This document shows positions 1-64,000 of a stretch of 64,000 bases of DNA, one piece after another. Each line of letters starts with the position of its first letter. Within the stretch, counting starts at the first letter, position 1. This stretch comes from an uncultured Paracoccaceae bacterium (GTDB taxonomy: Bacteria; Pseudomonadota; Alphaproteobacteria; Rhodobacterales; Rhodobacteraceae), in NCBI GenBank assembly GCA_947500775.1, contig CANMTD010000004.1, positions 124,001-188,000 on the forward strand. Reading direction: 5' to 3'. The notes beneath the pieces are model-generated. The model was not told the DNA's origin, did no database searches, and worked only from the letters and a program-made list of their open reading frames with translations. Position numbers and translations under genes: made by a program.

Positions 1-507
1 ATGCAGGACGATATCCAGAAAGCGATCAAAGAGGCGCAGGCGACCCCTGAGCCCGATCCCATCGTGGTGCCCGAAACCGTGATTGCCGAAGCGGCAAAGC
101 TGGAAACCGCAGAGGTCGCAAAAGCCACCGTGATCGAACCCGCCCCGGCCCCGCAGCCGCGCGCGGCCTTTGCCGGTGTCACCCCCCGCGCCCGCCCCGA
201 ACATGTGGTGCTGGCCGCCCTGCACCCCGCCGAGCCCGAGGTCGTCACCCGCATGTCCACATCGGGCGGACGGCATTGGGGGATCAATGTGGGCCGCTAT
301 GGATCGCGCTATGATGCTGAACGCGTCCTGCTGAAAACCGCGTTGAAAGAGCTGGGAACACTGGACAGCGCCCTGCGCAAAGTGGTCAAGAACAGCCGCG
401 GGTTCGATGCGAATTTCGTCGGCATGACACAGGATCAGGCCGCGACCGCCTGTCACCGCCTGCAATCGCGCGGTGCGGAATGCCAGACCTTCGGCCCCCG
501 GTCGTAA
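1..507 (+). CDS. SPOR-domain protein, C-terminal part (probable D-alanyl-D-alanine carboxypeptidase)
   Basis: The reading frame is open from the first base of the window, so this is probably the C-terminal part of a longer protein even though the first codon happens to be ATG. Residues 1-80 are a low-complexity Ala/Pro/Glu linker. Residues about 88-165 look like a SPOR peptidoglycan-binding domain (WGINVGRYGSRYDAERVL, then a basic stretch and a CHRLQSRGAEC end). In Rhodobacteraceae this arrangement is common at the end of penicillin-binding D,D-carboxypeptidases, which trim peptidoglycan stem peptides in the periplasm. The catalytic serine domain would lie upstream of the window, so the enzyme assignment is inference. 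The stop is followed 4 bases later by the next start, suggesting co-transcription. Confidence 0.65.
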   Translation: MQDDIQKAIKEAQATPEPDPIVVPETVIAEAAKLETAEVAKATVIEPAPAPQPRAAFAGVTPRARPEHVVLAALHPAEPEVVTRMSTSGGRHWGINVGRYGSRYDAERVLLKTALKELGTLDSALRKVVKNSRGFDANFVGMTQDQAATACHRLQSRGAECQTFGPRS

Positions 508-511
508 CCCC

Positions 512-1201
512 ATGACCGGCTATGTCTTCGCGCCGCCCGCCTGCCCCAGCCTGCCCGTGGTGGGACAGGCCGACCGGTTTCCGGTGCGCCGGATTTTCTG
601 TGTCGGGCGCAACTATGCCGAACACGCGCGCGAAATGGGCAATGACCCGGACCGCGAACCGCCGTTTTTCTTTAGCAAACCCGGTGATGCACTGGTGCAG
701 GATGGCGCCACAATCCCCTATCCGCCCGCAACCGAGAACCTGCATTTCGAGGCAGAGCTGGTGCTGGCCATCGGGTTGGGCGGGCGCGACATCGCCCCCG
801 GCAACGCGCTGTCCCATATCTGGGGCTATGCGCCCGGAAACGATCTGACCCGGCGCGATCTGCAGGCGCAGGCAAAATCCATGCGCCGCCCGTGGGACAT
901 GGGCAAGGCCTTCGACAATTCGGCTGTTTGCGGCGCGATCCTGTCTGCCGCCGATATTGGCCATCCGGCACGGGGCCGCATCACCGCCACGGTCAATGAC
1001 ACCCTCCAACAGGACGCCGATATTGCCGATATGATCTGGCCGGTCGCGGATATCATCGCGCATCTGTCAGCGCTTGTAACGCTGGCCCCCGGCGATCTGA
1101 TCTATACCGGAACACCCGCCGGTGTCGGCGCGCTGGTGGCCGGGGACACCTGCACTGTTGCCATCGACGGGCTGGGCCAGGTAACCACCCACATCGCCTA
1201 A
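512..1201 (+). CDS. fumarylacetoacetate hydrolase family protein (fumarylpyruvate hydrolase-like)
   Basis: A 229-residue single-domain FAH protein, the usual size for the YcgM/NagK-like group that cleaves C-C bonds of acylpyruvates in aromatic-compound breakdown or acts as an oxaloacetate decarboxylase/tautomerase. Visible family signatures are the lid motif CVGRNYAEHA near residue 30, FFFSKP near 52, the metal-binding acid segment FEAELVLAIG near 78, and the C-terminal PGDLIYTGTPAGVG. I chose the ATG at 512, which begins MTGYVFAPP and lies just after the previous stop; an in-frame ATG at 473 would overlap that gene. The exact substrate cannot be read from the sequence. It is convergent with ccoS, 7 bases away. 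Confidence 0.88.
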   Translation: MTGYVFAPPACPSLPVVGQADRFPVRRIFCVGRNYAEHAREMGNDPDREPPFFFSKPGDALVQDGATIPYPPATENLHFEAELVLAIGLGGRDIAPGNALSHIWGYAPGNDLTRRDLQAQAKSMRRPWDMGKAFDNSAVCGAILSAADIGHPARGRITATVNDTLQQDADIADMIWPVADIIAHLSALVTLAPGDLIYTGTPAGVGALVAGDTCTVAIDGLGQVTTHIA

Positions 1202-1208
1202 GCACGCC

Positions 1209-1367
1209 TTACGGTTTGGGGTGATCGTCCCAATCGTCGTTCAGGAACCGCTGACCATCGCCCTCGGGGTCGTCATACTGGCGCGATCGCAGGGCCCAGA
1301 AAAACGCGGCCAATCCCAAGCCCCCCAAAAACAGCGAGATCGGGATCAGATAGACCAGCATTTCCAT
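1209..1367 (-). CDS. ccoS: cbb3-type cytochrome oxidase assembly protein CcoS
   Basis: A 52-residue protein (starts MEMLVYLIPISLFLGG) with a single N-terminal transmembrane helix and then an acidic, Asp/Gly-rich tail including QYDDPEGDG and DDWDD. This is the FixS/CcoS pattern: a short membrane protein needed to insert heme b and CuB cofactors into the cbb3 oxidase catalytic subunit. It is the last gene of ccoGHIS, beginning 7 bases after ccoI stops, which supports the call as strongly as the sequence does. Confidence 0.9.
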   Translation of the reverse strand: MEMLVYLIPISLFLGGLGLAAFFWALRSRQYDDPEGDGQRFLNDDWDDHPKP

Positions 1368-1374
1368 CAGTATG

Positions 1375-3564
1375 TCACCTTAGCCGCAGCGCGTTCAGCG
1401 ACACGGTAATCGACGAGGCTGACATTGCCAATGCAGCGGCCAAAGGTGTCGCCAGACCGACCAAAGCGATCGGGATCGCGATCATATTGTACAGCGCCGC
1501 AATGGTGAAATTTTCCTTGATCCGGCGGGTGGCGCGTTTGGCGGTGATCATCGCATCGCCCAGCGGCGACAGGTCGCTGCCCAGCAAGACGATATCGGAC
1601 GCAACCCGCGCCGCATCCAACGCGCTGGCCGGAGAGATCGACACATGCGCCGCACTCAGGGCGGCGGTGTCGTTCAACCCGTCGCCGACCATCAACACCC
1701 GTGCGCCGGCATCGCTCAGCGATTGCACGAAGGCCGCTTTTTCGCTGGGCAGGACACCCGCCTGCCAATCGGCGATCTCCAGCCGCGTGGCCAGATCGGC
1801 CACCGGCCCCGCCGCATCGCCCGACAGCAGATGCACGGATTTCCCCTGTGCACGCAGATCGGCGACGGCCTTGGCAGCCCCGGGCCGCAGGCTGTCGCTG
1901 AAGGTAAACTCGACCGGATCGGCATCGCCGATGCGCAACCATGCGGCGGTGGCATCGCCCGGCGTGGCGCCCAGCCATGCGGCCCGGCCAAAGCGCACGG
2001 TCTGCCCCTGCCATGTGCCGGCTACGCCGTACCCCGGTTCTTCGCGTATATCGGTGACCCGCGCCGGGGTGATCCCCCCGCGCCGCGCGGTTTTGGTCAG
2101 CGCCTCGGCCAGCGGGTGCGCCGATTGCGCCGCCAGCGCCAGTGCGACCTGCAAATGACGGTTGCTGTGCTGATCCAGATTGGTCGGCTCGGGCGCGCCC
2201 AGGGTCAGCGTGCCGGTCTTGTCGAAAACCACCGTGTCCACCTCGGCCAGACGTTCCAGCGCGGTGCCGTCCTTGATCAGCATCCCCCGTTTGAACAGAC
2301 GGCCCGAGGCCGCCGTTGTCACCGCCGGAACCGCCAGCCCCAGCGCACAGGGGCAGGTGATGATCAGCACGGCCACCGCGATGTTCAGCGCCAGCCGGAC
2401 GTCGCCACCGCTGATGATCATCCAGCCGATGAATGCGAACAGCGACAACAGATGCACCCCCGGCGCATAAATCCCCGCGGCCCGGTCGGCCAGTGAGGTA
2501 TAGCGGTTCCGGGTGCTTTCCGCGACGGCGACCAGATCGGCCATCCGGTGAAGCGAACTGTCTTCGCCCGCCGCCGTGACGCGCACCTCAAGCGGGCCGG
2601 TCAGGTTGACCTCGCCCGCGCTGACGGCATCGCCGCCACCTGCAAAAACCGGCAGGCTTTCCCCGGTCAGCAGGGATCGGTCAATCTCGCTTTGGCCGGT
2701 TGTGATGATGCCATCGACCGGCACGCGGCCGCCCGGGCGCACCTGCACCACATCGCCCACCGCCAGCGCGGCAATGGCCACCTCTTGCGGCCCATCCGCC
2801 GTCATTTTCAGGGCGCGGGGCACCTCCAATGCGGCCAGTTCCTCGGCCGCGGAGCGGGCCACGGCGCGGGTCCGGTGATCCAGATAACGCCCAGCCAACA
2901 GGAAAAACGTCAGCGACAGCGCTGCGTCGAAATAGGCGTGATGCCCCGATTGCATGGTTTCAAACAGCGACATCCCGCCCGCCAGCAGGATCGCCAGCGA
3001 GATCGGCACATCCATGTTCAGCCGCCGCACGCTAAGCGCGGCCCAGGCGTTGCGGAAAAACGGTTGCCCGGAAAAGGCGATGGTCGGCAGGGCAATCGCC
3101 GCCGATATCCAGTGGAACAGATCGCGCGTGGCATCCGCCGCCCCCGACCAGATCGCAACCGACAGCAACATCACGTTCATCGCGGCGAAACCGGCCACGG
3201 CCAGCCGCATCAGGATATCGCGCCCGGCCCGGTCGGTTTCCGTGGCCGACAGGATGCCGGGGTCCAGCTCGTGCGCCTCATACCCCAGCCGCTCCAGCGC
3301 GTCGATCGCGGCACCCGCCGTCAGGTCCGGCGCGCCGTCGATGCTGACCCGTTTCAGCGTCAGGTTCACCCGGGCCGAGCGGACATCGGGCATCGCGTTC
3401 AGCCCGCGTTCCACCGCAGATATGCACCCCGCGCAGCGGATGGTCGGCAGCGACAACATCACCCGAGCATCGGTAGGAGCCTTACGGGCGGCCAATGTCT
3501 CGGCCGCCGGGGTGACGGCGCAGGCGCCGCACACCATCGGACGTGTGGGAGGGGCCACAGCCAT
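1375..3564 (-). CDS. ccoI: copper-exporting P1B-type ATPase CcoI (RdxI/FixI)
   Basis: A 729-residue heavy-metal P-type ATPase that pumps copper across the inner membrane for cbb3 oxidase maturation. Motifs in order: an extra N-terminal CGAC pair (Cys12/Cys15), a heavy-metal-associated domain with CAGC (Cys44/Cys47), the actuator TGES, the metal-channel CPC in CPCALGLAVPA, the phosphorylation site DKTGTLT, the HP dipeptide of the nucleotide domain (HPLAEAL) and GDGLNDTAAL. The start at 3564 (MAVAPPTRP) is preferred over the ATG at 3648, which lies inside ccoH; it leaves a 5-base gap to ccoH. It is third in ccoGHIS. Confidence 0.96.
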   Translation of the reverse strand: MAVAPPTRPMVCGACAVTPAAETLAARKAPTDARVMLSLPTIRCAGCISAVERGLNAMPDVRSARVNLTLKRVSIDGAPDLTAGAAIDALERLGYEAHELDPGILSATETDRAGRDILMRLAVAGFAAMNVMLLSVAIWSGAADATRDLFHWISAAIALPTIAFSGQPFFRNAWAALSVRRLNMDVPISLAILLAGGMSLFETMQSGHHAYFDAALSLTFFLLAGRYLDHRTRAVARSAAEELAALEVPRALKMTADGPQEVAIAALAVGDVVQVRPGGRVPVDGIITTGQSEIDRSLLTGESLPVFAGGGDAVSAGEVNLTGPLEVRVTAAGEDSSLHRMADLVAVAESTRNRYTSLADRAAGIYAPGVHLLSLFAFIGWMIISGGDVRLALNIAVAVLIITCPCALGLAVPAVTTAASGRLFKRGMLIKDGTALERLAEVDTVVFDKTGTLTLGAPEPTNLDQHSNRHLQVALALAAQSAHPLAEALTKTARRGGITPARVTDIREEPGYGVAGTWQGQTVRFGRAAWLGATPGDATAAWLRIGDADPVEFTFSDSLRPGAAKAVADLRAQGKSVHLLSGDAAGPVADLATRLEIADWQAGVLPSEKAAFVQSLSDAGARVLMVGDGLNDTAALSAAHVSISPASALDAARVASDIVLLGSDLSPLGDAMITAKRATRRIKENFTIAALYNMIAIPIALVGLATPLAAALAMSASSITVSLNALRLR

Positions 3565-3569
3565 GCAAC

Positions 3570-4028
3570 TTACCCTTTCACCCGCAGTTCCAGACGCTGC
3601 CGAAACTGGGTGCCATCCTGTGCCGTGGCTTCGACCAGCAACATCCATTTGCCCCGTTGCAGATCAAGCGGGGTCACAAAGCGCCCTTGCGATTGCGCAA
3701 AGGTGGGGCGGATATCGTCCTGCGATTCAGTTGTGCGCCCAATCAGGACGGACAGGTTCTGCGGCGTGATCGACCGGCCATCCGGACCGGTGAATGTCAG
3801 GGCCAGTTGGCCGGGCTGATATTCGGTTTCGATCTGCCAGCCCAATCTTTGCTGTGCCGCGCGGCGGGCATCGAATTGCTGGCTGGCCACATAGGAATTC
3901 TTGACCTCCAGCCCCGGAAAGGTGCTGACTGCCTTGACCGCCATGGTGACATTGACCGCGATGATTATGGCAAAGGCGGTTGCCGTGATCGCGAAAACCA
4001 TACGTCCTGTCAGGGGTCGACCGCTCAT
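3570..4028 (-). CDS. ccoH: cbb3 oxidase assembly protein CcoH (FixH/RdxH)
   Basis: A 152-residue FixH-family protein: one N-terminal transmembrane segment (FAITATAFAIIIAVNVTMAV, about residues 13-32) and a periplasmic beta-rich domain ending in RQRLELRVKG. CcoH is a single-pass membrane protein required for stable cbb3 oxidase assembly. Its ATG at 4028 overlaps the ccoG stop as ATGA, so translation is coupled. A longer in-frame start at 4094 lies deep in ccoG and would destroy the signal-anchor position. Confidence 0.92.
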   Translation of the reverse strand: MSGRPLTGRMVFAITATAFAIIIAVNVTMAVKAVSTFPGLEVKNSYVASQQFDARRAAQQRLGWQIETEYQPGQLALTFTGPDGRSITPQNLSVLIGRTTESQDDIRPTFAQSQGRFVTPLDLQRGKWMLLVEATAQDGTQFRQRLELRVKG

Positions 4029-5455
4029 TTTACGTTCCCATTGAATACGGTGTCGGTATAGGTGCGTTCCTGCGCCTCCATATCCTCGACCCAAAGCCGC
4101 AGATCGGTGCGCGCCTGACTTGCGGCGGCAGAGCCCGCGGGGGCGGTGATATAGACGCGTTGTAGTTTGGTGGCATCCGCGGGCACCACGACGCCCAGTT
4201 CATCGGTGCCTTCCAATGCGACCATCAACACCGCCTCTGAGGTCAGCGAGATGTGGAACAACCGGTCTTCGCCATGTTTGTTGCGCAGACGCACGTCATA
4301 GGTGTTGCGGATCGACCCGTCCGACAGGGTCACGAAGGTCGGGTTGCGCACCGGGGCCACGGTCATGTCGATATCGGATCGCAGGAACAACGCCACCACC
4401 AGCGCGATACCGACCACGGACCACAGGGTGGTATACAGCACCGTGCGGACGCGGAAGATATGTTTCCAGATCGATTTGGGCTGTGCCCCCGCGCGTTCGG
4501 CCGGTTCGTCGGTCAGCGCCATGTAATCGATCAACCCGCGTGGCTTGCCGATCTTGGCCATCACGTCGTCGCAGGCGTCGATACACAGCGCGCAGGTGAT
4601 ACAGGCCAGTTGCTGGCCGTCACGGATGTCGATGCCCATCGGGCAGACGTTGACGCAGGCGTTGCAGTCGATGCAATCGCCCATCTCGGCCGCCGCTTCG
4701 GATTTGCGATGCTTGCCGCGCGGTTCGCCGCGCCAGTCTCGATAGGCGACGGTCAGCGTGTCTTCGTCCATCATCGCGGCCTGAATGCGCGGCCAGGGGC
4801 ACATGTAAATGCAGACCTGTTCCCGCATGAACCCGCCAAAGACAAAGGTCGTGGCCGCCAGAACACCGATGGTGGTATAGGCGATCGGATGCGCCGAGAA
4901 CGTCACCAACTGGTGCAACAGGGTCGGCGCATCGGTGAAATAAAACACCCACGCCCCGCCGGTGGCGATCGCGATCAGGAACCACAGTGTCCATTTGGTG
5001 ATCCGAAGCCGGGCCTTGCGCGCATCCATCGGCGCGTTCCACAGGCGGACCCGTTTGTTCCGGTCGCCTTCGATCCAGCGTTCCACCAGAATGAAAAGAT
5101 CGGTCCAGACCGTTTGCGGACAGGTGTAACCACACCACACCCGACCCAGCGCCGAGGTGAACAGGAACAGCCCCAGCCCCGCCATGATCAGAAGACCAGC
5201 GACGAAATAGAACTCATGCGGCCAGATCTCGATCCAGAACATGAAAAACCGGCGGCTTGCCAGATCGATCAGCACCGCCTGATCCGGCAGGTTCGGCCCC
5301 CGATCCCAGCGGATCCACGGCGTCAGGTAATAGATGCCCAAAGTGACCGCCATGATCCACCATTTCAGACTGCGAAACGGCCCGCTGACACGGCGCGGGA
5401 AAATCGGTTCGCGGGCTGTGTACAGTTTTTCGGGGGACTGGTCAGTTGAGCTCAC
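4025..5455 (-). CDS. ccoG: cbb3 oxidase maturation iron-sulfur protein CcoG (RdxB)
   Basis: A 476-residue membrane protein with several transmembrane helices in the N-terminal half (for example residues 35-47, 83-105, 160-180, 195-215), then two adjacent ferredoxin-type [4Fe-4S] motifs (CIDCNACVNVCP followed by CITCALCIDAC), another helix near 345-365 and a periplasmic Ig-like C-terminus. The helix-embedded motif CGYTCPQTVW and the CPWPR segment are also typical. CcoG is a cupric reductase that feeds Cu(I) to the cbb3 assembly route. It is the first gene of ccoGHIS, with an FNR box 66-79 bases upstream of its start. Confidence 0.96.
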   Translation of the reverse strand: MSSTDQSPEKLYTAREPIFPRRVSGPFRSLKWWIMAVTLGIYYLTPWIRWDRGPNLPDQAVLIDLASRRFFMFWIEIWPHEFYFVAGLLIMAGLGLFLFTSALGRVWCGYTCPQTVWTDLFILVERWIEGDRNKRVRLWNAPMDARKARLRITKWTLWFLIAIATGGAWVFYFTDAPTLLHQLVTFSAHPIAYTTIGVLAATTFVFGGFMREQVCIYMCPWPRIQAAMMDEDTLTVAYRDWRGEPRGKHRKSEAAAEMGDCIDCNACVNVCPMGIDIRDGQQLACITCALCIDACDDVMAKIGKPRGLIDYMALTDEPAERAGAQPKSIWKHIFRVRTVLYTTLWSVVGIALVVALFLRSDIDMTVAPVRNPTFVTLSDGSIRNTYDVRLRNKHGEDRLFHISLTSEAVLMVALEGTDELGVVVPADATKLQRVYITAPAGSAAASQARTDLRLWVEDMEAQERTYTDTVFNGNVK

Positions 5456-5520
5456 GGATTCTCTCCGGTGTGATTGTTCGCGATTGGCCGTAGTAGTGGC
5501 AGTCTCGGGGTCTGCGCACC

Positions 5521-5534
5521 TTGACCTAGGTCAA
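5521..5534. promoter_or_regulatory. FNR box upstream of ccoG
   Basis: The perfect 14-base palindrome TTGACCTAGGTCAA matches the FNR/FnrL operator pattern TTGAY-N4-RTCAA. It lies between ccoG (start 5455) and the end of the LysR gene, placed to activate ccoGHIS at low oxygen. fnrL itself is in this window. Confidence 0.85.
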
Positions 5535-5562
5535 AAGGTGCATGGCAAAGTCATCAACTGAA

Positions 5563-6447
5563 CTATGCGCCATTTTCACGCACCTGTCTGCGCATCCAGC
5601 CGATAAATGTGCGCGCCATTGGACGCAGGACACCGGGGCGCGTCACGATGTGATAGCCGGTCTGCCCCCTGTCCTGACTGAACAGAACCACTACGCGGCC
5701 CGCCTCGATATCGTCCTTCAGCAGCGCATGGGTGGTCAGGGCCACACCTTCGCCGCGCCGCAACGCGTCGATCATGTAATTGCCCGGCAGGTGAATGCGG
5801 CTTTTGACACAGGTCGACGTCACCCCATGGGTCCGCAACCATTCCATGGCTTCATCCGTGCCCAGTTCCTGAATCCAGGGATAGTCCAACAGGTCGGCCG
5901 GTGTCGAAACCTGACAGTCGCCGATCAGCTCGCGCGAGGCGGCGACGATAAAGTCTGTTTTCAGCAAAAGGGACGTTTCAACCCCCGGCCAGCCGCCGCT
6001 GCCAAACCGGACCGCGACATCGATTCCCCCCGGTTTCAGTTGCACCAGATCGGGCGTCGGGTTCAGCATCAGCTCAATCTCGGGGTGGCGATTGCGAAAA
6101 TCGCCAAGCCGCGGCATCAGCCAGTTGGCTGTGAAGGCGGGCGTGGTCGAGATATGCAGCGGCCGGGACGCATCCGCCCCGGTCAGCGCCTCGACCACCT
6201 CGCCGATCTGGCCGAACCCGGCGGTGACGGCGGCGGCCAGTTCAACCCCTTGCGGGGTCAGGGAAATACCGCGCCCTTGCCGGACAACAAGGCTTACCCC
6301 CAGATGCTTTTCCAGCACCCGCATCTGCTGACTGATGGCCGCGTGGCTTACATTCAGCGCATCCCCCGCCTGCGTCATAGATCGGGCCTCAGCCAAGGCA
6401 GCAAAGGCCCGAAGGGCACTTAATGGCGGCAGATCGCGCAGCTTCAT
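5563..6447 (-). CDS. LysR family transcriptional regulator, GcvA-like
   Basis: A 294-residue LysR regulator: an N-terminal winged helix-turn-helix (residues 6-65; SMTQAGDALNVSHAAISQQM followed by the LEKHLG linker) and a periplasmic-binding-like effector domain from about 90 (HISTTPAFTANWLMPRL). The MKLRDLPPLSALRAF beginning is characteristic of the GcvA/AmpR subgroup, so the ATG at 6447 is chosen over the ATG at 6537. It sits between ccoP and ccoG, which are adjacent in the Rhodobacter clusters I know, and reads in the same direction. A short inverted repeat, TGTAA-N7-TTACA, lies 2 bases before the start, consistent with autoregulation. Effector and targets are unknown. Confidence 0.9.
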   Translation of the reverse strand: MKLRDLPPLSALRAFAALAEARSMTQAGDALNVSHAAISQQMRVLEKHLGVSLVVRQGRGISLTPQGVELAAAVTAGFGQIGEVVEALTGADASRPLHISTTPAFTANWLMPRLGDFRNRHPEIELMLNPTPDLVQLKPGGIDVAVRFGSGGWPGVETSLLLKTDFIVAASRELIGDCQVSTPADLLDYPWIQELGTDEAMEWLRTHGVTSTCVKSRIHLPGNYMIDALRRGEGVALTTHALLKDDIEAGRVVVLFSQDRGQTGYHIVTRPGVLRPMARTFIGWMRRQVRENGA

Positions 6448-6548
6448 GTGTAAGCCTACATTACAGGTCTGAATTATTCCTGACTGGCATGAAAGCGGCG
6501 CCAGATCAATATTCATCGGGCAGATCGGAACAATCAAGGAGCGGAAAG

Positions 6549-6725
6549 ATGATCAACCCCTATGCCACAACATTCATGGTCGCGTCGCGGCTGGACCACA
6601 GCCTGTTTCGCCCATATCAGCCCCAGAAAAACGGCCCTGTGACAAAGCTTCGGCAAAAACGGAGGTTTTGGGGATTGGGTGGGCCGATACACAAAAAGCT
6701 GGCAACACGCCCGGAAATAGAATAA
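6549..6725 (+). CDS. small ORF divergent from the LysR gene, function unknown
   Basis: A 58-codon ORF beginning MINPYATTFMVASRLDHSLF with a strong AAGGAG ribosome-binding site 7 bases before the ATG, which is the main reason to list it. The second half is basic (KLRQKRRF) and lacks clear secondary-structure hints. It diverges from the LysR gene with about 100 bases between starts, the classic layout for a LysR target. I do not recognise a family. It could be the intact N-terminus of a degraded longer gene, because the composition changes after residue 22. Confidence 0.45.
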   Translation: MINPYATTFMVASRLDHSLFRPYQPQKNGPVTKLRQKRRFWGLGGPIHKKLATRPEIE

Positions 6726-6770
6726 CACCGGCCCCTGGAAACGCGCGAACAGGACTGGGACCGGTGTTAT
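6722..6770. repeat. 10-base inverted repeat between the small ORF and ccoP
   Basis: ATAACACCGG at 6722-6731 is the exact reverse complement of 6761-6770, separated by 29 bases. It begins at the stop of the 58-codon ORF. It may be a terminator or operator; no T-run follows on either strand. Confidence 0.5.
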
Positions 6771-6774
6771 CTAA

Positions 6775-6796
6775 CCGGGGGGTCTGACACCCCCGG
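6775..6796 (-). terminator. probable terminator hairpin downstream of ccoNOQP
   Basis: CCGGGGG at 6775-6781 pairs with CCCCCGG at 6790-6796 around an 8-base loop, 9 bases after the ccoP stop (minus strand). The stem is GC-rich, but the T-run is missing, so termination efficiency is uncertain. Confidence 0.5.
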
Positions 6797-6805
6797 ATTC
6801 TGCTG

Positions 6806-7669
6806 TTATTCTCCGCCACCCAGCTGGTGCACATAGATGGCAACAGCGCGGATTTCGGATTCGGACAGGCGGGTGTTCCAGTTCGGCATCACGCCGAACC
6901 GGGCATTCGTAACTGTTTCTGTCAGGGTGTCAGCATCGCCACCATACAGCCAGATCGCATCGGTCAGGTTCGGCGCGCCCTGTTCGCGGTCGCCTATCCC
7001 GGTTTCGCCATGACAGGATGCGCAATTGTCTTCAAAGACAACGCTTCCGGCTTCGGCCAAGGCCGCGTCATGTTCCTGCCCCGAAATGTTCAGGACATAG
7101 TGCACGACCTGATCGATCTCTTCGGCTTCCAGAATTTCGCCGAATTTGGGCATTTCCGAATAGCGGGTGTCAGCATCCTGTTCGTTGCGGATGCCATGCG
7201 CGACGGTTGTGCGGATCGCTTCGATATCGCCGCCCCACAGCCAGTCATCGTCCAACAGGTTCGGATAGCCGACGTTGCCCGCCGCGCCCGAGCCGTGGCA
7301 CTGTGCGCAGTTGGTCCGGAAAACCGCCGCACCGCCCTGAACCGCATAGTTGTGCAGATCGGCATCTTCCGACACCGAGGCCAGTTCGACACCTTCCAGA
7401 CGGGTCACCAGGCTGGCGTTGGCGTCTTCAAAGCGTTTGATTTCGTCGGCAACCTCGGCGCGGGTGGAATAGCCCAACAGCCCCGGCGTTGCCGCCTTGA
7501 CCAAGGGCCAGGCCGGATAGGCGACGCTGTACAGCAAGGCGTAGACGATACAGGCATAGAAGGTCCACAGCCACCAGCGGGGCATCGGATTGTCCAACTC
7601 TTCGATCCCATCCCAGGAATGACCTGTTGTCGGGACTTCGTGAGTTTCGTTTTTCTTATCGGTACTCAT
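6806..7669 (-). CDS. ccoP: cytochrome c oxidase cbb3-type subunit III, CcoP (diheme)
   Basis: A 287-residue membrane-anchored diheme cytochrome c that passes electrons to CcoN. The N-terminal segment has the typical [21 protein letters not shown] anchor region (residues 28-48, one helix). It is followed by two cytochrome c domains, each with a CxxCH heme-binding motif: CAQCH at 121-125 and CASCH at 216-220. Methionine ligands are plausible in EMPKF and GVMPNW. Its start overlaps the ccoQ stop as ATGA. It is the last gene of ccoNOQP. Confidence 0.97.
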
Positions 7670-7875
7670 GTCCGCGCCTCCTTGGTACGTGCGCCGTTTT
7701 CATCGTCGTCGCGGGCGGGTTTGTTTTCATGTCGGAACGGGATGTTGGCGCTGTCGCGGTGGCCGGTCGTGCTGCCGGGGCGAAAAACCCAGACGATGAC
7801 GCCCACAAAGAACGCGGTCAGCAACAGCAAGGCCCAGCTATCCGCGAATTCCCGCATGAGTGAATAGGTATCCAT
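7666..7875 (-). CDS. ccoQ: cbb3-type cytochrome oxidase subunit CcoQ
   Basis: A 69-residue single-helix protein ([14 protein letters not shown], then [16 protein letters not shown] at about residues 16-31, then a charged tail). CcoQ stabilises the cbb3 complex. The ATG at 7875 follows a GGGGG ribosome-binding site by 7 bases; a GTG three bases earlier is possible. It lies between ccoO and ccoP with an overlapping ATGA to ccoP. Confidence 0.92.
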
Positions 7876-7885
7876 CACACGCCCC

Positions 7886-8611
7886 CTACCGGCTTGCGTC
7901 GGGCTGGAAGGTCGAGAAATCGACCAATGTGCCCAACATCTGAAGATAGGCGATCAGCGCGTCGGCCTCGGAAATGCCGGGCTGCCCGTCAAAGTTCCGC
8001 ACCTGCGCATTCGGATAGCGTTCCAGCAACCCGTCGGTATCGCCCCAGGGATCAATCTGCACCGCAAAATCGGCCTGCGCATTTTCCAGCATCTCGTCGG
8101 TATAGGGGACGCCCACGAACCGGTGGGTTTTCATGCTGTCTTCGATGTATTTGCCGTCGATCATGCGCCGTTCCAGAAAGGCGTATTTGGGCATCACCGA
8201 TTCAGGCACCACTGATTGCGGGTCCCGCAGGTGATCGATGTGCCATTCATCCGAATAGCGCCCGCCAAGTCGGGCCAGATCCGGCCCGGTGCGTTTTGAC
8301 CCCCATTGGAACGGATGGTCATACATCGACTCTGCGGCCAGACTGTAATGCCCGTAACGTTCGACCTCGTCCCGCATCGGGCGGATCATCTGACTGTGGC
8401 AGACGTAGCACCCTTCGCGGACGTAAACGTCACGCCCGGCCAGTTCCAGCGGCGAATAGGGCCGCACGCCTTCGACCTTTTCGATCGTGTTCTCCAGATA
8501 GAACAGCGGCGCGATTTCGACGATCCCGCCGATGGTGACCACCAGAAAGCTGAACACCAGCAAAAGCGTCGCGTTCTTCTCGAGGATTTTGTGTTTATCG
8601 AGGATAGCCAT
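7886..8611 (-). CDS. ccoO: cytochrome c oxidase cbb3-type subunit II, CcoO (monoheme)
   Basis: A 241-residue membrane-anchored monoheme cytochrome c, the normal CcoO length. One N-terminal helix (residues 16-38, [21 protein letters not shown]) precedes the heme-binding CYVCH at 68-72 inside [14 protein letters not shown], a hallmark of CcoO. The segments [13 protein letters not shown] and VMPKYAFL hold the likely axial Met region. It sits 12 bases downstream of ccoN in ccoNOQP. Confidence 0.97.
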
Positions 8612-8623
8612 GCTTTCTCTCCG

Positions 8624-10222
8624 TTATTCAGCCGGAGCCGCGACCGGGACATCGGCCTTGGCCGGTGCGTTGGTCACAGTTTTCCAGAGGTTGTAGCACA
8701 TGATCAAAGCGCCGGTGATATACAGAGCACCACCCATGCCGCGGACCACATACATCGGGAACTTGGCGGCCACGGTGTCGGCGAAAGAGTTCACAAGGAA
8801 ACCCTGCGCATCGACTTCGCGCCACATCAGGCCTTCCATGATACCGGTGACCCACATGGACGAGGCGTACAGAACGATACCGATCGTCGCCAGCCAGAAG
8901 TGCCAGTTGACCATGCTCAGGCTGTACAGGCGTTCCTTGTTCCACAGTTTGGGCGTCAGGAAGTACAGCGCGCCAAAGGTGATCATACCGTTCCAGCCAA
9001 GCGCGCCGGAATGCACGTGTCCAATGGTCCAGTCGGTGTAATGCGACAGGCTGTTGACGGCCTTGATCGACATCATCGGACCCTCGAAGGTGGACATGCC
9101 ATAGAAGCCGACGGACACAACCATCATCCGGATGATCGGATCGGTGCGCAGCTTGTCCCACGCGCCCGACAGCGTCATCAGGCCGTTGATCATGCCACCC
9201 CAGCTGGGCATCCACAACATGATCGAGAACACCATGCCAAGCGTCGAGGCCCAGTCAGGCAGCGCAGTATAGTGCAGGTGGTGCGGACCGGCCCAGATAT
9301 ACAGGAAGATCAGCGCCCAGAAGTGGATGATCGACAGCTTGTAACTGAAGACAGGTCGTTCGGCCTGTTTCGGGACAAAGTAATACATCATCCCCAGAAA
9401 ACCCGCCGTCAGGAAAAAGCCCACGGCGTTGTGGCCGTACCACCATTGCGTCATAGCATCCTGCACACCGGCGAACACCTGCACCGATTTCGATCCGAAC
9501 AGGCTGACCGGGATGGACAGGTTGTTGACGACATGTAGCATCGCAACCGTCACGATGAACGACAGGTAGAACCAGTTGGCCACGTAGATATGCGGCTCTT
9601 TCCGCTTCATGATCGTGCCCAGGAAAACCGCCAGATAAACCACCCAGACCACGGTCAGCCACCAATCGACATACCATTCGGGTTCGGCGTATTCCTTGGA
9701 TTGGGTCGCGCCCAGAAGGTATCCGGTTGCGGCCAGCACGATGAACAACTGGTATCCCCAGAATACAAACCACGCAGCATTGCCACCCCACAACCGGGCC
9801 GCACTTGTGCGTTGGACGACGTAGAATGACGTACAGATCAGCGCGTTGCCCCCAAAGGCAAAAATCACCGCCGAGGTGTGCAGCGGCCGCAGGCGGCCAA
9901 AGTTGGCATAGCCCTGCGCCCAGTCAAAATTGAGCGCTGGAAAGGCCAGTTGAAACGCGATGAACGTCCCTGCGGCAAACCCGACAACCCCCCATATGCA
10001 GGTTGCGATCACACCGGCACGGACGACCCCGTCCATATACCCGGTTTCAACTGCTGGCTTTGCTTCCCCCGTACTGCGTACAGTCCACAAGAACATCCCA
10101 CCCGCAACAAGCATTACCGTCAGCGCATTGACCAGATACGCGGCGTCGCGCGCGTAGTTGGCGGCAATCGCGGCCAATACCGCGATCACGCCGAAAATGG
10201 CCATCTTAACGTAATCCCACAT
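8624..10222 (-). CDS. ccoN: cytochrome c oxidase cbb3-type subunit I, CcoN (catalytic)
   Basis: The 532-residue catalytic heme-copper oxidase subunit that reduces O2 to water with high affinity. It has about 12 or more transmembrane helices and conserved histidine segments: [17 protein letters not shown] (low-spin heme ligand), [16 protein letters not shown], and [14 protein letters not shown] (CuB histidines). I start it at the ATG at 10222 ([11 protein letters not shown]), preceded by a GAGGGG ribosome-binding site. The ATG at 10318 lies inside the FNR box and is rejected. First gene of ccoNOQP. Confidence 0.97.
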
Positions 10223-10309
10223 AAGCGTCCCCTCGTCCTTGCCGCGCGATTCGTGAATCGGCGGCCTTTTTCGTAGCTTGCGGTATGGCGCGCGTGCGCC
10301 ACCGTTACC

Positions 10310-10323
10310 TTGATCCATATCAA
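10310..10323. promoter_or_regulatory. FNR box 1 between ccoN and uspA
   Basis: TTGATCCATATCAA fits the FNR operator consensus TTGAT-N4-ATCAA exactly. It lies 88 bases before the ccoN start, at a spacing suited to activation of ccoNOQP. Confidence 0.88.
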
Positions 10324-10341
10324 GAAACCGACTTGCCCGGG

Positions 10342-10355
10342 TTGATCCGTATCAA
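10342..10355. promoter_or_regulatory. FNR box 2 between ccoN and uspA
   Basis: TTGATCCGTATCAA, a second exact match to the FNR consensus, lies 32 bases (three helical turns) from box 1 and 64 bases before the uspA start. The two sites probably serve the two divergent promoters. Confidence 0.88.
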
Positions 10356-10418
10356 TGCCACTCCAATTCTATTAAGGTAGCTTAACCATTGAAAGACAGA
10401 TCAATTAGGAGGCCTGAG

Positions 10419-11249
10419 ATGGGCTATAAGACAGTTCTGACCATAGTCGCGGATAGCGATCTATCCCACTCGGCGCTCGACGCGGCGATCGAGGTCGCCA
10501 GACGGGAAGATGCTCATCTTGATATTCTGTGCCTGGGCGTGGACCGGACACAGACCGGTTATTATTACGCCGGGACCAGCGCCATGATTTTGCAGGAAAC
10601 TTTGGCCCAGGCCCAAAAGGAAGCGGCCGACGCGGAAAGCGCCGTGAACGAACGGATGGCCGCAGAAGGCGCGAAATGGAGCTGCGAATCCGCCGTCGCG
10701 CAACTGGCTGGCGTGTCCTATATCGTGGCCCAGCGCGCCCGTTTCGCCGATCTGGTGGTCCTGCCCAAACCCTATGGCCCCAAACGCGGGATTGAAGATG
10801 AGGCCGCGGTCGAGGCCGCCATGTTCAGCGGGCAGGCCCCTGTCCTGATCGCCCCCGGCGAGGTCGTGGTGCCCAAACGGATCATGATCGCCTGGAACGA
10901 AAGCAACGAGGCCCTAAGCGCCGTGCGCGCCGCCTTGCCGCTGCTGACCAAGGCCGATGTTGTGAACGTCGCCATCATCGCCCCCCCGGAACATGGGCCG
11001 GACCGGTCTGATCCCGGTGGGATGTTGTCGCAGATGCTGGCCCGCCACGGCGTGCATGTCGAGGTGTCGATCCTGTCCAAGACGATGCCGCGGGTGTCAG
11101 ATGTATTGAACCGCCATGCCCAGGATATCAGTGCGGATATGATGGTAATGGGCGCCTATGGCCATTCGCGGGTACGCGAGGCCATTCTGGGCGGCGCCAC
11201 CCGCAACATGCTGGAAAACGCCGAAATCCCGGTCTTTATGGCGCATTAA
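10419..11249 (+). CDS. universal stress protein, two UspA domains
   Basis: A 276-residue protein with two tandem Usp folds: domain 1 from MGYKTVLTIVADSD (residues 1-145) and domain 2 from KRIMIAWNESNEA (about 150-276), ending in a GAYGHSRVREAILGGAT nucleotide-binding loop typical of the ATP-binding group (G-2x-G-9x-G-S/T). The ATG at 10419 is preceded by an AGGAGG site. It diverges from ccoN with two FNR boxes between, so FnrL-dependent induction at low oxygen is likely. A UspA gene between ccoN and fnrL is a known feature of Rhodobacter-type clusters; its precise role is unknown. Confidence 0.92.
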   Translation: MGYKTVLTIVADSDLSHSALDAAIEVARREDAHLDILCLGVDRTQTGYYYAGTSAMILQETLAQAQKEAADAESAVNERMAAEGAKWSCESAVAQLAGVSYIVAQRARFADLVVLPKPYGPKRGIEDEAAVEAAMFSGQAPVLIAPGEVVVPKRIMIAWNESNEALSAVRAALPLLTKADVVNVAIIAPPEHGPDRSDPGGMLSQMLARHGVHVEVSILSKTMPRVSDVLNRHAQDISADMMVMGAYGHSRVREAILGGATRNMLENAEIPVFMAH

Positions 11250-11262
11250 GCGATCCGGCGGA

Positions 11263-12009
11263 TCAGACCAGCATCCCGCCATCTGAATCATCCCCGGTTT
11301 CTTCCACCAAACGGTCGAAATCGGGGACGGTGACGCGGCGCTTGCCCTCCAGAACGATGATGCCATCGCGTTTCAGGGCAGAAACCTGGCGGCTGACGGT
11401 TTCCAGTGTCAGGCCCAGGTAATCCGCCATGGCTTCGCGCGTCAGCGGCAGATCAAACACGATGGGGCCGCCCACTTCGGACAGCTTCTGGCTGGTGCCG
11501 CGGCGGGCAATGATCGATATCAGGCTGGCGATTTTTTCGCGCGCGGTCTTGCGGCCCAGCAACAACATCCATTCCCGCGCGGCGTCCAGTTCGTCCAGCG
11601 TCATTTCCAGCAGGCGCTGACCGATATGGGGGGTCTCTGCCATCAGCTGTTCAAAGGGCTTTTTGCGGAAACAACACATTGTCAGATCGGTCGTGGCCAC
11701 GACGTCATAAGCGGCCGTATCCCGCCCCGGACGCCCGACAAAATCGGATGGCAACAACAGGCCGACCATCTGGGTGCGCCCGTCTTCCATCGTCTGGGTC
11801 AGGGTCGCAATCCCGCTGACCACCGACGCCACAAAATCCATGCGGTCGCCGGCCCAGATCACCGGCTGGCCCGCCTCATAGCTGCGATAGTATTTGACGT
11901 TATCCAGCCGTGCCAATTCGTCTGCATCGCAGCGCGAACAGACCGCCCGATGCCTGATCGGGCAATTTGAACAGTCAGAGTGGGTATGGACAGCGTCTTG
12001 AAGTGTCAT
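11263..12009 (-). CDS. fnrL: FnrL, oxygen-sensing Crp/Fnr family regulator
   Basis: A 248-residue FNR-type regulator. The N-terminal cysteine cluster (Cys13, Cys16, Cys24, Cys27 in CSNCPIRHRAVCSRC), plus the internal CC near residue 112, is suited to an oxygen-labile [4Fe-4S] cluster. A cAMP-binding-like beta-roll and a dimer helix follow. The C-terminal helix-turn-helix TLETVSRQVSALKRDG carries the E-SR recognition residues that read TTGAT. The ATG at 12009 (MTLQDAV) is chosen; a GTG 9 bases upstream is possible. It is divergent from hemN, with one FNR box between, 15 bases before its own start, suggesting autoregulation. Confidence 0.96.
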   Translation of the reverse strand: MTLQDAVHTHSDCSNCPIRHRAVCSRCDADELARLDNVKYYRSYEAGQPVIWAGDRMDFVASVVSGIATLTQTMEDGRTQMVGLLLPSDFVGRPGRDTAAYDVVATTDLTMCCFRKKPFEQLMAETPHIGQRLLEMTLDELDAAREWMLLLGRKTAREKIASLISIIARRGTSQKLSEVGGPIVFDLPLTREAMADYLGLTLETVSRQVSALKRDGIIVLEGKRRVTVPDFDRLVEETGDDSDGGMLV

Positions 12010-12023
12010 TTGGGCCACCGCGC

Positions 12024-12037
12024 TTGATTTCGATCAA
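12024..12037. promoter_or_regulatory. FNR box between fnrL and hemN
   Basis: TTGATTTCGATCAA is a full match to TTGAT-N4-ATCAA. It is shared by the divergent genes fnrL (start 12009) and hemN (start 12072). Its closeness to fnrL fits repression or autoregulation on that side and activation on the hemN side. Confidence 0.88.
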
Positions 12038-12071
12038 AGTCTGATCCGAGATTATAACTAACTGTAGTGAG

Positions 12072-13427
12072 ATGAACACTGAATCGCAACTTACGCGCCT
12101 TGGTCTATTTGACGCGCGCGTGCCCCGGTATACCAGTTACCCTACGGCACCGCATTTTTCCACGTCGGTAGATGAACAGGATTTCACCCGCTGGATCGGC
12201 GAAATTCGCCCCGGCGCTCGTATTTCATTGTACATTCATGTGCCGTTTTGCAGAAGGTTGTGCTGGTTCTGTGCCTGTCGGACCCAAGGCACCCAGTCGG
12301 ACGCGCCCGTGCGGGCCTATCTGGACACGTTGAAGGCCGAGATTGCGCTATTGGGCGCGATCCTGCCGCAGGGCGTCACCTTGTCGCGGCTGCATTGGGG
12401 CGGCGGAACGCCAACCCTGTTGTCACCCGAGATGATGACAGAGCTTGCCGATGCGATTTTTGATGTGGTTCCTCTGGGCGAGGACGCCGAGTTTTCGGTC
12501 GAGATCGACCCCAATGAGATCGACGAACCCAGACTGGACGCCCTTGCCGCCGCCGGGATGAACCGCGCCTCGATCGGGGTTCAGGATTTCAATCCCGAGA
12601 TTCAATCCATCATCGGACGCATCCAAAGCTACGAGGTCACGCGCGACGCGGTCGACATGATCCGCGCGCGGGGGGTATCCAGCCTGAACGCCGATATCCT
12701 GTTCGGGCTGCCCTATCAGACCAAGGAACGGATTTCCGAAAGCGTGCAAAAGCTGCTGTCGCTGTCGCCGGACCGGGTTGCGCTTTATGGTTACGCCCAT
12801 GTGCCGTGGATGGCCAAGCGGCAACAGATGATCCCGTCGGATGCCCTGCCCACACCGCAGGATCGGCTGGCCCTGTTTGAAACGGCGCGAAACCTGTTTA
12901 CCTGGGACGGTTATCACGAAATCGGAATCGACCACTTTGCCCGCACAGGGGATGGATTGGACATTGCGCAACGCGCCGGGCGGCTGCGGCGCAATTTTCA
13001 GGGCTATACCGATGATGCGTCGGACACGTTGATCGGGCTGGGGGCCTCGTCGATATCGCGGTTCCCGCAAGGCTATGCGCAGAATGCCTCGGCCACCTCG
13101 GATTATACCAAGCATATCCGTGCCGGATCCTTCGCCACCGGGCGCGGCCATGCCTATACCGGGAATGACACGCTGATCGCTCGTTTGATTGAGGCGCTGA
13201 TGTGCGATTTCCGCATTGATGTGGCCGAGATCACGGAGCGCTTTGGCATATCGGATACCGACCTGCAGGCGATGTTCCGCAAGGCCGCCGCCGCCTTTCC
13301 CGGCATGATCGAGATCACCGACAGCGCCTTTACCATCGTGCCGGACGGTCGTCCGCTGACCCGTATGATCGCGCGCGCGTTCGATGCCTATGACCAGACC
13401 AAGGCCGGGCACAGCCACGCGATCTGA
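12072..13427 (+). CDS. hemN: oxygen-independent coproporphyrinogen III dehydrogenase
   Basis: A 451-residue radical SAM enzyme that decarboxylates coproporphyrinogen III to protoporphyrinogen IX without oxygen. The family signature YIHVPFCRRLCWFCACR places the three cluster cysteines at 60, 64 and 67 (CxxxCxxC), with the fourth conserved Cys at 69. HWGGGTPTLL is the SAM-binding glycine motif, and the N-terminal RYTSYPTAPHF is specific to true HemN rather than HemW. Length matches HemN (about 450-460). Its promoter carries an FNR box, as for hemZ/hemN in Rhodobacter, linking heme supply to cbb3 oxidase production. Confidence 0.96.
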   Translation: MNTESQLTRLGLFDARVPRYTSYPTAPHFSTSVDEQDFTRWIGEIRPGARISLYIHVPFCRRLCWFCACRTQGTQSDAPVRAYLDTLKAEIALLGAILPQGVTLSRLHWGGGTPTLLSPEMMTELADAIFDVVPLGEDAEFSVEIDPNEIDEPRLDALAAAGMNRASIGVQDFNPEIQSIIGRIQSYEVTRDAVDMIRARGVSSLNADILFGLPYQTKERISESVQKLLSLSPDRVALYGYAHVPWMAKRQQMIPSDALPTPQDRLALFETARNLFTWDGYHEIGIDHFARTGDGLDIAQRAGRLRRNFQGYTDDASDTLIGLGASSISRFPQGYAQNASATSDYTKHIRAGSFATGRGHAYTGNDTLIARLIEALMCDFRIDVAEITERFGISDTDLQAMFRKAAAAFPGMIEITDSAFTIVPDGRPLTRMIARAFDAYDQTKAGHSHAI

Positions 13428-13430
13428 ACG

Positions 13431-14645
13431 TCAGGTTCCGGCGGTTTCCACAAATTCGATCATGCGCGGCAGGCATTTGGTTTTCAGGTCATAGCGGTCG
13501 ATCACGGTCCGCCGCGCCGCCGCGCGCAGACCGTCATGGGCGGCAGGATTGGCCAGCCCGTCGATCAGGGTGTTTGACCAGCCATCGACATCGAAAAAAT
13601 TGACCAATTGGCCGTTTTCGCCGTGGGTGATCACCTCTTGCACCGGCGCGGTGCGCGATCCGACCACATGGGCGCCCATGCTCATCGCCTCCAGCATCGA
13701 CCACGACAGCACGAACGGATAGCTCAGATAGGCATGAACCCGGCTGACCCGCATCAGGTTGCAATAGCTTTCATAGGGCAGCCGCCCGGTGAAATGGACC
13801 CGGCTTTGATCGATCCGGTCGGCGACCTCTGACAGGAAAATCTCTTTCCAGCTGCGGCCATCCGCAGGCACGGCCCCATAGCCGCGCTGATCCGCGCCCA
13901 CGATCACCACCTGCGCGTTTGGCCGCGCCGCCAGAACCGCCGGCAGGGCGCGCATGAAGATGTGATAGCCGCGATGGGGTTCAAGATTGCGGTTCACAAA
14001 GGTCAGAACCTCGTCCCCCGCCGTCAGGGTCAGGGTGCTGTCGGGTACCTGAAAAGACGCCTGCGGGTCGGGCGTCAGTTTTTCAGTGTTGATCCCGTCA
14101 TGAACCACCGACAGCTTGTCACGATATTCGCGCGGCAACATCGACGCCTGCCAGACGGTCGGCGCAATAACCGCATTCGCCACCCCCAGCGCATGGCGCA
14201 GATGCGGCTGCTGTGCCACCAGACGCAGGCGGCGGTCCAGATCAAGCTTGGAAAATTCGGGGTCGAACCCGGCGTCCAGCCCTTCGGGGCGATAGAAAAA
14301 CTCGGCATAGGACAACAGCCGCGCTTCTGGCCAGACCTCTTTCAGAAACATGGTTTCACCCCAGCCATAGTGGCCAAAGATGACATCGGGCACATAGTTG
14401 TGCCGCGCCCGCATCACCGACGCCACGCGTGCCACGGTGGCCCCCCGTTCGGCATTCACGATAAAGCTGCGGGTCAGGCCGCCCACCTCGGGCGGTTTGT
14501 ATTTGTACCGCATGTTGCCGAAGGGAAAGGAACGTTGGTTTTCCTGCGCGGTCAGGACATGAACCTCATGCCCTTTTTCTTTCAGCGCCGGGGCAAGATG
14601 CAGAAACTGGCCCGGAAAATTCTGATGTACAAACAGGATACGCAC
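13431..14645 (-). CDS. glycosyltransferase family 4 protein
   Basis: A 404-residue GT-B fold transferase. The N-terminal Rossmann domain begins MRILFVHQNFPGQFLHLAPAL. The C-terminal donor-binding domain carries VNRNLEPHRGYH near residue 220 and the retaining GT4 signature SWSMLEAMSMGAHVVGS with a downstream PVQEVI, giving the E-x7-E pair. The start is GTG at 14645 with a GGAGAG site 6 bases upstream. Its acceptor is unknown; no polysaccharide cluster surrounds it. It is convergent with hemN, 3 bases apart. Confidence 0.88.
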   Translation of the reverse strand: MRILFVHQNFPGQFLHLAPALKEKGHEVHVLTAQENQRSFPFGNMRYKYKPPEVGGLTRSFIVNAERGATVARVASVMRARHNYVPDVIFGHYGWGETMFLKEVWPEARLLSYAEFFYRPEGLDAGFDPEFSKLDLDRRLRLVAQQPHLRHALGVANAVIAPTVWQASMLPREYRDKLSVVHDGINTEKLTPDPQASFQVPDSTLTLTAGDEVLTFVNRNLEPHRGYHIFMRALPAVLAARPNAQVVIVGADQRGYGAVPADGRSWKEIFLSEVADRIDQSRVHFTGRLPYESYCNLMRVSRVHAYLSYPFVLSWSMLEAMSMGAHVVGSRTAPVQEVITHGENGQLVNFFDVDGWSNTLIDGLANPAAHDGLRAAARRTVIDRYDLKTKCLPRMIEFVETAGT

Positions 14646-14695
14646 AAAATCTCTCCGTCAAATGCCGCCAGTTAAGGGCGGATTCGGGCTGCGCG

Positions 14696-16312
14696 TCAAT
14701 CGCTTTGCACCGCAGCATCCCCCGGCGCCAGATCAAAGGCCGCCTCCATCAGGGTGCGGGTATAGGGCTGTTCGGGCGCATCAAAGATCGCGGCACTGGT
14801 CCCGGCCTCGACGATATCGCCCTGCTTCATCACGATGACCTTATGGCTCAGCGCGCGCACGACCTTCAGATCGTGGCTGATGAACAGATAGGCCAGTTTG
14901 TACCGTTTCTGCAGGCGGCGCAGCAGGTCGACAATCTGCACCTGCACGGTCATGTCCAGCGCCGATGTCGGTTCGTCCAGCACCACCAGCTTGGGGCGCA
15001 GGATCATCGCGCGGGCGATGGCGATCCGCTGTCGCTGTCCGCCGGAAAATTCATGCGGATAGCGCGACATCATCGACGGGTCCAGCCCGACCTCGGTCAG
15101 GATATCGGCCACCATCCGGTTCTTGTCCTGCCCCGGTTCCACCCCATGCACGCCCAGCCCTTCGGCCACGATCTGCCCCACCGTCATCCGCGGCGACAGC
15201 GATCCGTAAGGGTCCTGGAACACGATCTGCATATCCCGACGCAGCGGGCGCAGCGCGCGCGAATTCCAGCCCTGCACATCCTCGCCGTCGACAAAAATGC
15301 CGCCCTTGGACGAAATCAGCCGCATGATCGCCAGCGCCAGCGTGGTCTTGCCCGATCCGCTTTCCCCGACAATCCCCAGCGTTTCCCCGGCCCGCACCGA
15401 AATGCTGGCGTCGTTCACCGCCTTGACGTGCCCCACCACGTTGCGCATCAGCCCGCGATGAATGGGGAACCAGACGCGCAGGCCTTCGGTACGGACGATT
15501 TCAGGTGCGGTCGGGGGCACGGGATCGGGGGTGCCGGACGGGTCGGCGGCCAGCAGCATCTTTGTATAAGGATGCTGCGGATTGGCGAATACCTCGGCCG
15601 CGGGGCCGGTTTCGACAATCTCGCCATCCTTCATCACACAGACCCGGTCGGCGAATTTGCGCACGATCGCCAGATCATGGGTGATGAACAGAAGGCTCAT
15701 GTCCTCTTCGCGTTTCAGATCGGCCAGCAGGGTCAGGATCTGCGCCTGAATGGTCACATCCAGCGCGGTCGTCGGTTCATCCGCGATCAGCAGATCGGGG
15801 CCGTTGGCCAGCGCCATGGCGATCATCACCCGCTGCCGCTGCCCGCCCGACAACTGGTGCGGATAGGCGTTCAACCGGCTTTCGGGATCGCGGATGCCGA
15901 CCTTGTGCAACAGTTCCAGAATGCGCGCGCGCGCGGCGGACCCGCTTAGCCCCTGATGCAACCGCAGGCTTTCGGCCAGTTGCTTTTCCAGCGTGTGCAG
16001 CGGGTTGAGCGAGGTCATCGGTTCCTGAAAGATGAAACTGATGTCATTGCCGCGCACCTTGCGCAGCAGCGCCTTGTCCGCCCCGACCATCTGTTGGCCG
16101 TTATAGGTGATCGAACCGCTGATCGTGGCGCTGTCGGGCAACAGCGATACCGAGCTTAGCGCCGTCACCGATTTGCCCGATCCGCTTTCGCCAACCAGGG
16201 CCACGGTTTCGCCCTTGCCCACGGTGAACGACACATTGCGCACCGCGACGTGATCCTTGCCGTCCTGCCGAAAGCTGACAAGCAGGTCCTTGACCTCAAG
16301 CACTCCGCTCAT
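14696..16312 (-). CDS. yejF: YejF-type ABC transporter ATPase with two nucleotide-binding domains
   Basis: A 538-residue protein with two complete ABC ATPase domains. Each has a Walker A ([10 protein letters not shown] near residue 39 and [10 protein letters not shown] near 315), an SGGQRQR signature and a Walker B (LLIADEPTT and LVVLDEPTS). This fused form is typical of YejF, which powers import of oligopeptides and microcin C-like peptides. The gene starts within the yejE stop (ATGA overlap) and ends the yejABEF operon. Confidence 0.94.
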
Positions 16313-17421
16313 TGAAAAGTCTTTCTGGGGTCAAAGGCATCGCGCACGCCTTCAAAGATGAAGACCAGCAGCGACAGCATGATGGCAAAGGTGAAAAACG
16401 CGGTAAAGGCCAGCCAGGGCGCCTGAAGGTTCTGTTTCGCCTGCAGGGTCATCTCGCCCAGGCTGGGCGCCGATGAAGGCAGGCCGAAGCCCAGAAAATC
16501 CAGACTGGCCAGCGTGCCGATGGTGCCGGTGATGATGAAGGGCAGCATGGTCAATGTGGCCACCATCGCATTGGGCAACATGTGCCGGAACATGATCACC
16601 CGGTCCGACACCCCCAGGGCGCGGGCCGCGCGGACGTATTCGAAATTGCGCGCGCGCAGGAATTCCGCGCGCACCACCCCCACAAGGCTGGTCCAGCCGA
16701 ACAGGATCATCAAAGCCACCAACAGCCAGAAACTGCGCCCCAGGATCGCAAACAGGATGATGATGACGTAAAGCTGCGGCGTTGATCCCCAAATCTCGAT
16801 GATGCGCTGGAACACCAGATCGACCCAGCCGCCGAAATACCCCTGTACCGCGCCCGCCGCGATGCCGATGATCGTGGCCGCCGTGGTCACCAGAAAGGTG
16901 AACATGATCGACAGGCGGAACCCGTAAATCACCCGCGCCAGCACATCGCGCGAGGTATCGTCGGTGCCCAGCCAATGCTGCCCGTCAGGGGCCGATGGCG
17001 CCGGTTTGCCCCCCAGATCATTGGCATTGTCAAAGCTATAGGGAATGGGCGGCATCAGGATATAGCCCTTGTTGATCGCCTGCCCCGCCACGTCGCCGTC
17101 GGCGGCATCTTCCAGCACGCCCTCGGGATCGTCAAAACACTCTTCCAACCCGCCCGAGATGATCAGGCACTGTACCTCTGGCTGGCTGTAATCGGCCTCG
17201 GTCCTGAAATCTCCGCCAAAGGCGGTTTCGGGATAAAACCGGTAGATCGGCACAAAGCTTTCGCCCTGATAGCGGACGTAGATCGGTTTGTTGTTGGCCA
17301 GCACCTCGGCAAACAGGGACAAGCCGAACAGCACCGAAAAGATGACCAGCGACCAATAGGCCCGGCGGTTGTTTTTGAAATTGCGCAGGCGGCGCTGGTT
17401 CAGGGCCGAAAGCTTGAACAT
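16309..17421 (-). CDS. yejE: YejE-type ABC transporter permease
   Basis: A 370-residue inner-membrane permease. A cytoplasmic beginning (NQRRLRNFKNNRRAYWSL) and first helix precede a long periplasmic stretch (residues 45-140, including GTDDTSRDVLARV just after it). Five helices follow with the EAA loop RAARALGVSDRVIMFRHMLPNAM, which contacts the ATPase. The long first periplasmic loop distinguishes YejE from DppC-type permeases. It is spaced 3 bases from yejB and overlaps yejF by 4. Confidence 0.94.
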   Translation of the reverse strand: MFKLSALNQRRLRNFKNNRRAYWSLVIFSVLFGLSLFAEVLANNKPIYVRYQGESFVPIYRFYPETAFGGDFRTEADYSQPEVQCLIISGGLEECFDDPEGVLEDAADGDVAGQAINKGYILMPPIPYSFDNANDLGGKPAPSAPDGQHWLGTDDTSRDVLARVIYGFRLSIMFTFLVTTAATIIGIAAGAVQGYFGGWVDLVFQRIIEIWGSTPQLYVIIILFAILGRSFWLLVALMILFGWTSLVGVVRAEFLRARNFEYVRAARALGVSDRVIMFRHMLPNAMVATLTMLPFIITGTIGTLASLDFLGFGLPSSAPSLGEMTLQAKQNLQAPWLAFTAFFTFAIMLSLLVFIFEGVRDAFDPRKTFQ

Positions 17422-17424
17422 GGC

Positions 17425-18507
17425 TCAGGACTCCCGGCTGGCGAAATCGATGCGGGGATCGACCAGCACATACATCAGATCGGACAGCAGATTGATCAGC
17501 AAAGACATCAGGCCGAACACAAACAGCGTGGCAAAGATGATCGGATAATCCCGCGCAACCGCAGCCTCGAACCCCATGCGCCCCAGCCCATCCAGCGAAA
17601 AGATCGTTTCGATAATGATCGACCCACCAAAGAAGACTGCGATGAACAGGCCCGGAAATCCTGCGATGATGATCAGCATCGCGTTGCGGAACACATGGCC
17701 ATACAGCACCGCGCTTTCGCTCAGCCCCTTGGCATGCGCGGTGATCACATATTGCTTCTTGATCTCGTCCATGAACGAGTTCTTGGTCAGCAGCGTCAGC
17801 GTGGCAAAGCTGGATATGGTCGAGGCCAGGACCGGCAGGGTGATATGCCAGAAATAATCGGCGATCTTGCCCAGCATGCTTAGCTGATCCCAGTTGTCCG
17901 AGGTCAGGCCGCGCAGCGGGAACCATTTCACATAAGATCCCCCCGCGAACAGCACCAGCAACAGCACCGCGAACAGGAACCCCGGAATGGCATAGCCCAC
18001 GATGATCGCGCCGCTGGTCCATGTGTCGAACGGCGACCCGTCCTTGACCGCCTTGCGAATACCCAAGGGGATCGAGATCAGATAGGCGATCAGCGTCGAC
18101 CACAGCCCCAGCGTGATCGAGACCGGCATTTTTTCGATGATCAGATCGACCACACTGACCGACCGGAAATAGCTTTCGCCGAAATCGAAGGTCAGATAGT
18201 TGCCCATCATGATCAGGAACCGCTGAAGCGGCGGTTTGTCGAACCCGAATTCCTTTTCCAGCTCGGCAATGAATTCGGGCGGCAATCCGCGCGCGCCCAG
18301 ATATTTTTCATCCCCGCTGGCCACTTGCGGCGCGTCGGCGCCGCCACCTGCGAACCCTTCGAAAACGTCACCGCCGCCTTCGATCTGCGCGATGATCTGT
18401 TCGATCGGTCCACCGGGGACAAATTGGGTCAGCGAGAAATTGATGATCATCATTCCCAGAAGCGTGGGAATGATCAGCAACAACCGCCGGAGGATATAGG
18501 CGCCCAT
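17425..18507 (-). CDS. yejB: YejB-type ABC transporter permease
   Basis: A 360-residue permease with a first helix [21 protein letters not shown], a periplasmic insert of about 80 residues (including [17 protein letters not shown]) typical of YejB, then five helices and the EAA loop [22 protein letters not shown] near residue 260. It pairs with YejE to form the membrane channel of the peptide importer. It begins 19 bases after yejA. Confidence 0.94.
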
Positions 18508-18526
18508 ATACCGCGTTCTGCCTTTG

Positions 18527-20437
18527 TTATCTAAGGGCCCCTGCGGCCTTTAGTTTTTCTGCTTTTTCGGCGTTATACCACCAGAAATCCAGATAGCCCA
18601 AGTCATAAGGCGGCAGAACTTCGGGGTATTCGTATTGGTCGAAATAGGCCACCCAATGGTTCGATTTATACCATGTCGGGATCATCAGGCGTTCGGCCCG
18701 CAGCAACCTGTCCAGGGCTTTGGTCGCAGTCTGGAAATCTTCGCGTTTATCGGCGGACACCAGCTTGGCGATCAGGATATCGGCGGCCTTGTTGGCGAAA
18801 CTGGCCGGGTTGAAATGGCTGTCCTTGGCATCTTCGGACCCGAACCGCTGAACCATACCCAGCCCCGGCACCAGATTGGTCGCATAGCCATCGGCGATCA
18901 TGTCGAAATCCTTGGCGCGTTCGCGGTTGGTGTATTGCGACGGGTCCACCCGGTTCAGGGTCGCCTTGATGCCGACGGCATTCAGATTGGCGATAAAGGG
19001 GGTCGCGATGCGTTCAATCTCGGCATCGTCGGTCAGGAATTCCAGCGACAGAATCTCGCCCGCGGCATTGCGGCGGATACCGTCATCACCCGGCAGCCAG
19101 CCCGCCGCGGCCAGCAAAGCGTCAGCCTTGCGCAGATTGCGGCGATCCAACTGGCGTTTGCCGGATGTATGGGCCACCACGGGCGGTTCGCTTAGCAAGG
19201 CGGGATCGATCAGATCGCCCAGGGACTGAAGCAGTTCCAGCTCGGCGCCTTCGGGCACGCCCTCCGCCGCCAGATCGCTGTTCTGCCAATATGAATTGCG
19301 CTGTTCAAACAGACCATATTGCAGCGTCTGATTGGTCCATTCGAAATTATACATCAATGATACCGCCTCGCGGACGCGGATATCCTGAAATTTCTCTTTC
19401 AGCAGGTTGAACACGAACCCGGTGTTGGACGGCAGATAGCCGTTGGGCAGTTCGGTCTTTTTCACCAGACCTTTATCGACCAGCGGAAAGTCATACCCGG
19501 TTGCCCAGGTTTTTGAGCTGCCTTCGATCCGCACCGTGTATTCGCCGCTTTTGAACCCCTCAAGTGCTGCGGTATTGTCGGTGAAATATTCAACCCGGAT
19601 ATTGTCGAAATTGTTCCGCCCCTGATTGATCGGCAGATCGTTCCCCCAATAGTTCGGGTCGCGCCGGTACACGATGCGCCGGTTGATATCATAGCTGTCC
19701 AGAACATAAGGGCCGGTTCCCATGATGGGGGTCAGGCTGGCCTCGTCCAGACGCATGCCGTTTTCTTCGAACCAGGCTTTCGACATCACCGGATTCGATC
19801 CCATCTGCGAAATCAGCCCGTCGCGCGGTACATCCGGCTGAAAGGTGAATTTCACCCGGTGCGGGCCAAGCACCTCGGCCTTTTCGACCAGTTTGCTGAT
19901 CGCGATCCGGTAATCGACATAGGCCTGTTCCAGCAACAGATCGAAGGTGAATTTGACATCTTCGGCCGTGACCGGGGTGCCATTGGTGAACCGCGCCTCG
20001 GGGCGCAGGTTGAAAATGACCCAATCCTTGCTTTCGGGATATTCCAGACTTTCGGCAATCAACCCATAGTCCGACCCCGCATCATCCGCCGTCGATGTCA
20101 TCAGCCGTTCGACCATCAGCGTCAGCGCCAGCGCGCCGGAACGGCCCTTACGGGAAATCGGGGAAAAATTGTCAAACGTCCCTTCGGCCCAGATCGCGAT
20201 TTCACCGCCCTTGGGCGCCTCGGGGTTCACATAGTCCAGATATTTGAAATCTTCGGGGTATTTGACCGTGCCAAAGTCCGAATAGGCGTAGGACTTTATG
20301 ATCGTTTCCTCGGCCACCGCCTGTAACGCCCCCAGAATCAGCATGCCCAGAACGACAACCCCGGTCAGTGTCAGGCGCAGGCCTGATCGTGATGTCCGGC
20401 GCAGGGCCACGGCGTACGGGGTGCGGGGGTGATTCAT
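18527..20437 (-). CDS. yejA: YejA-type extracellular solute-binding protein (family 5)
   Basis: A 636-residue periplasmic binding protein with an N-terminal signal peptide (hydrophobic [20 protein letters not shown], cleavage likely after AVA near residue 42). The SBP_bac_5 fold is recognisable from the region beginning [15 protein letters not shown] and the internal [19 protein letters not shown]. It captures oligopeptides or peptide-nucleotide compounds for the YejBEF importer. A GGAGGA site lies just before the ATG. First gene of the operon, with about 160 bases upstream containing the cycM terminator. Confidence 0.93.
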
Positions 20438-20548
20438 TCGGTTCCTCCAGATCAGCGGTCAGGCGTTCTTATCTATATATTTAAGCTAAAGTTGCCTTTG
20501 TCGACTATTCAAGTTGAGTTTCCGTGATCGTGCGATGATCTGCCCAAC

Positions 20549-20575
20549 AAAAAGGCCGCCTCAAAGGGCGGCCTT
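20549..20575 (-). terminator. Rho-independent terminator of cycM
   Basis: AAGGCCGCC at 20552-20560 and GGCGGCCTT at 20567-20575 form a 9-base stem with a 6-base loop. On the minus strand the stem is followed by a T-rich stretch, 24 bases after the cycM stop. Confidence 0.88.
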
Positions 20576-20598
20576 CCATATCTTGATATTTTGCGACC

Positions 20599-21117
20599 TC
20601 AGCCGCCGTTCGTCGCAAGATAGGCGATCAGGTTCGCGCGATCTTCGATTTTCTTCAGCCCCGAGAACGTCATCGTCGTGCCCGGCGCATAGCCTTTGGG
20701 GCTGGCCAGGAATTCGTTCAGGGTTTCGGCGGTCCAAACCTCGGCCACCGCCTCCAAAGCGCCGGAATAGCTGGTGAAGCCTGCGGCCGTGCCCACCGGG
20801 CGATCAACCACACCGAACAGATAAGGGCCTGTGCTGTTGGCGCCGTCTTCCAGTTTGTGGCAGGCCTTGCATTTGCCAAAGACCTTTGCGCCCTTGCCTG
20901 CGTCGGCTGTGGCAAGCACATCGGCAAAGGCCACTTCGACAGCTTCCTCGGCGGGTTCATCGCCGCCGGTTTCGATGACATAGCCCTGGGCGTGCTCGTC
21001 GCCGTGCCCGCCGCCGGTATGGTACAGCGTCTCTGCCGCCCATTTACCCAGAAGAAATATCAGCAGCGCGCCGCAGACGCCACCAACGATTTTAGTGAAG
21101 GTCATTGTGTCGAACAT
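20599..21117 (-). CDS. cycM: membrane-anchored cytochrome c552 (CycM type)
   Basis: A 172-residue class I cytochrome c held in the membrane by an uncleaved N-terminal helix (residues 10-28, VGGVCGALLIFLLGKWA). An acidic hinge rich in Glu follows, then a heme domain with CKACH at 83-87 and the likely methionine ligand in GTTMTFSGLKK. The MFDTMTFTK beginning and the layout match Paracoccus CycM, which carries electrons from the bc1 complex to cytochrome oxidases. It is divergent from pheA. Confidence 0.93.
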   Translation of the reverse strand: MFDTMTFTKIVGGVCGALLIFLLGKWAAETLYHTGGGHGDEHAQGYVIETGGDEPAEEAVEVAFADVLATADAGKGAKVFGKCKACHKLEDGANSTGPYLFGVVDRPVGTAAGFTSYSGALEAVAEVWTAETLNEFLASPKGYAPGTTMTFSGLKKIEDRANLIAYLATNGG

Positions 21118-21235
21118 GTCGCGGTTCCATCCCGTACCGATTTGGCGGGTATCTACGCGCTTCCATCCCCAATATGCAAGGTGTAGTTAGCGCGGCGAAA
21201 TGCCATTGTGGCGCAGAAGTGACTTAGGACGGCCC

Positions 21236-22069
21236 ATGACCGCAAGAATCGCCTTTCAGGGGGAACCCGGCGCATACTCTCACCAAGCCTGCCACGAATC
21301 CTATCCCGACATGGAGGCCCTGCCCTGCCGGACCTTCGAGGATACGATCGAGGCGGTGCGCAAGGGCGATGCCGAACTGGCCATGCTGCCGGTCGAAAAT
21401 TCGACCTATGGCCGGGTCGCCGATATTCACCGGCTGTTGCCGGATTCGGGCCTGCATATCATCGAAGAGGCCTTCGTGCGGGTGCATATCAATCTGCTGG
21501 GGGTCAAAGGCGCGCAACTGTCCGACATCAAATCCGCGCAAAGCCATACGGTGCTGTTGGGGCAATGCCGCAGCTTCCTGCGCGAACATGACATTGATGC
21601 GGTGACCGGCGCCGATACCGCCGGGTCCGCCCTGCATGTGGCCGAACTCAATGACCCGACCCAAGGGGCGCTTGCCTCGGAACTGGCGGGCGAGATTTAC
21701 GGGCTGAACGTGCTGGCGCATCACATCGAAGACCACGACAAGAACACCACGCGGTTTCTGGTCATGGCGCGCGATATGGACCTGAAACGCCGGGGCAGCG
21801 CGGGCATGATGACCAGTTTCGTCTTCCGCGTGCGCAACATCCCCGCCGCGCTGTACAAAGCCATGGGCGGGTTCGCCACCAATGGCGTGAACATGACCAA
21901 ACTGGAAAGCTATATGGTCGACGGGTCCTTCACCGCGACGCAGTTCTACGCCGATATCGAAGGCCACCCCGATGACCGCAACGTCCAGCTTGCGCTGGAA
22001 GAGCTGGATTATTTCACATCGCAGGTGGCGTTGCTTGGCGTCTATCCGGCCGATCCGAAACGGCGCTGA
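21236..22069 (+). CDS. pheA: prephenate dehydratase
   Basis: A 277-residue monofunctional prephenate dehydratase that converts prephenate to phenylpyruvate for phenylalanine synthesis. The N-terminal lobe begins IAFQGEPGAYSHQA. The catalytic TRF triad appears in HDKNTTRFLVMA near residue 180, followed by an ACT regulatory domain (residues 195-277, SFVFRVRNIPAALYKAMGGF and TKLESYM) for phenylalanine feedback. The ATG at 21236 is preferred to 21200 because the family begins directly at this beta strand. No chorismate mutase domain is fused; a separate one lies at 50.7 kb. Confidence 0.95.
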   Translation: MTARIAFQGEPGAYSHQACHESYPDMEALPCRTFEDTIEAVRKGDAELAMLPVENSTYGRVADIHRLLPDSGLHIIEEAFVRVHINLLGVKGAQLSDIKSAQSHTVLLGQCRSFLREHDIDAVTGADTAGSALHVAELNDPTQGALASELAGEIYGLNVLAHHIEDHDKNTTRFLVMARDMDLKRRGSAGMMTSFVFRVRNIPAALYKAMGGFATNGVNMTKLESYMVDGSFTATQFYADIEGHPDDRNVQLALEELDYFTSQVALLGVYPADPKRR

Positions 22070-22072
22070 GGA

Positions 22073-22534
22073 TCAGGCGCCGGGCCGCGCTTCGATGGAC
22101 CGGGCGAATTTGCTGACACCCATCTTGAAATTGCGGGTCAGTGTTGATTTCGCCAGCCGCAGCGATTGCAGGAACACCCGTGCCCCGAAGGTTCGCGGCC
22201 GGATATCCAGATGCAGGTGCATCCGGGTCTGGCGCGGCGACAGTTGAACCAGATCAATGGTCAGGGTGCCGAACAACCCGGTGCTTTGCGATCTGACCTC
22301 CATCACTTCGGGCCGGTCGTATCGCACCAGTTCCGCCGTCAGATGGCGCGTCCGTCCCCGGAAAGGAAAGCGTGTTTTCCACGTCATCCCGGGCGCCGGC
22401 GCCCCAAGGTTGTCGGTCCGCGTCACCTCGGCCCCGCGACGCAATGCGGCACGTTCGAAGCTTTCGAATTCCGACAGGGATTCAAAAACCGTTCCGATGG
22501 GTGCTGCGATATCTTCTCGTGCTGAAAACTTCAT
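22073..22534 (-). CDS. SRPBCC family protein
   Basis: A 153-residue START/Bet v1-like protein (SRPBCC; polyketide cyclase-type fold). The typical beginning MKFSAREDIAAPIGTVFESL and the FESFERAALRRGAEVTR region are visible, and the protein ends in basic helices. Such proteins bind hydrophobic ligands or act in membrane lipid contexts; the ligand is unknown. The ATG at 22534, with a GGGAC site, fits the family start better than 22567. It follows nudC on the same strand (58-base gap) and is convergent with pheA. Confidence 0.75.
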   Translation of the reverse strand: MKFSAREDIAAPIGTVFESLSEFESFERAALRRGAEVTRTDNLGAPAPGMTWKTRFPFRGRTRHLTAELVRYDRPEVMEVRSQSTGLFGTLTIDLVQLSPRQTRMHLHLDIRPRTFGARVFLQSLRLAKSTLTRNFKMGVSKFARSIEARPGA

Positions 22535-22592
22535 GAGTCCCGTTGCTTTGTTGCTTTGCGCCTTCAACCTTAGGTTGTTTTGCCTTTTCGCG

Positions 22593-23558
22593 TTAATTTA
22601 AACGGTCTGCAAGCCAATTTGACATCAAAAACTGCGCAATCGCACCTTTTCGTGCGGGCAGGATATGGTGATGCTCGCCCGCGAATATCGACAACAGCTC
22701 TTCCCGGCTGACCCATATGGCGTCCTCGATTTCGACCGGATCGATGGTAATGTCGCGGGATGTGGCCGTGCCCCGGCATCCGATCATCAGGGACGACGGG
22801 AACGGCCACGGCTGCGAGGCAAGATAGCTGACCTCGCCCACGGTGATTCCCGCCTCTTCGAAAACTTCGCGACGCACGGCGGCTTCGATCGTTTCGCCCG
22901 GTTCGACGAACCCCGCCAACAGTGAATACATCCCCTCGGGCCATCCCGGGGAACGCCCCAGCAAAACCGAATTGCCATGGGTGATCAGCATGATCACCAC
23001 CGGGTCGGTCCGCGGGAAATGTTTGCCATCGCAGACCGGGCAATCGCGTTGCCAGCCCGCCTGCGTCATCACGCTTTCGGCGCCGCAAAGCGCGCAGAAC
23101 CGGTGGCTGCGCTGCCATCCGATCAGCGCCTTGGCGGTGGCGGCCAGTTCGGCGTCGCGGGAATTGATCACCGTCATCAACCGCCGCAATTCGGCAAAGA
23201 CCAATGTCTCGGGCAGGTCCGGGTGGTGCTGTTCCGACGGGTCGACAAAACTGTTCAGCGTGTCAGGCACGACCTCTGGTTCCCAATCGGACAGGTCAAC
23301 CGCGAACCGGGCCCGCCCGTCGTCCAGCCCCAGAAACACCGCGTTTGACAGCCGCGCTTTGACCAAAGGGTCCGAGGGTGGCAACCAACCAAGGACAGAT
23401 CTGTGTTCGCCCTCGAACAACGGTTTGCCCCGCCATACCGGCAGAACCCCGGTTCCGGCTGTCGCCCAAAGCTCTGCCAAGGCCGCGGCATCGCCGCGCA
23501 GATGCGCCGCACGCTCCAGCCCCGAGCCGCCGAATGTAACCTGTTCTGCCAGTCGCAT
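22593..23558 (-). CDS. nudC: NAD(+)/NADH diphosphatase NudC
   Basis: A 321-residue Nudix hydrolase. The zinc-ribbon cysteines are CALCG and CPVCDG, the Nudix box is GFVEPGETIEAAVRREVFEE (G5-x-E7-REUxEExGU pattern), and the NADH-specific motif SQPWPFPSS follows. NudC cleaves NADH to NMNH and AMP and can remove NAD caps from RNA. The ATG at 23558 follows a GGGAGA site; the upstream in-frame ATG at 23798 would run through the cpdB promoter region and is rejected. Confidence 0.94.
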   Translation of the reverse strand: MRLAEQVTFGGSGLERAAHLRGDAAALAELWATAGTGVLPVWRGKPLFEGEHRSVLGWLPPSDPLVKARLSNAVFLGLDDGRARFAVDLSDWEPEVVPDTLNSFVDPSEQHHPDLPETLVFAELRRLMTVINSRDAELAATAKALIGWQRSHRFCALCGAESVMTQAGWQRDCPVCDGKHFPRTDPVVIMLITHGNSVLLGRSPGWPEGMYSLLAGFVEPGETIEAAVRREVFEEAGITVGEVSYLASQPWPFPSSLMIGCRGTATSRDITIDPVEIEDAIWVSREELLSIFAGEHHHILPARKGAIAQFLMSNWLADRLN

Positions 23559-23745
23559 GCATATTCTCCCTGCCAGACCGATCTGTGCCACGTCACTAAA
23601 AAGTGAGCAATGTCGAAAAAAATCGCCCATAAGGCGATTAACGAGGCGACGCGGTTCGCTGGCTCCTGTAAGGCTGACTTGGGTGTCTTTTTTTGCTCCT
23701 TCCGTGTCATAGTGCCAGTACCCTTCCCGTATTAGGAGCAGACAG

Positions 23746-25725
23746 ATGACACACCGCAGTCGTTGGAATTTGAATCGCCGGGATTTTCTGACCGGCACCG
23801 CAGCGGGGACATCCTTGATCGCACTTCATCCCTTTTCCGCCAGGGCCGCCTCATTTCAGGCCCACCTGCGCATCATGGAAACAACCGACCTTCACGTACA
23901 TGTCTTTCCGTATGACTATTATTCGGATCGCCCGATCGACACGGTTGGCCTGGCCCGCACTGCCAGCCATATCGCGGACGTTCGCGCCGAGGCGCGCAAC
24001 TCGATCCTGCTGGACAATGGTGATTTTCTTCAGGGCAATCCGATGGGGGATTACATCGCCTATGAACGCGGCATGAAAGAGGGCGATCTTCACCCGATCA
24101 TATCCGCGATGAATGCGGTGGGCTTTGACGCCTCGACGCTGGGCAACCACGAATTCAACTATGGCCTTGATTTCCTGTTGAAATCCTTGGCCAGGGCCGA
24201 TTTTCCGATCGTTTCGGCCAATGTGATCAAGGAACGGGGCAGCAGCCCGGTTCAGGACGTGACCCTGCTGAAACCCTATACCATCCTGACGCGGACCGTG
24301 ACCGACGGCAGCGGGCAATCGCTGCCGATCAAGATCGGGCTGATCGGTTTTGTGCCGCCCCAGATCATGAACTGGGACCGTCGGCATCTGGAAGGCAAGG
24401 TTCAGGCCCGCGATATCGTCGAAACCGCCCGCGCCTATGTGCCCCAGATGAAAGAGGAAGGCGCCGATATCATCATCGCGCTCAGCCATTCGGGGATCGG
24501 TGCCGCCGAGGCCACCGACGGGATGGAGAACGCCTCGGTCCCGCTGGCCGCGATCGACGGGATCGATGCGATTTTGACCGGCCACAGCCATCTGGATTTC
24601 CCCGGCCCCCGCTACGAAGGCTTCGCCGCGGTTGATCATGAAAAGGGAACATTGCACGGCAAACCCGCCGTCATGGGCGGGTTCTGGGGGTCGCATCTGG
24701 GGCTGATCGACCTGTTGCTGGAACAATCGGGCGGTGAATGGCGCGTGATTTCGCACAGCTCTGAGGTGCGGCCGATTTCAAAACGGAACGAGGATCGCTC
24801 GGTCAGCGCTTTGGTCGACAGCCAGCCCGAGATATTGGCCGCCGTCGCCAGGGATCACGAAGAAACGCTGGCCTATATCCGGCGCCCCGTCGGCAAGACC
24901 TTGGCGCCGCTGCACAGCTATTTCGCGCTGGTGGCGGATGACCCGTCGGTCCAGATCGTGTCGATTGCGCAGAAATGGTACATCGCGCAAATGCTGAAAG
25001 GCACCGAACACGAAGGCCTGCCGATCCTGTCGGCCGCCGCCCCGTTCAAGGCCGGGGGGCGTGGCGGGCCCGAATATTACACCGATGTGCCCGCCGGCGA
25101 TGTGGCGATCAAGAACGTGGCCGATCTGTACCTTTACCCCAATACCGCGCGCGCGGTTCGGGTAACCGGCGCCCAGTTGAAAGGCTGGCTGGAACGTTCC
25201 GCCGGGATGTTCAATCAGATCACACCGGGGCAGGCCGATCAGGTGCTGCTGAACCCGGATTTTCCCAGCTACAACTTCGATGTGATCGACGGGGTGCAAT
25301 ATCAGATCGACCTCAGCCAGCCGTCCCGTTTCGGCCCCAAGGGCGAACCGCTGAACCCCGATGCCAGCCGCATCGTCAACCTGACCCATGACGGTCAGCC
25401 GGTCACCGATGACATGGAATTCGTGATCGCCACCAACAACTACCGCGCGGGCGGCGGCGGAGATTTCCCCGGCGCGATGGGCGACACGACCATCTTCGAA
25501 GGGCCTGACACCAACCGCGACGTCATCGTGCGCTATATCGTCGAAGAGGGCACGATCAACCCGCGCGCCGATGCCAACTGGACCTTCAAACCCCTGCCCG
25601 GCACCAGCGTGCTGTTCGACACCGGCCCCAAGGCCGCAGGCTATGCCGACAGTGTCCCCGGCGTATCCATTGAACCCGCGGGCGATGGACCGGACGGGTT
25701 CGCCCGGTTCCGCATTCGGCTGTAA
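23746..25725 (+). CDS. cpdB: 2',3'-cyclic-nucleotide 2'-phosphodiesterase / 3'-nucleotidase (CpdB-like), Tat-exported
   Basis: A 659-residue periplasmic metallophosphoesterase. A twin-arginine signal ([18 protein letters not shown], residues 10-27) precedes the calcineurin-like domain with the metal-binding motifs [24 protein letters not shown] and GHSHLDFPG. The C-terminal 5'-nucleotidase-like domain (residues about 400-610) has NLYLYPNT-like and [11 protein letters not shown] substrate loops. It scavenges phosphate and nucleosides from cyclic nucleotides or 3'-nucleotides. An AGGAG site lies upstream. Tat rather than Sec export is unusual compared with enterobacterial CpdB but common in this family. 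Confidence 0.93.
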
Positions 25726-25735
25726 GCAAGGCAAC

Positions 25736-25763
25736 AAAAAACCCGGCGCATGCGCCGGGTTTC
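25736..25763. terminator. bidirectional terminator between cpdB and the DUF1013 gene
   Basis: The perfect palindrome ACCCGGCGCATGCGCCGGGT (25741-25760) has an A-run before it and T residues after it, serving both convergent genes. Confidence 0.85.
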
Positions 25764-25785
25764 AGATCTTTCCGGGTGCCCTTGA

Positions 25786-26532
25786 TCAGGGCTGTTCGTC
25801 TTCGTCAGCACCGTCTTCGGGCAGGTTGAAAAAGCTGTCCGCGTCGGGCAGATCGTCCTCTTTTTCATCATCCGCATTGTCAGACAGCGAGAATGTCTCA
25901 AGCCCGGAAATCGCGGTCGGGATCTTGGGTTCTGGGTTCAGGTCCAGCGACTGTTCGGTCGACACCAGCTTGCGCCGTTCGTCATCCGACATGACCGCAC
26001 CATCGGCGGCTTTCTTGGCGGCGGCTTTCTGAACGGCGGCATCCAGTTCGGACTGTTTGCACAGGCCCAAAGCCACCGGATCAATCGGCTGAATGTTGGA
26101 AATGTTCCAATGGGTCCGTTCGCGGATCGCCTGAATCGTCGGCTTGGTGGTGCCCACCAGTTTCGAGATTTGACCGTCGCTGAGTTCGGGGTGGAACTTG
26201 ACCAGCCACAGGATCGACGCCGGGCGGTCCTGACGTTTGGACAGCGGCGTATAGCGCGGGCCACGGCGCTTTTCCTCGCCCACGGCGGCGGCGTTGAATT
26301 TCAGCTTCAGCTTGTACAGCGGGTCGGCCTCGGCCTTGTCGATCTCATCCTGTGTCAGCTGGTTGTTGGTCACCGGGTCGAACCCTTTGACACCTGCCGC
26401 CACATCGCCATCGGCAATGCCCTGCACCTCCAGCTCATGCAACTCGCAGAAATCCGCGACCTGTTTGAACGTCAGTGTCGTGTTGTCCACCAGCCAGACG
26501 GCGGTTGCCTTTGCCATGATCGGTTTGGCCAT
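25786..26532 (-). CDS. DUF1013 family protein (TrcR-like cell-cycle transcription factor)
   Basis: A 248-residue member of the alphaproteobacterial DUF1013 family. The conserved N-terminal core runs from MAKPIMAKATAVWLVDNTTL. A predicted helix-turn-helix (LSDGQISKLVGTTKPTIQAI, near residue 125) follows, then a basic and finally a strongly acidic tail (residues 210-248). Caulobacter members have been described as RNA polymerase-associated cell-cycle regulators (TrcR); applying that role here is inference. The ATG at 26532 has an AAGGAG site. Confidence 0.88.
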   Translation of the reverse strand: MAKPIMAKATAVWLVDNTTLTFKQVADFCELHELEVQGIADGDVAAGVKGFDPVTNNQLTQDEIDKAEADPLYKLKLKFNAAAVGEEKRRGPRYTPLSKRQDRPASILWLVKFHPELSDGQISKLVGTTKPTIQAIRERTHWNISNIQPIDPVALGLCKQSELDAAVQKAAAKKAADGAVMSDDERRKLVSTEQSLDLNPEPKIPTAISGLETFSLSDNADDEKEDDLPDADSFFNLPEDGADEDEQP

Positions 26533-26658
26533 CAGATCGCTCCTTCAAATACATCTCTCCTGTGCCGGGAAAACGGCTGGTCCGGCTGGACCTGGTCTTC
26601 GTTTTCAGGAAGAGTTCGACCTGTATATAGTCACCCATTGCGGCGGAGAAAAGAGAAA

Positions 26659-27288
26659 ATGCGCTGGTTGCTGATTGTGATGTTGAGTGCGGGGTTGGTG
26701 CGGGCCGAGGGCGAGCAGGCGGGCAGCTTTGACTATTACGTGCTGTCGCTGAGCTGGTCGCCCACATGGTGCGCGCTGGAGGGCGATGCCCGCCGGTCGC
26801 CGCAATGCGACCCGGCACGGGACCTTGGCTGGGCGCTGCACGGGCTGTGGCCGCAATATGAACAGGGCTGGCCCAGCCATTGCCGGACCACCCACCGCGA
26901 CCCGTCCCGCCGCCAGACAAAGGCGATGGCGGACATCATGGGGACCTCGGGGCTGGCGTGGTATCAGTGGAAAAAACACGGGCGTTGTTCGGGGCTTAGC
27001 GCAACCGAATACTTTGACACCGCGCGCAAAGCTTATCAGGCGGTGACCCGCCCTGCGGTGTTTCGCAAGCTGGATCAGCCCGTCAGACTGCCCGCCGAGG
27101 TGGTGGAAGAGGCGTTCCTGAAGGCCAACCCCGACTGGACCGAGGACATGCTGACGATCACCTGTAAATCACGTCGGATACAAGAGGCACGGCTGTGCCT
27201 GACCCGCGATCTGGAACCACGGGAATGCGGGCGGGATGTGGTGACGGATTGCAGCCTGCGCGATGCCCTGTTGGAAAATATCCGCTAG
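26659..27288 (+). CDS. ribonuclease T2 family protein, secreted
   Basis: A 209-residue RNase T2 with a signal peptide (MRWLLIVMLSAGLVRAEG, cleavage near residue 17). The two catalytic segments are present: CAS I LHGLWPQ with His61 and CAS II WYQWKKHGRC with Lys106 and His107. In CAS II the usual Glu before K-H is replaced by Lys105 or lies elsewhere, a point worth checking. It degrades RNA to 2',3'-cyclic nucleotides outside the cytoplasm, and the CpdB-like enzyme about 1 kb upstream could process those products. The ATG at 26659 gives a clean signal peptide; the upstream in-frame extension is antisense to the DUF1013 gene. Confidence 0.9.
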   Translation: MRWLLIVMLSAGLVRAEGEQAGSFDYYVLSLSWSPTWCALEGDARRSPQCDPARDLGWALHGLWPQYEQGWPSHCRTTHRDPSRRQTKAMADIMGTSGLAWYQWKKHGRCSGLSATEYFDTARKAYQAVTRPAVFRKLDQPVRLPAEVVEEAFLKANPDWTEDMLTITCKSRRIQEARLCLTRDLEPRECGRDVVTDCSLRDALLENIR

Positions 27289-27320
27289 GCCGTTTTACGC
27301 AAAACTTGCACGTTTATATT

Positions 27321-27351
27321 AAAGAACCCGGACCAATGGCCCGGGTTCTTT
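27321..27351. terminator. bidirectional terminator between RNase T2 and the F0 operon
   Basis: AAAGAACCCGG (27321-27331) and CCGGGTTCTTT (27341-27351) form an 11-base stem with a 9-base loop. Flanking A and T residues give a U-tract in both directions. Confidence 0.85.
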
Positions 27352-27373
27352 AAAGTCTTACATGCGTCGCGGA

Positions 27374-27928
27374 TCAGTGCAGCTTGGTTTCAACCTGCGC
27401 AATCGCGTCGTCAATCAGGCTGTTGCCGTTGGCGGCAGACATCTGTTTGGTGATGACATCCCCGGCGGCGGCCACGGCCACCGACACGGCGGTGTCGCGC
27501 ACCTCTTTGACGGCCGACGCTTCGGCGGATGCGATCTGATCCTTGGCCGTCGCCAGACGGCGCGCGATCGAGGCGGTCAGATCCTGCTTGGCCTGATCGG
27601 CGACGATCTGGGCCTCTTCCTTGGCGTGGGCGATGATCCGTTCAGATTGTTCCTGAACTTCGCGCTGCTTGCGTTCGAACGAGGCCAGAATGGTCTGGGC
27701 CTCTTCGCGCAGGGCGCGCGCCTCGTCCAGATCGGACCGGATACCATCGGCGCGTTTGTCCAGCATTCCACCCAGCATGCCGGGCACCTTGAAATAAATC
27801 AGGACGCCGACAAACAGAAGGAAGGCCAGCAACACGACAAAGTCGGTATTGCCCATCGAAAAGAACGGACCGCTTGCCGCCAGCGCGGGGCTGGCCAGCA
27901 GGCCGAAAAGAACTGTCAGTTTTTTCAT
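27374..27928 (-). CDS. atpF: F0F1 ATP synthase subunit b
   Basis: A 184-residue peripheral-stalk subunit: a short hydrophobic leader-like beginning, a transmembrane helix ([20 protein letters not shown], residues 29-48) and then a long charged coiled coil ([20 protein letters not shown] onward). It links the membrane a subunit to the F1 head. It is the last gene of the F0 operon, 5 bases after b'. The b/b' pair is typical of photosynthetic and related alphaproteobacteria. Confidence 0.95.
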
Positions 27929-27933
27929 CTGCC

Positions 27934-28491
27934 TTATCCTTTCAGCCGTGCGGTGACTGCCGCGGTGATCGCCTTTGCATCGGCCGACTGGCCCAACGCG
28001 CTGACAATCTCGGCGGCGGTGTCTTTGGCGACCTCGGACACGCTGGCCATTGCGCCATCGCGAATCTCGGAAATCTTGGCTTCCGATTCCGCGGTCTGGG
28101 CGGCAATCTCGGCATCGGCCTTGGCCGAGGCTTCGTCCAGTTCGCCCTGAATCTCTGCCTTGGTTTCGGCAATGATCTTCTGCGCCTCGGCACGGGCATC
28201 CGCCAGCGCCTGATTGTAAGCCTCTTCAGCCTCGACGGCCTTTTGCTTCAGATCTTCGGCGGCAGCGATATCGTTGGTGATTGTCCCCTGACGTTCCGCC
28301 AGAACAGCCCCGATACGCGGCAAAGCGACCCGGGACAGAACAAAATAGATCACGACAAGCGTGACCAGAAGCCAGAAAATCTGGTTCGGAAAGGTCGAAA
28401 AATCAAGCTGCGGCATGCCGACAGCTTCGGTTCCGTGGCCTGCTGCGGCCTCGGCACCGTGACCGGTTGCGTCGTGCGTTTCGGTTGCCAT
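27934..28491 (-). CDS. atpX: F0F1 ATP synthase subunit b'
   Basis: A 185-residue second stalk subunit. A His/Ala-rich N-terminal extension (residues 1-27) precedes [20 protein letters not shown] and [20 protein letters not shown], the hallmark b' start, then an Ala/Glu-rich coiled coil. It forms a heterodimer with subunit b. It lies between atpE and atpF, the atpIBEXF order known from Rhodobacter. Confidence 0.94.
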
Positions 28492-28571
28492 GTCGTCCTC
28501 CAGAAACCTCGTTTACTACCCGGGTGGGCCCATGAAGGGACCCACCCGACCGTAAGGATCGGTTTGAAGGA

Positions 28572-28796
28572 TTAAACGGCGAACATCAGCAGAAGGGCAA
28601 CGAGGAACGAGAAGATCCCCAGCGCTTCTGCGAACGCGATACCGATGAAGAGCGTAGCAGTCTGGTCGCCAGCCGCCGACGGGTTGCGCAGGGCACCCGA
28701 CAGGAAGTTGCCGGCAACGTTACCCACACCGATTGCGGCTGCGCCGGAACCGATTGCTGCCAGGCCTGCGCCGATGTGTGCGAGTTCACCTTCCAT
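28572..28796 (-). CDS. atpE: F0F1 ATP synthase subunit c
   Basis: A 74-residue two-helix hairpin proteolipid forming the rotor ring. Helix 1 has the glycine-rich [15 protein letters not shown] pattern, the RNPSA polar loop follows, and helix 2 carries the proton-binding Glu57 in AFAEALGIF. Sodium-type ligands are not evident, so proton coupling is expected. It lies between atpB and atpX. Confidence 0.97.
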
Positions 28797-28845
28797 TGAG
28801 AATTCTCCTTACAGTTGGAAGTTGTAGATAGGGTTCGTGACTGAC

Positions 28846-29601
28846 CTAGTGCGACGGATGCAGCGCATCCTTGAGATAAACACAGGTCAGGATTGTGAAG
28901 ACATAGGCCTGAATGAAGGCCACCAGCACCTCAAGCGCGTAGACTGCGGTGATGGCAAAGATCGGGATAAAGCTGAACAGGCCCAGCGCACCGGCGAAAC
29001 CGGCGAACACTTTGATCACCGCGTGACCGGCCATGACGTTACCCGCAAGACGGATAGAGTGGCTGACGGGGCGCACGAAGTACGAGATCAGCTCGATGAT
29101 CGCAAGGATCGGGCGCAGCGGCAGCGGGGCCGAGGACACCCAGAACAGCCCCAGGAACCCGGCGCCGTTCTTGACGAAACCCACCACGGTCACGGTGACG
29201 AACACCAGCGCTGCCAGCACCGCCGTCACGGCGATATGCGAGGTTGTTGCAAAGCTCATCGGCAGCAGGCCAAGGAAGTTGGCAAAGAGGATGAACATGA
29301 ACAGCGTCATGATGTAGGGGAAGAATTTGACGGCATCCTTGCCGGCCACATCTTCGACCATCTTGTAGACGAAACCATAGGCCAGTTCGGCGATCGACTG
29401 AACGCGGGTGGGAACGATTGCGCGGCCGCGTGTGCCCAGAACCAGCAGCAGGATCACACACAGAACCGCCAGCGCCATCCACAGCGTCACGGTTGTGGGC
29501 GTGTACCAGTTGATCACATCCCCGCCGAACAGCGGCTTGGGAATGAACTGATCCATCGGGTGAATTTGAATACCACCACCAGCGTGTGCGTCGTCTGCCA
29601 A
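28846..29601 (-). CDS. atpB: F0F1 ATP synthase subunit a
   Basis: A 251-residue polytopic membrane subunit providing the proton half-channels. It has at least five helices; the essential arginine lies in [13 protein letters not shown], and the C-terminal helix is [20 protein letters not shown]. The N-terminal [13 protein letters not shown] is typical of alphaproteobacterial subunit a. It follows atpI by 3 bases. Confidence 0.97.
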
Positions 29602-29604
29602 GGC

Positions 29605-29934
29605 TCAGTCCCCTTTGTCTTCGGCCTGATCGGCCGTCTGTTTGCGCTGAACCTCTTGGGCGGTGCGCATCATCGTCTTGACGCCGGCCGCCAGGCCCAG
29701 AAATACGAAAAGCACCAGAAAGATGGGCAGGGTTCCAAACAGGATATCCAGCCCGTATCCGATGCCAAAGCCGATCCCAAGACCGGCCACCAGCTCTATC
29801 ACCATCCGCCAGGCCATATTTGCCTGGGAATAATGTTCGTCCTGATGGGGTTTGCCGCTGTTTTGCGCCGCTTTTGCCGCCGCAATCCGATCTTCGAGCT
29901 GTTTAAGACGCTCTTTTTCAACCGGATCGACCAT
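29605..29934 (-). CDS. atpI: ATP synthase accessory protein AtpI
   Basis: A 109-residue protein (from MVDPVEKERLKQLEDRI) with a charged coiled N-terminus, the AWRMVIELVAGLGIGFGIGY first helix and a second helix FLVLFVFLGLAAGVKTMM. AtpI assists c-ring assembly and may transport Mg2+. The ATG at 29934 has a GGGGG site about 10 bases upstream and matches the family start; an alternative ATG at 29955 adds seven residues. First gene of the F0 operon; the F1 genes are not in the window. Confidence 0.92.
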   Translation of the reverse strand: MVDPVEKERLKQLEDRIAAAKAAQNSGKPHQDEHYSQANMAWRMVIELVAGLGIGFGIGYGLDILFGTLPIFLVLFVFLGLAAGVKTMMRTAQEVQRKQTADQAEDKGD

Positions 29935-30112
29935 AGGCAAAGCCCCCTTGGACATTTGCCGGGAACCTAGGCAGAGCGGGGCACAGAGTCAAGCGGCGCG
30001 CGAGGCCGGTAAAGCATTGTTATTCATGGAATTTATTTGCACGCCTTGATCGGATCGCGGGGGGTTCGCGCATTTGGGGGGCAAATCCGATATTCAACCA
30101 TCTGGTTGATGA

Positions 30113-31012
30113 TCAACCGGCCTTCGACGGATCACGCCGCCCCAACCGCAGCACGCGCCCGTCGATCAACAGCAATCCGCAAAAGATCGCGGCCATGCCC
30201 ATCAGGTGCGGTGCGCCGATATGTTCGCCCAGCAGCCAGACCCCCAACAGCACCGCCGAAATCGGCGCGACAAAGGTGATCGTGGACGCCGTGGTCGCCC
30301 CGACCCGTGGCAACAGCCAGAACATCAGGATGAACGCCGCCGAGGTCAGCACAAAGCCGATCATCGCCAGCGCGCCCCAGGTCCCGGCCTGCGTGATCAC
30401 CGGCCAGCCTTCGCGCCACAGGCTGAGTGGCGCCAGCAGGATCGCGGCGCAGCTTAGCGACCAGGCGGTCAGAATGGCGGGGTCCAGCGATTTCAACCGC
30501 CGGACATAGTTGACCGCGAAGGCGTAGCAGACCGGGGCGGCGGCGGCGGCCAGCACCCCCCAGAATTCCGACCCGCCCCCGCGTTGCAGCGCGGGCAGCG
30601 CCAGCAGGACGATCCCACCGAACCCGAACAACACCCCGATGGATTTGGCCAGCGTCGCCTTTTCGCCGCCCGGCCAGAAATGCGACACCACCACCACCCA
30701 GACCGGCATCAGCGCATTGATGATCCCCGCCGCCCCGCTGGTGATATGTTCCTGCGCGGCCGCATATAGTGCGAAGGGAATGGCATAATTCAGCAGGCTC
30801 AGCACGCAAAGCTGCCCCAGAACCGCGCGCGGCACCCGAAACTCCAGCCCCCGCGCCAGGATCCAGACCCAGCACCCGATGGCGCCCAGCAGAACCCGGC
30901 CGTTGGCCACCGACAGCGGCCCCAGCTCGCGCAGCAAAATCTCGTTGAAATAGAACGACGACCCCCAGCCGATGCCCAAACCGACGATCAGAACCCAGTA
31001 CCGTAGCAACAT
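30113..31012 (-). CDS. DMT family (EamA) transporter
   Basis: A 299-residue inner-membrane protein with about ten helices in two EamA repeats (LLRYWVLIVGLGIGWGSSFY onward; second repeat from SEFWGVLAAAAAPVCYAFAV). These drug/metabolite exporters move amino acids, metabolites or drugs outward. The ATG at 31012 is at the normal family start; the upstream in-frame extension is antisense to the ArsR gene. It diverges from an ArsR regulator with 115 bases between starts, which may control it. Confidence 0.88.
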   Translation of the reverse strand: MLLRYWVLIVGLGIGWGSSFYFNEILLRELGPLSVANGRVLLGAIGCWVWILARGLEFRVPRAVLGQLCVLSLLNYAIPFALYAAAQEHITSGAAGIINALMPVWVVVVSHFWPGGEKATLAKSIGVLFGFGGIVLLALPALQRGGGSEFWGVLAAAAAPVCYAFAVNYVRRLKSLDPAILTAWSLSCAAILLAPLSLWREGWPVITQAGTWGALAMIGFVLTSAAFILMFWLLPRVGATTASTITFVAPISAVLLGVWLLGEHIGAPHLMGMAAIFCGLLLIDGRVLRLGRRDPSKAG

Positions 31013-31127
31013 CCGAAAAAATCCCCTGCGCGCCCGTGGCAACGCCACACCTGAACGCCGGGCACGGGCGAAGTCAATCCGATCCCTGCGCTTTCCCTTG
31101 GCGGGCTTTGTGGGTAGGCTGCGGGCC

Positions 31128-31460
31128 GTGACACAGCTTGATATCATCTTTGCCGCGCTTTCGGACGCGACCCGCCGCCAGATCCTGGCGATGCTGTTGG
31201 AAGATGACATGGCCGTCACCGACGTGGCGGACCCCTTCGACATGTCGCTGGCCGCGATTTCCAAACACCTGACCATCCTGACCCGCGCCGGGCTGATCAG
31301 TCAGGAAAAGCGGGGCCGGGTGAAATGGTGCAAACTGGAACCCGACGCGCTGCGCGATGCCTCGGTCTGGATGCAGGGGTTCGGCCAGTTCGAACCGGTC
31401 AATCTGGACGCGTTCGAACGGTTTCTGAAAGGCGAGCTAAAGGGAGAGGAGCGGACATAG
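31128..31460 (+). CDS. ArsR family winged-helix transcriptional regulator
   Basis: A 110-residue winged-helix protein: FAALSDATRRQILAML, then DVADPFDMSLAAISKHLTIL as the recognition helix-turn-helix and GRVKWCKLEPDALRDA as the wing and dimer helix. No metal-binding ELCVCD motif is present in the recognition helix, so it is probably not an arsenic or metal sensor; this subgroup often regulates transporters or membrane proteins. The GTG at 31128 is chosen because the conserved fold begins two residues later. It is divergent from the DMT transporter. Confidence 0.85.
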   Translation: MTQLDIIFAALSDATRRQILAMLLEDDMAVTDVADPFDMSLAAISKHLTILTRAGLISQEKRGRVKWCKLEPDALRDASVWMQGFGQFEPVNLDAFERFLKGELKGEERT

Positions 31461-31565
31461 CGGTTGACGATTGCCAGAGGCGCCCGCGTTGTCCCCGATC
31501 CCACCCCATCAAGGCCGTACAAGATGCCCAAGCCCTGCCCGGCCCTGTGCGCCCTGAAAATTTAA

Positions 31566-31582
31566 CCTACTAAATTAGTCGG
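31566..31582. promoter_or_regulatory. IscR-type / Iron-Rhodo-box-like palindrome upstream of the hemP operon
   Basis: CCTACTAAATTAGTCGG agrees with the IscR type I half-site pattern YYGACT-N4-AGTCRR at all but one position. In Rhodobacterales the corresponding motif has been called the Iron-Rhodo-box and is linked to IscR. It lies about 96 bases before the leader ORF and 266 bases before hemP. The TTGACT beginning at 31584 may be a -35 element. Confidence 0.65.
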
Positions 31583-31677
31583 GTTGACTTATCTGAGTAT
31601 TTCACTCAACTTACCCGCACTCAAGCCACCCCGCAGTCCTTTGGGGAAGCCCGAATCCGACGATTGCGAGGAGTCCC

Positions 31678-31854
31678 GTGGATAAATCTGACGCCAATGC
31701 CCTGCGACCTGAACCGCATCAGCACAGTTTTTACCGACAAGACCGACGGGAACGGCTGCTTGGCGCCTGCCGCGTTGAAACTGTCGGGTTGTTCAGCCCT
31801 GAACAGTTCATTGATCGATACGCGACCGGCAAATTGCGGGCTGTGGCATGGTAG
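31678..31854 (+). CDS. 58-residue leader ORF overlapping hemP, function unknown
   Basis: A GTG-started ORF (MDKSDANALRPEPHQHSFY...) with a GAGGAG ribosome-binding site 4 bases upstream. Its TAG stop overlaps the hemP ATG by 7 bases, indicating translational coupling. The protein is highly charged (QDRRERLLGACRVETVGL near residues 21-38), has one cysteine (Cys31) and three histidines (14, 16 and one nearby Tyr-rich segment), and has no transmembrane helix. I recognise no family. Its position under an iron-box promoter suggests a role in iron or heme handling or in setting hemP translation; this is inference. Confidence 0.6.
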   Translation: MDKSDANALRPEPHQHSFYRQDRRERLLGACRVETVGLFSPEQFIDRYATGKLRAVAW

Positions 31855-32012
31855 ATATCGCGCGCGAGGTGCAACAGCCTCAGCCTTCAAATATCCCGGT
31901 CTACAATGCAATCGACCTGACCAAGGGAAACGACCTGGCGCAAATCATATTGAGCGACAAGCTGTACACCCTGCGGGTCACCCGCGCCGGCAAACTGATC
32001 CTGACGAAATGA
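31848..32012 (+). CDS. hemP: hemin uptake protein HemP (HmuP-like)
   Basis: A 54-residue protein (MVDIAREVQQPQP start) whose C-terminal half has the HemP family core: SDKLYTLRVTRAGKLILTK. In rhizobial HmuP this small protein is a co-activator of heme-uptake genes; in other bacteria it is co-transcribed with heme transport genes. It is translated from an ATG inside the end of the leader ORF and is followed 64 bases later by bfd. Confidence 0.88.
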   Translation: MVDIAREVQQPQPSNIPVYNAIDLTKGNDLAQIILSDKLYTLRVTRAGKLILTK

Positions 32013-32076
32013 GCATGCCGTTCCCTTTCCGCGGCCCCACGCCGCCCGCGCAATGGCCGCAACAAAGGCCCGCAAC

Positions 32077-32343
32077 ATGATCATATGCCAGTGCCAGAAC
32101 ATCAGCGACAAAGACATTCGCGCCGCCATTGACTGGATGCGCGCCGCCGATCAACAAACCATAATAACACCCGGCAAAATCTATCGAGCCTTGGGCAAAT
32201 CTGCCGATTGCGGTGGCTGTATGCCGCTGTTCTTGAACACAATGCGCCAAAGTGCCAATCTAGAAGTACCCATGTACCTCCGTAACTTACGTGTCGGAGC
32301 AACAAAGGAAAAACCCAATGAACGGCGACAAGAAAGTAGTTGA
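32077..32343 (+). CDS. bfd: bacterioferritin-associated ferredoxin
   Basis: An 88-residue [2Fe-2S] protein of the BFD family. The first cysteine pair is in MIICQCQN (Cys4, Cys6) and the second in ADCGGC near residue 49, the C-x-C...C-x-x-C pattern. Bfd reduces stored ferric iron in bacterioferritin so it can be released. I use the ATG at 32077, which gives the family start; an ATG at 32053 is possible. The C-terminal 26 bases overlap bfr in another frame, so the two are translationally linked. Confidence 0.9.
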
Positions 32344-32803
32344 ATACCTGAACACCGCCCTCCGCGCGGAACTGACCGCGGTAAGTCAATACTGGTTGCA
32401 CTTTCGGCTGCAGGAAGACTGGGGCCTTGGCCATATGGCCAAGAAAAGCCGCGAGGAAAGCATCGAGGAAATGAACCACGCCGACAAATTGATCGCGCGT
32501 ATTCTGTTTCTTGGCGGACACCCGAATTTACAGAAGCTTGACCCGTTGCGGATTGGCGAAACGCCAAAGGAAACGCTGGAATGCGACCTTGCCGCCGAAC
32601 TGGAGGCGCAGGCGCTGTACAAAGAGGCGCGCGCGTATTGCGATTCCGTCGCCGATTTCGTGTCAAAGAACATATTCGAGGAACTGCTGACCGACGAAGA
32701 AGGCCACATTGATTTCCTTGAAACGCAATTGCATCTGGTGGCGACGCTTGGCGAAGAACGCTATGCGCAGCTCAACGCGTCAAAAATGGACGAGGCAGAG
32801 TAG
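32318..32803 (+). CDS. bfr: bacterioferritin
   Basis: A 161-residue four-helix-bundle iron-storage protein. Ferroxidase ligands are in the expected places: [34 protein letters not shown] and [12 protein letters not shown]. The heme-ligand methionine of the family corresponds to the LGHMAKKSR region. It forms a 24-mer shell storing ferric iron. The operon hemP-bfd-bfr couples iron storage and mobilisation. Confidence 0.96.
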
Positions 32804-32812
32804 CCGGAACCG

Positions 32813-32869
32813 GCGCGCGCCCCATCCTGAAAGCGGCCTTGTGGCATATGACGGGCAAGGGGCGCGCGC
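32813..32869. repeat. GC-rich inverted repeat after bfr
   Basis: GCGCGCGCCCC at 32813-32823 pairs exactly with 32859-32869 across a 35-base loop, just after the bfr stop. It may end or stabilise the transcript; no T-run is present. Confidence 0.45.
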
Positions 32870-32925
32870 ACTGCGCGGGCGAAATTTACATTTGCCCGCC
32901 GCATCACTAACACCACGCACCACCT

Positions 32926-33450
32926 TCACCCCGCAAGAAACCCGGCAACTGTCGCCTCAAGCGCGGCCCAGTCGGTGAATTCCTGATCGCCTGCATTCAC
33001 ATCGGCGTCCTGCCCGCGCAGCACGACGTGTCGCACCACCTGGCTGGCGAAATAATCGTAGCTGCCGGTGCGCACGGCCCCCGCGACCAAGGCCTGTGTA
33101 TCGGGCGTGAACCCGGTGCGCATGTTCATTTCAGTCACATAGTCCTGCGCCTCTTCCAGCCCTTCGGGAAAGGCGGCCTTCAGGCTGACGGACAGCAACA
33201 GCGTATCATGCGCCTCCAGCGCTTTGCGTTGCGCGGTCAGGAAAACCTCGAACGTCGAGGGATGGCGCCGTTCGTGGACCGAGGCCGCAAGGATCACCTT
33301 GTCGACGCCCTTGAACGAAATTTCAGCCGTGTTGTCAGCGGCATCGACCAATAAGACTTCGTGACCGGCCTTGCGCGCCTGATCCGCGACAAACCGCGCA
33401 ATTTTGCCGGTCTGCCCCTCGATCGTGGCGAAAAAGATAAGAACTGTCAT
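32926..33450 (-). CDS. HemG-like flavodoxin-domain protein (menaquinone/quinone-dependent protoporphyrinogen oxidase type)
   Basis: A 174-residue protein similar in layout to E. coli HemG: an FMN-binding phosphate loop in TVLIFFATIEGQTGKIA (residues 2-18), then KVILAASVHERRHPSTFEVF near 56-75 and an FTDWAALEATVAGF C-terminus matching the YTDWEQV region of HemG. HemG oxidises protoporphyrinogen IX to protoporphyrin IX. Alphaproteobacteria usually use HemJ, so this could be a different flavodoxin-domain enzyme. The ATG at 33450 is chosen because the flavin loop starts immediately. A weak FNR-like sequence lies at 33509-33522. Confidence 0.72.
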   Translation of the reverse strand: MTVLIFFATIEGQTGKIARFVADQARKAGHEVLLVDAADNTAEISFKGVDKVILAASVHERRHPSTFEVFLTAQRKALEAHDTLLLSVSLKAAFPEGLEEAQDYVTEMNMRTGFTPDTQALVAGAVRTGSYDYFASQVVRHVVLRGQDADVNAGDQEFTDWAALEATVAGFLAG

Positions 33451-33534
33451 CTGTGGCTCCATCTTTGAAAGATGGGGCGACACTAGGTTAGCGTATCAGG
33501 CGGAGTCTTTGTCCAAGATCAAGGCGCGCGGCGC

Positions 33535-34431
33535 CTAACCTTCGTCCTTCAGCAGCATCGCCAGCGCCAGCAGGGTCAGCCCGACACCGCCCAGCACCAG
33601 CACCGGGGGCACGTCCTGCCCCAGCACCAGTTCCCAGCAGATGACCCAGCTGGGCACCAGATAGGTATAGGCCATGACCTTGGCCGAGGGCAGGCGCAGG
33701 GCCGCGTATTGCAGGCACAGGAAGGTCAGCGCGCTGGCGCAGAACGCCAGATAGATCAGCACCCACCAGACCCGCGCGGGCAATGCCGCCCAGTCGGTGG
33801 CCGCGATCGCGGGCCAGCCATAGATCGTCAGCAACACCAGCGCGCCGGCCATGGTGCCAAGGGTGAAGACCACGGTCGGTTCGCCCCGGTTCAGCATCCG
33901 CACGATCGGGGTATAGGCCGCATGGGCAATGACGCCGACCAGATAGATCGCCTCGCCCCGCCCGATGTCGAACCCCAGCAACGCCGACAGATCGGCGCGA
34001 AAGATCACCCAGACCGCCCCCACCCCGCCGATCGCCAGCGCCAGCGCCATGCGCGGGGTCGTGATCTGGCGCAGCAACAGCCAGCCGAACAGCGCCGACA
34101 GGATCGGCGCCAGCGTGAACACGGCGGCGGTCGACACCGGCGGCGCGGTTTTCAGCCCTTCGAACATCAGCACGAAATACAGCGCCAGCAACCCGCCCAG
34201 CACCGCATAGCGCCAGGGCGCGCGGAAATGGGCGCGGGTGATCCCCGGCCCGATCAGCACCGCCGTCAGGATCGCCAGACCGGCCAGCAGAAACCGCAGC
34301 GCGGTCAGCGCGACCGGGTCGATGTCATTGGCGATGAAGCTGCCAAAGCTGAACGATCCCGCCACCAGCGCCGAAAACGCCAACATTGCCAGATGACCGC
34401 GTCCCGCCGGGGACTGCGGGATCAGGGCCAT
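33535..34431 (-). CDS. DMT family (EamA) transporter
   Basis: A 298-residue membrane protein with about ten helices in two EamA repeats (AMLAFSALVAGSFSFGSFIA first; second from GEAIYLVGVIAHAAYTPIV). Its ATG at 34431 lies 10 bases inside the end of the LysR gene, so the two form one transcript. A LysR and DMT pair suggests regulated export of an unknown metabolite. Confidence 0.88.
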   Translation of the reverse strand: MALIPQSPAGRGHLAMLAFSALVAGSFSFGSFIANDIDPVALTALRFLLAGLAILTAVLIGPGITRAHFRAPWRYAVLGGLLALYFVLMFEGLKTAPPVSTAAVFTLAPILSALFGWLLLRQITTPRMALALAIGGVGAVWVIFRADLSALLGFDIGRGEAIYLVGVIAHAAYTPIVRMLNRGEPTVVFTLGTMAGALVLLTIYGWPAIAATDWAALPARVWWVLIYLAFCASALTFLCLQYAALRLPSAKVMAYTYLVPSWVICWELVLGQDVPPVLVLGGVGLTLLALAMLLKDEG

Positions 34432-35303
34432 GTTTTGGCGGCCTCTTTCAGCTTGGTGGTAAAGCTTTGAACCTTGGCGGTGCGATGCAGATCGACATGG
34501 GTGACCAACCACAGCGGCACCTCCCAGTCTTTCTGATGCGGGCGGATCTGGATCAGGTCGGGTTGCCGTTCGGCCCACCAGACCGGGGCCATGCCGATCC
34601 CTGCCCCGGCGACAATCGCATCGATTGTTGCCCTGAAGTCGCTGGCGCGAAAGGTGATCCGTTCCGCCGGGATGGCGTTGTGCAGCCAGCGAAAGAACGG
34701 CGCGCGGTGGCTTTCATCAGCGGGGCCGATGAAATTGTGCTGTTGCAGATCCTCGTCGGTGTGGGGCATCCCGTAATCGTCGATATAGCGTTGATGGGCA
34801 TAGAGCCCGCTTTGCTGATCGTTCAGTTTCTGCACGATATTGTCGGGCTGATCGGGGCTGCCCCCGGCGCGGACGGCAACATGGGCTTCGCCGTATTCCA
34901 GCCGGAACAGGCGCTGATCGGTCAGCAGACGCACCCGCAGGTCGGGATGTTCGTCCTGATATTCGGCCAGCACCGGCACCAGCAGCCCGGTCAGCGAATC
35001 GACCGAGGTGACCAGCAATTCACCGGTCATCGCGGCGCCGTGGCCGCGCAACCGCCCCGCCAGATCCGAAAACTGTTCCGCGGTGGTCTGGGCGACCTGC
35101 AACAGATCAAGGCCGGCCTCGGTGGCGGTATAGCCGCGCGCATGGCGCTGAAACAGCTTTACGCCCAGCCGATCCTCAAGCGAATCGATGTGTCGGATGA
35201 CGGTGGCATGATGTACGCCCAGAACCTCGGCAGCACCGCTGACGGTGCCTTTGCTTGCCACCTGATACGCGGTGCGCACCTCGTCCCAATTCTCAAAATC
35301 CAT
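34422..35303 (-). CDS. LysR family transcriptional regulator
   Basis: A 293-residue LysR protein with an N-terminal helix-turn-helix (TVSGAAEVLGVHHATVIRHI, residues 20-40, and SLEDRLGVKLFQRH) and a substrate-binding effector domain. The ATG at 35303 (MDFENWDEVR) is chosen over the GTG at 35315. It is divergent from azoR with a T-N11-A operator between, so azoR and the downstream DMT gene are candidate targets. Confidence 0.9.
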   Translation of the reverse strand: MDFENWDEVRTAYQVASKGTVSGAAEVLGVHHATVIRHIDSLEDRLGVKLFQRHARGYTATEAGLDLLQVAQTTAEQFSDLAGRLRGHGAAMTGELLVTSVDSLTGLLVPVLAEYQDEHPDLRVRLLTDQRLFRLEYGEAHVAVRAGGSPDQPDNIVQKLNDQQSGLYAHQRYIDDYGMPHTDEDLQQHNFIGPADESHRAPFFRWLHNAIPAERITFRASDFRATIDAIVAGAGIGMAPVWWAERQPDLIQIRPHQKDWEVPLWLVTHVDLHRTAKVQSFTTKLKEAAKTWP

Positions 35304-35363
35304 ATGTGCACTCACTCACAGCAATGGTTCCAATATCGGCATTGTGTTCGTTCCTGCAAGGCT

Positions 35364-35386
35364 CATGTTAAAGGTTGATCAACATG
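35364..35386. promoter_or_regulatory. LysR-type operator (T-N11-A dyad) between the LysR gene and azoR
   Basis: CATGTT (35364-35369) and AACATG (35381-35386) form an inverted repeat with 11 bases between, the standard LysR T-N11-A arrangement, ending 14 bases before the azoR start. An inner GTTGATCAAC palindrome overlaps the right arm. Confidence 0.6.
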
Positions 35387-35400
35387 ACTGGAGCATTCCA

Positions 35401-35988
35401 ATGACACAGACCATTCTGCACATCGATACCTCGGCCCGCCACAAAGAGTCCGTTTCGCGGGCACTTTCCGAACGGGTGGTCGCCCGGTTCGACGCGCCAA
35501 CCGTTGTCTACCGCGACCTGTCCGGCGGCGTGCCGCTGATCGACGAAGGCTGGATCGCAGGCGCCTATACCCCCGATGCGGATCGCACCCCCGCCCAGCG
35601 CGACAGCCTTGCCCTGTCCGACACGCTGATCGCAGAGCTGAAGGCCGCCGATACCGTCGTGATCGGCCTGCCGATGTATAATTTCGGCATCCCCGCCAGC
35701 CTGAAGGGCTGGATCGATCAGGTCGCCCGCGTCGGCGTGACCTTCCGCTATTCCGAAGCTGGCCCCGAGGGTCTGTTGACCGGCAAACGCGCCATTATCG
35801 CCGTCGCCACCGGCGGCACCGCGCTGGGGTCTGACATCGATTTTGTCAGCGACTACCTGCGGCACTTCCTGAAGTTCATCGGCATCACCGACGTCACCTT
35901 TGTCGCCGCCGACCAGTTGGGCGCCGATGCTGACGCGGCGATTGCCACGGCACATGCGTCAATCGACGCGCTGTCAATCGCGGCCTGA
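35401..35988 (+). CDS. azoR: FMN-dependent NADH-azoreductase
   Basis: A 195-residue flavodoxin-like NAD(P)H-quinone/azo reductase. FMN contacts are expected in the N-terminal ILHIDTSARHKESVSRALSE and in VIGLPMYNFGIPASLKGWID (near residue 85-104), both characteristic of AzoR. It reduces quinones and azo compounds by two-electron transfer, protecting against electrophiles. It is divergent from a LysR gene and overlaps the end of the next gene tail-to-tail by 15 bases. Confidence 0.93.
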   Translation: MTQTILHIDTSARHKESVSRALSERVVARFDAPTVVYRDLSGGVPLIDEGWIAGAYTPDADRTPAQRDSLALSDTLIAELKAADTVVIGLPMYNFGIPASLKGWIDQVARVGVTFRYSEAGPEGLLTGKRAIIAVATGGTALGSDIDFVSDYLRHFLKFIGITDVTFVAADQLGADADAAIATAHASIDALSIAA

Positions 35989-36792
35989 GCCGTCTGTCTG
36001 CCGGGCCTGCGCCGTGCTGAACGCCTGTGGCAGGGCGTCGGTCCGGTCGCGGGCATCGGGCGCGCTCCCCGCTCTGGCCCATTCCTCGGCCAGAGCCGCG
36101 CGTTCCAGCCGCAGCAGTTGCGCCAGATCGGTGACCCGCCCCGCCCCGCTGTCGCGCAGATGCTGCAACAGCCGGTGGCTGTGCAGGATCGTCGGGCGCG
36201 CATCCAGCGGCTCCCACGCGTCCAGAACGGTCACCCGGCGCAGGTTGAATTCGGGCGGCAGAACGTAGAACCGGATGTCTGACGCCCATAACAGATCCTT
36301 CAACGTGACCTGATCGCGGGCCTGCCCAGCGGCATGATAACGCCGGGCCCATTCGGCAAAGAACGCCTGTGTCTGCGCCGACTTGCGGTACAGGACCACG
36401 CCGGAATTGAGCTGCGGAAAGGCATAGGGCGTGGTTTCCTCGGCCCCCTGCCGGATCAGCTCTGACGCCCGGCGCACATCATGGGCCAGCGCCAGTTCGA
36501 ACCGCTCCAGCAGATCGAACAGATCGCCGAAGCCCTGCAGGGCCAGCGTATCGCAATCCAGATACAGGGTGCGCGCGAATCGCGACAGCGGCAGGCAGTC
36601 CAGCTTGGCCCTGATATGCACGCGCGGCACCGGGTGGACCCGGTCGAACATCGTCAGATCCGGCGCCTCCGGGATATCGGTATACAGGTCGACCGGCAGG
36701 TCCGGGTTATGCGCCCGCACCGACAGGGCCGAGGCGCGCGCAAGGTCCAGATACCCCGCACCGGTCGCCACATAAATCACCCCGTCCTGCAT
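35974..36792 (-). CDS. glycosyltransferase, GT8-like nucleotide-sugar transferase
   Basis: A 272-residue protein with a GT-A-like nucleotide-diphospho-sugar fold. It begins VIYVATGAGYLDLARASALS and has the DxD metal motif in TLYLDCDTLAL near residue 78 and an FPQLNSGVVLYRK acceptor loop near 128. No signal or membrane segment is seen, so it acts in the cytoplasm. Donor and acceptor are unknown. It is downstream of an ABC-2 permease (59-base gap), hinting at a polysaccharide or lipid glycan job, though no other glycan genes are nearby. Confidence 0.78.
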   Translation of the reverse strand: MQDGVIYVATGAGYLDLARASALSVRAHNPDLPVDLYTDIPEAPDLTMFDRVHPVPRVHIRAKLDCLPLSRFARTLYLDCDTLALQGFGDLFDLLERFELALAHDVRRASELIRQGAEETTPYAFPQLNSGVVLYRKSAQTQAFFAEWARRYHAAGQARDQVTLKDLLWASDIRFYVLPPEFNLRRVTVLDAWEPLDARPTILHSHRLLQHLRDSGAGRVTDLAQLLRLERAALAEEWARAGSAPDARDRTDALPQAFSTAQARQTDGSGRD

Positions 36793-36850
36793 CGGCTGCC
36801 CTCCTGCCCCTCCGAAGATAGTGCAAGCCGGGCAGCCGGACAGAAAAATC

Positions 36851-37654
36851 TTATGCCTTCAGGCGATACCCCGACCGGAACCACGACCAGCACAGGGTCA
36901 AAATCGCCAGCAGCATCCCCGAACAGACCACCAGCCCCAGCCAGGGCGAACTGTCGGATTGGCCGATCATGCCATAGCGTACCCCGTCGATCAGATAGAA
37001 CACCGGGTTGAAATGGGTGACGGTCTGCAACCACGCGGGCAGCCGCTCGATAGAATAAAACGTGCCCGACAGGAACGACAGCGGCGTGACGATGAAATTG
37101 GTGATCGCCGCCATCTGGTCGAACTTGTTGGCATAGATCCCTGCGACCAGACCCAGACCGCTCATGAATGCAGCGCCCAGCAGGATGAAGATCATGGCCC
37201 ACAGGGGATGCGTCACCGGCATGCCAAGCGTCAGCACCATGATCGTACCGATGGCCAGCGCCACCAGCACCCCGCGCCCGACCCCGCCCGCGACATAGCC
37301 CAGCACCAGCTCCAGCGGCGACAGCGGCGGCATCAGCGTATCGACGATATTGCCCTGCACCTTCGATATCACCACCGAGGACGAGGTATTGGCAAAAGCG
37401 TTCTGGATCACCGTCATCATCAGAATGCCGGGGGCCAGGAACTGAACGAAGGGCACCCCCATCACCTCGCCGCGCCCCGGACCGATGGCCAGCGAAAAGA
37501 TCGCCAGAAACAGCCCCGCCGTCATCAGCGGCGCGGCCAGCGTCTGGGTCCAGACCGCCAGATAGCGGCGGGTTTCGCGTCGGGCCAATGTATACAGCCC
37601 CAGCCAGTTCATCTTGCCGAACCGGCGTACTCCCATATCTGTCGTATTCGCCAT
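36851..37654 (-). CDS. ABC-2 type transporter permease
   Basis: A 267-residue inner-membrane permease with about six helices (for example PLMTAGLFLAIFSLAIGPG, VLVALAIGTIMVLTLGMPV, FIVTPLSFLSGTFYSIERLP) and the conserved TPLSFLSGTFY and FNPVFYLIDGVRYG segments of the ABC-2 export family (capsule, O-antigen or drug exporters). No ATPase partner gene is adjacent; it is an orphan here and would need an ATPase from elsewhere. The ATG at 37654 (MANTTDMG) follows a GGGGG site. Divergent from gcrA. Confidence 0.88.
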   Translation of the reverse strand: MANTTDMGVRRFGKMNWLGLYTLARRETRRYLAVWTQTLAAPLMTAGLFLAIFSLAIGPGRGEVMGVPFVQFLAPGILMMTVIQNAFANTSSSVVISKVQGNIVDTLMPPLSPLELVLGYVAGGVGRGVLVALAIGTIMVLTLGMPVTHPLWAMIFILLGAAFMSGLGLVAGIYANKFDQMAAITNFIVTPLSFLSGTFYSIERLPAWLQTVTHFNPVFYLIDGVRYGMIGQSDSSPWLGLVVCSGMLLAILTLCWSWFRSGYRLKA

Positions 37655-37803
37655 TTCGGCCCCCTTGTGCCGGCAGTGTCCTATCGTGCTTGTATCCCGA
37701 TGCCGCTCCCGATTAGAATAGGGGCTGTCAAGAATTCCAAGGCGCGCCGCCCGATACCCCAAAAGGATCGCTGCACCGGCGCCCTGCTAGCCAAGGAAAT
37801 AGG

Positions 37804-38370
37804 ATGTCCTGGACCGAAGAACGCGTCGAGACGCTGAAAAAAATGTGGGGCGAAGGCCAATCCGCGTCACAGATCGCCAAGGAACTGGGCGGGGTGACCC
37901 GCAACGCGGTGATCGGCAAGGTGCACCGGTTGGGCCTGTCCAACCGCGCCGGCGGCGGATCGACCAAAACCGCCAAGGAAAAGCCCGCCGCCAAGGCCGA
38001 GACCCCGGCCAAGCCGCAGGTTCAGGCCAAGCCCAAGGCCGATGCCCCGCAAAAACCGGCACCGGCAACCCATTCGCCGATCCCGGCACGCAAACAGATC
38101 ATCCCGGCGGGTCAGCCACTGCCGCCGCAACCCTCGGCCAATGAGATCAGCCCCGAAGCCCTGGCATCGGTGCGCGAGGTCGAGAAGAAGGCCAAGAAAC
38201 TGACACTGATGGAACTCACCGAACGGACCTGCAAATGGCCGATCGGCGATCCCGCGACCGAGGATTTCTGGTTCTGCGGATTGTCCACGCAACAAGGCAA
38301 ACCCTATTGCGAGGCGCATGTCGGCGTGGCGTTCCAGCCGATGAGTTCCCGGCGCGACCGCAAACGCTGA
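37804..38370 (+). CDS. gcrA: GcrA cell-cycle regulator
   Basis: A 188-residue GcrA. The N-terminal homeodomain-like helix-turn-helix is MSWTEERVETLKKMWGEGQS and SQIAKELGGVTRNAVIGKVH (residues 1-43). A flexible Ala/Lys/Pro-rich linker (50-130) and the conserved C-terminal CKWPIGDP, FWFCGL and YCEAH cysteine/histidine segment follow, which contacts sigma70. GcrA binds RNA polymerase and promotes open complexes at promoters with CcrM-methylated GANTC sites. It is a single gene, ended by a large hairpin. Confidence 0.96.
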   Translation: MSWTEERVETLKKMWGEGQSASQIAKELGGVTRNAVIGKVHRLGLSNRAGGGSTKTAKEKPAAKAETPAKPQVQAKPKADAPQKPAPATHSPIPARKQIIPAGQPLPPQPSANEISPEALASVREVEKKAKKLTLMELTERTCKWPIGDPATEDFWFCGLSTQQGKPYCEAHVGVAFQPMSSRRDRKR

Positions 38371-38380
38371 GGGCCATTCC

Positions 38381-38493
38381 TTATTTGCGCCGCGCTTACG
38401 CGCGTCGCGGTGCCTCCGGCGGGAGTATTGTCGCCAAAAAGAAACCCCTTGCTTCTTTTTGGCACAAATACTCCCCGCGCGGAGCGCAAATAA
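38381..38493. repeat. nested hairpin intergenic repeat and bidirectional terminator
   Basis: Two nested inverted repeats fill the gap between gcrA and the EEP gene. The outer arms are TTATTTGCGC (38381-38390) and GCGCAAATAA (38484-38493). The inner arms are 38421-38443 and 38453-38475, matching at 20 of 23 positions and containing GGGAGTATT and CCAAAAAGAA. The A- and T-rich inner stem and symmetric flanks would terminate transcription from both sides. I recall the CTCCGGCGGGAGTATT core as a frequent intergenic repeat in this family; that is memory, not a search. Confidence 0.75.
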
Positions 38494-38529
38494 TCTAAAA
38501 CCGTGCGCGCCTTGGCGCGCTCAATCTGG

Positions 38530-39390
38530 TCAGCTTTCGAATTCGGTCCACAGCGGCCAGTGATCAGACCCGCGGGCGGTGTTGTCCACATGCACATTGC
38601 TGACCCGGTCGGCCAGACAGGCCGAGACAAAGCAATGATCTATCCGCGCCCCGCCGGGATAGGTTTCGCCGCTTTGTTCATTGTGCCCGGCCAGAACCCA
38701 GACATCCAGCAGGCCCTCGCGGTTGGTCAACCGGCCATAGCCGGGGGCGATATCGCCGATCAGGGCGGTATATTCGGGGCTGGTGGGGGTGAAATTCATA
38801 TCTCCCATCAGGATCGTCGCGCGCGGCATCGGTGGTTCGGGTTCTTCGATCCAGCCAGCGGCCGGGTCCGGATGCCCGCCACACCATGCGCCCCCTTCGG
38901 ACGGGGCAGCCGCCAAAATCCGCTGCATCGCCGCGACCTGCGGCAGGCGGGTGGCCGGGCTGAGGTGGCTGAGATGCACCGAATAGACCCGCACTGGCCC
39001 CAGCGGCGTGTCGATCACCGTTTCCAGCAGCCCCTGCTGGATCGAATGATGCCGCCGGTCGCCCCATTTGGGCAGCGGGAAGTTGCGCGATGACAGGATC
39101 GGCCAGCGGCTGAGGACCATCGTGCCGAATTGTTTGCGGCGCGGCACGATCCGGTCGTCTGCGGTGAAACTTGCGTCCATGTCCAGATTGGCGCCGAAGA
39201 CCCAGTGATGCTGCGGCAGGTGGCTGGCCAGAACCGCCGGGCTGTCGACCATGCCGCTGCGCTGCCAGTGGCGGTCGACCTCTTGCAAGGCGATGATATC
39301 CGCCTCGGCCACCTCGGCGGCGATCCGCGCCAGATCATAGGTGTTGTCGGCGCCAAGGCCGTATTGGATATTGTAGCTGACACATTTCAT
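38530..39390 (-). CDS. endonuclease/exonuclease/phosphatase (EEP) family protein 1
   Basis: A 286-residue EEP-fold hydrolase lacking a signal peptide, therefore probably cytoplasmic. Catalytic motifs are visible in order: KCVSYNIQYGLG at the start, ALQEVDRHW near residue 40 (metal-binding Glu), LMGDMNFTPTSPE (Asp/Asn), GARIDHCFV and GSDHWPLW (catalytic Asp-His). The superfamily includes DNase I-like nucleases, sphingomyelinases and inositol polyphosphate phosphatases. The ATG at 39390 overlaps the previous gene's stop by 4 bases. Last gene of the ABC transporter operon; its substrate may be the imported compound. Confidence 0.85.
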   Translation of the reverse strand: MKCVSYNIQYGLGADNTYDLARIAAEVAEADIIALQEVDRHWQRSGMVDSPAVLASHLPQHHWVFGANLDMDASFTADDRIVPRRKQFGTMVLSRWPILSSRNFPLPKWGDRRHHSIQQGLLETVIDTPLGPVRVYSVHLSHLSPATRLPQVAAMQRILAAAPSEGGAWCGGHPDPAAGWIEEPEPPMPRATILMGDMNFTPTSPEYTALIGDIAPGYGRLTNREGLLDVWVLAGHNEQSGETYPGGARIDHCFVSACLADRVSNVHVDNTARGSDHWPLWTEFES

Positions 39391-40418
39391 GGCTGCACCC
39401 GTGTTGCGATAAGTTCGTGATCCGACAGGTAGTCGCCGCTGTCCGACAGGGCCGGCATGACAAAGCTGTCGCCAGCGGTCACGCCGCGCGTGAACAGCCA
39501 GTCCAGTTTCTTCATCGGATAATTTGCCGTGCGCCCCGGGGCGACCCGGGTGGTGGTGCTGGCGGTGTTTGCATCGCACCAGTCGAACCCGGCGGCGGCG
39601 AAATGGGCGAAGCCCGGCTCGCTCTCGGCGGGGTTCGTCATGGTTTGCGCAGCACTCACGCCGGTGTCAGCAAAACCGCGGGTGTTCAGATCGCCCCCGA
39701 TCACGCAGGGACCCGGCCCGTAGTGCGCGTCGATGGCCGACAACAGGCGCGCGGTCTGTTCGGCGCGGCCTGTCGCATCGCTTTCGCTTTCGTAATGGAC
39801 CGAGATCAGCGTCAGCGGGCCGCGCCCGGTGTCGATCTGCGCGCCGATGGCCATGCGCCCGCCGACACGGTATTGGCCGTCCTTCTTGGGCGCCTGCAAG
39901 AACCAGTAGCCGCCGTCATCCAGCGGGATCACGCTGATATTGCTAAGCGGAAAGCGCGACAGGATCGCATTGCCGTGCAGCCCGTGCAGGTTGGTGTCAT
40001 GGGCGTGGGCGGCGACCTCGAACGGATCGCCGATTCCAAGTTCGACGAATTCGACGCCGTAGGCATAGCCGAACCCCAGCAGCCGCGCCAGATCGCGGGG
40101 GGTGTGCCGTTGCCCCGAGCGGGCCATGCCATGATCCATCTCGGTCGCCAGCACCACATCCGCCCCCGAGGCGCGCAGCACATTGGCGGTGTCTTCGACC
40201 CGTTTGCAGCGTTCGATATTCCAGGCGGTGATGGTCAGCTGATCAGGCCGGTCGGCAGAGGGGGCGGGCTGGACAAGCTCGACCGTGTTCAGGCAGGGCC
40301 AGCCATGGCTATAGCGGTCATGGGCAACGCGGTCGCCCCAGTTGCGCGTGGCCTCGGCCCGCTCGGCGGCGGTGGGTGGCGACAGGGAGGCCACGATTTT
40401 CGTTATGATATCAGGCAT
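39387..40418 (-). CDS. endonuclease/exonuclease/phosphatase (EEP) family protein 2
   Basis: A 343-residue EEP protein. Motifs: LTITAWNIERCKR near residue 65, VVLATEMDHGM (metal Glu), LHGNAILSRFPL, SVHYESESD, IGGDLNTRGF and LSDHELIAT at the end. No signal peptide is obvious. It is only distantly similar to its neighbour and carries about 60 extra N-terminal residues. It starts 8 bases inside the end of the ABC ATPase gene and couples to the next EEP gene with ATGA, so all are made together. Confidence 0.85.
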   Translation of the reverse strand: MPDIITKIVASLSPPTAAERAEATRNWGDRVAHDRYSHGWPCLNTVELVQPAPSADRPDQLTITAWNIERCKRVEDTANVLRASGADVVLATEMDHGMARSGQRHTPRDLARLLGFGYAYGVEFVELGIGDPFEVAAHAHDTNLHGLHGNAILSRFPLSNISVIPLDDGGYWFLQAPKKDGQYRVGGRMAIGAQIDTGRGPLTLISVHYESESDATGRAEQTARLLSAIDAHYGPGPCVIGGDLNTRGFADTGVSAAQTMTNPAESEPGFAHFAAAGFDWCDANTASTTTRVAPGRTANYPMKKLDWLFTRGVTAGDSFVMPALSDSGDYLSDHELIATRVQP

Positions 40419-41478
40419 GTATCACCTTTTTCAATGCGGCGGTGGCACCATCCAGACGTGTGCCCGCAGCCCCGAAGACAATGCTGGCATCAGGCGCGAA
40501 CCCCAGTTGCAGGTCATCCCCGATCCGCCAGCGCGGGCGGGCGGTGGGTTCCAGAAACCGCAAGGTGCCAAAGGCGGTTTCGACGCTTGTCAGAACCTCG
40601 CGGCCCATCGCCTCGACATGGGTGACTTTGGCGGCCAGCCCATCCTCGACCGGGATCAGCAATTCGGGGCGCAACCCGATGCAGACCGGCCCGTCGGGGG
40701 CGGCCACCGCGATGGTCTGGCCGTCGCAGCGGAGGGCGCCGCCGGTGACCGACCCTTCGATGAAGTTGATCGGCGGCGATCCGATGAACCCCGCGACAAA
40801 GCGCGATTGCGGCCGCAGATACAGATCTTCGGCGGTGCCGACCTGTTCGATCCGGCCTGCGTTCATGCAGACCACGCGATCGGCCATGGTTGTCGCCTCA
40901 AGCTGGTCATGGGTGACCAGAATGGTGGTGACCCCCAATTCGCGGGTGATGCGTCTGATTTCGGCGCGCATGGTCAGGCGCAGGGTGGCATCCAGATTGG
41001 ACAGCGGTTCGTCCAGCAACAACAGGTTGGGGCGTTTGACCAGCGCGCGGGCCAGCGCCACGCGCTGTTGCTGGCCGCCCGACAGTTGGCCGGGCCTGCG
41101 ATCCAGCAGATCGCCGACCTGCACCAGATCGGCCATGTCGCGGGCGCGTTGGTCGGCATCGGGGTGTTTCTGGAACCGCAGCGGGAACAGGATGTTCTGC
41201 AGCACGGTCATGTTGGGATAGAGCGCATAGGACTGAAACACGATGCCCACGTTGCGGTCGCGCGCCTCGACCTCGTTTATCCGCGCGCCGTCGAACAGGA
41301 TATCGCCCGCGGTCGGCAGATAGACCCCGGCCAGCATGAACAGCGTGGTGGATTTGCCGCAGCCCGAGGGGCCCAGAATGGCGACGAATTCGCCGTCATT
41401 GATGGTCAGATCAAGCCCGTCAACGGCGGTGGCCGTATCCCAGACCTTGTGCAGCCCTTGCAGATCAACGCGTGCCAT
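40411..41478 (-). CDS. sugar-type ABC transporter ATPase (UgpC/MalK-like)
   Basis: A 355-residue CUT1 ATPase: Walker A GPSGCGKSTT near residue 37, Q-loop FQSYALYP, signature LSGGQQQRVALARAL, Walker B LLLLDEPLSNLD and the switch His in ILVTHDQLEA, followed by a C-terminal TOBE/OB regulatory domain (residues 240-355). This architecture fits import of sugars, polyols or glycerol-3-phosphate-like solutes. The ATG at 41478 overlaps the permease stop (TGATG). It is followed by the two EEP genes. Confidence 0.92.
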   Translation of the reverse strand: MARVDLQGLHKVWDTATAVDGLDLTINDGEFVAILGPSGCGKSTTLFMLAGVYLPTAGDILFDGARINEVEARDRNVGIVFQSYALYPNMTVLQNILFPLRFQKHPDADQRARDMADLVQVGDLLDRRPGQLSGGQQQRVALARALVKRPNLLLLDEPLSNLDATLRLTMRAEIRRITRELGVTTILVTHDQLEATTMADRVVCMNAGRIEQVGTAEDLYLRPQSRFVAGFIGSPPINFIEGSVTGGALRCDGQTIAVAAPDGPVCIGLRPELLIPVEDGLAAKVTHVEAMGREVLTSVETAFGTLRFLEPTARPRWRIGDDLQLGFAPDASIVFGAAGTRLDGATAALKKVIHA

Positions 41479-42527
41479 CAGCCTTTGACGCCCCCCATTG
41501 TCATTTGTGTCAGATACCGCTGGCACCACAGGTACAGCGCCAGCGACGGGATCATGTAGAAAACCGAAACCGCCGCCACCAAGCCGTAATCGACGCCCAT
41601 CACATCCTCGGCCACGTAGTACAGATAGGTGGACATCACCCAATACGAATTGCCGGTGCGCAGGGCGGTGACGAAAACGTATTCCTCCCACCCTTTGATG
41701 AAGCCCAGCACCGCAATCGCGATCAGACCGGCGCGGACCTGCGGCAGCACGACCATCCGAAAGGCCTGCCTGCGGCTGGCGCCGTCGGTCATCGCGCTCA
41801 TTTCAATGTCCCAGGGGACGGCGTCGAAGAAGCCTTTCATGATGAAGATGAAGAACGGCAGGTCGATGGCGGTCAGCACTAGAATCGGGCCGGTCAGCGT
41901 GTTCAGCAGCCCGACCCAATAGATCACCAGAAAGATCGGGATGGTCAGCATCCAGGGGTGAAACACCTCAAGGATCAGCAGGCCTTGCAGGAACCCGCTG
42001 CGGCCCCGGAAGGCAAAGCGCGACAGGTAGTATCCGGCCAATGTGGCCACGATGACCTTCAGCGCGGTCGAGACCGAGGCCACCAGCAGCGAATTGCCGA
42101 AGGCGGTCCAGACCCAGGGGAATTGCCCGCCTGCGGTGGCCGCGCCACGGATATCTTCGACCAGGTTGGAGTTCACCAGAAAGCGGTAATTGTGCAGGTG
42201 CAGCTGATCCCCGACCAGCGCCCACAGGCCCAGCGCGGCCGCGGCGGCGATCACGCCACCGGCAATGATGCGCGCGCGGGGATGCGGCAGGGCCAGATGC
42301 GCGGCGCCATAAGCACAGGTCGCGGGCACCAGCACGGCGCAGGCCAGCCATAGCACCGCCGCCTCGACCCCGCCGGTGCGGGCCGTGACCGAGATCACGA
42401 CCATCCAGAAGAACGGCAGCAGGATCGGCACCGAGACCAGCGTCAGGAACCCGATCAGCAGACCGTTTTTCCAGCGGCGGCTGCGGCGCGATTTCGCGGC
42501 CAGTGCGTTCCAGTCCACCGATGCCAT
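41478..42527 (-). CDS. carbohydrate ABC transporter permease (MalG-type) with two extra helices
   Basis: A 349-residue inner-membrane permease. After helix 1 (FLTLVSVPILLPFFWMVVIS) there is an insertion of about 65 residues with two further hydrophobic stretches (AAVLWLACAVLVPATCAYGA and AGGVIAAAAALGLWALVG) before the usual FRFLVNSN-like region and SLLVASVSTALKVIVATLAG core. Standard MalG-family permeases have six helices and about 280 residues. The EAA loop (MTDGASRRQAFRMVVLP) is intact. TGATG-type overlaps join it to both neighbours. Confidence 0.9.
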   Translation of the reverse strand: MASVDWNALAAKSRRSRRWKNGLLIGFLTLVSVPILLPFFWMVVISVTARTGGVEAAVLWLACAVLVPATCAYGAAHLALPHPRARIIAGGVIAAAAALGLWALVGDQLHLHNYRFLVNSNLVEDIRGAATAGGQFPWVWTAFGNSLLVASVSTALKVIVATLAGYYLSRFAFRGRSGFLQGLLILEVFHPWMLTIPIFLVIYWVGLLNTLTGPILVLTAIDLPFFIFIMKGFFDAVPWDIEMSAMTDGASRRQAFRMVVLPQVRAGLIAIAVLGFIKGWEEYVFVTALRTGNSYWVMSTYLYYVAEDVMGVDYGLVAAVSVFYMIPSLALYLWCQRYLTQMTMGGVKG

Positions 42528-43465
42528 CACTGCACCTCGATCCGGGGCCGGGTCAGCAGGCGTTTCATATTGCTGAGCCGCCACAGGATCAGCGCGACGG
42601 CCATGCCGATCACGATCAGGATCAGCGTGATCGCGGCGCCGTAAGCGTATTGGCCCGACCCGATGCCCGGCGCCAGCGTCTTGGTATAGGCCAGCATCGC
42701 CATGGTCATGGTCTGGCGCGCGGGCCCCATGATCAGAAAGATGTATTCAAAGCTGACCAGCAGGGCCAGCGACTGAAACACGGTGATGTAACTTAGCGGC
42801 CAGCGCAAAGCGGGCAGGACGATGTGGCGCACGATGCTAAGCGACCCGGCCCCGTCGGCGCGGGCGGCATAGAACAGATGCTGCGGGATCGACCTGATCG
42901 CGCTGGTCAGGATCAGCATCCCGATCGAGGCGCCGATAAACCCGTTGGCCACGACGATCACCGTCAGGGGCGCGTCCAGTTTGGGGTTCACCGGGTCCAG
43001 CCCGGCCACCGCCAGCACCTGATTAAGTAACCCCCGCCCGGTCGGATCGATCGTCCACAGCCACAACAACCCGTAGACCACCGATGGTGACATGCGCGGC
43101 AGCAACCAGATCGCCCGGTAAAGCCCGCCCAGCCAATCGGGCAGCGCGGTGGTGGTCAGCGCAAGGATCAGCGCGAAACTGATGTTGAAGATCGCCAGCG
43201 TGCACACGACATAGACCGCCGACAGGCTGAGCGCGCGATAGAAACTGCCGCGCAATTCGAACCCCAACAGCGCCTCGGGCGATGGTTTGGCCAGTTTTTC
43301 GAACTGTTTGGTGGTGAAACCGTCGATCCGGACCGTCTGGGACATGTCGGTGAAGGCCACCACCAGATCGACAAAGATCGGGATCACCAGCAGGCACAGC
43401 AGAAACACGCAGGCCGGTCCCAGAAAGACCAGCGCGTTGGTGGTTTGGCGTGATGCTTGGGTCAT
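42527..43465 (-). CDS. carbohydrate ABC transporter permease (MalF/UgpA-type)
   Basis: A 312-residue permease with six or more helices starting LVFLGPACVFLLCLLVIPIF. The EAA loop with its conserved Gly lies in ARADGAGSLSIVRHIVLPAL near residue 240. It partners the next permease. The ATG at 43465 (MTQASRQTTN) fits the family; the ATG at 43522 would start inside the intercistronic hairpins. Both permeases are slightly atypical, suggesting a specialised substrate. Confidence 0.92.
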   Translation of the reverse strand: MTQASRQTTNALVFLGPACVFLLCLLVIPIFVDLVVAFTDMSQTVRIDGFTTKQFEKLAKPSPEALLGFELRGSFYRALSLSAVYVVCTLAIFNISFALILALTTTALPDWLGGLYRAIWLLPRMSPSVVYGLLWLWTIDPTGRGLLNQVLAVAGLDPVNPKLDAPLTVIVVANGFIGASIGMLILTSAIRSIPQHLFYAARADGAGSLSIVRHIVLPALRWPLSYITVFQSLALLVSFEYIFLIMGPARQTMTMAMLAYTKTLAPGIGSGQYAYGAAITLILIVIGMAVALILWRLSNMKRLLTRPRIEVQ

Positions 43466-43472
43466 GACGGGT

Positions 43473-43518
43473 GGCGGGGGTGCCCCCGCCCCACGGGTGA
43501 TAAGATTCGTGGGGCGGG
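43473..43518 (-). promoter_or_regulatory. overlapping alternative hairpins between the binding-protein gene and the first permease gene
   Basis: Two mutually exclusive stems share bases 43485-43490: GGCGGGGG/CCCCCGCC (43473-43480 with 43483-43490), and an 11-base stem CCCGCCCCACG (43485-43495) with CGTGGGGCGGG (43508-43518). They lie between the solute-binding gene stop and the permease start. Such hairpins often protect the binding-protein mRNA or partly terminate transcription. Confidence 0.65.
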
Positions 43519-43535
43519 ACACCTGCGCCGGTCCT

Positions 43536-44885
43536 TCAGTCGAGGATGATCACGTCATCGCCAAGCTCGACCTCAAGCTCTTCGATGACCATCTCGGCGG
43601 CGTCTTCGGGCGTCATTTCGCCGGTCTCGACCGCCTGCACACCGGTATAGGTGATCGCGTTATACTGGCCGATCTTGGCGTGGTTGGGCATGAATTCAGC
43701 GTATTTCAGCATCGGCGTGCCTTTGATCAGCGCCCAGCCGCCGTCCTGAAATTCGGGCATGGCGGTCTGACCATAGTTGATCGGCGTGTGGTTGGTACCG
43801 ACCGCATGGGCGGTGTTGGGCACATGCTGGCTGGCCATGGCGACCAGAAGCGCGGCCAGATCCTTGTTCGGCGTGTCGCCCACCACATAGACAACCGGGT
43901 GGCTGAGGTTCTTGGGCGCACCGCCCTTTATGCCGGCAGGGGCGTGAATCCACGTCAGTTTATGGAAATAATCATCCTCGCCAGTCAGGCCGAAGGCCTC
44001 TAGCTGAGCGCCGACATTCCAGATGCCATGGAACTTGCCCATCGCATCGCCGCCGCGAAAGGCGGCATGGGTGCTGTCCCAGCTATAGCTGGTCATATCG
44101 GCAGGCAGCGATCCGTTGCCGACGCAGTATTTCAGCCAGCCGTAATATTCGGTCAGGCCGGATTTGGTGATCTGCAGCTTGGCCGCGTCATCGTTGTAGA
44201 TGTCGATGCCGAAGGCGGCCATGGCCATCTGGAAATCCGGACCGACGTTGGGCCGGTGGACCCAGCCGATCTTGGCCGCGCCGGAATTCACCGCCTCGGC
44301 GCCCAGATCGCACCAGTCGTACATGGTGAATTCACCCGCCTCGACCGCTGCGGGCAGCCCGGCGATGAAATCTTCGGATTTGCCGGCCTTGCGCAGGATG
44401 TCGTTGTTGACAAAGAACATGCGCACTTCGCTGTCCTGCGGGATGCCGTAACGGTCGCCCTTGTACATCACCGAGGTCCAGAGCTGGGGGATGATGTCGG
44501 CGTACATCGCGGCATTGGCGGCGATATGGGGTTCCAGATTGGCGGCAAAGCCCGCCTCGACAAAGGACCCGATCCATTCATGCGCGGCCACGGCGATATC
44601 GGGGGTATCGCCCACCGAATGCGCCTTCAGCAGGTCCAGCGCATCGGCGTCGAAGCCTTTGGCGTTGGTTTCGATCAGGTCGATCTTGACCCGCGTGTCC
44701 GACCCGGCAGCGGCGAAGGCGCGGTTCAGCTGGTCGGCTGCGGTGACGATATTGCCCGCCCGCAGCGGGCCCGACCGGTCGGCCCGTGACCAAAGTTTCA
44801 GCGTGACCTCTTCAGCCAGTACCGGTGTGGTTGTAATCGCGCCAAAGGCCAGTGCGGTCGCGGCAAGGAATAGATTGAATTTCAT
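43536..44885 (-). CDS. ABC transporter extracellular solute-binding protein (family 1)
   Basis: A 449-residue periplasmic binding protein with a signal peptide (MKFNLFLAATALAFGAITTT, cleaved near ALA-EE at residue 24) and a SBP_bac_1 fold: EVTLKLWSRADRSGPL, then DIAVAAHEWIGSFVEAGF near 95 and YGIPQDSEVRMFFVNNDILR near 150. Tryptophan-rich segments fit carbohydrate or polyol ligands, but the ligand is unknown. A GGGGG site precedes the ATG. First gene of the six-gene ABC-EEP operon. Confidence 0.92.
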   Translation of the reverse strand: MKFNLFLAATALAFGAITTTPVLAEEVTLKLWSRADRSGPLRAGNIVTAADQLNRAFAAAGSDTRVKIDLIETNAKGFDADALDLLKAHSVGDTPDIAVAAHEWIGSFVEAGFAANLEPHIAANAAMYADIIPQLWTSVMYKGDRYGIPQDSEVRMFFVNNDILRKAGKSEDFIAGLPAAVEAGEFTMYDWCDLGAEAVNSGAAKIGWVHRPNVGPDFQMAMAAFGIDIYNDDAAKLQITKSGLTEYYGWLKYCVGNGSLPADMTSYSWDSTHAAFRGGDAMGKFHGIWNVGAQLEAFGLTGEDDYFHKLTWIHAPAGIKGGAPKNLSHPVVYVVGDTPNKDLAALLVAMASQHVPNTAHAVGTNHTPINYGQTAMPEFQDGGWALIKGTPMLKYAEFMPNHAKIGQYNAITYTGVQAVETGEMTPEDAAEMVIEELEVELGDDVIILD

Positions 44886-44962
44886 GTGAACCCCCAGGGT
44901 GCATCCATTGAACAGCGAGGCGACAGTTGCACCGGCGGGACCGCCTTAACTGGAAATTTTTG

Positions 44963-44988
44963 TGAAGTTTTGTTGAAGTTTGAGCTTC
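44963..44988. promoter_or_regulatory. direct/inverted repeats upstream of the ABC-EEP operon
   Basis: TGAAGTTT at 44963-44970 and 44974-44981 are spaced 11 bases apart, one helical turn, and the second overlaps the dyad GAAGTTTGAGCTTC (44975-44988). They lie 78-103 bases before the binding-protein start, so a regulator operator is plausible. Confidence 0.4.
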
Positions 44989-45127
44989 AGTTTGATGTCA
45001 GGCCGGGTCCGGGCGGCGCAATCGCGCCAAAACCACCCGTTCGGAATGCGCGATCAGAGTGATTGCGCGACGGCAAAACCCGCGTCAGGGTGACGGTGAC
45101 GCGCAGACCAAACGAGAGGCTTTGCCG

Positions 45128-46309
45128 ATGGCCGCACCCCACCTGCCCTTTGACCGATCCGAATATGACGCCCGCCTTGCCAAGACCCGGACCGCAATGA
45201 CGCGCCTCGGGATCGAGGTTCTGTTCATCACCGACCCGTCGAACATGGCCTGGCTGACCGGCTATGACGGCTGGTCGTTCTATGTGCATCAGGGGGTTCT
45301 GCTGGGCCTTGAGGGCGCCCCCGTCTGGTGGGGCCGGGCGATGGACGCCAACGGCGCGCGGCGCACCGTGTTCATGGGGCACGACGATATCGTGGGATAT
45401 GACGACACCTATGTTCAGAACCCCGACAAGCACCCGATGTCCGATCTGGCCCGCCTGATCGCCGCGCGCGGCTGGGACAGCGCGGTGATCGGGGTCGAGC
45501 TGGACAATTACTATTTCTCGGCCGCGGCCTATCTGGCGCTGGTGCGCGCCCTGCCTGACGCCGGGTTGCGCGATACCACCGGCCTGGTCAACTGGCAGCG
45601 CGCGGTGAAATCCCCCCGCGAGATTGACTATATGCGCCGGGCCGCCGCGATTGTCGAAAATATGCACCGGGTGATCCGCGACCGGGCCGAACCGGGGCTG
45701 CGCAAGAACGAGCTGATCGCCGATATCTATCACGCCGGGATCACCGGCGCGGACGGGCATTGGGGCGATTACCCGGCGATTGTGCCGATGGCGCCTTCGG
45801 GCGCGGATGCCACCGCCCCGCATCTGACATGGGACAACAGCCCCCTGCGGGCGGGCGACTGCACATTTTTCGAAATCGCGGGCGCCTATCGCCGCTATCA
45901 CTGCCCGCAGTCGCGCACCCTGTTTCTGGGCACGCCGCCACAGAAATACCGCGACGCCGACAGCGCCGTGCAAGAGGCGACCGCCGCAGCATTGGAACAG
46001 GCCCGCCCCGGCCAGCGGTGCGAAGATGTGGCCCGCGCTTTCAACACCACGCTGAACCGGCTGGGGTTCGAAAAAGACAGCCGCTGCGGGTATTCCATCG
46101 GGTTGTCCTATCCGCCCGACTGGGGCGAACGCACGATGTCGTTCCGGGCGGGCGATGCCACGGTGATGGAACCGGGCATGACGTTCCATTTCATGCCCGC
46201 GCTGTGGCTGGACGACGGCGGGCTGGAAACCACCGAACCGATCCTGATCACCGAAACCGGCGCCGAATGCCTGTGCTCCACCCCCGGCGGGCTGTTTGTA
46301 AAGACCTAG
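45128..46309 (+). CDS. M24 family hydrolase, ectoine hydrolase (DoeA)-like
   Basis: A 393-residue pita-bread fold protein (creatinase N-terminal domain, then M24 C-terminal domain). Segments such as DPSNMAWLTGYDGWSFYVHQ, GDYPAIVPMAPSGADATAPH, FFEIAGAYRRYHCPQSRT and SYPPDWGERTMSF closely follow those I recall from DoeA, which opens the ectoine ring to N-alpha-acetyl-diaminobutyrate. Classical metal-binding Asp/His/Glu residues of aminopeptidase P are partly replaced, as in DoeA. No other ectoine genes are nearby, so the substrate could differ. It is divergent from the ABC-EEP operon. Confidence 0.82.
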   Translation: MAAPHLPFDRSEYDARLAKTRTAMTRLGIEVLFITDPSNMAWLTGYDGWSFYVHQGVLLGLEGAPVWWGRAMDANGARRTVFMGHDDIVGYDDTYVQNPDKHPMSDLARLIAARGWDSAVIGVELDNYYFSAAAYLALVRALPDAGLRDTTGLVNWQRAVKSPREIDYMRRAAAIVENMHRVIRDRAEPGLRKNELIADIYHAGITGADGHWGDYPAIVPMAPSGADATAPHLTWDNSPLRAGDCTFFEIAGAYRRYHCPQSRTLFLGTPPQKYRDADSAVQEATAAALEQARPGQRCEDVARAFNTTLNRLGFEKDSRCGYSIGLSYPPDWGERTMSFRAGDATVMEPGMTFHFMPALWLDDGGLETTEPILITETGAECLCSTPGGLFVKT

Positions 46310-46385
46310 ACGCCCCTTTCCCTTGACTCTGGCCGCCCGGCGCAGTACCCGACGCGCAATATCCGGAAGTGTGTCAACCTTCCGG

Positions 46386-46438
46386 TCCCGGGTGCGACCC
46401 GGGATCGCCCCCCGTCAGCGAGGTTTCGCCCACGGGGG
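46386..46438 (+). terminator. two tandem hairpins after the M24 gene
   Basis: TCCCGGGT (46386-46393) pairs with ACCCGGGA (46397-46404), followed by CCCCCGT (46409-46415) with ACGGGGG (46432-46438). They lie between the M24 gene and ffh, with no T-run. They could terminate or insulate. Confidence 0.45.
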
Positions 46439-46509
46439 ACATTGGCGTTTGGCGGGTCCGTCCCTAGGTTGGGCGGGCATGGTAAGGAACGGTCTTAGGA
46501 GGGCCAGGC

Positions 46510-48018
46510 ATGTTTGAAAATCTATCCGAACGCCTGTCTGGTGTATTCGACCGGCTGACCAAACAGGGCGCCCTGTCCGAAGAAGATGTGAAAACCGCCC
46601 TGCGCGAGGTGCGCGTCGCCCTGTTGGAGGCGGACGTTTCGCTGCCCGTGGCACGTGATTTCGTCAAGGCGGTGCAGGACAAGGCCACCGGGCAGGCGGT
46701 CACCAAATCGGTGACCCCGGGCCAGCAGGTCGTCAAGATCGTGCATGACGCGCTGATCGACACGCTGAGCGGCGAAGGCGATCCCGGCGAATTGAAAATC
46801 GACAACCCGCCCGCGCCCATCCTGATGGTGGGTCTGCAGGGGTCGGGGAAAACCACGACCACGGCAAAACTGGCCAAGCGGCTGAAGGAAAAGAACGGCA
46901 AGCGGGTGCTTATGGCCTCGCTCGACGTGAACCGGCCGGCGGCGATGGAACAGCTTGCGGTTCTGGGCGTGCAGGTCGGGGTTGACACCCTGCCGATCGT
47001 GGCCGGGCAGAAACCGGTCGATATCGCCAAACGCGCCAAGCAACAGGCCACGATGGGCGGCTATGACGTCTATCTGCTGGACACCGCCGGACGTCTGCAC
47101 ATCGACGACGTGCTGATGGACGAGGTGCAGGCCGTGCGCGACGTCGCCAACCCGCGCGAAACGCTGCTGGTGGTGGACGGGCTGACCGGTCAGGACGCGG
47201 TCAACGTCGCCGAACAGTTCGAAGCGCAGGTCGGGATTTCCGGCGTGGTGTTGACGCGGATGGATGGCGACGGGCGCGGCGGCGCGGCCCTGTCGATGCG
47301 CGCGGTCACCGGCAAGCCGATCAAATACGTGGGCCTTGGCGAAAAGCTGGACGCGATCGAGGAATTCCACCCCGAACGGATCGCGGGCCGCATTCTGGGC
47401 ATGGGCGATATCGTATCGCTGGTCGAAAAGGCGCAGGAAACCATCGAGGCCGAACAGGCCGAACGGATGATGCGCCGGTTCCAGAAGGGTCAGTTCAACA
47501 TGAACGACCTGAAAATGCAGCTGGAACAGATGCAGAAGATGGGCGGCATGGAAGGCATCATGGGAATGATGCCGGGCATGGGCAAGATGGCCAAACAGGT
47601 GCAGGACGCCGGGTTCGACGACAGCATCCTGCGCCGTCAGGTCGCCCTGATCCAGTCGATGACCAAAAAGGAACGCGCCAACCCCGCGCTGTTGCAGGCC
47701 AGCCGCAAGAAACGGATCGCCAAGGGCGCCGGGCTTGAGGTCAGCGAGCTGAACAAGCTGCTGAAAATGCACCGGCAGATGTCCGACATGATGAAGAAGA
47801 TGGGCAAAATGGGCAAAGGCGGCATGCTGAAACAGGCCATGAAGGGCATGTTCGGCAAAGGCGGCGGCATGCCTGCGGGCATGGACCCCAGCCAGATGGA
47901 CCCCAAGGCGCTGGAAGCGGCGGCCAAACAGATGGGCGGCAAGCTGCCCGGCGGGTTGCCGGGTCTGGGCGGCGGCGCCCTGCCCCCCGGGCTGTCCGGG
48001 TTCGGAAAGAAAAAGTAA
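46510..48018 (+). CDS. ffh: signal recognition particle protein Ffh (SRP54)
   Basis: A 502-residue SRP GTPase. It has an N-terminal four-helix bundle, a G domain with P-loop GLQGSGKTTTTAKLA near residue 107, DTAGR, TRMDGDGRGG and the GEKLDAIEEF SRP-specific end, then a methionine-rich M domain (GMMPGMGKMAKQ, MTKKERANP and the RKKRIAKGAG RNA-binding region). It binds signal sequences and the 4.5S RNA encoded at 55.3 kb to bring nascent membrane proteins to FtsY. A strong AGGAGG site precedes the ATG. The next gene begins right after the stop. Confidence 0.97.
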   Translation: MFENLSERLSGVFDRLTKQGALSEEDVKTALREVRVALLEADVSLPVARDFVKAVQDKATGQAVTKSVTPGQQVVKIVHDALIDTLSGEGDPGELKIDNPPAPILMVGLQGSGKTTTTAKLAKRLKEKNGKRVLMASLDVNRPAAMEQLAVLGVQVGVDTLPIVAGQKPVDIAKRAKQQATMGGYDVYLLDTAGRLHIDDVLMDEVQAVRDVANPRETLLVVDGLTGQDAVNVAEQFEAQVGISGVVLTRMDGDGRGGAALSMRAVTGKPIKYVGLGEKLDAIEEFHPERIAGRILGMGDIVSLVEKAQETIEAEQAERMMRRFQKGQFNMNDLKMQLEQMQKMGGMEGIMGMMPGMGKMAKQVQDAGFDDSILRRQVALIQSMTKKERANPALLQASRKKRIAKGAGLEVSELNKLLKMHRQMSDMMKKMGKMGKGGMLKQAMKGMFGKGGGMPAGMDPSQMDPKALEAAAKQMGGKLPGGLPGLGGGALPPGLSGFGKKK

Positions 48019-48531
48019 GTGACCACCGCGCCCGTCATAACCACGGCCAACACGCGCCTGCGCCCCCACCGGATCGAGGATATGGAGGCCTTTGAGGCGT
48101 TCTTTAAAAGCCCGCGTGCGGCCCATATGGACGTGCCCGAAAACCGCACGCATCTGTGGTACGGCTTCGCGTCCGAGGTCGGCAGCTGGGCGCTGTGCGG
48201 ATGGGGCGGCTGGGCGGTTGAAACCCATGACGGCGCGCTGGCGGGGCAGGTGGCGATCACCCAGCCCCCGCATTTTCCCGAACTGGAACTGGGCTGGATT
48301 CTGTTCGACGGCTTCGAAGGGCGCGGTCTGGCCTATGAGGCGGCAGGGGCCGCCCGCGACTATTGCTTCGGCACGCTGAAGGCCCCGACGCTGGTCAGCT
48401 ATATCGAGGCCGCGAATACCCGGTCGCGCGCCCTGGCCGAACGGCTGGGCGCAAAGCTGGACCCCGCCGCCGAAACCTATGACGCGGCCGATGTCGTCTA
48501 TCGCCACCAACCGGCGGGGGCTGCGGCATGA
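48019..48531 (+). CDS. GNAT acetyltransferase 1 (RimJ/RimL type)
   Basis: A 170-residue GNAT protein starting at GTG 48019, directly after ffh. It has LRPHRIEDMEAF near the start (after NTRLR), a central GWILFDGFEGRGLAYEAAGA (acetyl-CoA-binding R/Q-x-x-G-x-G/A type loop) and the array-wide signature NTRSRALAERLGAKLD near residue 134. It ends VYRHQPAGAAA. The family transfers acetyl groups to amino groups, often the N-terminus of ribosomal proteins or small molecules. First of five linked genes; it overlaps GNAT 2 by 4 bases. Confidence 0.88.
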   Translation: MTTAPVITTANTRLRPHRIEDMEAFEAFFKSPRAAHMDVPENRTHLWYGFASEVGSWALCGWGGWAVETHDGALAGQVAITQPPHFPELELGWILFDGFEGRGLAYEAAGAARDYCFGTLKAPTLVSYIEAANTRSRALAERLGAKLDPAAETYDAADVVYRHQPAGAAA

Positions 48532-49055
48532 AGATCGAGATCAACATCCCCGAACTGGAAACCGAACGCCTGATCCTGCGCGGCCCGAAACCCGGCGATT
48601 GGCAGGCCGAGGCCGATTTCCGCGCCTCGGACCGCGCCAAATTCGTCGGCGGCACCGAAACCCGTCTGAGAGTCTGGCGCAGGTTTGCCTCTCGCTGGGG
48701 GCATTGGGCCACGCATGGCTATGGCATGTTCACCGTCACGATGCGCGGCTCGGACGAACCGCTGGGCGTGGTCGGACCGCTGTTCCCCGACGGCTGGAGC
48801 GAGCCGGAACTGGGCTGGATTCTGTATGCCGCCGCCGAAGGCAAGGGCATCGCACATGAGGCCGCATCGGCCTGTCGCCGCTATGTCTATGACGATCTGG
48901 GCTGGACCACCGCGATCAGCTATATCAACCCGGAAAACACCCGGTCGCGCGCGCTGGCCGAACGGCTGGGCTGTGTGATCGAGCCCGACGCCAAACATCC
49001 GTTCGACGTGCCCTGTCTGGTCTATCGCCACCCGGCGCCGGAGGCTGCGGCATGA
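48528..49055 (+). CDS. GNAT acetyltransferase 2 (RimJ/RimL type)
   Basis: A 175-residue GNAT protein with ELETERLILRGPK near the start, GYGMFTVTM near residue 67, GWILYAAAEGKGIAHEAASA (acetyl-CoA loop) and NTRSRALAERLGCVIE near 141. A 30-base stretch (48942-48971) differs at one position from the matching stretch in GNAT 1 (48421-48450), strong evidence of duplication. Its start overlaps the GNAT 1 stop; the conserved Gly/Ala-rich end of GNAT 1 supplies the ribosome-binding site. Confidence 0.88.
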   Translation: MKIEINIPELETERLILRGPKPGDWQAEADFRASDRAKFVGGTETRLRVWRRFASRWGHWATHGYGMFTVTMRGSDEPLGVVGPLFPDGWSEPELGWILYAAAEGKGIAHEAASACRRYVYDDLGWTTAISYINPENTRSRALAERLGCVIEPDAKHPFDVPCLVYRHPAPEAAA

Positions 49056-49570
49056 TCCCGGTACTGGAAACCCAACGCCTGCGGCTGGTGGCCCCGGCGG
49101 ACCGGCACCTGCCCGCCGAGCGCGCATTCTGGGCCAGCGACCGGTCGCATTTTGTCGGCGGTCCGGTGCCCGCGCATCGCGCCTGGCGGATCATCGCGCT
49201 GCACCTGGGGCATTGGGATATGCTGGGATACGGCATGTTCGCGGTTGAACTGAAAGACAGCGGCCAACCGGTCGGCATGGTCGGCCTGTGGGGGCCGGAA
49301 CCCTGGCCCGAGGCGGAGCTTTCCTATCAGCTGTACGACGGGTTCGAAGGCAACGGCTATGTCACCGAAGCCGCCCGCGCGGTGATGGACTGGAATTTCG
49401 GCCCGCTGGGGCGGGACCGTCTGGTCAGCATGATCGACCCCGCCAATGCGGCCAGTCAGGCCGTGGCCACCCGGCTGGGCGGCTATAACACCGGCGATAC
49501 CTTCGCCCCGGACCGGGACGAGAAAAAGGTCGATATCTGGCGGTACGATCTGCCGGAGGTCCGCGCATGA
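49052..49570 (+). CDS. GNAT acetyltransferase 3 (RimJ/RimL type)
   Basis: A 172-residue GNAT protein beginning MIPVLETQRLRLVAPADRHL. The core FVGGPVPAHRAWRIIALHL, GHWDMLGYGMFAVEL and the acetyl-CoA loop YDGFEGNGYVTEAARAV are visible, and the C-terminal signature is more divergent (NAASQAVATRLGGYNT). A GGAGG site lies within the end of GNAT 2. Sequence divergence from GNAT 1 and 2 suggests a different substrate. Confidence 0.88.
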   Translation: MIPVLETQRLRLVAPADRHLPAERAFWASDRSHFVGGPVPAHRAWRIIALHLGHWDMLGYGMFAVELKDSGQPVGMVGLWGPEPWPEAELSYQLYDGFEGNGYVTEAARAVMDWNFGPLGRDRLVSMIDPANAASQAVATRLGGYNTGDTFAPDRDEKKVDIWRYDLPEVRA

Positions 49571-50085
49571 TCCCCGTGATTGAAACCGAACGCCTGACCC
49601 TGCGCGCGCCCGCGGCCCGCGATCTGGACGCCTATACCGCCTATTACACCGGCCCGCGCACCGCCTTTGTCGGCGGCGCGGTGGATACGGCAAAGGCCTT
49701 CAACCAGTTTGGCAGCATGATCGGCCATTGGCATCTGCGCGGCTTTGGCCGGTTCGTGTTCTGCGACAAGACCGATGACACGCCGATGGGCCACGCGGGC
49801 CCGATGCAGATAGACCTGTCCGTGCCGCCCGAACTGACATGGACAATCTGGGACGCCCGGTATGAGCGCCAAGGCTATGCGACCGAGGCCGCCCGCGCCA
49901 CGCGCCAGTTCCTGTTCGACGCCACCGACCACCGCAGCGCGATTGCCCGGGTCATGCCCGACAACACAGGATCGCGCGCCATCGCCGAAAAGCTGGGCGG
50001 GCGGCTGGATACCACCGCCGAAGCGCCCGCATGGCTGCCCGGTTCGGTGACCTATATGTTCCACAAAGACGAGGTTGCGGCATGA
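49567..50085 (+). CDS. GNAT acetyltransferase 4 (RimJ/RimL type)
   Basis: A 172-residue GNAT protein, MIPVIETERLTLRAPAARDL start, FVGGAVDTAKAFNQFGSMI, GHWHLRGFGRFVF, then DARYERQGYATEAARATRQF (acetyl-CoA loop) and NTGSRAIAEKLGGRLD. It overlaps GNAT 3 and GNAT 5 by 4 bases each. Among the array it is closest to GNAT 3 in its opening residues. Confidence 0.88.
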   Translation: MIPVIETERLTLRAPAARDLDAYTAYYTGPRTAFVGGAVDTAKAFNQFGSMIGHWHLRGFGRFVFCDKTDDTPMGHAGPMQIDLSVPPELTWTIWDARYERQGYATEAARATRQFLFDATDHRSAIARVMPDNTGSRAIAEKLGGRLDTTAEAPAWLPGSVTYMFHKDEVAA

Positions 50086-50675
50086 TCCCCGTATTGGAAA
50101 CCCAACGTCTGGTCCTGCGCGGCCCCGAGGCCGAGGATTACCCCGATTTCAAGGCCACCTTCAGCAGCTATCGGTCGCGTTTCATGGGCGGGCCGCTGAA
50201 CAAATACGAGGCGTGGATGCTCTATGCCGCCGAGATCGGCCATTGGCATATCCGCGGCTTTGGCATGTGGATGATCCACGACAAGGACACCGATGAAACG
50301 CTGGGCATGGCCGGTGGCTGGCAGCCCGCAGGCTGGCCCGAACGCGAAATCGCCTGGATCATCTGGCCCGACAAGGCCGGTCACGGCTATGCCTTGGAGG
50401 CGACCAACGCCGCGCGGCGCCATTTCTATACGCAGATGGGATGGGACAGTGCGGTCAGCTATATCGACCCCAAGAACCTTGACAGTATCCGGCTGGCCGA
50501 ACGTCTGGGCGCGGTGAAGGACAAGGACGCCGCCACCATCGACGGCAGCGATGCGGTCTATCGCCACCCGACCCCCGCGCAGCTGCGCTCCAGCCAGATC
50601 GCCGACGGCATCGCGCTGGAAATCAGCCACTACTGCGACCCGTTGTTCAAACCGAAAGGCTGGGCCATTGACTGA
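50082..50675 (+). CDS. GNAT acetyltransferase 5 (RimJ/RimL type), C-terminally extended
   Basis: A 197-residue GNAT protein beginning MIPVLETQRLVLRGPEAEDY, with KYEAWMLYAAEIGHWHIRGF, the loop WPDKAGHGYALEATNAARRH and NLDSIRLAERLGAVKD. It runs about 25 residues longer than the others, adding ADGIALEISHYCDPLFKPKG. The chorismate mutase start codon lies 8 bases inside its end. The ATG at 50082 matches the array starts; an upstream ATG at 50031 is inside GNAT 4. Confidence 0.88.
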   Translation: MIPVLETQRLVLRGPEAEDYPDFKATFSSYRSRFMGGPLNKYEAWMLYAAEIGHWHIRGFGMWMIHDKDTDETLGMAGGWQPAGWPEREIAWIIWPDKAGHGYALEATNAARRHFYTQMGWDSAVSYIDPKNLDSIRLAERLGAVKDKDAATIDGSDAVYRHPTPAQLRSSQIADGIALEISHYCDPLFKPKGWAID

Positions 50676-50964
50676 CGCCGTTACCCGCGCCGCGCAGGTG
50701 CTGAAAGAGCATCGCGAAAGCATCGACCGGCTGGATTCCATTCTGGTCTATACGCTGGCCGAACGGTTCAAGCACACCCAGGCTGTGGGGGTGCTGAAGG
50801 CCGAACACGCCCTGCCCCCGTCGGACCCCGACCGCGAGGCCAAACAGATTGCCCGACTTGAGGATCTGGCGCAGCGCGCCGATCTGGATCCCGAGTTTGC
50901 CAAGAAATTCCTGAAGTTCGTGATTCAGGAAGTCATCCAACACCACGAAAAACACCAATCATAA
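50668..50964 (+). CDS. aroQ: chorismate mutase type II (AroQ)
   Basis: A 98-residue all-helical AroQ-class mutase converting chorismate to prephenate: RESIDRLDSILVYTLAERFK near residues 16-35 (catalytic Arg and Lys), VGVLKAEHALPP near 40 (active-site Lys) and DPEFAKKFLKFVIQEVIQHH near the end. I start it at TTG 50668, 8 bases inside GNAT 5, because the conserved helix begins there and no ATG or GTG fits. A separate chorismate mutase suits the monofunctional pheA in this window. It precedes rpsP. Confidence 0.87.
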   Translation: MTDAVTRAAQVLKEHRESIDRLDSILVYTLAERFKHTQAVGVLKAEHALPPSDPDREAKQIARLEDLAQRADLDPEFAKKFLKFVIQEVIQHHEKHQS

Positions 50965-51009
50965 GGCGGGGGCTTCCCCGCTACCCCGCCATTCAAAGGA
51001 GAATAACAA

Positions 51010-51411
51010 ATGGCTATCAAACTTCGTCTCGCCCGTGGCGGCTCTAAAAAGCGCCCCTTCTATCGCATCGTTGTGGCCGACAGCCGCATGCCGCGCGACG
51101 GCCGTTACATCGAAAAAATCGGCACCTATAACCCGCTGCTGCCCAAAGACAGCGAAGAGCGCGTTAAAATGGACATGGAGCGCGTAACATACTGGTTGGG
51201 TGAAGGCGCACAGCCCACCGACCGGATTTCCCGCATGCTGGAAGCTGCTGGCGTTCTGGAAAAGAAAGAGCGCAACAACCCCAACCGCGCGAAACCCGGC
51301 AAGAAAGCCGTCGAGCGTGCGGAAGAACGCGCCGCCAAGGCCGCTGAAGCAGCCGAAGCTGCCGCAGCACCCGCCGAAGAGGCCCCCGCTGAAGAAGCTG
51401 CTGCCGAATAA
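51010..51411 (+). CDS. rpsP: 30S ribosomal protein S16 (bS16)
   Basis: A 133-residue bS16. The core ([40 protein letters not shown], residues 1-80) is standard; an Ala/Glu-rich tail (about 85-133) is longer than in E. coli (82 residues) but common in alphaproteobacteria. An AAAGGAG site precedes the ATG. It is followed by a 10-base GC hairpin and the small membrane peptide gene. Confidence 0.97.
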
Positions 51412-51419
51412 GACCTTTG

Positions 51420-51444
51420 CCCCGGCCCGCACCCCGGGCCGGGG
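51420..51444 (+). promoter_or_regulatory. GC-rich hairpin between rpsP and the small ORF
   Basis: CCCCGGCCCG (51420-51429) pairs perfectly with CGGGCCGGGG (51435-51444) around a 5-base loop. Without a T-run it is more likely an attenuator or processing/stability element that lowers downstream gene expression relative to rpsP. Confidence 0.55.
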
Positions 51445-51468
51445 ATCACCCCTGCGAGGTAACCGCGC

Positions 51469-51612
51469 ATGTTCCGCCTGATCCGCACGGCCATTCTGTT
51501 GCTGATCACCTTTGTCGCGGGCATGTTGTTTGAGCGCAATCACCAGCAGGAGCTATGCGCCCTGTCCGGCGGAGAATGGATGCGCGCGGGATTATGTGCG
51601 GCGAAAGGATAG
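51469..51612 (+). CDS. small membrane protein of 47 residues, function unknown
   Basis: Starts MFRLIRTAILLLITFVAGML: an N-terminal transmembrane helix, then a soluble tail with two cysteines (Cys30, Cys43) in QELCALSGGEW and GLCAAKG. It could be exported with a disulfide, or anchored. GAGG lies upstream; the gene sits between rpsP and rimM with 3 bases before rimM, so it belongs to the operon. I recognise no family. It is a good candidate for an unannotated small protein. Confidence 0.6.
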   Translation: MFRLIRTAILLLITFVAGMLFERNHQQELCALSGGEWMRAGLCAAKG

Positions 51613-51615
51613 CCG

Positions 51616-52140
51616 ATGACAGATCGCATTTGCGTTGGGGCCATTGCCGGCTCTTTCGGGGTCCGGGGCGAGGTGCGGCTGAAAAGCTTTTGCGCCGATC
51701 CGCAGGCGATTGGCGACTATGCCCCGCTGTATTCCGAAGATGGCGCGCAGAAATATGACGTGACGCTGACCCGCGTCATCAAGAACGGCTTTGCCGCCCG
51801 CCTGTCAGGCGTCACCAGCAAGGAACAGGCCGACGATCTGAAAGGCACGCAGCTGTTTGCCGACCGTGACCAGCTGCCCGTATTGCCGGACGACGAATAT
51901 TACCACAGCGATCTGATCGGGCTGGAGGTGCTGGACACCGGCGGCACATCGCTGGGCGTGGTGCGTGCGGTGCACAACCACGGCGCCACCGATCTGTTGG
52001 AAATCCACGGCCCCGGCCTAAGCGCGACCGTGCTGTTGCCCTTTACCAGCGCGGCGGTGCCGACGGTGGATACAGGCGCGGGCCGGATCATCGCCGACCC
52101 GCCCGAGGGGCTGTTCCCGGATAGCGGCGATGACGCTTAA
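51616..52140 (+). CDS. rimM: 16S rRNA processing protein RimM
   Basis: A 174-residue RimM with an N-terminal RimM beta-barrel ([20 protein letters not shown]) and a C-terminal PRC-barrel ([13 protein letters not shown] near residue 95, [11 protein letters not shown]-like region, and [11 protein letters not shown]). It helps mature the 3' domain of 16S rRNA by binding uS19 in the 30S head. It overlaps trmD by 11 bases. Confidence 0.95.
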
Positions 52141-52966
52141 GCCGAAATCCCCCCCGTCGAAATCACACGGGCGCCTGTCGATCCGCGCCTCGGCCCAGCC
52201 GCGCGACCTGATGGGGGATCGCCCCGACATCAAAGGCGCGTGGAAGGCCAAGATCATCACCCTGTTCCCGCAGGCCTTTCCGGGCGTGCTGGGGCAATCG
52301 CTGACCGGCCGGGCGCTGGATCAGGGATTGTGGGCGCTGGACCCGATCGACCTGCGCCCCTTCGGGATCGGCAAACACAAGAACGTCGATGACACGCCTG
52401 CGGGCGGCGGCGCGGGCATGGTGCTGCGCGCCGATGTGGTGGACGCGGCCCTGCGCCGCGCGGCCGAAGGCACACCGCCATCGCGCACCGATTGGCCGGT
52501 GGTCTATCTGTCGCCGCGCGGACGCCCGTTCGATCAGGCCACGGCCCGGCGTTGGGCCAAAGCCGACGGGCTGACCATGCTGTGCGGCCGGTTCGAAGGC
52601 GTGGACCAGCGCGTGCTGGACCACCACCGGATCGAAGAGGTCAGCCTTGGCGATTTTGTCCTGACCGGCGGTGAGATCGCGGCGCAGGCCATGATCGACG
52701 CCACCGTGCGGCTGTTGCCCGGCGTGCTGGGCAACGAGGCCTCGACCGAAGAGGAAAGCCATTCCAACGGCCTGCTGGAACACCCGCAATACACCCGCCC
52801 CGCAGACTGGCAGGGCCGCGCCATCCCCGAGGTTCTGCTGTCGGGCAACCACGGCAAGATCGAACAGTGGCGGCGCGAGATGTCAGAGGAACTGACCCGC
52901 GAACGGCGGCCGGATTTGTGGAAAACCTTCGCCAAGGCACAGGGTCTGGATTCCGACACGGAATAA
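52130..52966 (+). CDS. trmD: tRNA (guanine-N1)-methyltransferase TrmD
   Basis: A 278-residue SPOUT methyltransferase making m1G37. The trefoil-knot SAM loop has [26 protein letters not shown] and [17 protein letters not shown]. An N-terminal extension of about 40 residues precedes [12 protein letters not shown]; similar extensions are common in roseobacters. A shorter start at 52211 is possible. It overlaps rimM and precedes the rplS leader. Confidence 0.95.
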
Positions 52967-53291
52967 GCGATAGGGGCCAAATCCACTGACAGCCCTTATA
53001 AAACGCCTATTGCGCCAAACTTCGTGCTTGATTTCATACCCCCGCCCCCCTAAACCCCACCCATCCTGATCGGGAAACCGACTCGGGGTGTTTTGCTTTT
53101 TGGGGCAACGCATTTTGCACGGGCTTCTTCGGCCTGATCGTATGCGGGGCGCATCAAACGGCGAAATCGCACAAAGGAAAATCGACCTGACCTCTGGCGG
53201 GCGCGGCATGCGGACCCGGACGAAGACCAAGAGCTCTGAGGACGGCAGCAAACTTCGCGGGACAAACCGTGAGCATTTAGGAGTATTTGCG
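52967..53291 (+). promoter_or_regulatory. 325-base region between trmD and rplS (possible rplS leader)
   Basis: The usual tight trmD-rplS spacing is replaced by a long gap with no convincing gene. An in-frame extension of rplS is open from 53088 but does not match L19 proteins. Part of it is C-rich (53040-53060) and part has strong potential pairing. It could hold a promoter or a leader involved in ribosomal-protein control. rplS has an AGGAG site 8 bases before its ATG. Confidence 0.4.
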
Positions 53292-53675
53292 ATGGATCTG
53301 ATCGCACAGCTGGAGGCCGAGCAGGTTGCTGCTTTGGCCAAGAAAATCCCGGACTTCAAGGCCGGTGACACCATCAAGGTCGGTTACAAAGTGACCGAAG
53401 GCACGCGCACCCGTGTGCAGAACTACGAAGGCGTCTGCATCAGCCGCAAGAACGGCCACGGCATTGCCGGATCGTTCACCGTGCGCAAGATTTCCTTTGG
53501 CGAAGGCGTGGAGCGTGTGTTCCCGCTGCATTCGACCAATATCGACAGCATCGAAGTTGTCCGTCGTGGCCGCGTTCGTCGCGCCAAACTGTACTATCTG
53601 CGGACCCGTCGCGGTAAATCCGCCCGTATCGCGGAAGTCACAAACTACAAGCCCAAAGCTGGCGCAGAAGCGTAA
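53292..53675 (+). CDS. rplS: 50S ribosomal protein L19 (bL19)
   Basis: A 127-residue bL19: [60 protein letters not shown] and the C-terminal [20 protein letters not shown]. It helps join the 30S and 50S subunits. The ATG at 53292 is placed by the standard length. It begins 12 bases before rpmE ends up in the same transcript. Confidence 0.97.
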
Positions 53676-53686
53676 GGAACCGGGAC

Positions 53687-53908
53687 ATGAAAAAAGATAT
53701 CCACCCCGATTATCACTTCATCGACGTCAAGATGACCGACGGCACCGTTCTCAAGATGCGCTCGACCTGGGGCCAAGAAGGCGACAGCATGTCGCTGGAC
53801 ATCGACCCGACATCGCACCCGGCCTGGACCGGTGGTTCGTCGCGCCTGATGGATGCGGGCGGTCGCGTATCGAAGTTCAAAAAGAAATACGAAGGCCTGG
53901 GCTTCTAA
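53687..53908 (+). CDS. rpmE: 50S ribosomal protein L31 (bL31), zinc-free form
   Basis: A 73-residue bL31 starting [20 protein letters not shown] and ending KKKYEGLGF. It lacks the CxxC zinc ribbon of C-plus types, so it does not bind zinc. It is the last gene of the unit and is followed by a strong terminator. Confidence 0.95.
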
Positions 53909-53938
53909 GACCACGCCTTTGGCATTCCAACGATCTGA

Positions 53939-53965
53939 CGCCACCCCAGCCGGGGTGGCGTTTTT
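53939..53965 (+). terminator. Rho-independent terminator of the rplS-rpmE unit
   Basis: CGCCACCCC (53939-53947) and GGGGTGGCG (53952-53960) form a 9-base stem with a 4-base loop, followed by TTTTT. Confidence 0.92.
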
Positions 53966-54172
53966 CGTTGCGGGGATCGGGTCGTATTCGTCCCGCCGCA
54001 GCGAACATCCGTGCCAATTGTGGGGGATGCCCTTGCTCAGGCGGTGGCGGAACTGAAATAGCGAAGTCACAGGTCGTAAGACTCTTGCACCCCCTCCCTA
54101 TCTCGCTGCATACAACATGTGGTATGGGGTCGCTTATGGTGCGGCTACTCGCACGGGCGAAAGGAAAAGAAC

Positions 54173-54982
54173 TTGGCGCATATAATCGTCGTCGGGAACG
54201 AAAAAGGCGGAGCAGGCAAATCAACCGTTTCCATGCATGTGGCAACGGCGTTGGTGCGTATGGGCCACAAGGTCGGGGCGCTGGATCTGGACCTGAGGCA
54301 ACGCAGTTTTGGCCGTTATACCGACAACCGGATCGCCTTTTGCGCGCGCGAAGGTCTGAACCTGGCAACACCGGAATACCGGGAACTGCCGGATATTCAA
54401 CAGGATCAGCTGGATCCGGGCGAAAACATCTTTGACCGCCGCCTGTCCGCCGCCGTGGCCGGGATGGAGGAAGACGTCGATTTCATCCTGATCGATTGCC
54501 CCGGATCGCACACCCGCCTTAGCCAGGTGGCGCATTCGCTGGCCGATACGCTGATCACCCCGCTGAACGACAGTTTCATCGACTTTGACCTGCTGGCGCG
54601 GGTCGATCCGTCCACGGACAAGATATTGGGGCCGTCGATCTATTCGGAAATGGTCTGGAACGCGCGGCAGTTGCGGGCGCAGGCCGGGCTGCCCCCGATC
54701 GACTGGATCGTGCTGCGCAACCGGCTGGGTGCCCAGCAGATGCACAACAAAAAGAAGATGGGGGATGCGTTGCAGAACCTGTCGCGGCGGATCGGGTTCC
54801 GCGTGGCCCCCGGTTTCAGCGAACGCGTGATCTTTCGCGAACTGTTCCCGAAAGGGCTGACCCTGCTTGATCTGAAAGATGTGGGCGTCAAAGGCCTGAA
54901 CCTGTCGAACATCGCCGCCCGTCAGGAATTGCGCGATCTGATGAAGGAAATCAGGCTGCCTGGCGTGAGCCTGGATTTCTGA
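54173..54982 (+). CDS. mipZ: division-plane positioning ATPase MipZ
   Basis: A 269-residue ParA/MinD-family ATPase: deviant Walker A VVGNEKGGAGKSTVSMH (signature Lys11, Lys16), LDLDLRQRSFGRY, DFILIDCPGSHTRLS, LITPLNDSFIDFDLLARVDP and FRVAPGFSERVIFRELFPKGL, matching Caulobacter MipZ segments. It forms a gradient from ParB at the poles and inhibits FtsZ except at mid-cell. The start is TTG 54173 with an AAGGA site; an upstream ATG at 54119 is unlikely. A GANTC (GACTC) lies at 54080, about 93 bases upstream. Confidence 0.94.
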   Translation: MAHIIVVGNEKGGAGKSTVSMHVATALVRMGHKVGALDLDLRQRSFGRYTDNRIAFCAREGLNLATPEYRELPDIQQDQLDPGENIFDRRLSAAVAGMEEDVDFILIDCPGSHTRLSQVAHSLADTLITPLNDSFIDFDLLARVDPSTDKILGPSIYSEMVWNARQLRAQAGLPPIDWIVLRNRLGAQQMHNKKKMGDALQNLSRRIGFRVAPGFSERVIFRELFPKGLTLLDLKDVGVKGLNLSNIAARQELRDLMKEIRLPGVSLDF

Positions 54983-55115
54983 ACAAACGGCCTGCCGGGC
55001 GTACCTGGCGGGTCTGACGGGCCAGTTGTTCAAGACCTTTCAGCCGCGTATCAAATGCTTCTTTATGGGTCGAACGTGCTGCAGCCTTGCGTTCAAAAAG
55101 TGACATCAGTTTCAT
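54951..55115 (-). CDS. hypothetical protein, small
   Basis: A 54-codon ORF beginning MKLMSLFERKAAARSTHKEA with a GGGAG site about 8 bases upstream; two further ATGs lie just before (55121). Basic and without a membrane helix. Its 3' end overlaps the mipZ end by 32 bases, convergent. The start and coding status are uncertain. I do not recognise a family. Confidence 0.35.
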   Translation of the reverse strand: MKLMSLFERKAAARSTHKEAFDTRLKGLEQLARQTRQVRPAGRLFRNPGSRQAA

Positions 55116-55325
55116 TGTCATTCTCCCGCCTCCTGTCCCTTTGCAACCCAAGGGTGCAGGGGGCAAATGGCGACAACGTGACCATCAATTGCCGGTTTCG
55201 GGCCAAAACAAGATCAATTCTGGCCGAATACTGGCAATATCTCTGAAAACGCGACAGTAACGCCCCGAAACCGGGTTTATGCGCCAACCGCTTGCGAATC
55301 CGGATAATCGCGCCTATGTACCCCT

Positions 55326-55421
55326 TGAGAGGTTGGCGCGGGCAGGCACCTCGCCAACCTGGTCAGGTCCGGAAGGAAGCAGCCACAACGAGACCCGCTT
55401 GGGTCGCTGTCCAGCCTCTCA
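55326..55421 (+). ncRNA. ffs: signal recognition particle RNA, bacterial small (4.5S) type
   Basis: The conserved SRP RNA tip GGTCAGGTCCGGAAGGAAGC at 55361-55380, followed by AGCC, is diagnostic for domain IV. The 96-base region folds as one long hairpin closed by TGAGAGG (55326-55332) with CCTCTCA (55415-55421). It partners Ffh, encoded at 46.5 kb. Confidence 0.95.
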
Positions 55422-55588
55422 CCCACGCAACCCCTGCCAAGGAGGGATTTTATGATTGTCGCATTCCCCCCACGGGCGGGGCGTTTCTGATCGGGGCTTA
55501 GCCCCCAAACCCCCTGCCTGTTTCGGCTTTCATGCGCGCCCGCGTCGGCGGTGCGGATGAGTTTGCTTTCCTGATATCAGGCAGACCA

Positions 55589-56626
55589 ATGACATATACA
55601 CTTACCGATCTTGGATGGTCGGGACATTTTTCAATGCAGGTCGCAATCGACGATCTTGCAACCCAAACCCCTATGCGCATCACCGAGGTGCACCGCGACC
55701 GGCTGACCGCCCTGGGCGCGGATGGCGACGACACGCTGTTCACGCCCTCCACCATGACCGCCGGTGAATTTGCCGTGGGCGACTGGGTGCTGTGCAATGC
55801 CGACGGGCGGGTGACGCAACTGCTGGACCGGCAGACCCTGTTGCAACGCCGGGCCGCGGGCACCGATGCGCGGGTTCAGTTGATCGCCGCCAATGTCGGC
55901 ACGCTGTTCATCGTCAGCTCGTGCAACGCCGATTTCAACATCGCGCGGCTGGAACGCTATCTGGCGCTGGCACAGGGTGCGGGCTGTTTGCCGGTCATCG
56001 TCTTGACCAAGGCCGATGGCTGCGACGATCCCCGCAGTTATGCCATGCAGGCCGAAAGGCTGGCATCGTTCCTGCCGGTGATCGCACTGGACGCCCGCGA
56101 CCCCGAACAGGTCGGCGCCGTGGCCGATTGGTGCGGCAAGGGGCAGACGGCGGCTCTGGTCGGGTCCTCGGGCGTGGGGAAATCCACGCTGCTGAACACG
56201 CTGACCGGCGCGGGGCTGGACACCGGCGGCATCCGCGAGGATGACGCGAAAGGCCGCCACACCACCACCTTCCGCGCGCTACGCCCGATGACCAATGGCG
56301 GCTGGCTGATCGACACGCCGGGGATGCGGGCGCTGCGCCTGCAGGACAGCGAAGAGGGAATACAGACCCTGTTCGCCGATCTGGAGGAACTGGCCACACA
56401 GTGCCGTTTCACCGATTGCCAGCATGACGGCGAACCGGGCTGTGCCATCGCCGCGGCGATCAAGGCTGAAACGCTGGACCCCGCGCGGCTGATGCGCTGG
56501 CAGAAACTGCAACGCGAAGATCGCTACAACTCGGAAACCATCGCCCAGTCGCGGGCGCGCGATCGCGCCTTTGGAAAGATGGTCAAGTCGGCCGGCCGCG
56601 CCAAGAAATCCCGGCGCGGGGACTGA
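55589..56626 (+). CDS. rsgA: small ribosomal subunit biogenesis GTPase RsgA
   Basis: A 345-residue circularly permuted GTPase. An N-terminal OB domain (residues 30-100) precedes the permuted G motifs: VIVLTKADG (G4) near 140, GSSGVGKSTLLNTL (G1) near 195, TTTF (G2) and DTPGMR (G3). A zinc-binding C-terminal helical domain (CRFTDCQHDGEPGC) follows. It removes immature 30S particles from late assembly checkpoints. The ATG at 55589 begins MTYTLTDLGW; 55532 adds a doubtful extension. Confidence 0.93.
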   Translation: MTYTLTDLGWSGHFSMQVAIDDLATQTPMRITEVHRDRLTALGADGDDTLFTPSTMTAGEFAVGDWVLCNADGRVTQLLDRQTLLQRRAAGTDARVQLIAANVGTLFIVSSCNADFNIARLERYLALAQGAGCLPVIVLTKADGCDDPRSYAMQAERLASFLPVIALDARDPEQVGAVADWCGKGQTAALVGSSGVGKSTLLNTLTGAGLDTGGIREDDAKGRHTTTFRALRPMTNGGWLIDTPGMRALRLQDSEEGIQTLFADLEELATQCRFTDCQHDGEPGCAIAAAIKAETLDPARLMRWQKLQREDRYNSETIAQSRARDRAFGKMVKSAGRAKKSRRGD

Positions 56627-56645
56627 TCCTTTGGCCCCGTCGATG

Positions 56646-58178
56646 TCAGACGGGGCCACCCTGAACCACCTGCCCGGGATGGTCCGTCGCCCAATCGGAC
56701 AGGAACCCGGCCAGATCTTCGTCCCCGGCAAGGGCTACGACCCGTTCGGGCAGGGCAACCCCCTGTTCCAGCGCCAGCCGCGCGCAGGCGATGTAATCCC
56801 CCGTGGCCCGGTTCGGACAGTTTTCCGACCCGTGAATGATCGTGCTCAGCAAGGTGCCGCCATAGCCGTTCACATGGCCAAGGTCCGGTTTCAGCGACAA
56901 CAGATAACCCATCATGTCGGGCAGGCCTTCCCACCCGGCGATCTGCACCGGGGTCAGCCCCTCGGCATCGGGGCGGTCGTATTCCACCCCCAGCGCCACC
57001 AGCCGTTTCACATGGTCCAGCTTGCCGGGCAGATGGATGAGCATCCGGAGGATGTTGCGATAGGCCTGCGGCAGGGTGTCGGGGTCGATGAACCCGTCAA
57101 CCGGGCGCGCTTCGGCGGCGGCGGCAAGGCGCTGTTCCACAAGGGTTAGAGGTGGCACCGGGCCGCGCGCCTCGATCGCCTTGGCCAGATCGCGGTTTCC
57201 AAAGACGCGGGCATAGCCATAGGATGTGCCGCCTTCGAACACGCGGGCCGGATCGGCGCCCGCATCCAGCAGCATGTCGATCATCCGCGCATCCGACATC
57301 CGCCGCGCCGCCTGATGCAGCGCCGGGATGACCCAGGGCCGTTCGCCGCCCACATGGGTGCCGTCGAAATCATCCGCCCGCGCCCCCGCCGCCAGCAGCA
57401 TCTGCACCGCCTGATGATCGTGAAAATCCATCGCCCGCAACAGGGCGTTGGTCCCCTTGGGGTCGGCGCCATGATCCAGCAGCATCCGCAGACCGTCGTG
57501 ATGGCCAAGCTCGGTCGCGTGATACAGCGATTCATTGTCGTTGGGATCGGCCCCCTGTTCCAGCAACCACCGGCCCAGCGCCATGTTGTTGGCGTGGCCG
57601 ATGGCACCATACAGCGCCGATAGCTGGTGATCGTTGCCCGGTGCGACCGGACAACTGTCGTTCACGCTGGCCCCGTGATCCACCAGCGCCTGCGCAATCG
57701 CCAGCATGTCGGGTTCCAGATCGGGCCGGGCGTGGATGTATTTCGAAAACGCCAGATGCAGCATCGGGCGGCGGGGGCCATACAGCCGCGTAGCGCGGTC
57801 CGCATCTTCGGCCAGCATCCGTTCGACCACGGGCCGGTTCAGCAGGGCAACCTGCAGCCCGAACAGCCCATCGGCCAGATCGGGCGTGTCGAACATCAGC
57901 CGCTGCACAACCCAATTCTGTCCGTTATACAGCGCGATTTTCAGCCGCTGGATTTTCTGCGCCCGGTCCAGCCCCTGCGTTTCGACCGCCAGTTTCAGCT
58001 TGGGCCAGCTTTCGAACCCTTCCTCACGCGCGATGACATGCAGGAAATCGGCGTGTTTCAGATCGCCAGAGGCGCGCGGCGGATTGGCCCGCACCCGTTG
58101 CAGGGCAAGGGTTTCGCCCCCTTCATAAGATTTTCGCAGGGATTTCGCGCGACGGCGCAGATGATCGATGGATGTCAT
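56646..58178 (-). CDS. ankyrin-repeat protein
   Basis: A 510-residue protein with no signal peptide. The N-terminal 90 residues are charged and helical (HLRRRAKSLRKSYEGGETLA). From about 170 several ankyrin repeats are visible: IAQALVDHGASVNDSCPV, GRWLLEQGADPNDNESLY, GLRMLLDHGADPKGTNALLR, AVQMLLAAGARADDF and IDMLLDAGADPARVF; another block near 400-450 has LTPVQIAGWEGLPDMM. Ankyrin arrays mediate protein-protein contacts; the partner is unknown. It is convergent with rsgA and starts 206 bases from dnaX. Confidence 0.85.
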   Translation of the reverse strand: MTSIDHLRRRAKSLRKSYEGGETLALQRVRANPPRASGDLKHADFLHVIAREEGFESWPKLKLAVETQGLDRAQKIQRLKIALYNGQNWVVQRLMFDTPDLADGLFGLQVALLNRPVVERMLAEDADRATRLYGPRRPMLHLAFSKYIHARPDLEPDMLAIAQALVDHGASVNDSCPVAPGNDHQLSALYGAIGHANNMALGRWLLEQGADPNDNESLYHATELGHHDGLRMLLDHGADPKGTNALLRAMDFHDHQAVQMLLAAGARADDFDGTHVGGERPWVIPALHQAARRMSDARMIDMLLDAGADPARVFEGGTSYGYARVFGNRDLAKAIEARGPVPPLTLVEQRLAAAAEARPVDGFIDPDTLPQAYRNILRMLIHLPGKLDHVKRLVALGVEYDRPDAEGLTPVQIAGWEGLPDMMGYLLSLKPDLGHVNGYGGTLLSTIIHGSENCPNRATGDYIACARLALEQGVALPERVVALAGDEDLAGFLSDWATDHPGQVVQGGPV

Positions 58179-58384
58179 TGTCGGTTTCCCAGATATTGCC
58201 CGCCGGTCCGCTAAGTGGGGCAAGGAAAAGCCGATATGTGGATCGGTTCGATATCAGAGGTGCAGGAACTGCTGTCCGCGGACCGTGGGTGCCGCCTCAT
58301 TCGGCAGAACCTTCCTATCGCATGGGTGGACGCCAGACAAGCCAGCGCCTAACCTGCAGCTTGCTTCGAATCCGATGAGGGCCC

Positions 58385-60139
58385 ATGTCCGATACCCCCG
58401 CCTATCAGGTGCTTGCCCGCAAATACCGCCCCGAAACCTTTGCCGATCTGGTCGGGCAAGAGGCGATGGTGCGCACCCTGAAAAATGCGTTCGAGGCCGA
58501 CCGCATCGCGCAGGCCTTTATCATGACCGGCATCCGCGGGACCGGGAAAACCACCACGGCGCGGATCATTTCCAAGGGGATGAACTGCGTCGGGCCGGAT
58601 GGCACCGGCGGGCCGACGACCGATCCCTGCGGGCAATGCGAACATTGCGTGGCCATCGCCGAAGGCCGCCATGTCGATGTGATGGAAATGGACGCCGCAT
58701 CCCGCACCGGCGTCGGCGACATCCGCGAAATCATCGACTCTGTGCATTATCGGGCCGCCAGCGCGCGCTATAAGATCTATATCATCGACGAGGTTCACAT
58801 GCTGTCGACCAGCGCGTTCAACGCGCTGCTGAAGACGCTGGAGGAACCGCCCGAACACGTCAAATTCATCTTCGCCACCACCGAGATTCGCAAGGTGCCT
58901 GTCACGGTCCTGAGCCGCTGTCAGCGGTTCGACCTGCGCCGGATCGAACCCGAGGTGATGATCGCCCTGCTGCGCAAGATCGCCACCGCGGAAAACGCGG
59001 CCATTGCCGACGACGCGCTGGCGCTGATCACCCGTGCCGCCGAAGGATCGGCCCGCGATGCGACATCGCTGCTGGATCAGGCGATTTCGCACGGGGCCGG
59101 TGAAACCACCGCCGACCAGGTGCGCGCGATGCTGGGGCTGGCCGATCGCGGCCGGGTGCTGGACCTGTTTGACATGATCATGCGCGGCGATGCGGCGGGC
59201 GCGCTGCATGAGCTGTCATCGCAATATGCCGATGGGGCCGATCCGATGGCGGTGCTGCGCGATCTGGCCGAAATCACCCATTGGGTCAGCGTCATCAAGA
59301 TCACCCCCGAGGCCGCCGAAGACCCCACCGTGTCCCCCGACGAACGGGCGCGCGGACAGGCGATGGCCGCCGAATTGCCGATGCGGGCGATGACCCGGAT
59401 GTGGCAGATGCTGCTGAAAGCCGTCGAAGAGGTGGCTCAGGCCCCCAACGCGATGATGGCCGCCGAAATGGCGATCATCCGGTTGACCCATGTGTCCACC
59501 CTGCCCTCGCCCGAGGAACTGGTGAAGAAACTGCACGACATGCCACCGCCCCCGCCGGGTGGGGGTGGCGGCGGGGCGCGTCCGGCGGCCCCTACCCCCG
59601 CCACCACCGCGATGGCCAGCGGGCACAGTGCGGCGCCACAAGCGGGCGGCGCGGGACCGCAGGGCACGGCAACCGCATTGGCCGTTGCCCCGGAAAACGC
59701 GCTGGCGCGCTATGTGCGGTTCGATCAGGTGGTCGAACTGATCCGCACCCACCGCGAGATTCAATTGTTGATCGAGGTTGAAACCACCCTGCGGCTGGTC
59801 AGCTATTCGCCGGGACGCATCGAATTTGAACCGACCGACCGCGCGCCCACCGATCTGGCCGCAAAGCTGGGCGATCGGCTGCAAAGGTGGACCGGCGCAC
59901 GCTGGGCAGTGTCGGTCGTGGGATCGGGCGGCGGCAAGACCATCGCCGAAGACCGCGACGCCGATAAGCTGGAACTGGAAACACAGGCCAAGGACCACCC
60001 GCTGGTCCAGGCCGTTTTTGCGGCCTTTCCCAAGGCCCGTATCACCGATATCAGAACCCCCGATGCCCTGGCCGAGGTCGCCGCCCAAGAGGCGCTGCCC
60101 GAGGTCGAGGATGAATGGGATCCGTTCGAGGAAGACTAA
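58385..60139 (+). CDS. dnaX: DNA polymerase III subunits gamma and tau
   Basis: A 584-residue clamp-loader ATPase: YQVLARKYRPETFADLVGQ, Walker A GIRGTGKTTTAR near residue 45, a zinc module with CGQCEHC, Walker B YIIDEVHMLS, the SRC arginine motif in VTVLSRCQRF and a tau-specific C-terminus after a Gly/Pro/Ala-rich linker (residues 385-430, PPPPPGGGGGGARPAAP). Frameshifting to make gamma was not evident. It heads the dnaX-ebfC-recR operon. Confidence 0.96.
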   Translation: MSDTPAYQVLARKYRPETFADLVGQEAMVRTLKNAFEADRIAQAFIMTGIRGTGKTTTARIISKGMNCVGPDGTGGPTTDPCGQCEHCVAIAEGRHVDVMEMDAASRTGVGDIREIIDSVHYRAASARYKIYIIDEVHMLSTSAFNALLKTLEEPPEHVKFIFATTEIRKVPVTVLSRCQRFDLRRIEPEVMIALLRKIATAENAAIADDALALITRAAEGSARDATSLLDQAISHGAGETTADQVRAMLGLADRGRVLDLFDMIMRGDAAGALHELSSQYADGADPMAVLRDLAEITHWVSVIKITPEAAEDPTVSPDERARGQAMAAELPMRAMTRMWQMLLKAVEEVAQAPNAMMAAEMAIIRLTHVSTLPSPEELVKKLHDMPPPPPGGGGGGARPAAPTPATTAMASGHSAAPQAGGAGPQGTATALAVAPENALARYVRFDQVVELIRTHREIQLLIEVETTLRLVSYSPGRIEFEPTDRAPTDLAAKLGDRLQRWTGARWAVSVVGSGGGKTIAEDRDADKLELETQAKDHPLVQAVFAAFPKARITDIRTPDALAEVAAQEALPEVEDEWDPFEED

Positions 60140-60151
60140 GGAGACATAAAG

Positions 60152-60496
60152 ATGTTCAAAGGATTGGGCGGGCTTGGCGACATGGCCAAGATGATGAGCG
60201 CGGCAAAGGACATGCAGGCCAAGATGGCCGAAATGCAGGACGGGCTGGACACGATCACCGTGGTCGGCGAAAGCGGCGCGGGGCTGGTGCGCGCAACCGC
60301 CACCGCCAAGGGCGAATTGACCGGGCTGGAAATCGACAAATCGATCTTTCACCCCGATGAAAAAGAGGTGGCCGAGGACCTGATCCTGGCCGCGATCAAG
60401 GACGCGCAGGCCAAGGCCGCCGAACGCAGCCAGGATGAAATGCGCAAGATGACCGAAAGCCTGGGGTTGCCTGCCGACATGAAACTGCCGTTCTAA
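60152..60496 (+). CDS. YbaB/EbfC family nucleoid-associated protein
   Basis: A 114-residue YbaB/EbfC protein: MAKMMSAAKDMQAKMAEMQD, then GAGLVRATATAKGELTGLEI near residue 48 and a C-terminal helix (AERSQDEMRKMTESLGLPAD). It binds DNA as a dimer. The dnaX-ebfC-recR order is classic, with 12 and 3-base gaps. Confidence 0.95.
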   Translation: MFKGLGGLGDMAKMMSAAKDMQAKMAEMQDGLDTITVVGESGAGLVRATATAKGELTGLEIDKSIFHPDEKEVAEDLILAAIKDAQAKAAERSQDEMRKMTESLGLPADMKLPF

Positions 60497-60499
60497 GCG

Positions 60500-61096
60500 A
60501 TGGACGCCAACCGCGACATCGAGAACCTGATCGAGATGATGGCCAAGCTGCCGGGGCTTGGCCCGCGGTCAGCGCGGCGCGCGGTTCTGCATCTGATCAA
60601 GAAACGCGAATTGCTGCTGACGCCGCTGGCCGATGCGATGCACATCGTCGGCGCCACCGTCCGCGAATGCACAAACTGCGGCAACGTCGGCACCAGCGAG
60701 GTTTGCGACATCTGCACATCGAACAAACGCGCCACCGGTGAAATCTGCGTGGTCGAGGATGTGGCTGATCTGTGGGCGATGGAACGGGGGCAGGCGTTCA
60801 AGGGGCGGTATCACGTGCTGGGCGGCACCCTGTCGGCGCTGGATGCCGTGGGTCCCGACGAATTGCGCATTCCCAAACTGTTGGAACGGATTCGCAGCGA
60901 AGGCATCACCGAGGTCATTCTGGCGCTGAACGCCACTGTCGATGGCCAGACCACCGCCCATTACATCGCCGATCAGATCGAAGGCGCGGGCATCACTGTC
61001 AGCTCATTGGCGCAAGGCGTGCCGATCGGGGGCGAGCTGGACTATCTGGACGACGGCACCATCTCTGCCGCCCTGAAAGCCCGCAAAACGTTCTGA
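60500..61096 (+). CDS. recR: recombination protein RecR
   Basis: A 198-residue recombination mediator: helix-hairpin-helix [17 protein letters not shown], zinc finger [16 protein letters not shown] near residues 57-72, Toprim segment [13 protein letters not shown] and a Walker-B-like C-terminal [16 protein letters not shown]. With RecO it loads RecA on gapped DNA. Confidence 0.96.
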
Positions 61097-61108
61097 ACGC
61101 CGGCTGCG

Positions 61109-61426
61109 TTACAGGAAATCCTCTTCGGCCTCGGTCGGGGAAATACCCAGCTTTTCCAGACCGCCCTCAAGATAATCGGCCAGAAGCGGCATGTTCATCA
61201 GGTAGTCTTCGGTCGGGGTTGTCGCCTCGTCCCGCGCGGTCTGAAGCGCGTCTTCCAGCTCTTCCGGCTCAAATGTTTCGCGCCCGATCCAGGCCAGCGC
61301 CACAAGGCTGACCTTTTCGTCGACATTCATCCCGGCGATAAAGGCCCGCAACTCGGCCTCGCCCACTTGTTTTTCGCGGGACTGAAAGACGATGTGCGCC
61401 ACTTTTCTTGGGCTGATCTCAAGCAT
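61109..61426 (-). CDS. DUF3775 family protein
   Basis: A 105-residue acidic protein starting MLEISPRKVAHIVFQSREKQ, then a conserved ALAWIGRETFEPEEL segment and an acidic tail. This matches the small DUF3775 proteins widespread in alphaproteobacteria. Function unknown. It is convergent with recR. An AGGAT site precedes the ATG. Confidence 0.8.
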   Translation of the reverse strand: MLEISPRKVAHIVFQSREKQVGEAELRAFIAGMNVDEKVSLVALAWIGRETFEPEELEDALQTARDEATTPTEDYLMNMPLLADYLEGGLEKLGISPTEAEEDFL

Positions 61427-61534
61427 ATCCGATCCTCCGTTGGATTGAGGCAGAGTTTCCCGCGTTCACGCGGATTTCACAAGTCGATTAACCGCCGCGC
61501 GGGATTGTTCCGCCCTGCGTGCGGATTTGGGCGG

Positions 61535-62611
61535 TCAATGCCCCCAGTCCGCGTCCTGCATTTCGCGCAAGCGGCTGGCGGTGCGTTCAAACTCGAACGC
61601 GCCCGACCCTTCGAGATACAGCATTTCGGGGGCGGCGGCGGCGGAACAGATCAGCCGCACCTTGGCCTCGTACAGCGCGTCGATCAGGGTGACAAAACGC
61701 TTTGCCTCGTTGAAATTGGTGCGGCCCAGTTGCGGGATGTCTTCGACGATCAGCACCCGCACCGCATCGGCAATCGCCAGATAATCCGCAGGGCCCAAAG
61801 GCTTGGCGCAAAGATCCCAGAACGTCGCCCGCGCCACCCCGTTCTTGAAGGCGGGCAATTCAACCGCGCGGCCCTGCACCGTCAGGGTCAAGGGCGCGCC
61901 AGAACCCCCGCCGAAATCTTCCCAGATCGCCGACATTGCCGCCCGGGCCGAGGCATCGACCGGGTGAAAATAGACGTCTTCGCCGGACAGCCGGTCCTGC
62001 CGGTAATCGGTGGGCGAGGCCAGATGGTGCACCTGCAGCTTTTCCTTGATCAGGGCGATGAACGGCAGGAACAATTCGCGCTGCAACCCGTCCTTATACA
62101 GATCATCCGGCACCCGGTTCGAGGTGGTGACCACCGTCACACCGTTGGCAAACAGCAGTTCGAACAACCGCCCGACCAGCATCGCATCGGTGATATCGTT
62201 GATCTGCATTTCGTCGAAACACAGCAGCTTCAGATCGGCTGACAAAGCCTCGGCCACCGGGCGCAGGGCGTCTTCGGCGCCGGTCTGGCGGACCTTGTGC
62301 AATTCGATGTGCACCTCTTGCAGAAAGGCGTGGAAATGCACGCGGCGTTTGCCGGTGATCGCGACGTGATCGTAAAACAGATCCATCAACATGGATTTGC
62401 CGCGCCCCACGCCGCCCCACATGTAAAGGCCGGGCACCGCATCGGTGGTTTTCTTGCGAAACAGGGAAAAACCGGGCTTGGCGGTTTCCGCCGCCTCAAG
62501 CCCCGCGCGGATATCCTGAAGCGGCTCCAGAACGGCGATCTGGCCGGGATCGGCCTGTATTTTGCCCTCGGTCACCAGCTGATCGTATATGTCGCGCATC
62601 GTCTTAATCAT
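61535..62611 (-). CDS. zapE: cell division protein ZapE (AFG1-like ATPase)
   Basis: A 358-residue AFG1/LACE1-type ATPase: Walker A GGVGRGKSMLMDLFY near residue 70, the Walker B LLCFDEMQINDI near 130 and TSNRVPDDLYKDGLQRE (sensor/arginine region). In E. coli, ZapE interacts with FtsZ and is needed for growth at low oxygen. I place the start at the ATG at 62611 (MIKTMRDIYDQLV); ATGs at 62632 and 62599 are possible. It is divergent from the MFS gene, 115 bases apart. Confidence 0.9.
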   Translation of the reverse strand: MIKTMRDIYDQLVTEGKIQADPGQIAVLEPLQDIRAGLEAAETAKPGFSLFRKKTTDAVPGLYMWGGVGRGKSMLMDLFYDHVAITGKRRVHFHAFLQEVHIELHKVRQTGAEDALRPVAEALSADLKLLCFDEMQINDITDAMLVGRLFELLFANGVTVVTTSNRVPDDLYKDGLQRELFLPFIALIKEKLQVHHLASPTDYRQDRLSGEDVYFHPVDASARAAMSAIWEDFGGGSGAPLTLTVQGRAVELPAFKNGVARATFWDLCAKPLGPADYLAIADAVRVLIVEDIPQLGRTNFNEAKRFVTLIDALYEAKVRLICSAAAAPEMLYLEGSGAFEFERTASRLREMQDADWGH

Positions 62612-62725
62612 ACTCCACCCATAAATCGGCATCTCGCATAAGGAAAGCTGATCTGACCCATAAAGATTTCGCGATTGACGGCGGCGCGTGTCTGGAAGAC
62701 GGTGCCAATCCGCAGGAGACCCCCG

Positions 62726-63967
62726 ATGGAACAGACACGCGCGCCCCTTATCACACCGGTTCTGATTGCCGGCAGCATCATCCTGCTGCTGTGTTTCGGG
62801 GTCCGGTCAAGCTTCGGGGTCTTTCAGATCCCGATAGCCGAGGAATTCGGCTGGATGCGGGCCGATTTTTCCTTTGCGATTGCGATCCAGAATCTGGCCT
62901 GGGGGATCGGACAGCCGTTTTTCGGGGCAATCGCCGAACGGTTCGGCGACCGCCGGGCGATCACGCTGGGCGCGCTGGTCTATGCGGCGGGTCTGATCCT
63001 GTCGTCCTATGCGATCACGCCGGGCCAGCATCAATTGCTGGAAATTCTGGTGGGCTTTGGCATTGCGGGCACCGGGTTCGGGGTGATTCTGGCCGTGGTC
63101 GGACGCGCCAGTTCCGACGAGAACCGGTCGATGGCCCTTGGGATCGCCACGGCGGCGGGATCGGGTGGCCAGATCGTCGGACCACCGGCGGCCGAATGGA
63201 TGCTGTCGTTCATGAGCTGGCAATCGGTCTTTGTCGTCTTTGCCATCCTCATGCTGGCGTCACTGGCCGCCCTGCCGATGCTGCGCGCGCCCGAACGCGC
63301 CAGCCGGGCCGAGCTGGAGCTGAGCATGGGCGCGGTGCTGACCAAGGCCTTTCGCGACCCCAGCTATACGCTGATCTTTCTGGGGTTCTTTTCCTGCGGC
63401 TATCAACTGGGGTTCATCACCGCGCATTTCCCGGCCTTCATCACCGAGGTCTGCGGCCCCATTGATCCCTCCGGCCCCTTGGCCGCCCTTGGAATAACCA
63501 CCACGTCTGCGCTGGGGGCGGTTTCCATTGCCCTGATCGGCGTGGCCAATATCGGGGGCACCCTGCTGGCCGGGTGGCTGGGCAAAACATATTCCAAGAA
63601 ATACCTGCTGGCCGGGGTCTATGTCCTGCGCACCGTGGTTGCCGCCGCGTTCATCCTGTTGCCGATGACACCGCTGTCGGTCGTGCTGTTTTCGTTCGCG
63701 ATGGGATCGCTGTGGCTGGCCACCGTGCCGCTGACCAGCGGGCTGGTCGCGCATATTTACGGGGTACGTTACATGGGCACGCTGTACGGGATCATCTTCT
63801 TCTCGCACCAGTTGGGCAGCTTTCTGGGCGTCTGGCTGGGCGGGCGGCTGTATGATCTGTACGGCGATTACACGCTGGTGTGGTGGATCGGCGTGGGCGT
63901 GGGCGCGTTTTCGGCGATTGTGCATCTGCCGGTGCGCGAACGGCCCATCGGGTTGGCCGCCGCCTGA
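62726..63967 (+). CDS. MFS transporter
   Basis: A 413-residue major facilitator protein with 12 helices (LITPVLIAGSIILLLCFGVR first). A GAIAERFGDRRAITLG cytoplasmic loop 2-3 signature and the TYSKKYLLAGVYVL loop 8-9 are present. The overall pattern is that of OFA/monocarboxylate-type MFS members, but the substrate is unknown. The ATG at 62726 has an AGGAGA site; 62675 is in-frame but lacks one. Confidence 0.9.
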   Translation: MEQTRAPLITPVLIAGSIILLLCFGVRSSFGVFQIPIAEEFGWMRADFSFAIAIQNLAWGIGQPFFGAIAERFGDRRAITLGALVYAAGLILSSYAITPGQHQLLEILVGFGIAGTGFGVILAVVGRASSDENRSMALGIATAAGSGGQIVGPPAAEWMLSFMSWQSVFVVFAILMLASLAALPMLRAPERASRAELELSMGAVLTKAFRDPSYTLIFLGFFSCGYQLGFITAHFPAFITEVCGPIDPSGPLAALGITTTSALGAVSIALIGVANIGGTLLAGWLGKTYSKKYLLAGVYVLRTVVAAAFILLPMTPLSVVLFSFAMGSLWLATVPLTSGLVAHIYGVRYMGTLYGIIFFSHQLGSFLGVWLGGRLYDLYGDYTLVWWIGVGVGAFSAIVHLPVRERPIGLAAA

Positions 63968-64000
63968 GCGCCTTACAGGTCGCGCATGAAATCCTGCATC

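Follow-up and report, generated by a model that had tools for sequence, protein, structure and literature searches.

The five tandem acetyltransferase genes between ffh and the chorismate mutase gene of the window (the whole 64,000 nt stretch of Paracoccaceae DNA analysed here) would represent one state of a hypervariable slot, holding between 0 and 12 GNATs of a single subfamily in Rhodobacteraceae-type bacteria and joined to the signal recognition particle (SRP)/ribosomal-protein gene block via stop-start overlaps. This locus is best explained as a site, embedded in an operon, at which acetyltransferases can be exchanged and GNAT5 is the fixed member. The evolutionary and operon part of this explanation is considered highly probable; the explanation as a whole, including a role in detoxification, is held with a confidence slightly above even.

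Organization of the acetyltransferase array

Positions 48019-50675 of the window, between ffh and the chorismate mutase gene, contain five ORFs, with all four junctions represented by an ATGA overlap. The five deduced proteins match PF13302 (Acetyltransf_3) at 84-96 bits against a cut-off of 25.4, confirming the original prediction of five tandem, ATGA-joined GNAT genes of 170-197 residues, the first of which abuts ffh. The features of the locus are as follows:

46510-48018, + strand: ffh (signal recognition particle protein), ORF, upstream edge of the slot
48019-48531, + strand: GNAT1, 170 aa, GTG start abutting the ffh stop; PF13302, 86.4 bits
48418-48450, + strand: GNAT1 copy of a 33-base stretch with one mismatch to 48939-48971, encoding the Asn/Ser motif
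48528-48531, + strand: ATGA overlap of GNAT1 and GNAT2, from the sequence
48528-49055, + strand: GNAT2, 175 aa; PF13302, 95.9 bits
49052-49570, + strand: GNAT3, 172 aa; PF13302, 94.1 bits
49567-50085, + strand: GNAT4, 172 aa; PF13302, 84.2 bits
50082-50675, + strand: GNAT5, 197 aa; PF13302, 94.1 bits
49052-49055, 49567-49570 and 50082-50085, + strand: the other ATGA overlaps, from the sequence
50668-50964, + strand: chorismate mutase, downstream edge of the slot; PF01817, 71 bits; NF006691, 148.5 bits
51010-51411, + strand: rpsP, ORF, heading the rpsP-rimM-trmD-rplS block

A possible TTG start of the chorismate mutase gene was read from the sequence at position 50668, producing an 8-base overlap with GNAT5. 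Together with the NF006691 match, this bears out the predicted transition from the array into rpsP-rimM-trmD-rplS, an order that is the same in those loci of relatives that reach that far. Across arrays, a Shine-Dalgarno-like tetramer was observed at 66 of 72 ATGA junctions, compared with 180 of 1560 internal ATGs, supporting the earlier suggestion that the array genes would be translationally coupled. No promoter-like site was found within the array region, and six terminator-like sites, all on the minus strand, were detected at 46300-51700 (mean of 4.9 in shuffled sequences), both scans being weak tests in an alphaproteobacterium. Base composition gave no sign that the array is foreign, the G+C content being 0.63-0.68 for GNAT1-5, compared with 0.59-0.68 for ffh, rpsP, rimM, trmD and the chorismate mutase gene.

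The motif blocks that had been described as common to the five proteins do not occur in their named forms in every copy. GNAT1 carries TTANTRL and GSW instead of ETxRL and GHW, and the end motif reads SQAVATRLG in GNAT3, SRAIAEKLG in GNAT4 and SIRLAERLG in GNAT5.

Origin of the five copies

On sequence grounds, the five window copies are old, separate lineages. Their pairwise BLASTP identity amounts to 34-44%, the median identity within arrays is 0.38 (241 pairs), and only four of 185 array genes, all in locus L100, are most closely related to another gene of the same array. The GNAT1 lineage is shared with copy 2 of a Cognatishimia locus (L083; 59%) and that of GNAT2 with copy 1 of the Rhodovulum kholense locus (L060; 67%), with GNAT3 being divergent (best relative 49%) and GNAT4 representing the most divergent window copy (best relative 41%). 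The underlying tree was obtained by a quick LG+G4 search without bootstrap, in which 81 of 208 inner branches are open and deep relations are uncertain.

The near-identical stretch of GNAT1 and GNAT2, previously given as 30 bases and as proof of duplication, is real and reaches 33 bases. A match of this length was obtained in one of 200 simulations in which synonymous codons were resampled with the proteins unchanged, and codon choice alone explains it poorly. As a sign of duplication or conversion between GNAT1 and GNAT2 it is nevertheless weak, because it encodes the conserved Asn/Ser motif of the family and because GNAT2 has runs of at least 30 bases in common with six of 183 array genes from other species (GNAT1 with none of the 183). 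This stretch and the uniform ATGA joints would agree with a recent tandem duplication of GNAT1-5 in their own lineage, retained for dosage. Such an origin was rejected on the basis of the tree and of the nearest relatives, each copy being closest to one from another species; given also the low pairwise identity and the rarity of same-array relatives, this scenario is largely refuted already and appears extremely improbable. Of the proposed local expansion held in register for translation, the tandem, coupled family thus stands and the expansion does not.

Copy number and confinement of the slot

Searching with the window ffh led to 80 named loci from near relatives, whose ffh is 76-90% identical to the query over the best segment; with the window itself, 81 loci were compared. 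The slot was shown to contain no GNAT domain in 11 of these loci, one in 13, two in 24, three in 22, four in five and five in three, with six, eight and 12 domains in one locus each.

Few strong members of this subfamily occur outside the slot. By-eye counts, with score cut-offs chosen after the match lists were inspected, placed 60 of 61 matches of at least 110 bits next to ffh or the chorismate mutase gene in 25 same-family genomes, and 30 of 31 matches of at least 120 bits (30 of 33 at 110 bits) in 13 further genomes. Elsewhere, weaker relatives were observed in several genomes, in addition to two strong ones (G004:C509 and G058:C25). Five of seven empty-slot genomes examined are devoid of any subfamily member at E 1e-20. 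In outside families of the class, rpsP follows ffh with no GNAT between them in all nine genomes examined (of 16).

The neighbourhoods of four relatives located outside the slot, based on hand-picked ORFs, exhibited no common theme. These relatives are flanked by mdh and succinyl-CoA synthetase genes in G027 (L119), by CAAX-protease-like and TPR genes and one matchless ORF in G028 (L118), by two ORFs without a match in G025 (L117), and by genes for an AraC regulator, an aldehyde dehydrogenase and a copper amine oxidase, among others, in G058 (L143).

A fixed terminal lineage and variable remaining members

GNAT5 belongs to a lineage, designated here as A, which forms a 31-row clade with an SH-aLRT value of 100 and provides the last gene in 29 of the 30 arrays that carry it. 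The C-terminal extension of GNAT5 (residues 163-197) is conserved across this lineage. GNAT1-4 fall into the patchy remainder of 63 other sequence clusters, a number that depends on the cut chosen (average identity 0.55). Among 322 locus pairs with both A and a non-A match in common, the median identity of A was 0.75, compared with 0.50 for the best other pair, and A was the higher in 311. Where present, A is therefore the slower-changing, array-terminal member.

The remaining places in the slot are occupied by patchy, old and divergent lineages, which differ among close relatives and whose homology breaks at or near gene borders. Array content differs in five of seven Ruegeria-like pairs with an Ffh identity of at least 0.990 and is the same in two. 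In Rhodovulum, the slot is empty in three species, and the four others sampled carry C-A or I-C-A. In all five aligned locus pairs the matching DNA ends no more than 3 bases from the ffh stop, and in three of them it starts again no more than 4 bases from either a GNAT junction or the end of the last GNAT. In the other two the breaks are inexact, and a further 76-base match spans a junction in one pair. The claim that five retained copies reflect coordinated use is contradicted by the differing Ruegeria contents, the empty Rhodovulum slots and the range of 0-12 domains.

Purifying selection acts on close orthologues, as a comparison of dN/dS, proposed along with the original prediction, revealed medians of 0.19 for A (274 pairs) and 0.14 for the other lineages (103 pairs); these pairs are restricted to an identity of at least 0.72, leaving out the fastest-changing members, are non-independent and in many cases have a high dS. 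Such values bear on the possibility that only GNAT5 matters, with GNAT1-4 being near-neutral passengers that duplicate and decay within the operon. The patchy presence, the empty slots, three fragments among 188 domains (L045_1, L071_3 and L100_7) and 20 of 185 array members with a changed active-site Glu, Asn or Ser would all be expected of passengers. However, the low median among close non-A orthologues, the retention of these three residues in all of GNAT1-4 and the confident GNAT model obtained for the most divergent copy, GNAT4, argue against decay, making this reading very unlikely.

Active-site residues and predicted structures

Glu89, Asn132 and Ser135 of the array proteins align in sequence to E102, N145 and S148, which a published report (PMC8072286) describes as the active site of PA3944, a Ser-dependent polymyxin acetyltransferase of Pseudomonas aeruginosa. 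These residues are retained in all five window copies and in 182, 176 and 173, respectively, of the 185 full-length array members. GNAT4 lacks the first Glu of the family PE.E motif and the C-terminal RH. The acetyl-CoA loop is present in all five window copies, with Val replacing the P-loop Ala in GNAT3 and Arg replacing one Gly in GNAT4. AlphaFold2 models of GNAT4 and GNAT5 (mean pLDDT of 97.0 and 94.7, respectively), used as queries in a fold search of the PDB, match solved GNATs, with 2fsr as the best match. Segment entropy was highest for residues 144-166 (2.54) and helix 17-27 (2.50), and lowest for the Asn/Ser segment (1.58), the N-terminal segment (1.64) and beta-4 (1.68). This pattern would fit altered acceptor specificity only loosely.

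Proposed function of the array

Each array protein would be an active acetyl-CoA-dependent acetyltransferase that uses the conserved Ser, and the array may thereby supply a growth-linked repertoire of enzymes with different acceptors, GNAT5 presumably serving one conserved acceptor. For the variable members, the most likely acceptors are toxic small molecules or peptides that carry amines, such as antibiotics, microcin-like translation inhibitors and polyamine-like amines, and not a fixed set of proteins of the cell. Inactivation of amine-bearing inhibitors is our favoured guess, with N-terminal protein acetylation as its rival, and this detoxification part of the explanation is put forward tentatively, at less than even confidence. 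Precedents are found in reports on polymyxin acetylation by PA3944 (PMC8072286) and on the action of MccE and RimL on microcin C (PMC4964394; PMC5539429). No direct link to a toxin or antibiotic emerged: none of the five copies matches a PADLOC anti-phage defence model at E 0.01, and their matches to NCBIfam drug-acetyltransferase models lie far below cut-off. Purifying selection and the fixed A lineage are also compatible with a housekeeping function. A more elaborate version, in which Rhodobacteraceae swap cassettes between species at a dedicated exchange site, with GNAT5 as fixed anchor and the whole acting as a changing shield against amine-bearing translation inhibitors that is wired into the SRP/ribosome operon and thereby produced in pace with protein synthesis, is unlikely.

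Across bacteria, the genes near ffh and rpsP are widely kept in a conserved order. It is unusual for an enzyme family to be represented by up to a dozen genes, or to be absent, inside such a conserved block, with strong members rarely found elsewhere. If the variable members differ in their acceptors, the slot would constitute a natural library for the evolution of GNAT acceptor specificity. If they inactivate toxic amines, it would serve a large bacterial family as a locus of chemical defence; our literature searches, aimed at the locus or at tandem GNAT arrays, found no description of it, the papers returned being unrelated to it as judged from titles and the opening of abstracts.

Comparison with known systems

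The closest solved relative is 2fsr, a GNAT of Agrobacterium tumefaciens whose title states no function and which represents both the best sequence match (169 bits, E 6e-49) and the best fold match (TM 0.90-0.91 on the target), the alignment covering the complete domain with its end motif VYR. Its identity to the modelled GNAT4 and GNAT5 is, however, 33-34%. The relatives fetched from outside the family (L117-L119) are single genes in other surroundings, as is the G058 copy (L143), which resembles 2fsr by eye. PA3944 is among the next structural neighbours of the two models and shares the aligned Glu, Asn and Ser, but is distant (71 bits by sequence, 22-24% identity in the fold alignment), and the array positions aligned to its ligand-contacting residues F43/F44 vary. 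Polyamine, sugar and protein acetyltransferases are also found among the fold neighbours.

The RimJ/RimL ribosomal-protein N-alpha-acetyltransferases share their Pfam domain type and broad fold with the array GNATs, the RimL and RimJ structures 1s7l and 3igr both being among the matches. The array proteins could accordingly be RimJ/RimL-like enzymes acting on nascent or ribosomal targets, the copies forming a co-translational set with different N-terminal preferences; the position in the SRP/ribosomal-protein block and the tight coupling would suit such a translation-linked role. Against this, 1s7l and 3igr rank below 2fsr and PA3944, and none of the five copies matches the NCBIfam RimJ/RimL models (NF008072 and NF007539) at E 0.01. 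Outside the array, the genome has a RimJ-like gene, which scores 103 bits against NF008072 and so falls short of the cut-off (190). Core targets would moreover predict a stable set, contrary to the differing Ruegeria contents and the memberless empty-slot genomes. N-terminal acetylation is thus rather unlikely, and the earlier suggestion of substrates linked to ribosome or membrane-protein biogenesis, to which only the operon position points, is not upheld. Naming such genes RimJ/RimL from Pfam alone is unsafe.

Variable gene islands and cassette arrays at conserved loci are a known general kind of system. The slot resembles them in its fixed flanks, variable content and breaks at or near gene borders, but differs in that the cargo found is one enzyme subfamily within a translation gene block.

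Organization of the five-gene GNAT array

ORF calling combined with profile matching identified five GNAT genes of the Acetyltransf_3 family (GNAT1 to GNAT5) at 48019-50675 of the window, in agreement with the coordinates of the original prediction, whose observation of a 30-base stretch common to two copies was likewise correct; the motifs it quoted were found in most copies, not in every one. GNAT1 starts at the base immediately following the ffh stop codon, GNAT2 to GNAT5 each start within the ATGA that closes the preceding gene, and the last 8 bases of GNAT5 also belong to the chorismate mutase gene if the latter starts at the TTG at 50668. Of 118 internal junctions in the arrays as a whole, 72 were ATGA and 18 others had a one-base overlap, counts which lean upward because start codons were picked by a rule favouring overlaps. 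A Shine-Dalgarno-like tetramer preceded 66 of the 72 ATGA junctions, compared with 180 of 1560 internal ATGs. The array is probably co-transcribed with ffh and rpsP, and acetyltransferase supply may be linked to growth.

Distribution and confinement to the ffh slot

To allow detection of empty slots (the slot being the interval between ffh and the chorismate mutase gene), relatives were fetched with Ffh rather than GNATs as query; the 80 named loci, many from metagenome bins, are the best 80 out of 555 confirmed ones, hence a sample of near relatives. Together with the window, these 81 loci contained 188 GNAT domains (E 1e-5), all located in the slot and in the same orientation as ffh. The copy-number comparison proposed in the original prediction gave 0 to 12 domains per slot: none in 11 loci, one in 13, two in 24, three in 22, four in 5, five in 3, and six, eight and 12 in one each, with three fragments among the domains and each two-domain fusion scored as two. 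The largest arrays belong to Actibacterium sp. 188UL27-1 (12; locus L100) and Pseudooceanicola nanhaiensis (8; L069), and the window, with its five copies, ranks among the top six of the 81 loci. In L100 (10524-17346), one of the 12 domains is a fragment and a gap of ~840 bases follows the eighth. In Aliiruegeria and Tropicimonas (L085, L095 and L098), two adjacent members are fused in frame into a ~365-residue protein, with two PF13302 stretches in that of L085.

A five-row profile search covered 41 genomes, including 25 of the window's family (its own genome counted), 21 of which possess a slot member. The best match of each of these 21 (L001-L021) adjoins ffh or the chorismate mutase gene. 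Counted by eye, with bit cut-offs chosen after the lists were seen, 60 of 61 matches of at least 110 bits in the 25 same-family genomes lie beside these genes (the exception being G004:C509), as do, within the slot, 30 of 31 matches of at least 120 bits (30 of 33 at 110 bits) in 13 further genomes reached via the named loci. The strong exception among these 13, in the genome of L104, resembles by eye 2fsr, the PDB structure of an Agrobacterium tumefaciens GNAT:

L143:8192-8695, out-of-slot 2fsr-like relative, near AraC-type regulator, aldehyde dehydrogenase and copper amine oxidase genes

These neighbours raise the possibility that this out-of-slot lineage has an amine substrate. Weaker relatives occur outside the slot in several genomes. 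Among seven genomes with an empty slot, five lacked any member at E 1e-20, and the other two had a single weak match each (78 and 90 bits). Of the 16 genomes from other families of the class, nine were examined (L134-L142); ffh is followed by rpsP with no GNAT in all nine, and chorismate mutase lies between them in one. In G027, from another such family, a relative (L119:6935-7477) is flanked by the genes for malate dehydrogenase and succinyl-CoA synthetase, with ffh ~20 kb away in the same orientation.

A conserved terminal lineage and a patchwork of other copies

A quick tree search under LG+G4 with 211 proteins, in which SH-aLRT was the only branch support (of 208 inner branches, 62 were starred and 81 open), gave one firm clade of 31 proteins including GNAT5 (SH-aLRT 100), designated lineage A. 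The named loci and the window contribute 30 of these proteins, and 29 occupy the final position in their array; the sole exception is the eleventh of twelve in L100. Lineage A proteins are longer than other array members (median 201 versus 175 aa), with a C-terminal tail of ~35 residues:

GNAT5 residues 163-197 (window 50568-50672), C-terminal tail, positions conserved across lineage A

Identity between A copies exceeded that of the best non-A pair in 311 of 322 locus pairs having both kinds. At an average identity of 0.55, the 185 full-length members formed 64 clusters, of which A is one and the non-A copies a patchwork. GNAT1 is closest to a Cognatishimia copy (59%) and GNAT2 to a Rhodovulum copy (67%), and the best identity to any relative is 49% for GNAT3 and 41% for GNAT4. 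Only four of the 185 members, 13 of which are single copies and hence unable to qualify, have their nearest relative within their own array, namely copies 2/3 and 4/5 of L100; outside this count, three array genes of G022 group together (SH-aLRT 91). The tree and these counts argue against the local family expansion of the original prediction, in that GNAT1 to GNAT5 are not recent products of one. Among the out-of-slot relatives placed in the tree, six weaker ones group in a starred clade apart from the array genes, and L112 (G004:C509) and L117 (another family) fall among the array genes.

Array content varies between close relatives. Among seven Ruegeria-like pairs with a printed Ffh identity of at least 0.990, content (letters denoting gene types) differs in five, as E, M-D or F-E-B-D, and is the same in two; TrmD identities of 0.89-0.96 indicate that the paired genomes are distinct species. 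In each of five locus pairs compared by BLASTN, the match ends no more than three bases from the ffh stop. It restarts three bases ahead of the common last gene's ATG (L104/L107, which have a further 76 bases in common spanning an inner junction), 27 bases into the last gene (L104/L110), 22 bases short of its end (L075/L063), or where the last GNAT ends (L104/L079 and L079/L107). Gene E is common to two of the five pairs (72%). In Rhodovulum, the slot is empty in three species and holds C-A or I-C-A in four. Such changes may reflect interspecies transfer or loss from a richer ancestral array; a recurrent arrangement, with A at the end, E ahead of D, and B either leading or alone in 15 of 22, points to an old ordered array and to losses as part of the change.

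Active-site conservation and possible function

Glu89, Asn132 and Ser135 (GNAT5 numbering) are retained in all five window copies and in 182, 176 and 173 of the 185 members, respectively, at least one being altered in 20. Of the other signatures of the family, GNAT4 lacks the initial Glu of PE.E, a Gly in the loop and the C-terminal RH. Estimates of dN/dS, also proposed originally, were made by lineage group and revealed purifying selection among close orthologues, the median for reciprocal-best pairs being 0.19 in lineage A (277 pairs, 274 usable) and 0.14 in the remainder (122 pairs, 103 usable); these pairs are not independent, and exclusion of those below 0.72 domain identity favours slow-changing ones.

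The array proteins are presumably active enzymes, and members may use different acceptors. As a tentative and somewhat doubtful guess, we favour inactivation of amine-bearing toxic compounds by the variable members, since content changes fast while the chemistry stays, and since characterised fold neighbours include enzymes for polymyxin, bleomycin, microcin C and lasso peptides. The same neighbour lists also contain polyamine, sugar and protein acetyltransferases, and the chief alternative to toxin inactivation is acetylation of protein N-termini. A search of titles and the start of abstracts in the open-access literature, with subscription journals mostly outside its scope, found no description of this array.

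The three conserved residues align with Glu102, Asn145 and Ser148 of PA3944, the polymyxin-acetylating GNAT of Pseudomonas aeruginosa. According to the published study, PA3944 requires Ser148 to act on polymyxin B and an analogue, Asn145 is a proposed oxyanion hole component and Glu102 is thought to serve in substrate binding (PMC8072286). AlphaFold2 models, the structure predictions suggested at the outset, were confident for GNAT4 and GNAT5 (mean pLDDT 97.0 and 94.7), and 2fsr was the top structural match of both. PA3944 came next, together with 3juw, a Bordetella GNAT, in the case of GNAT5, and RimL and RimJ ranked lower.
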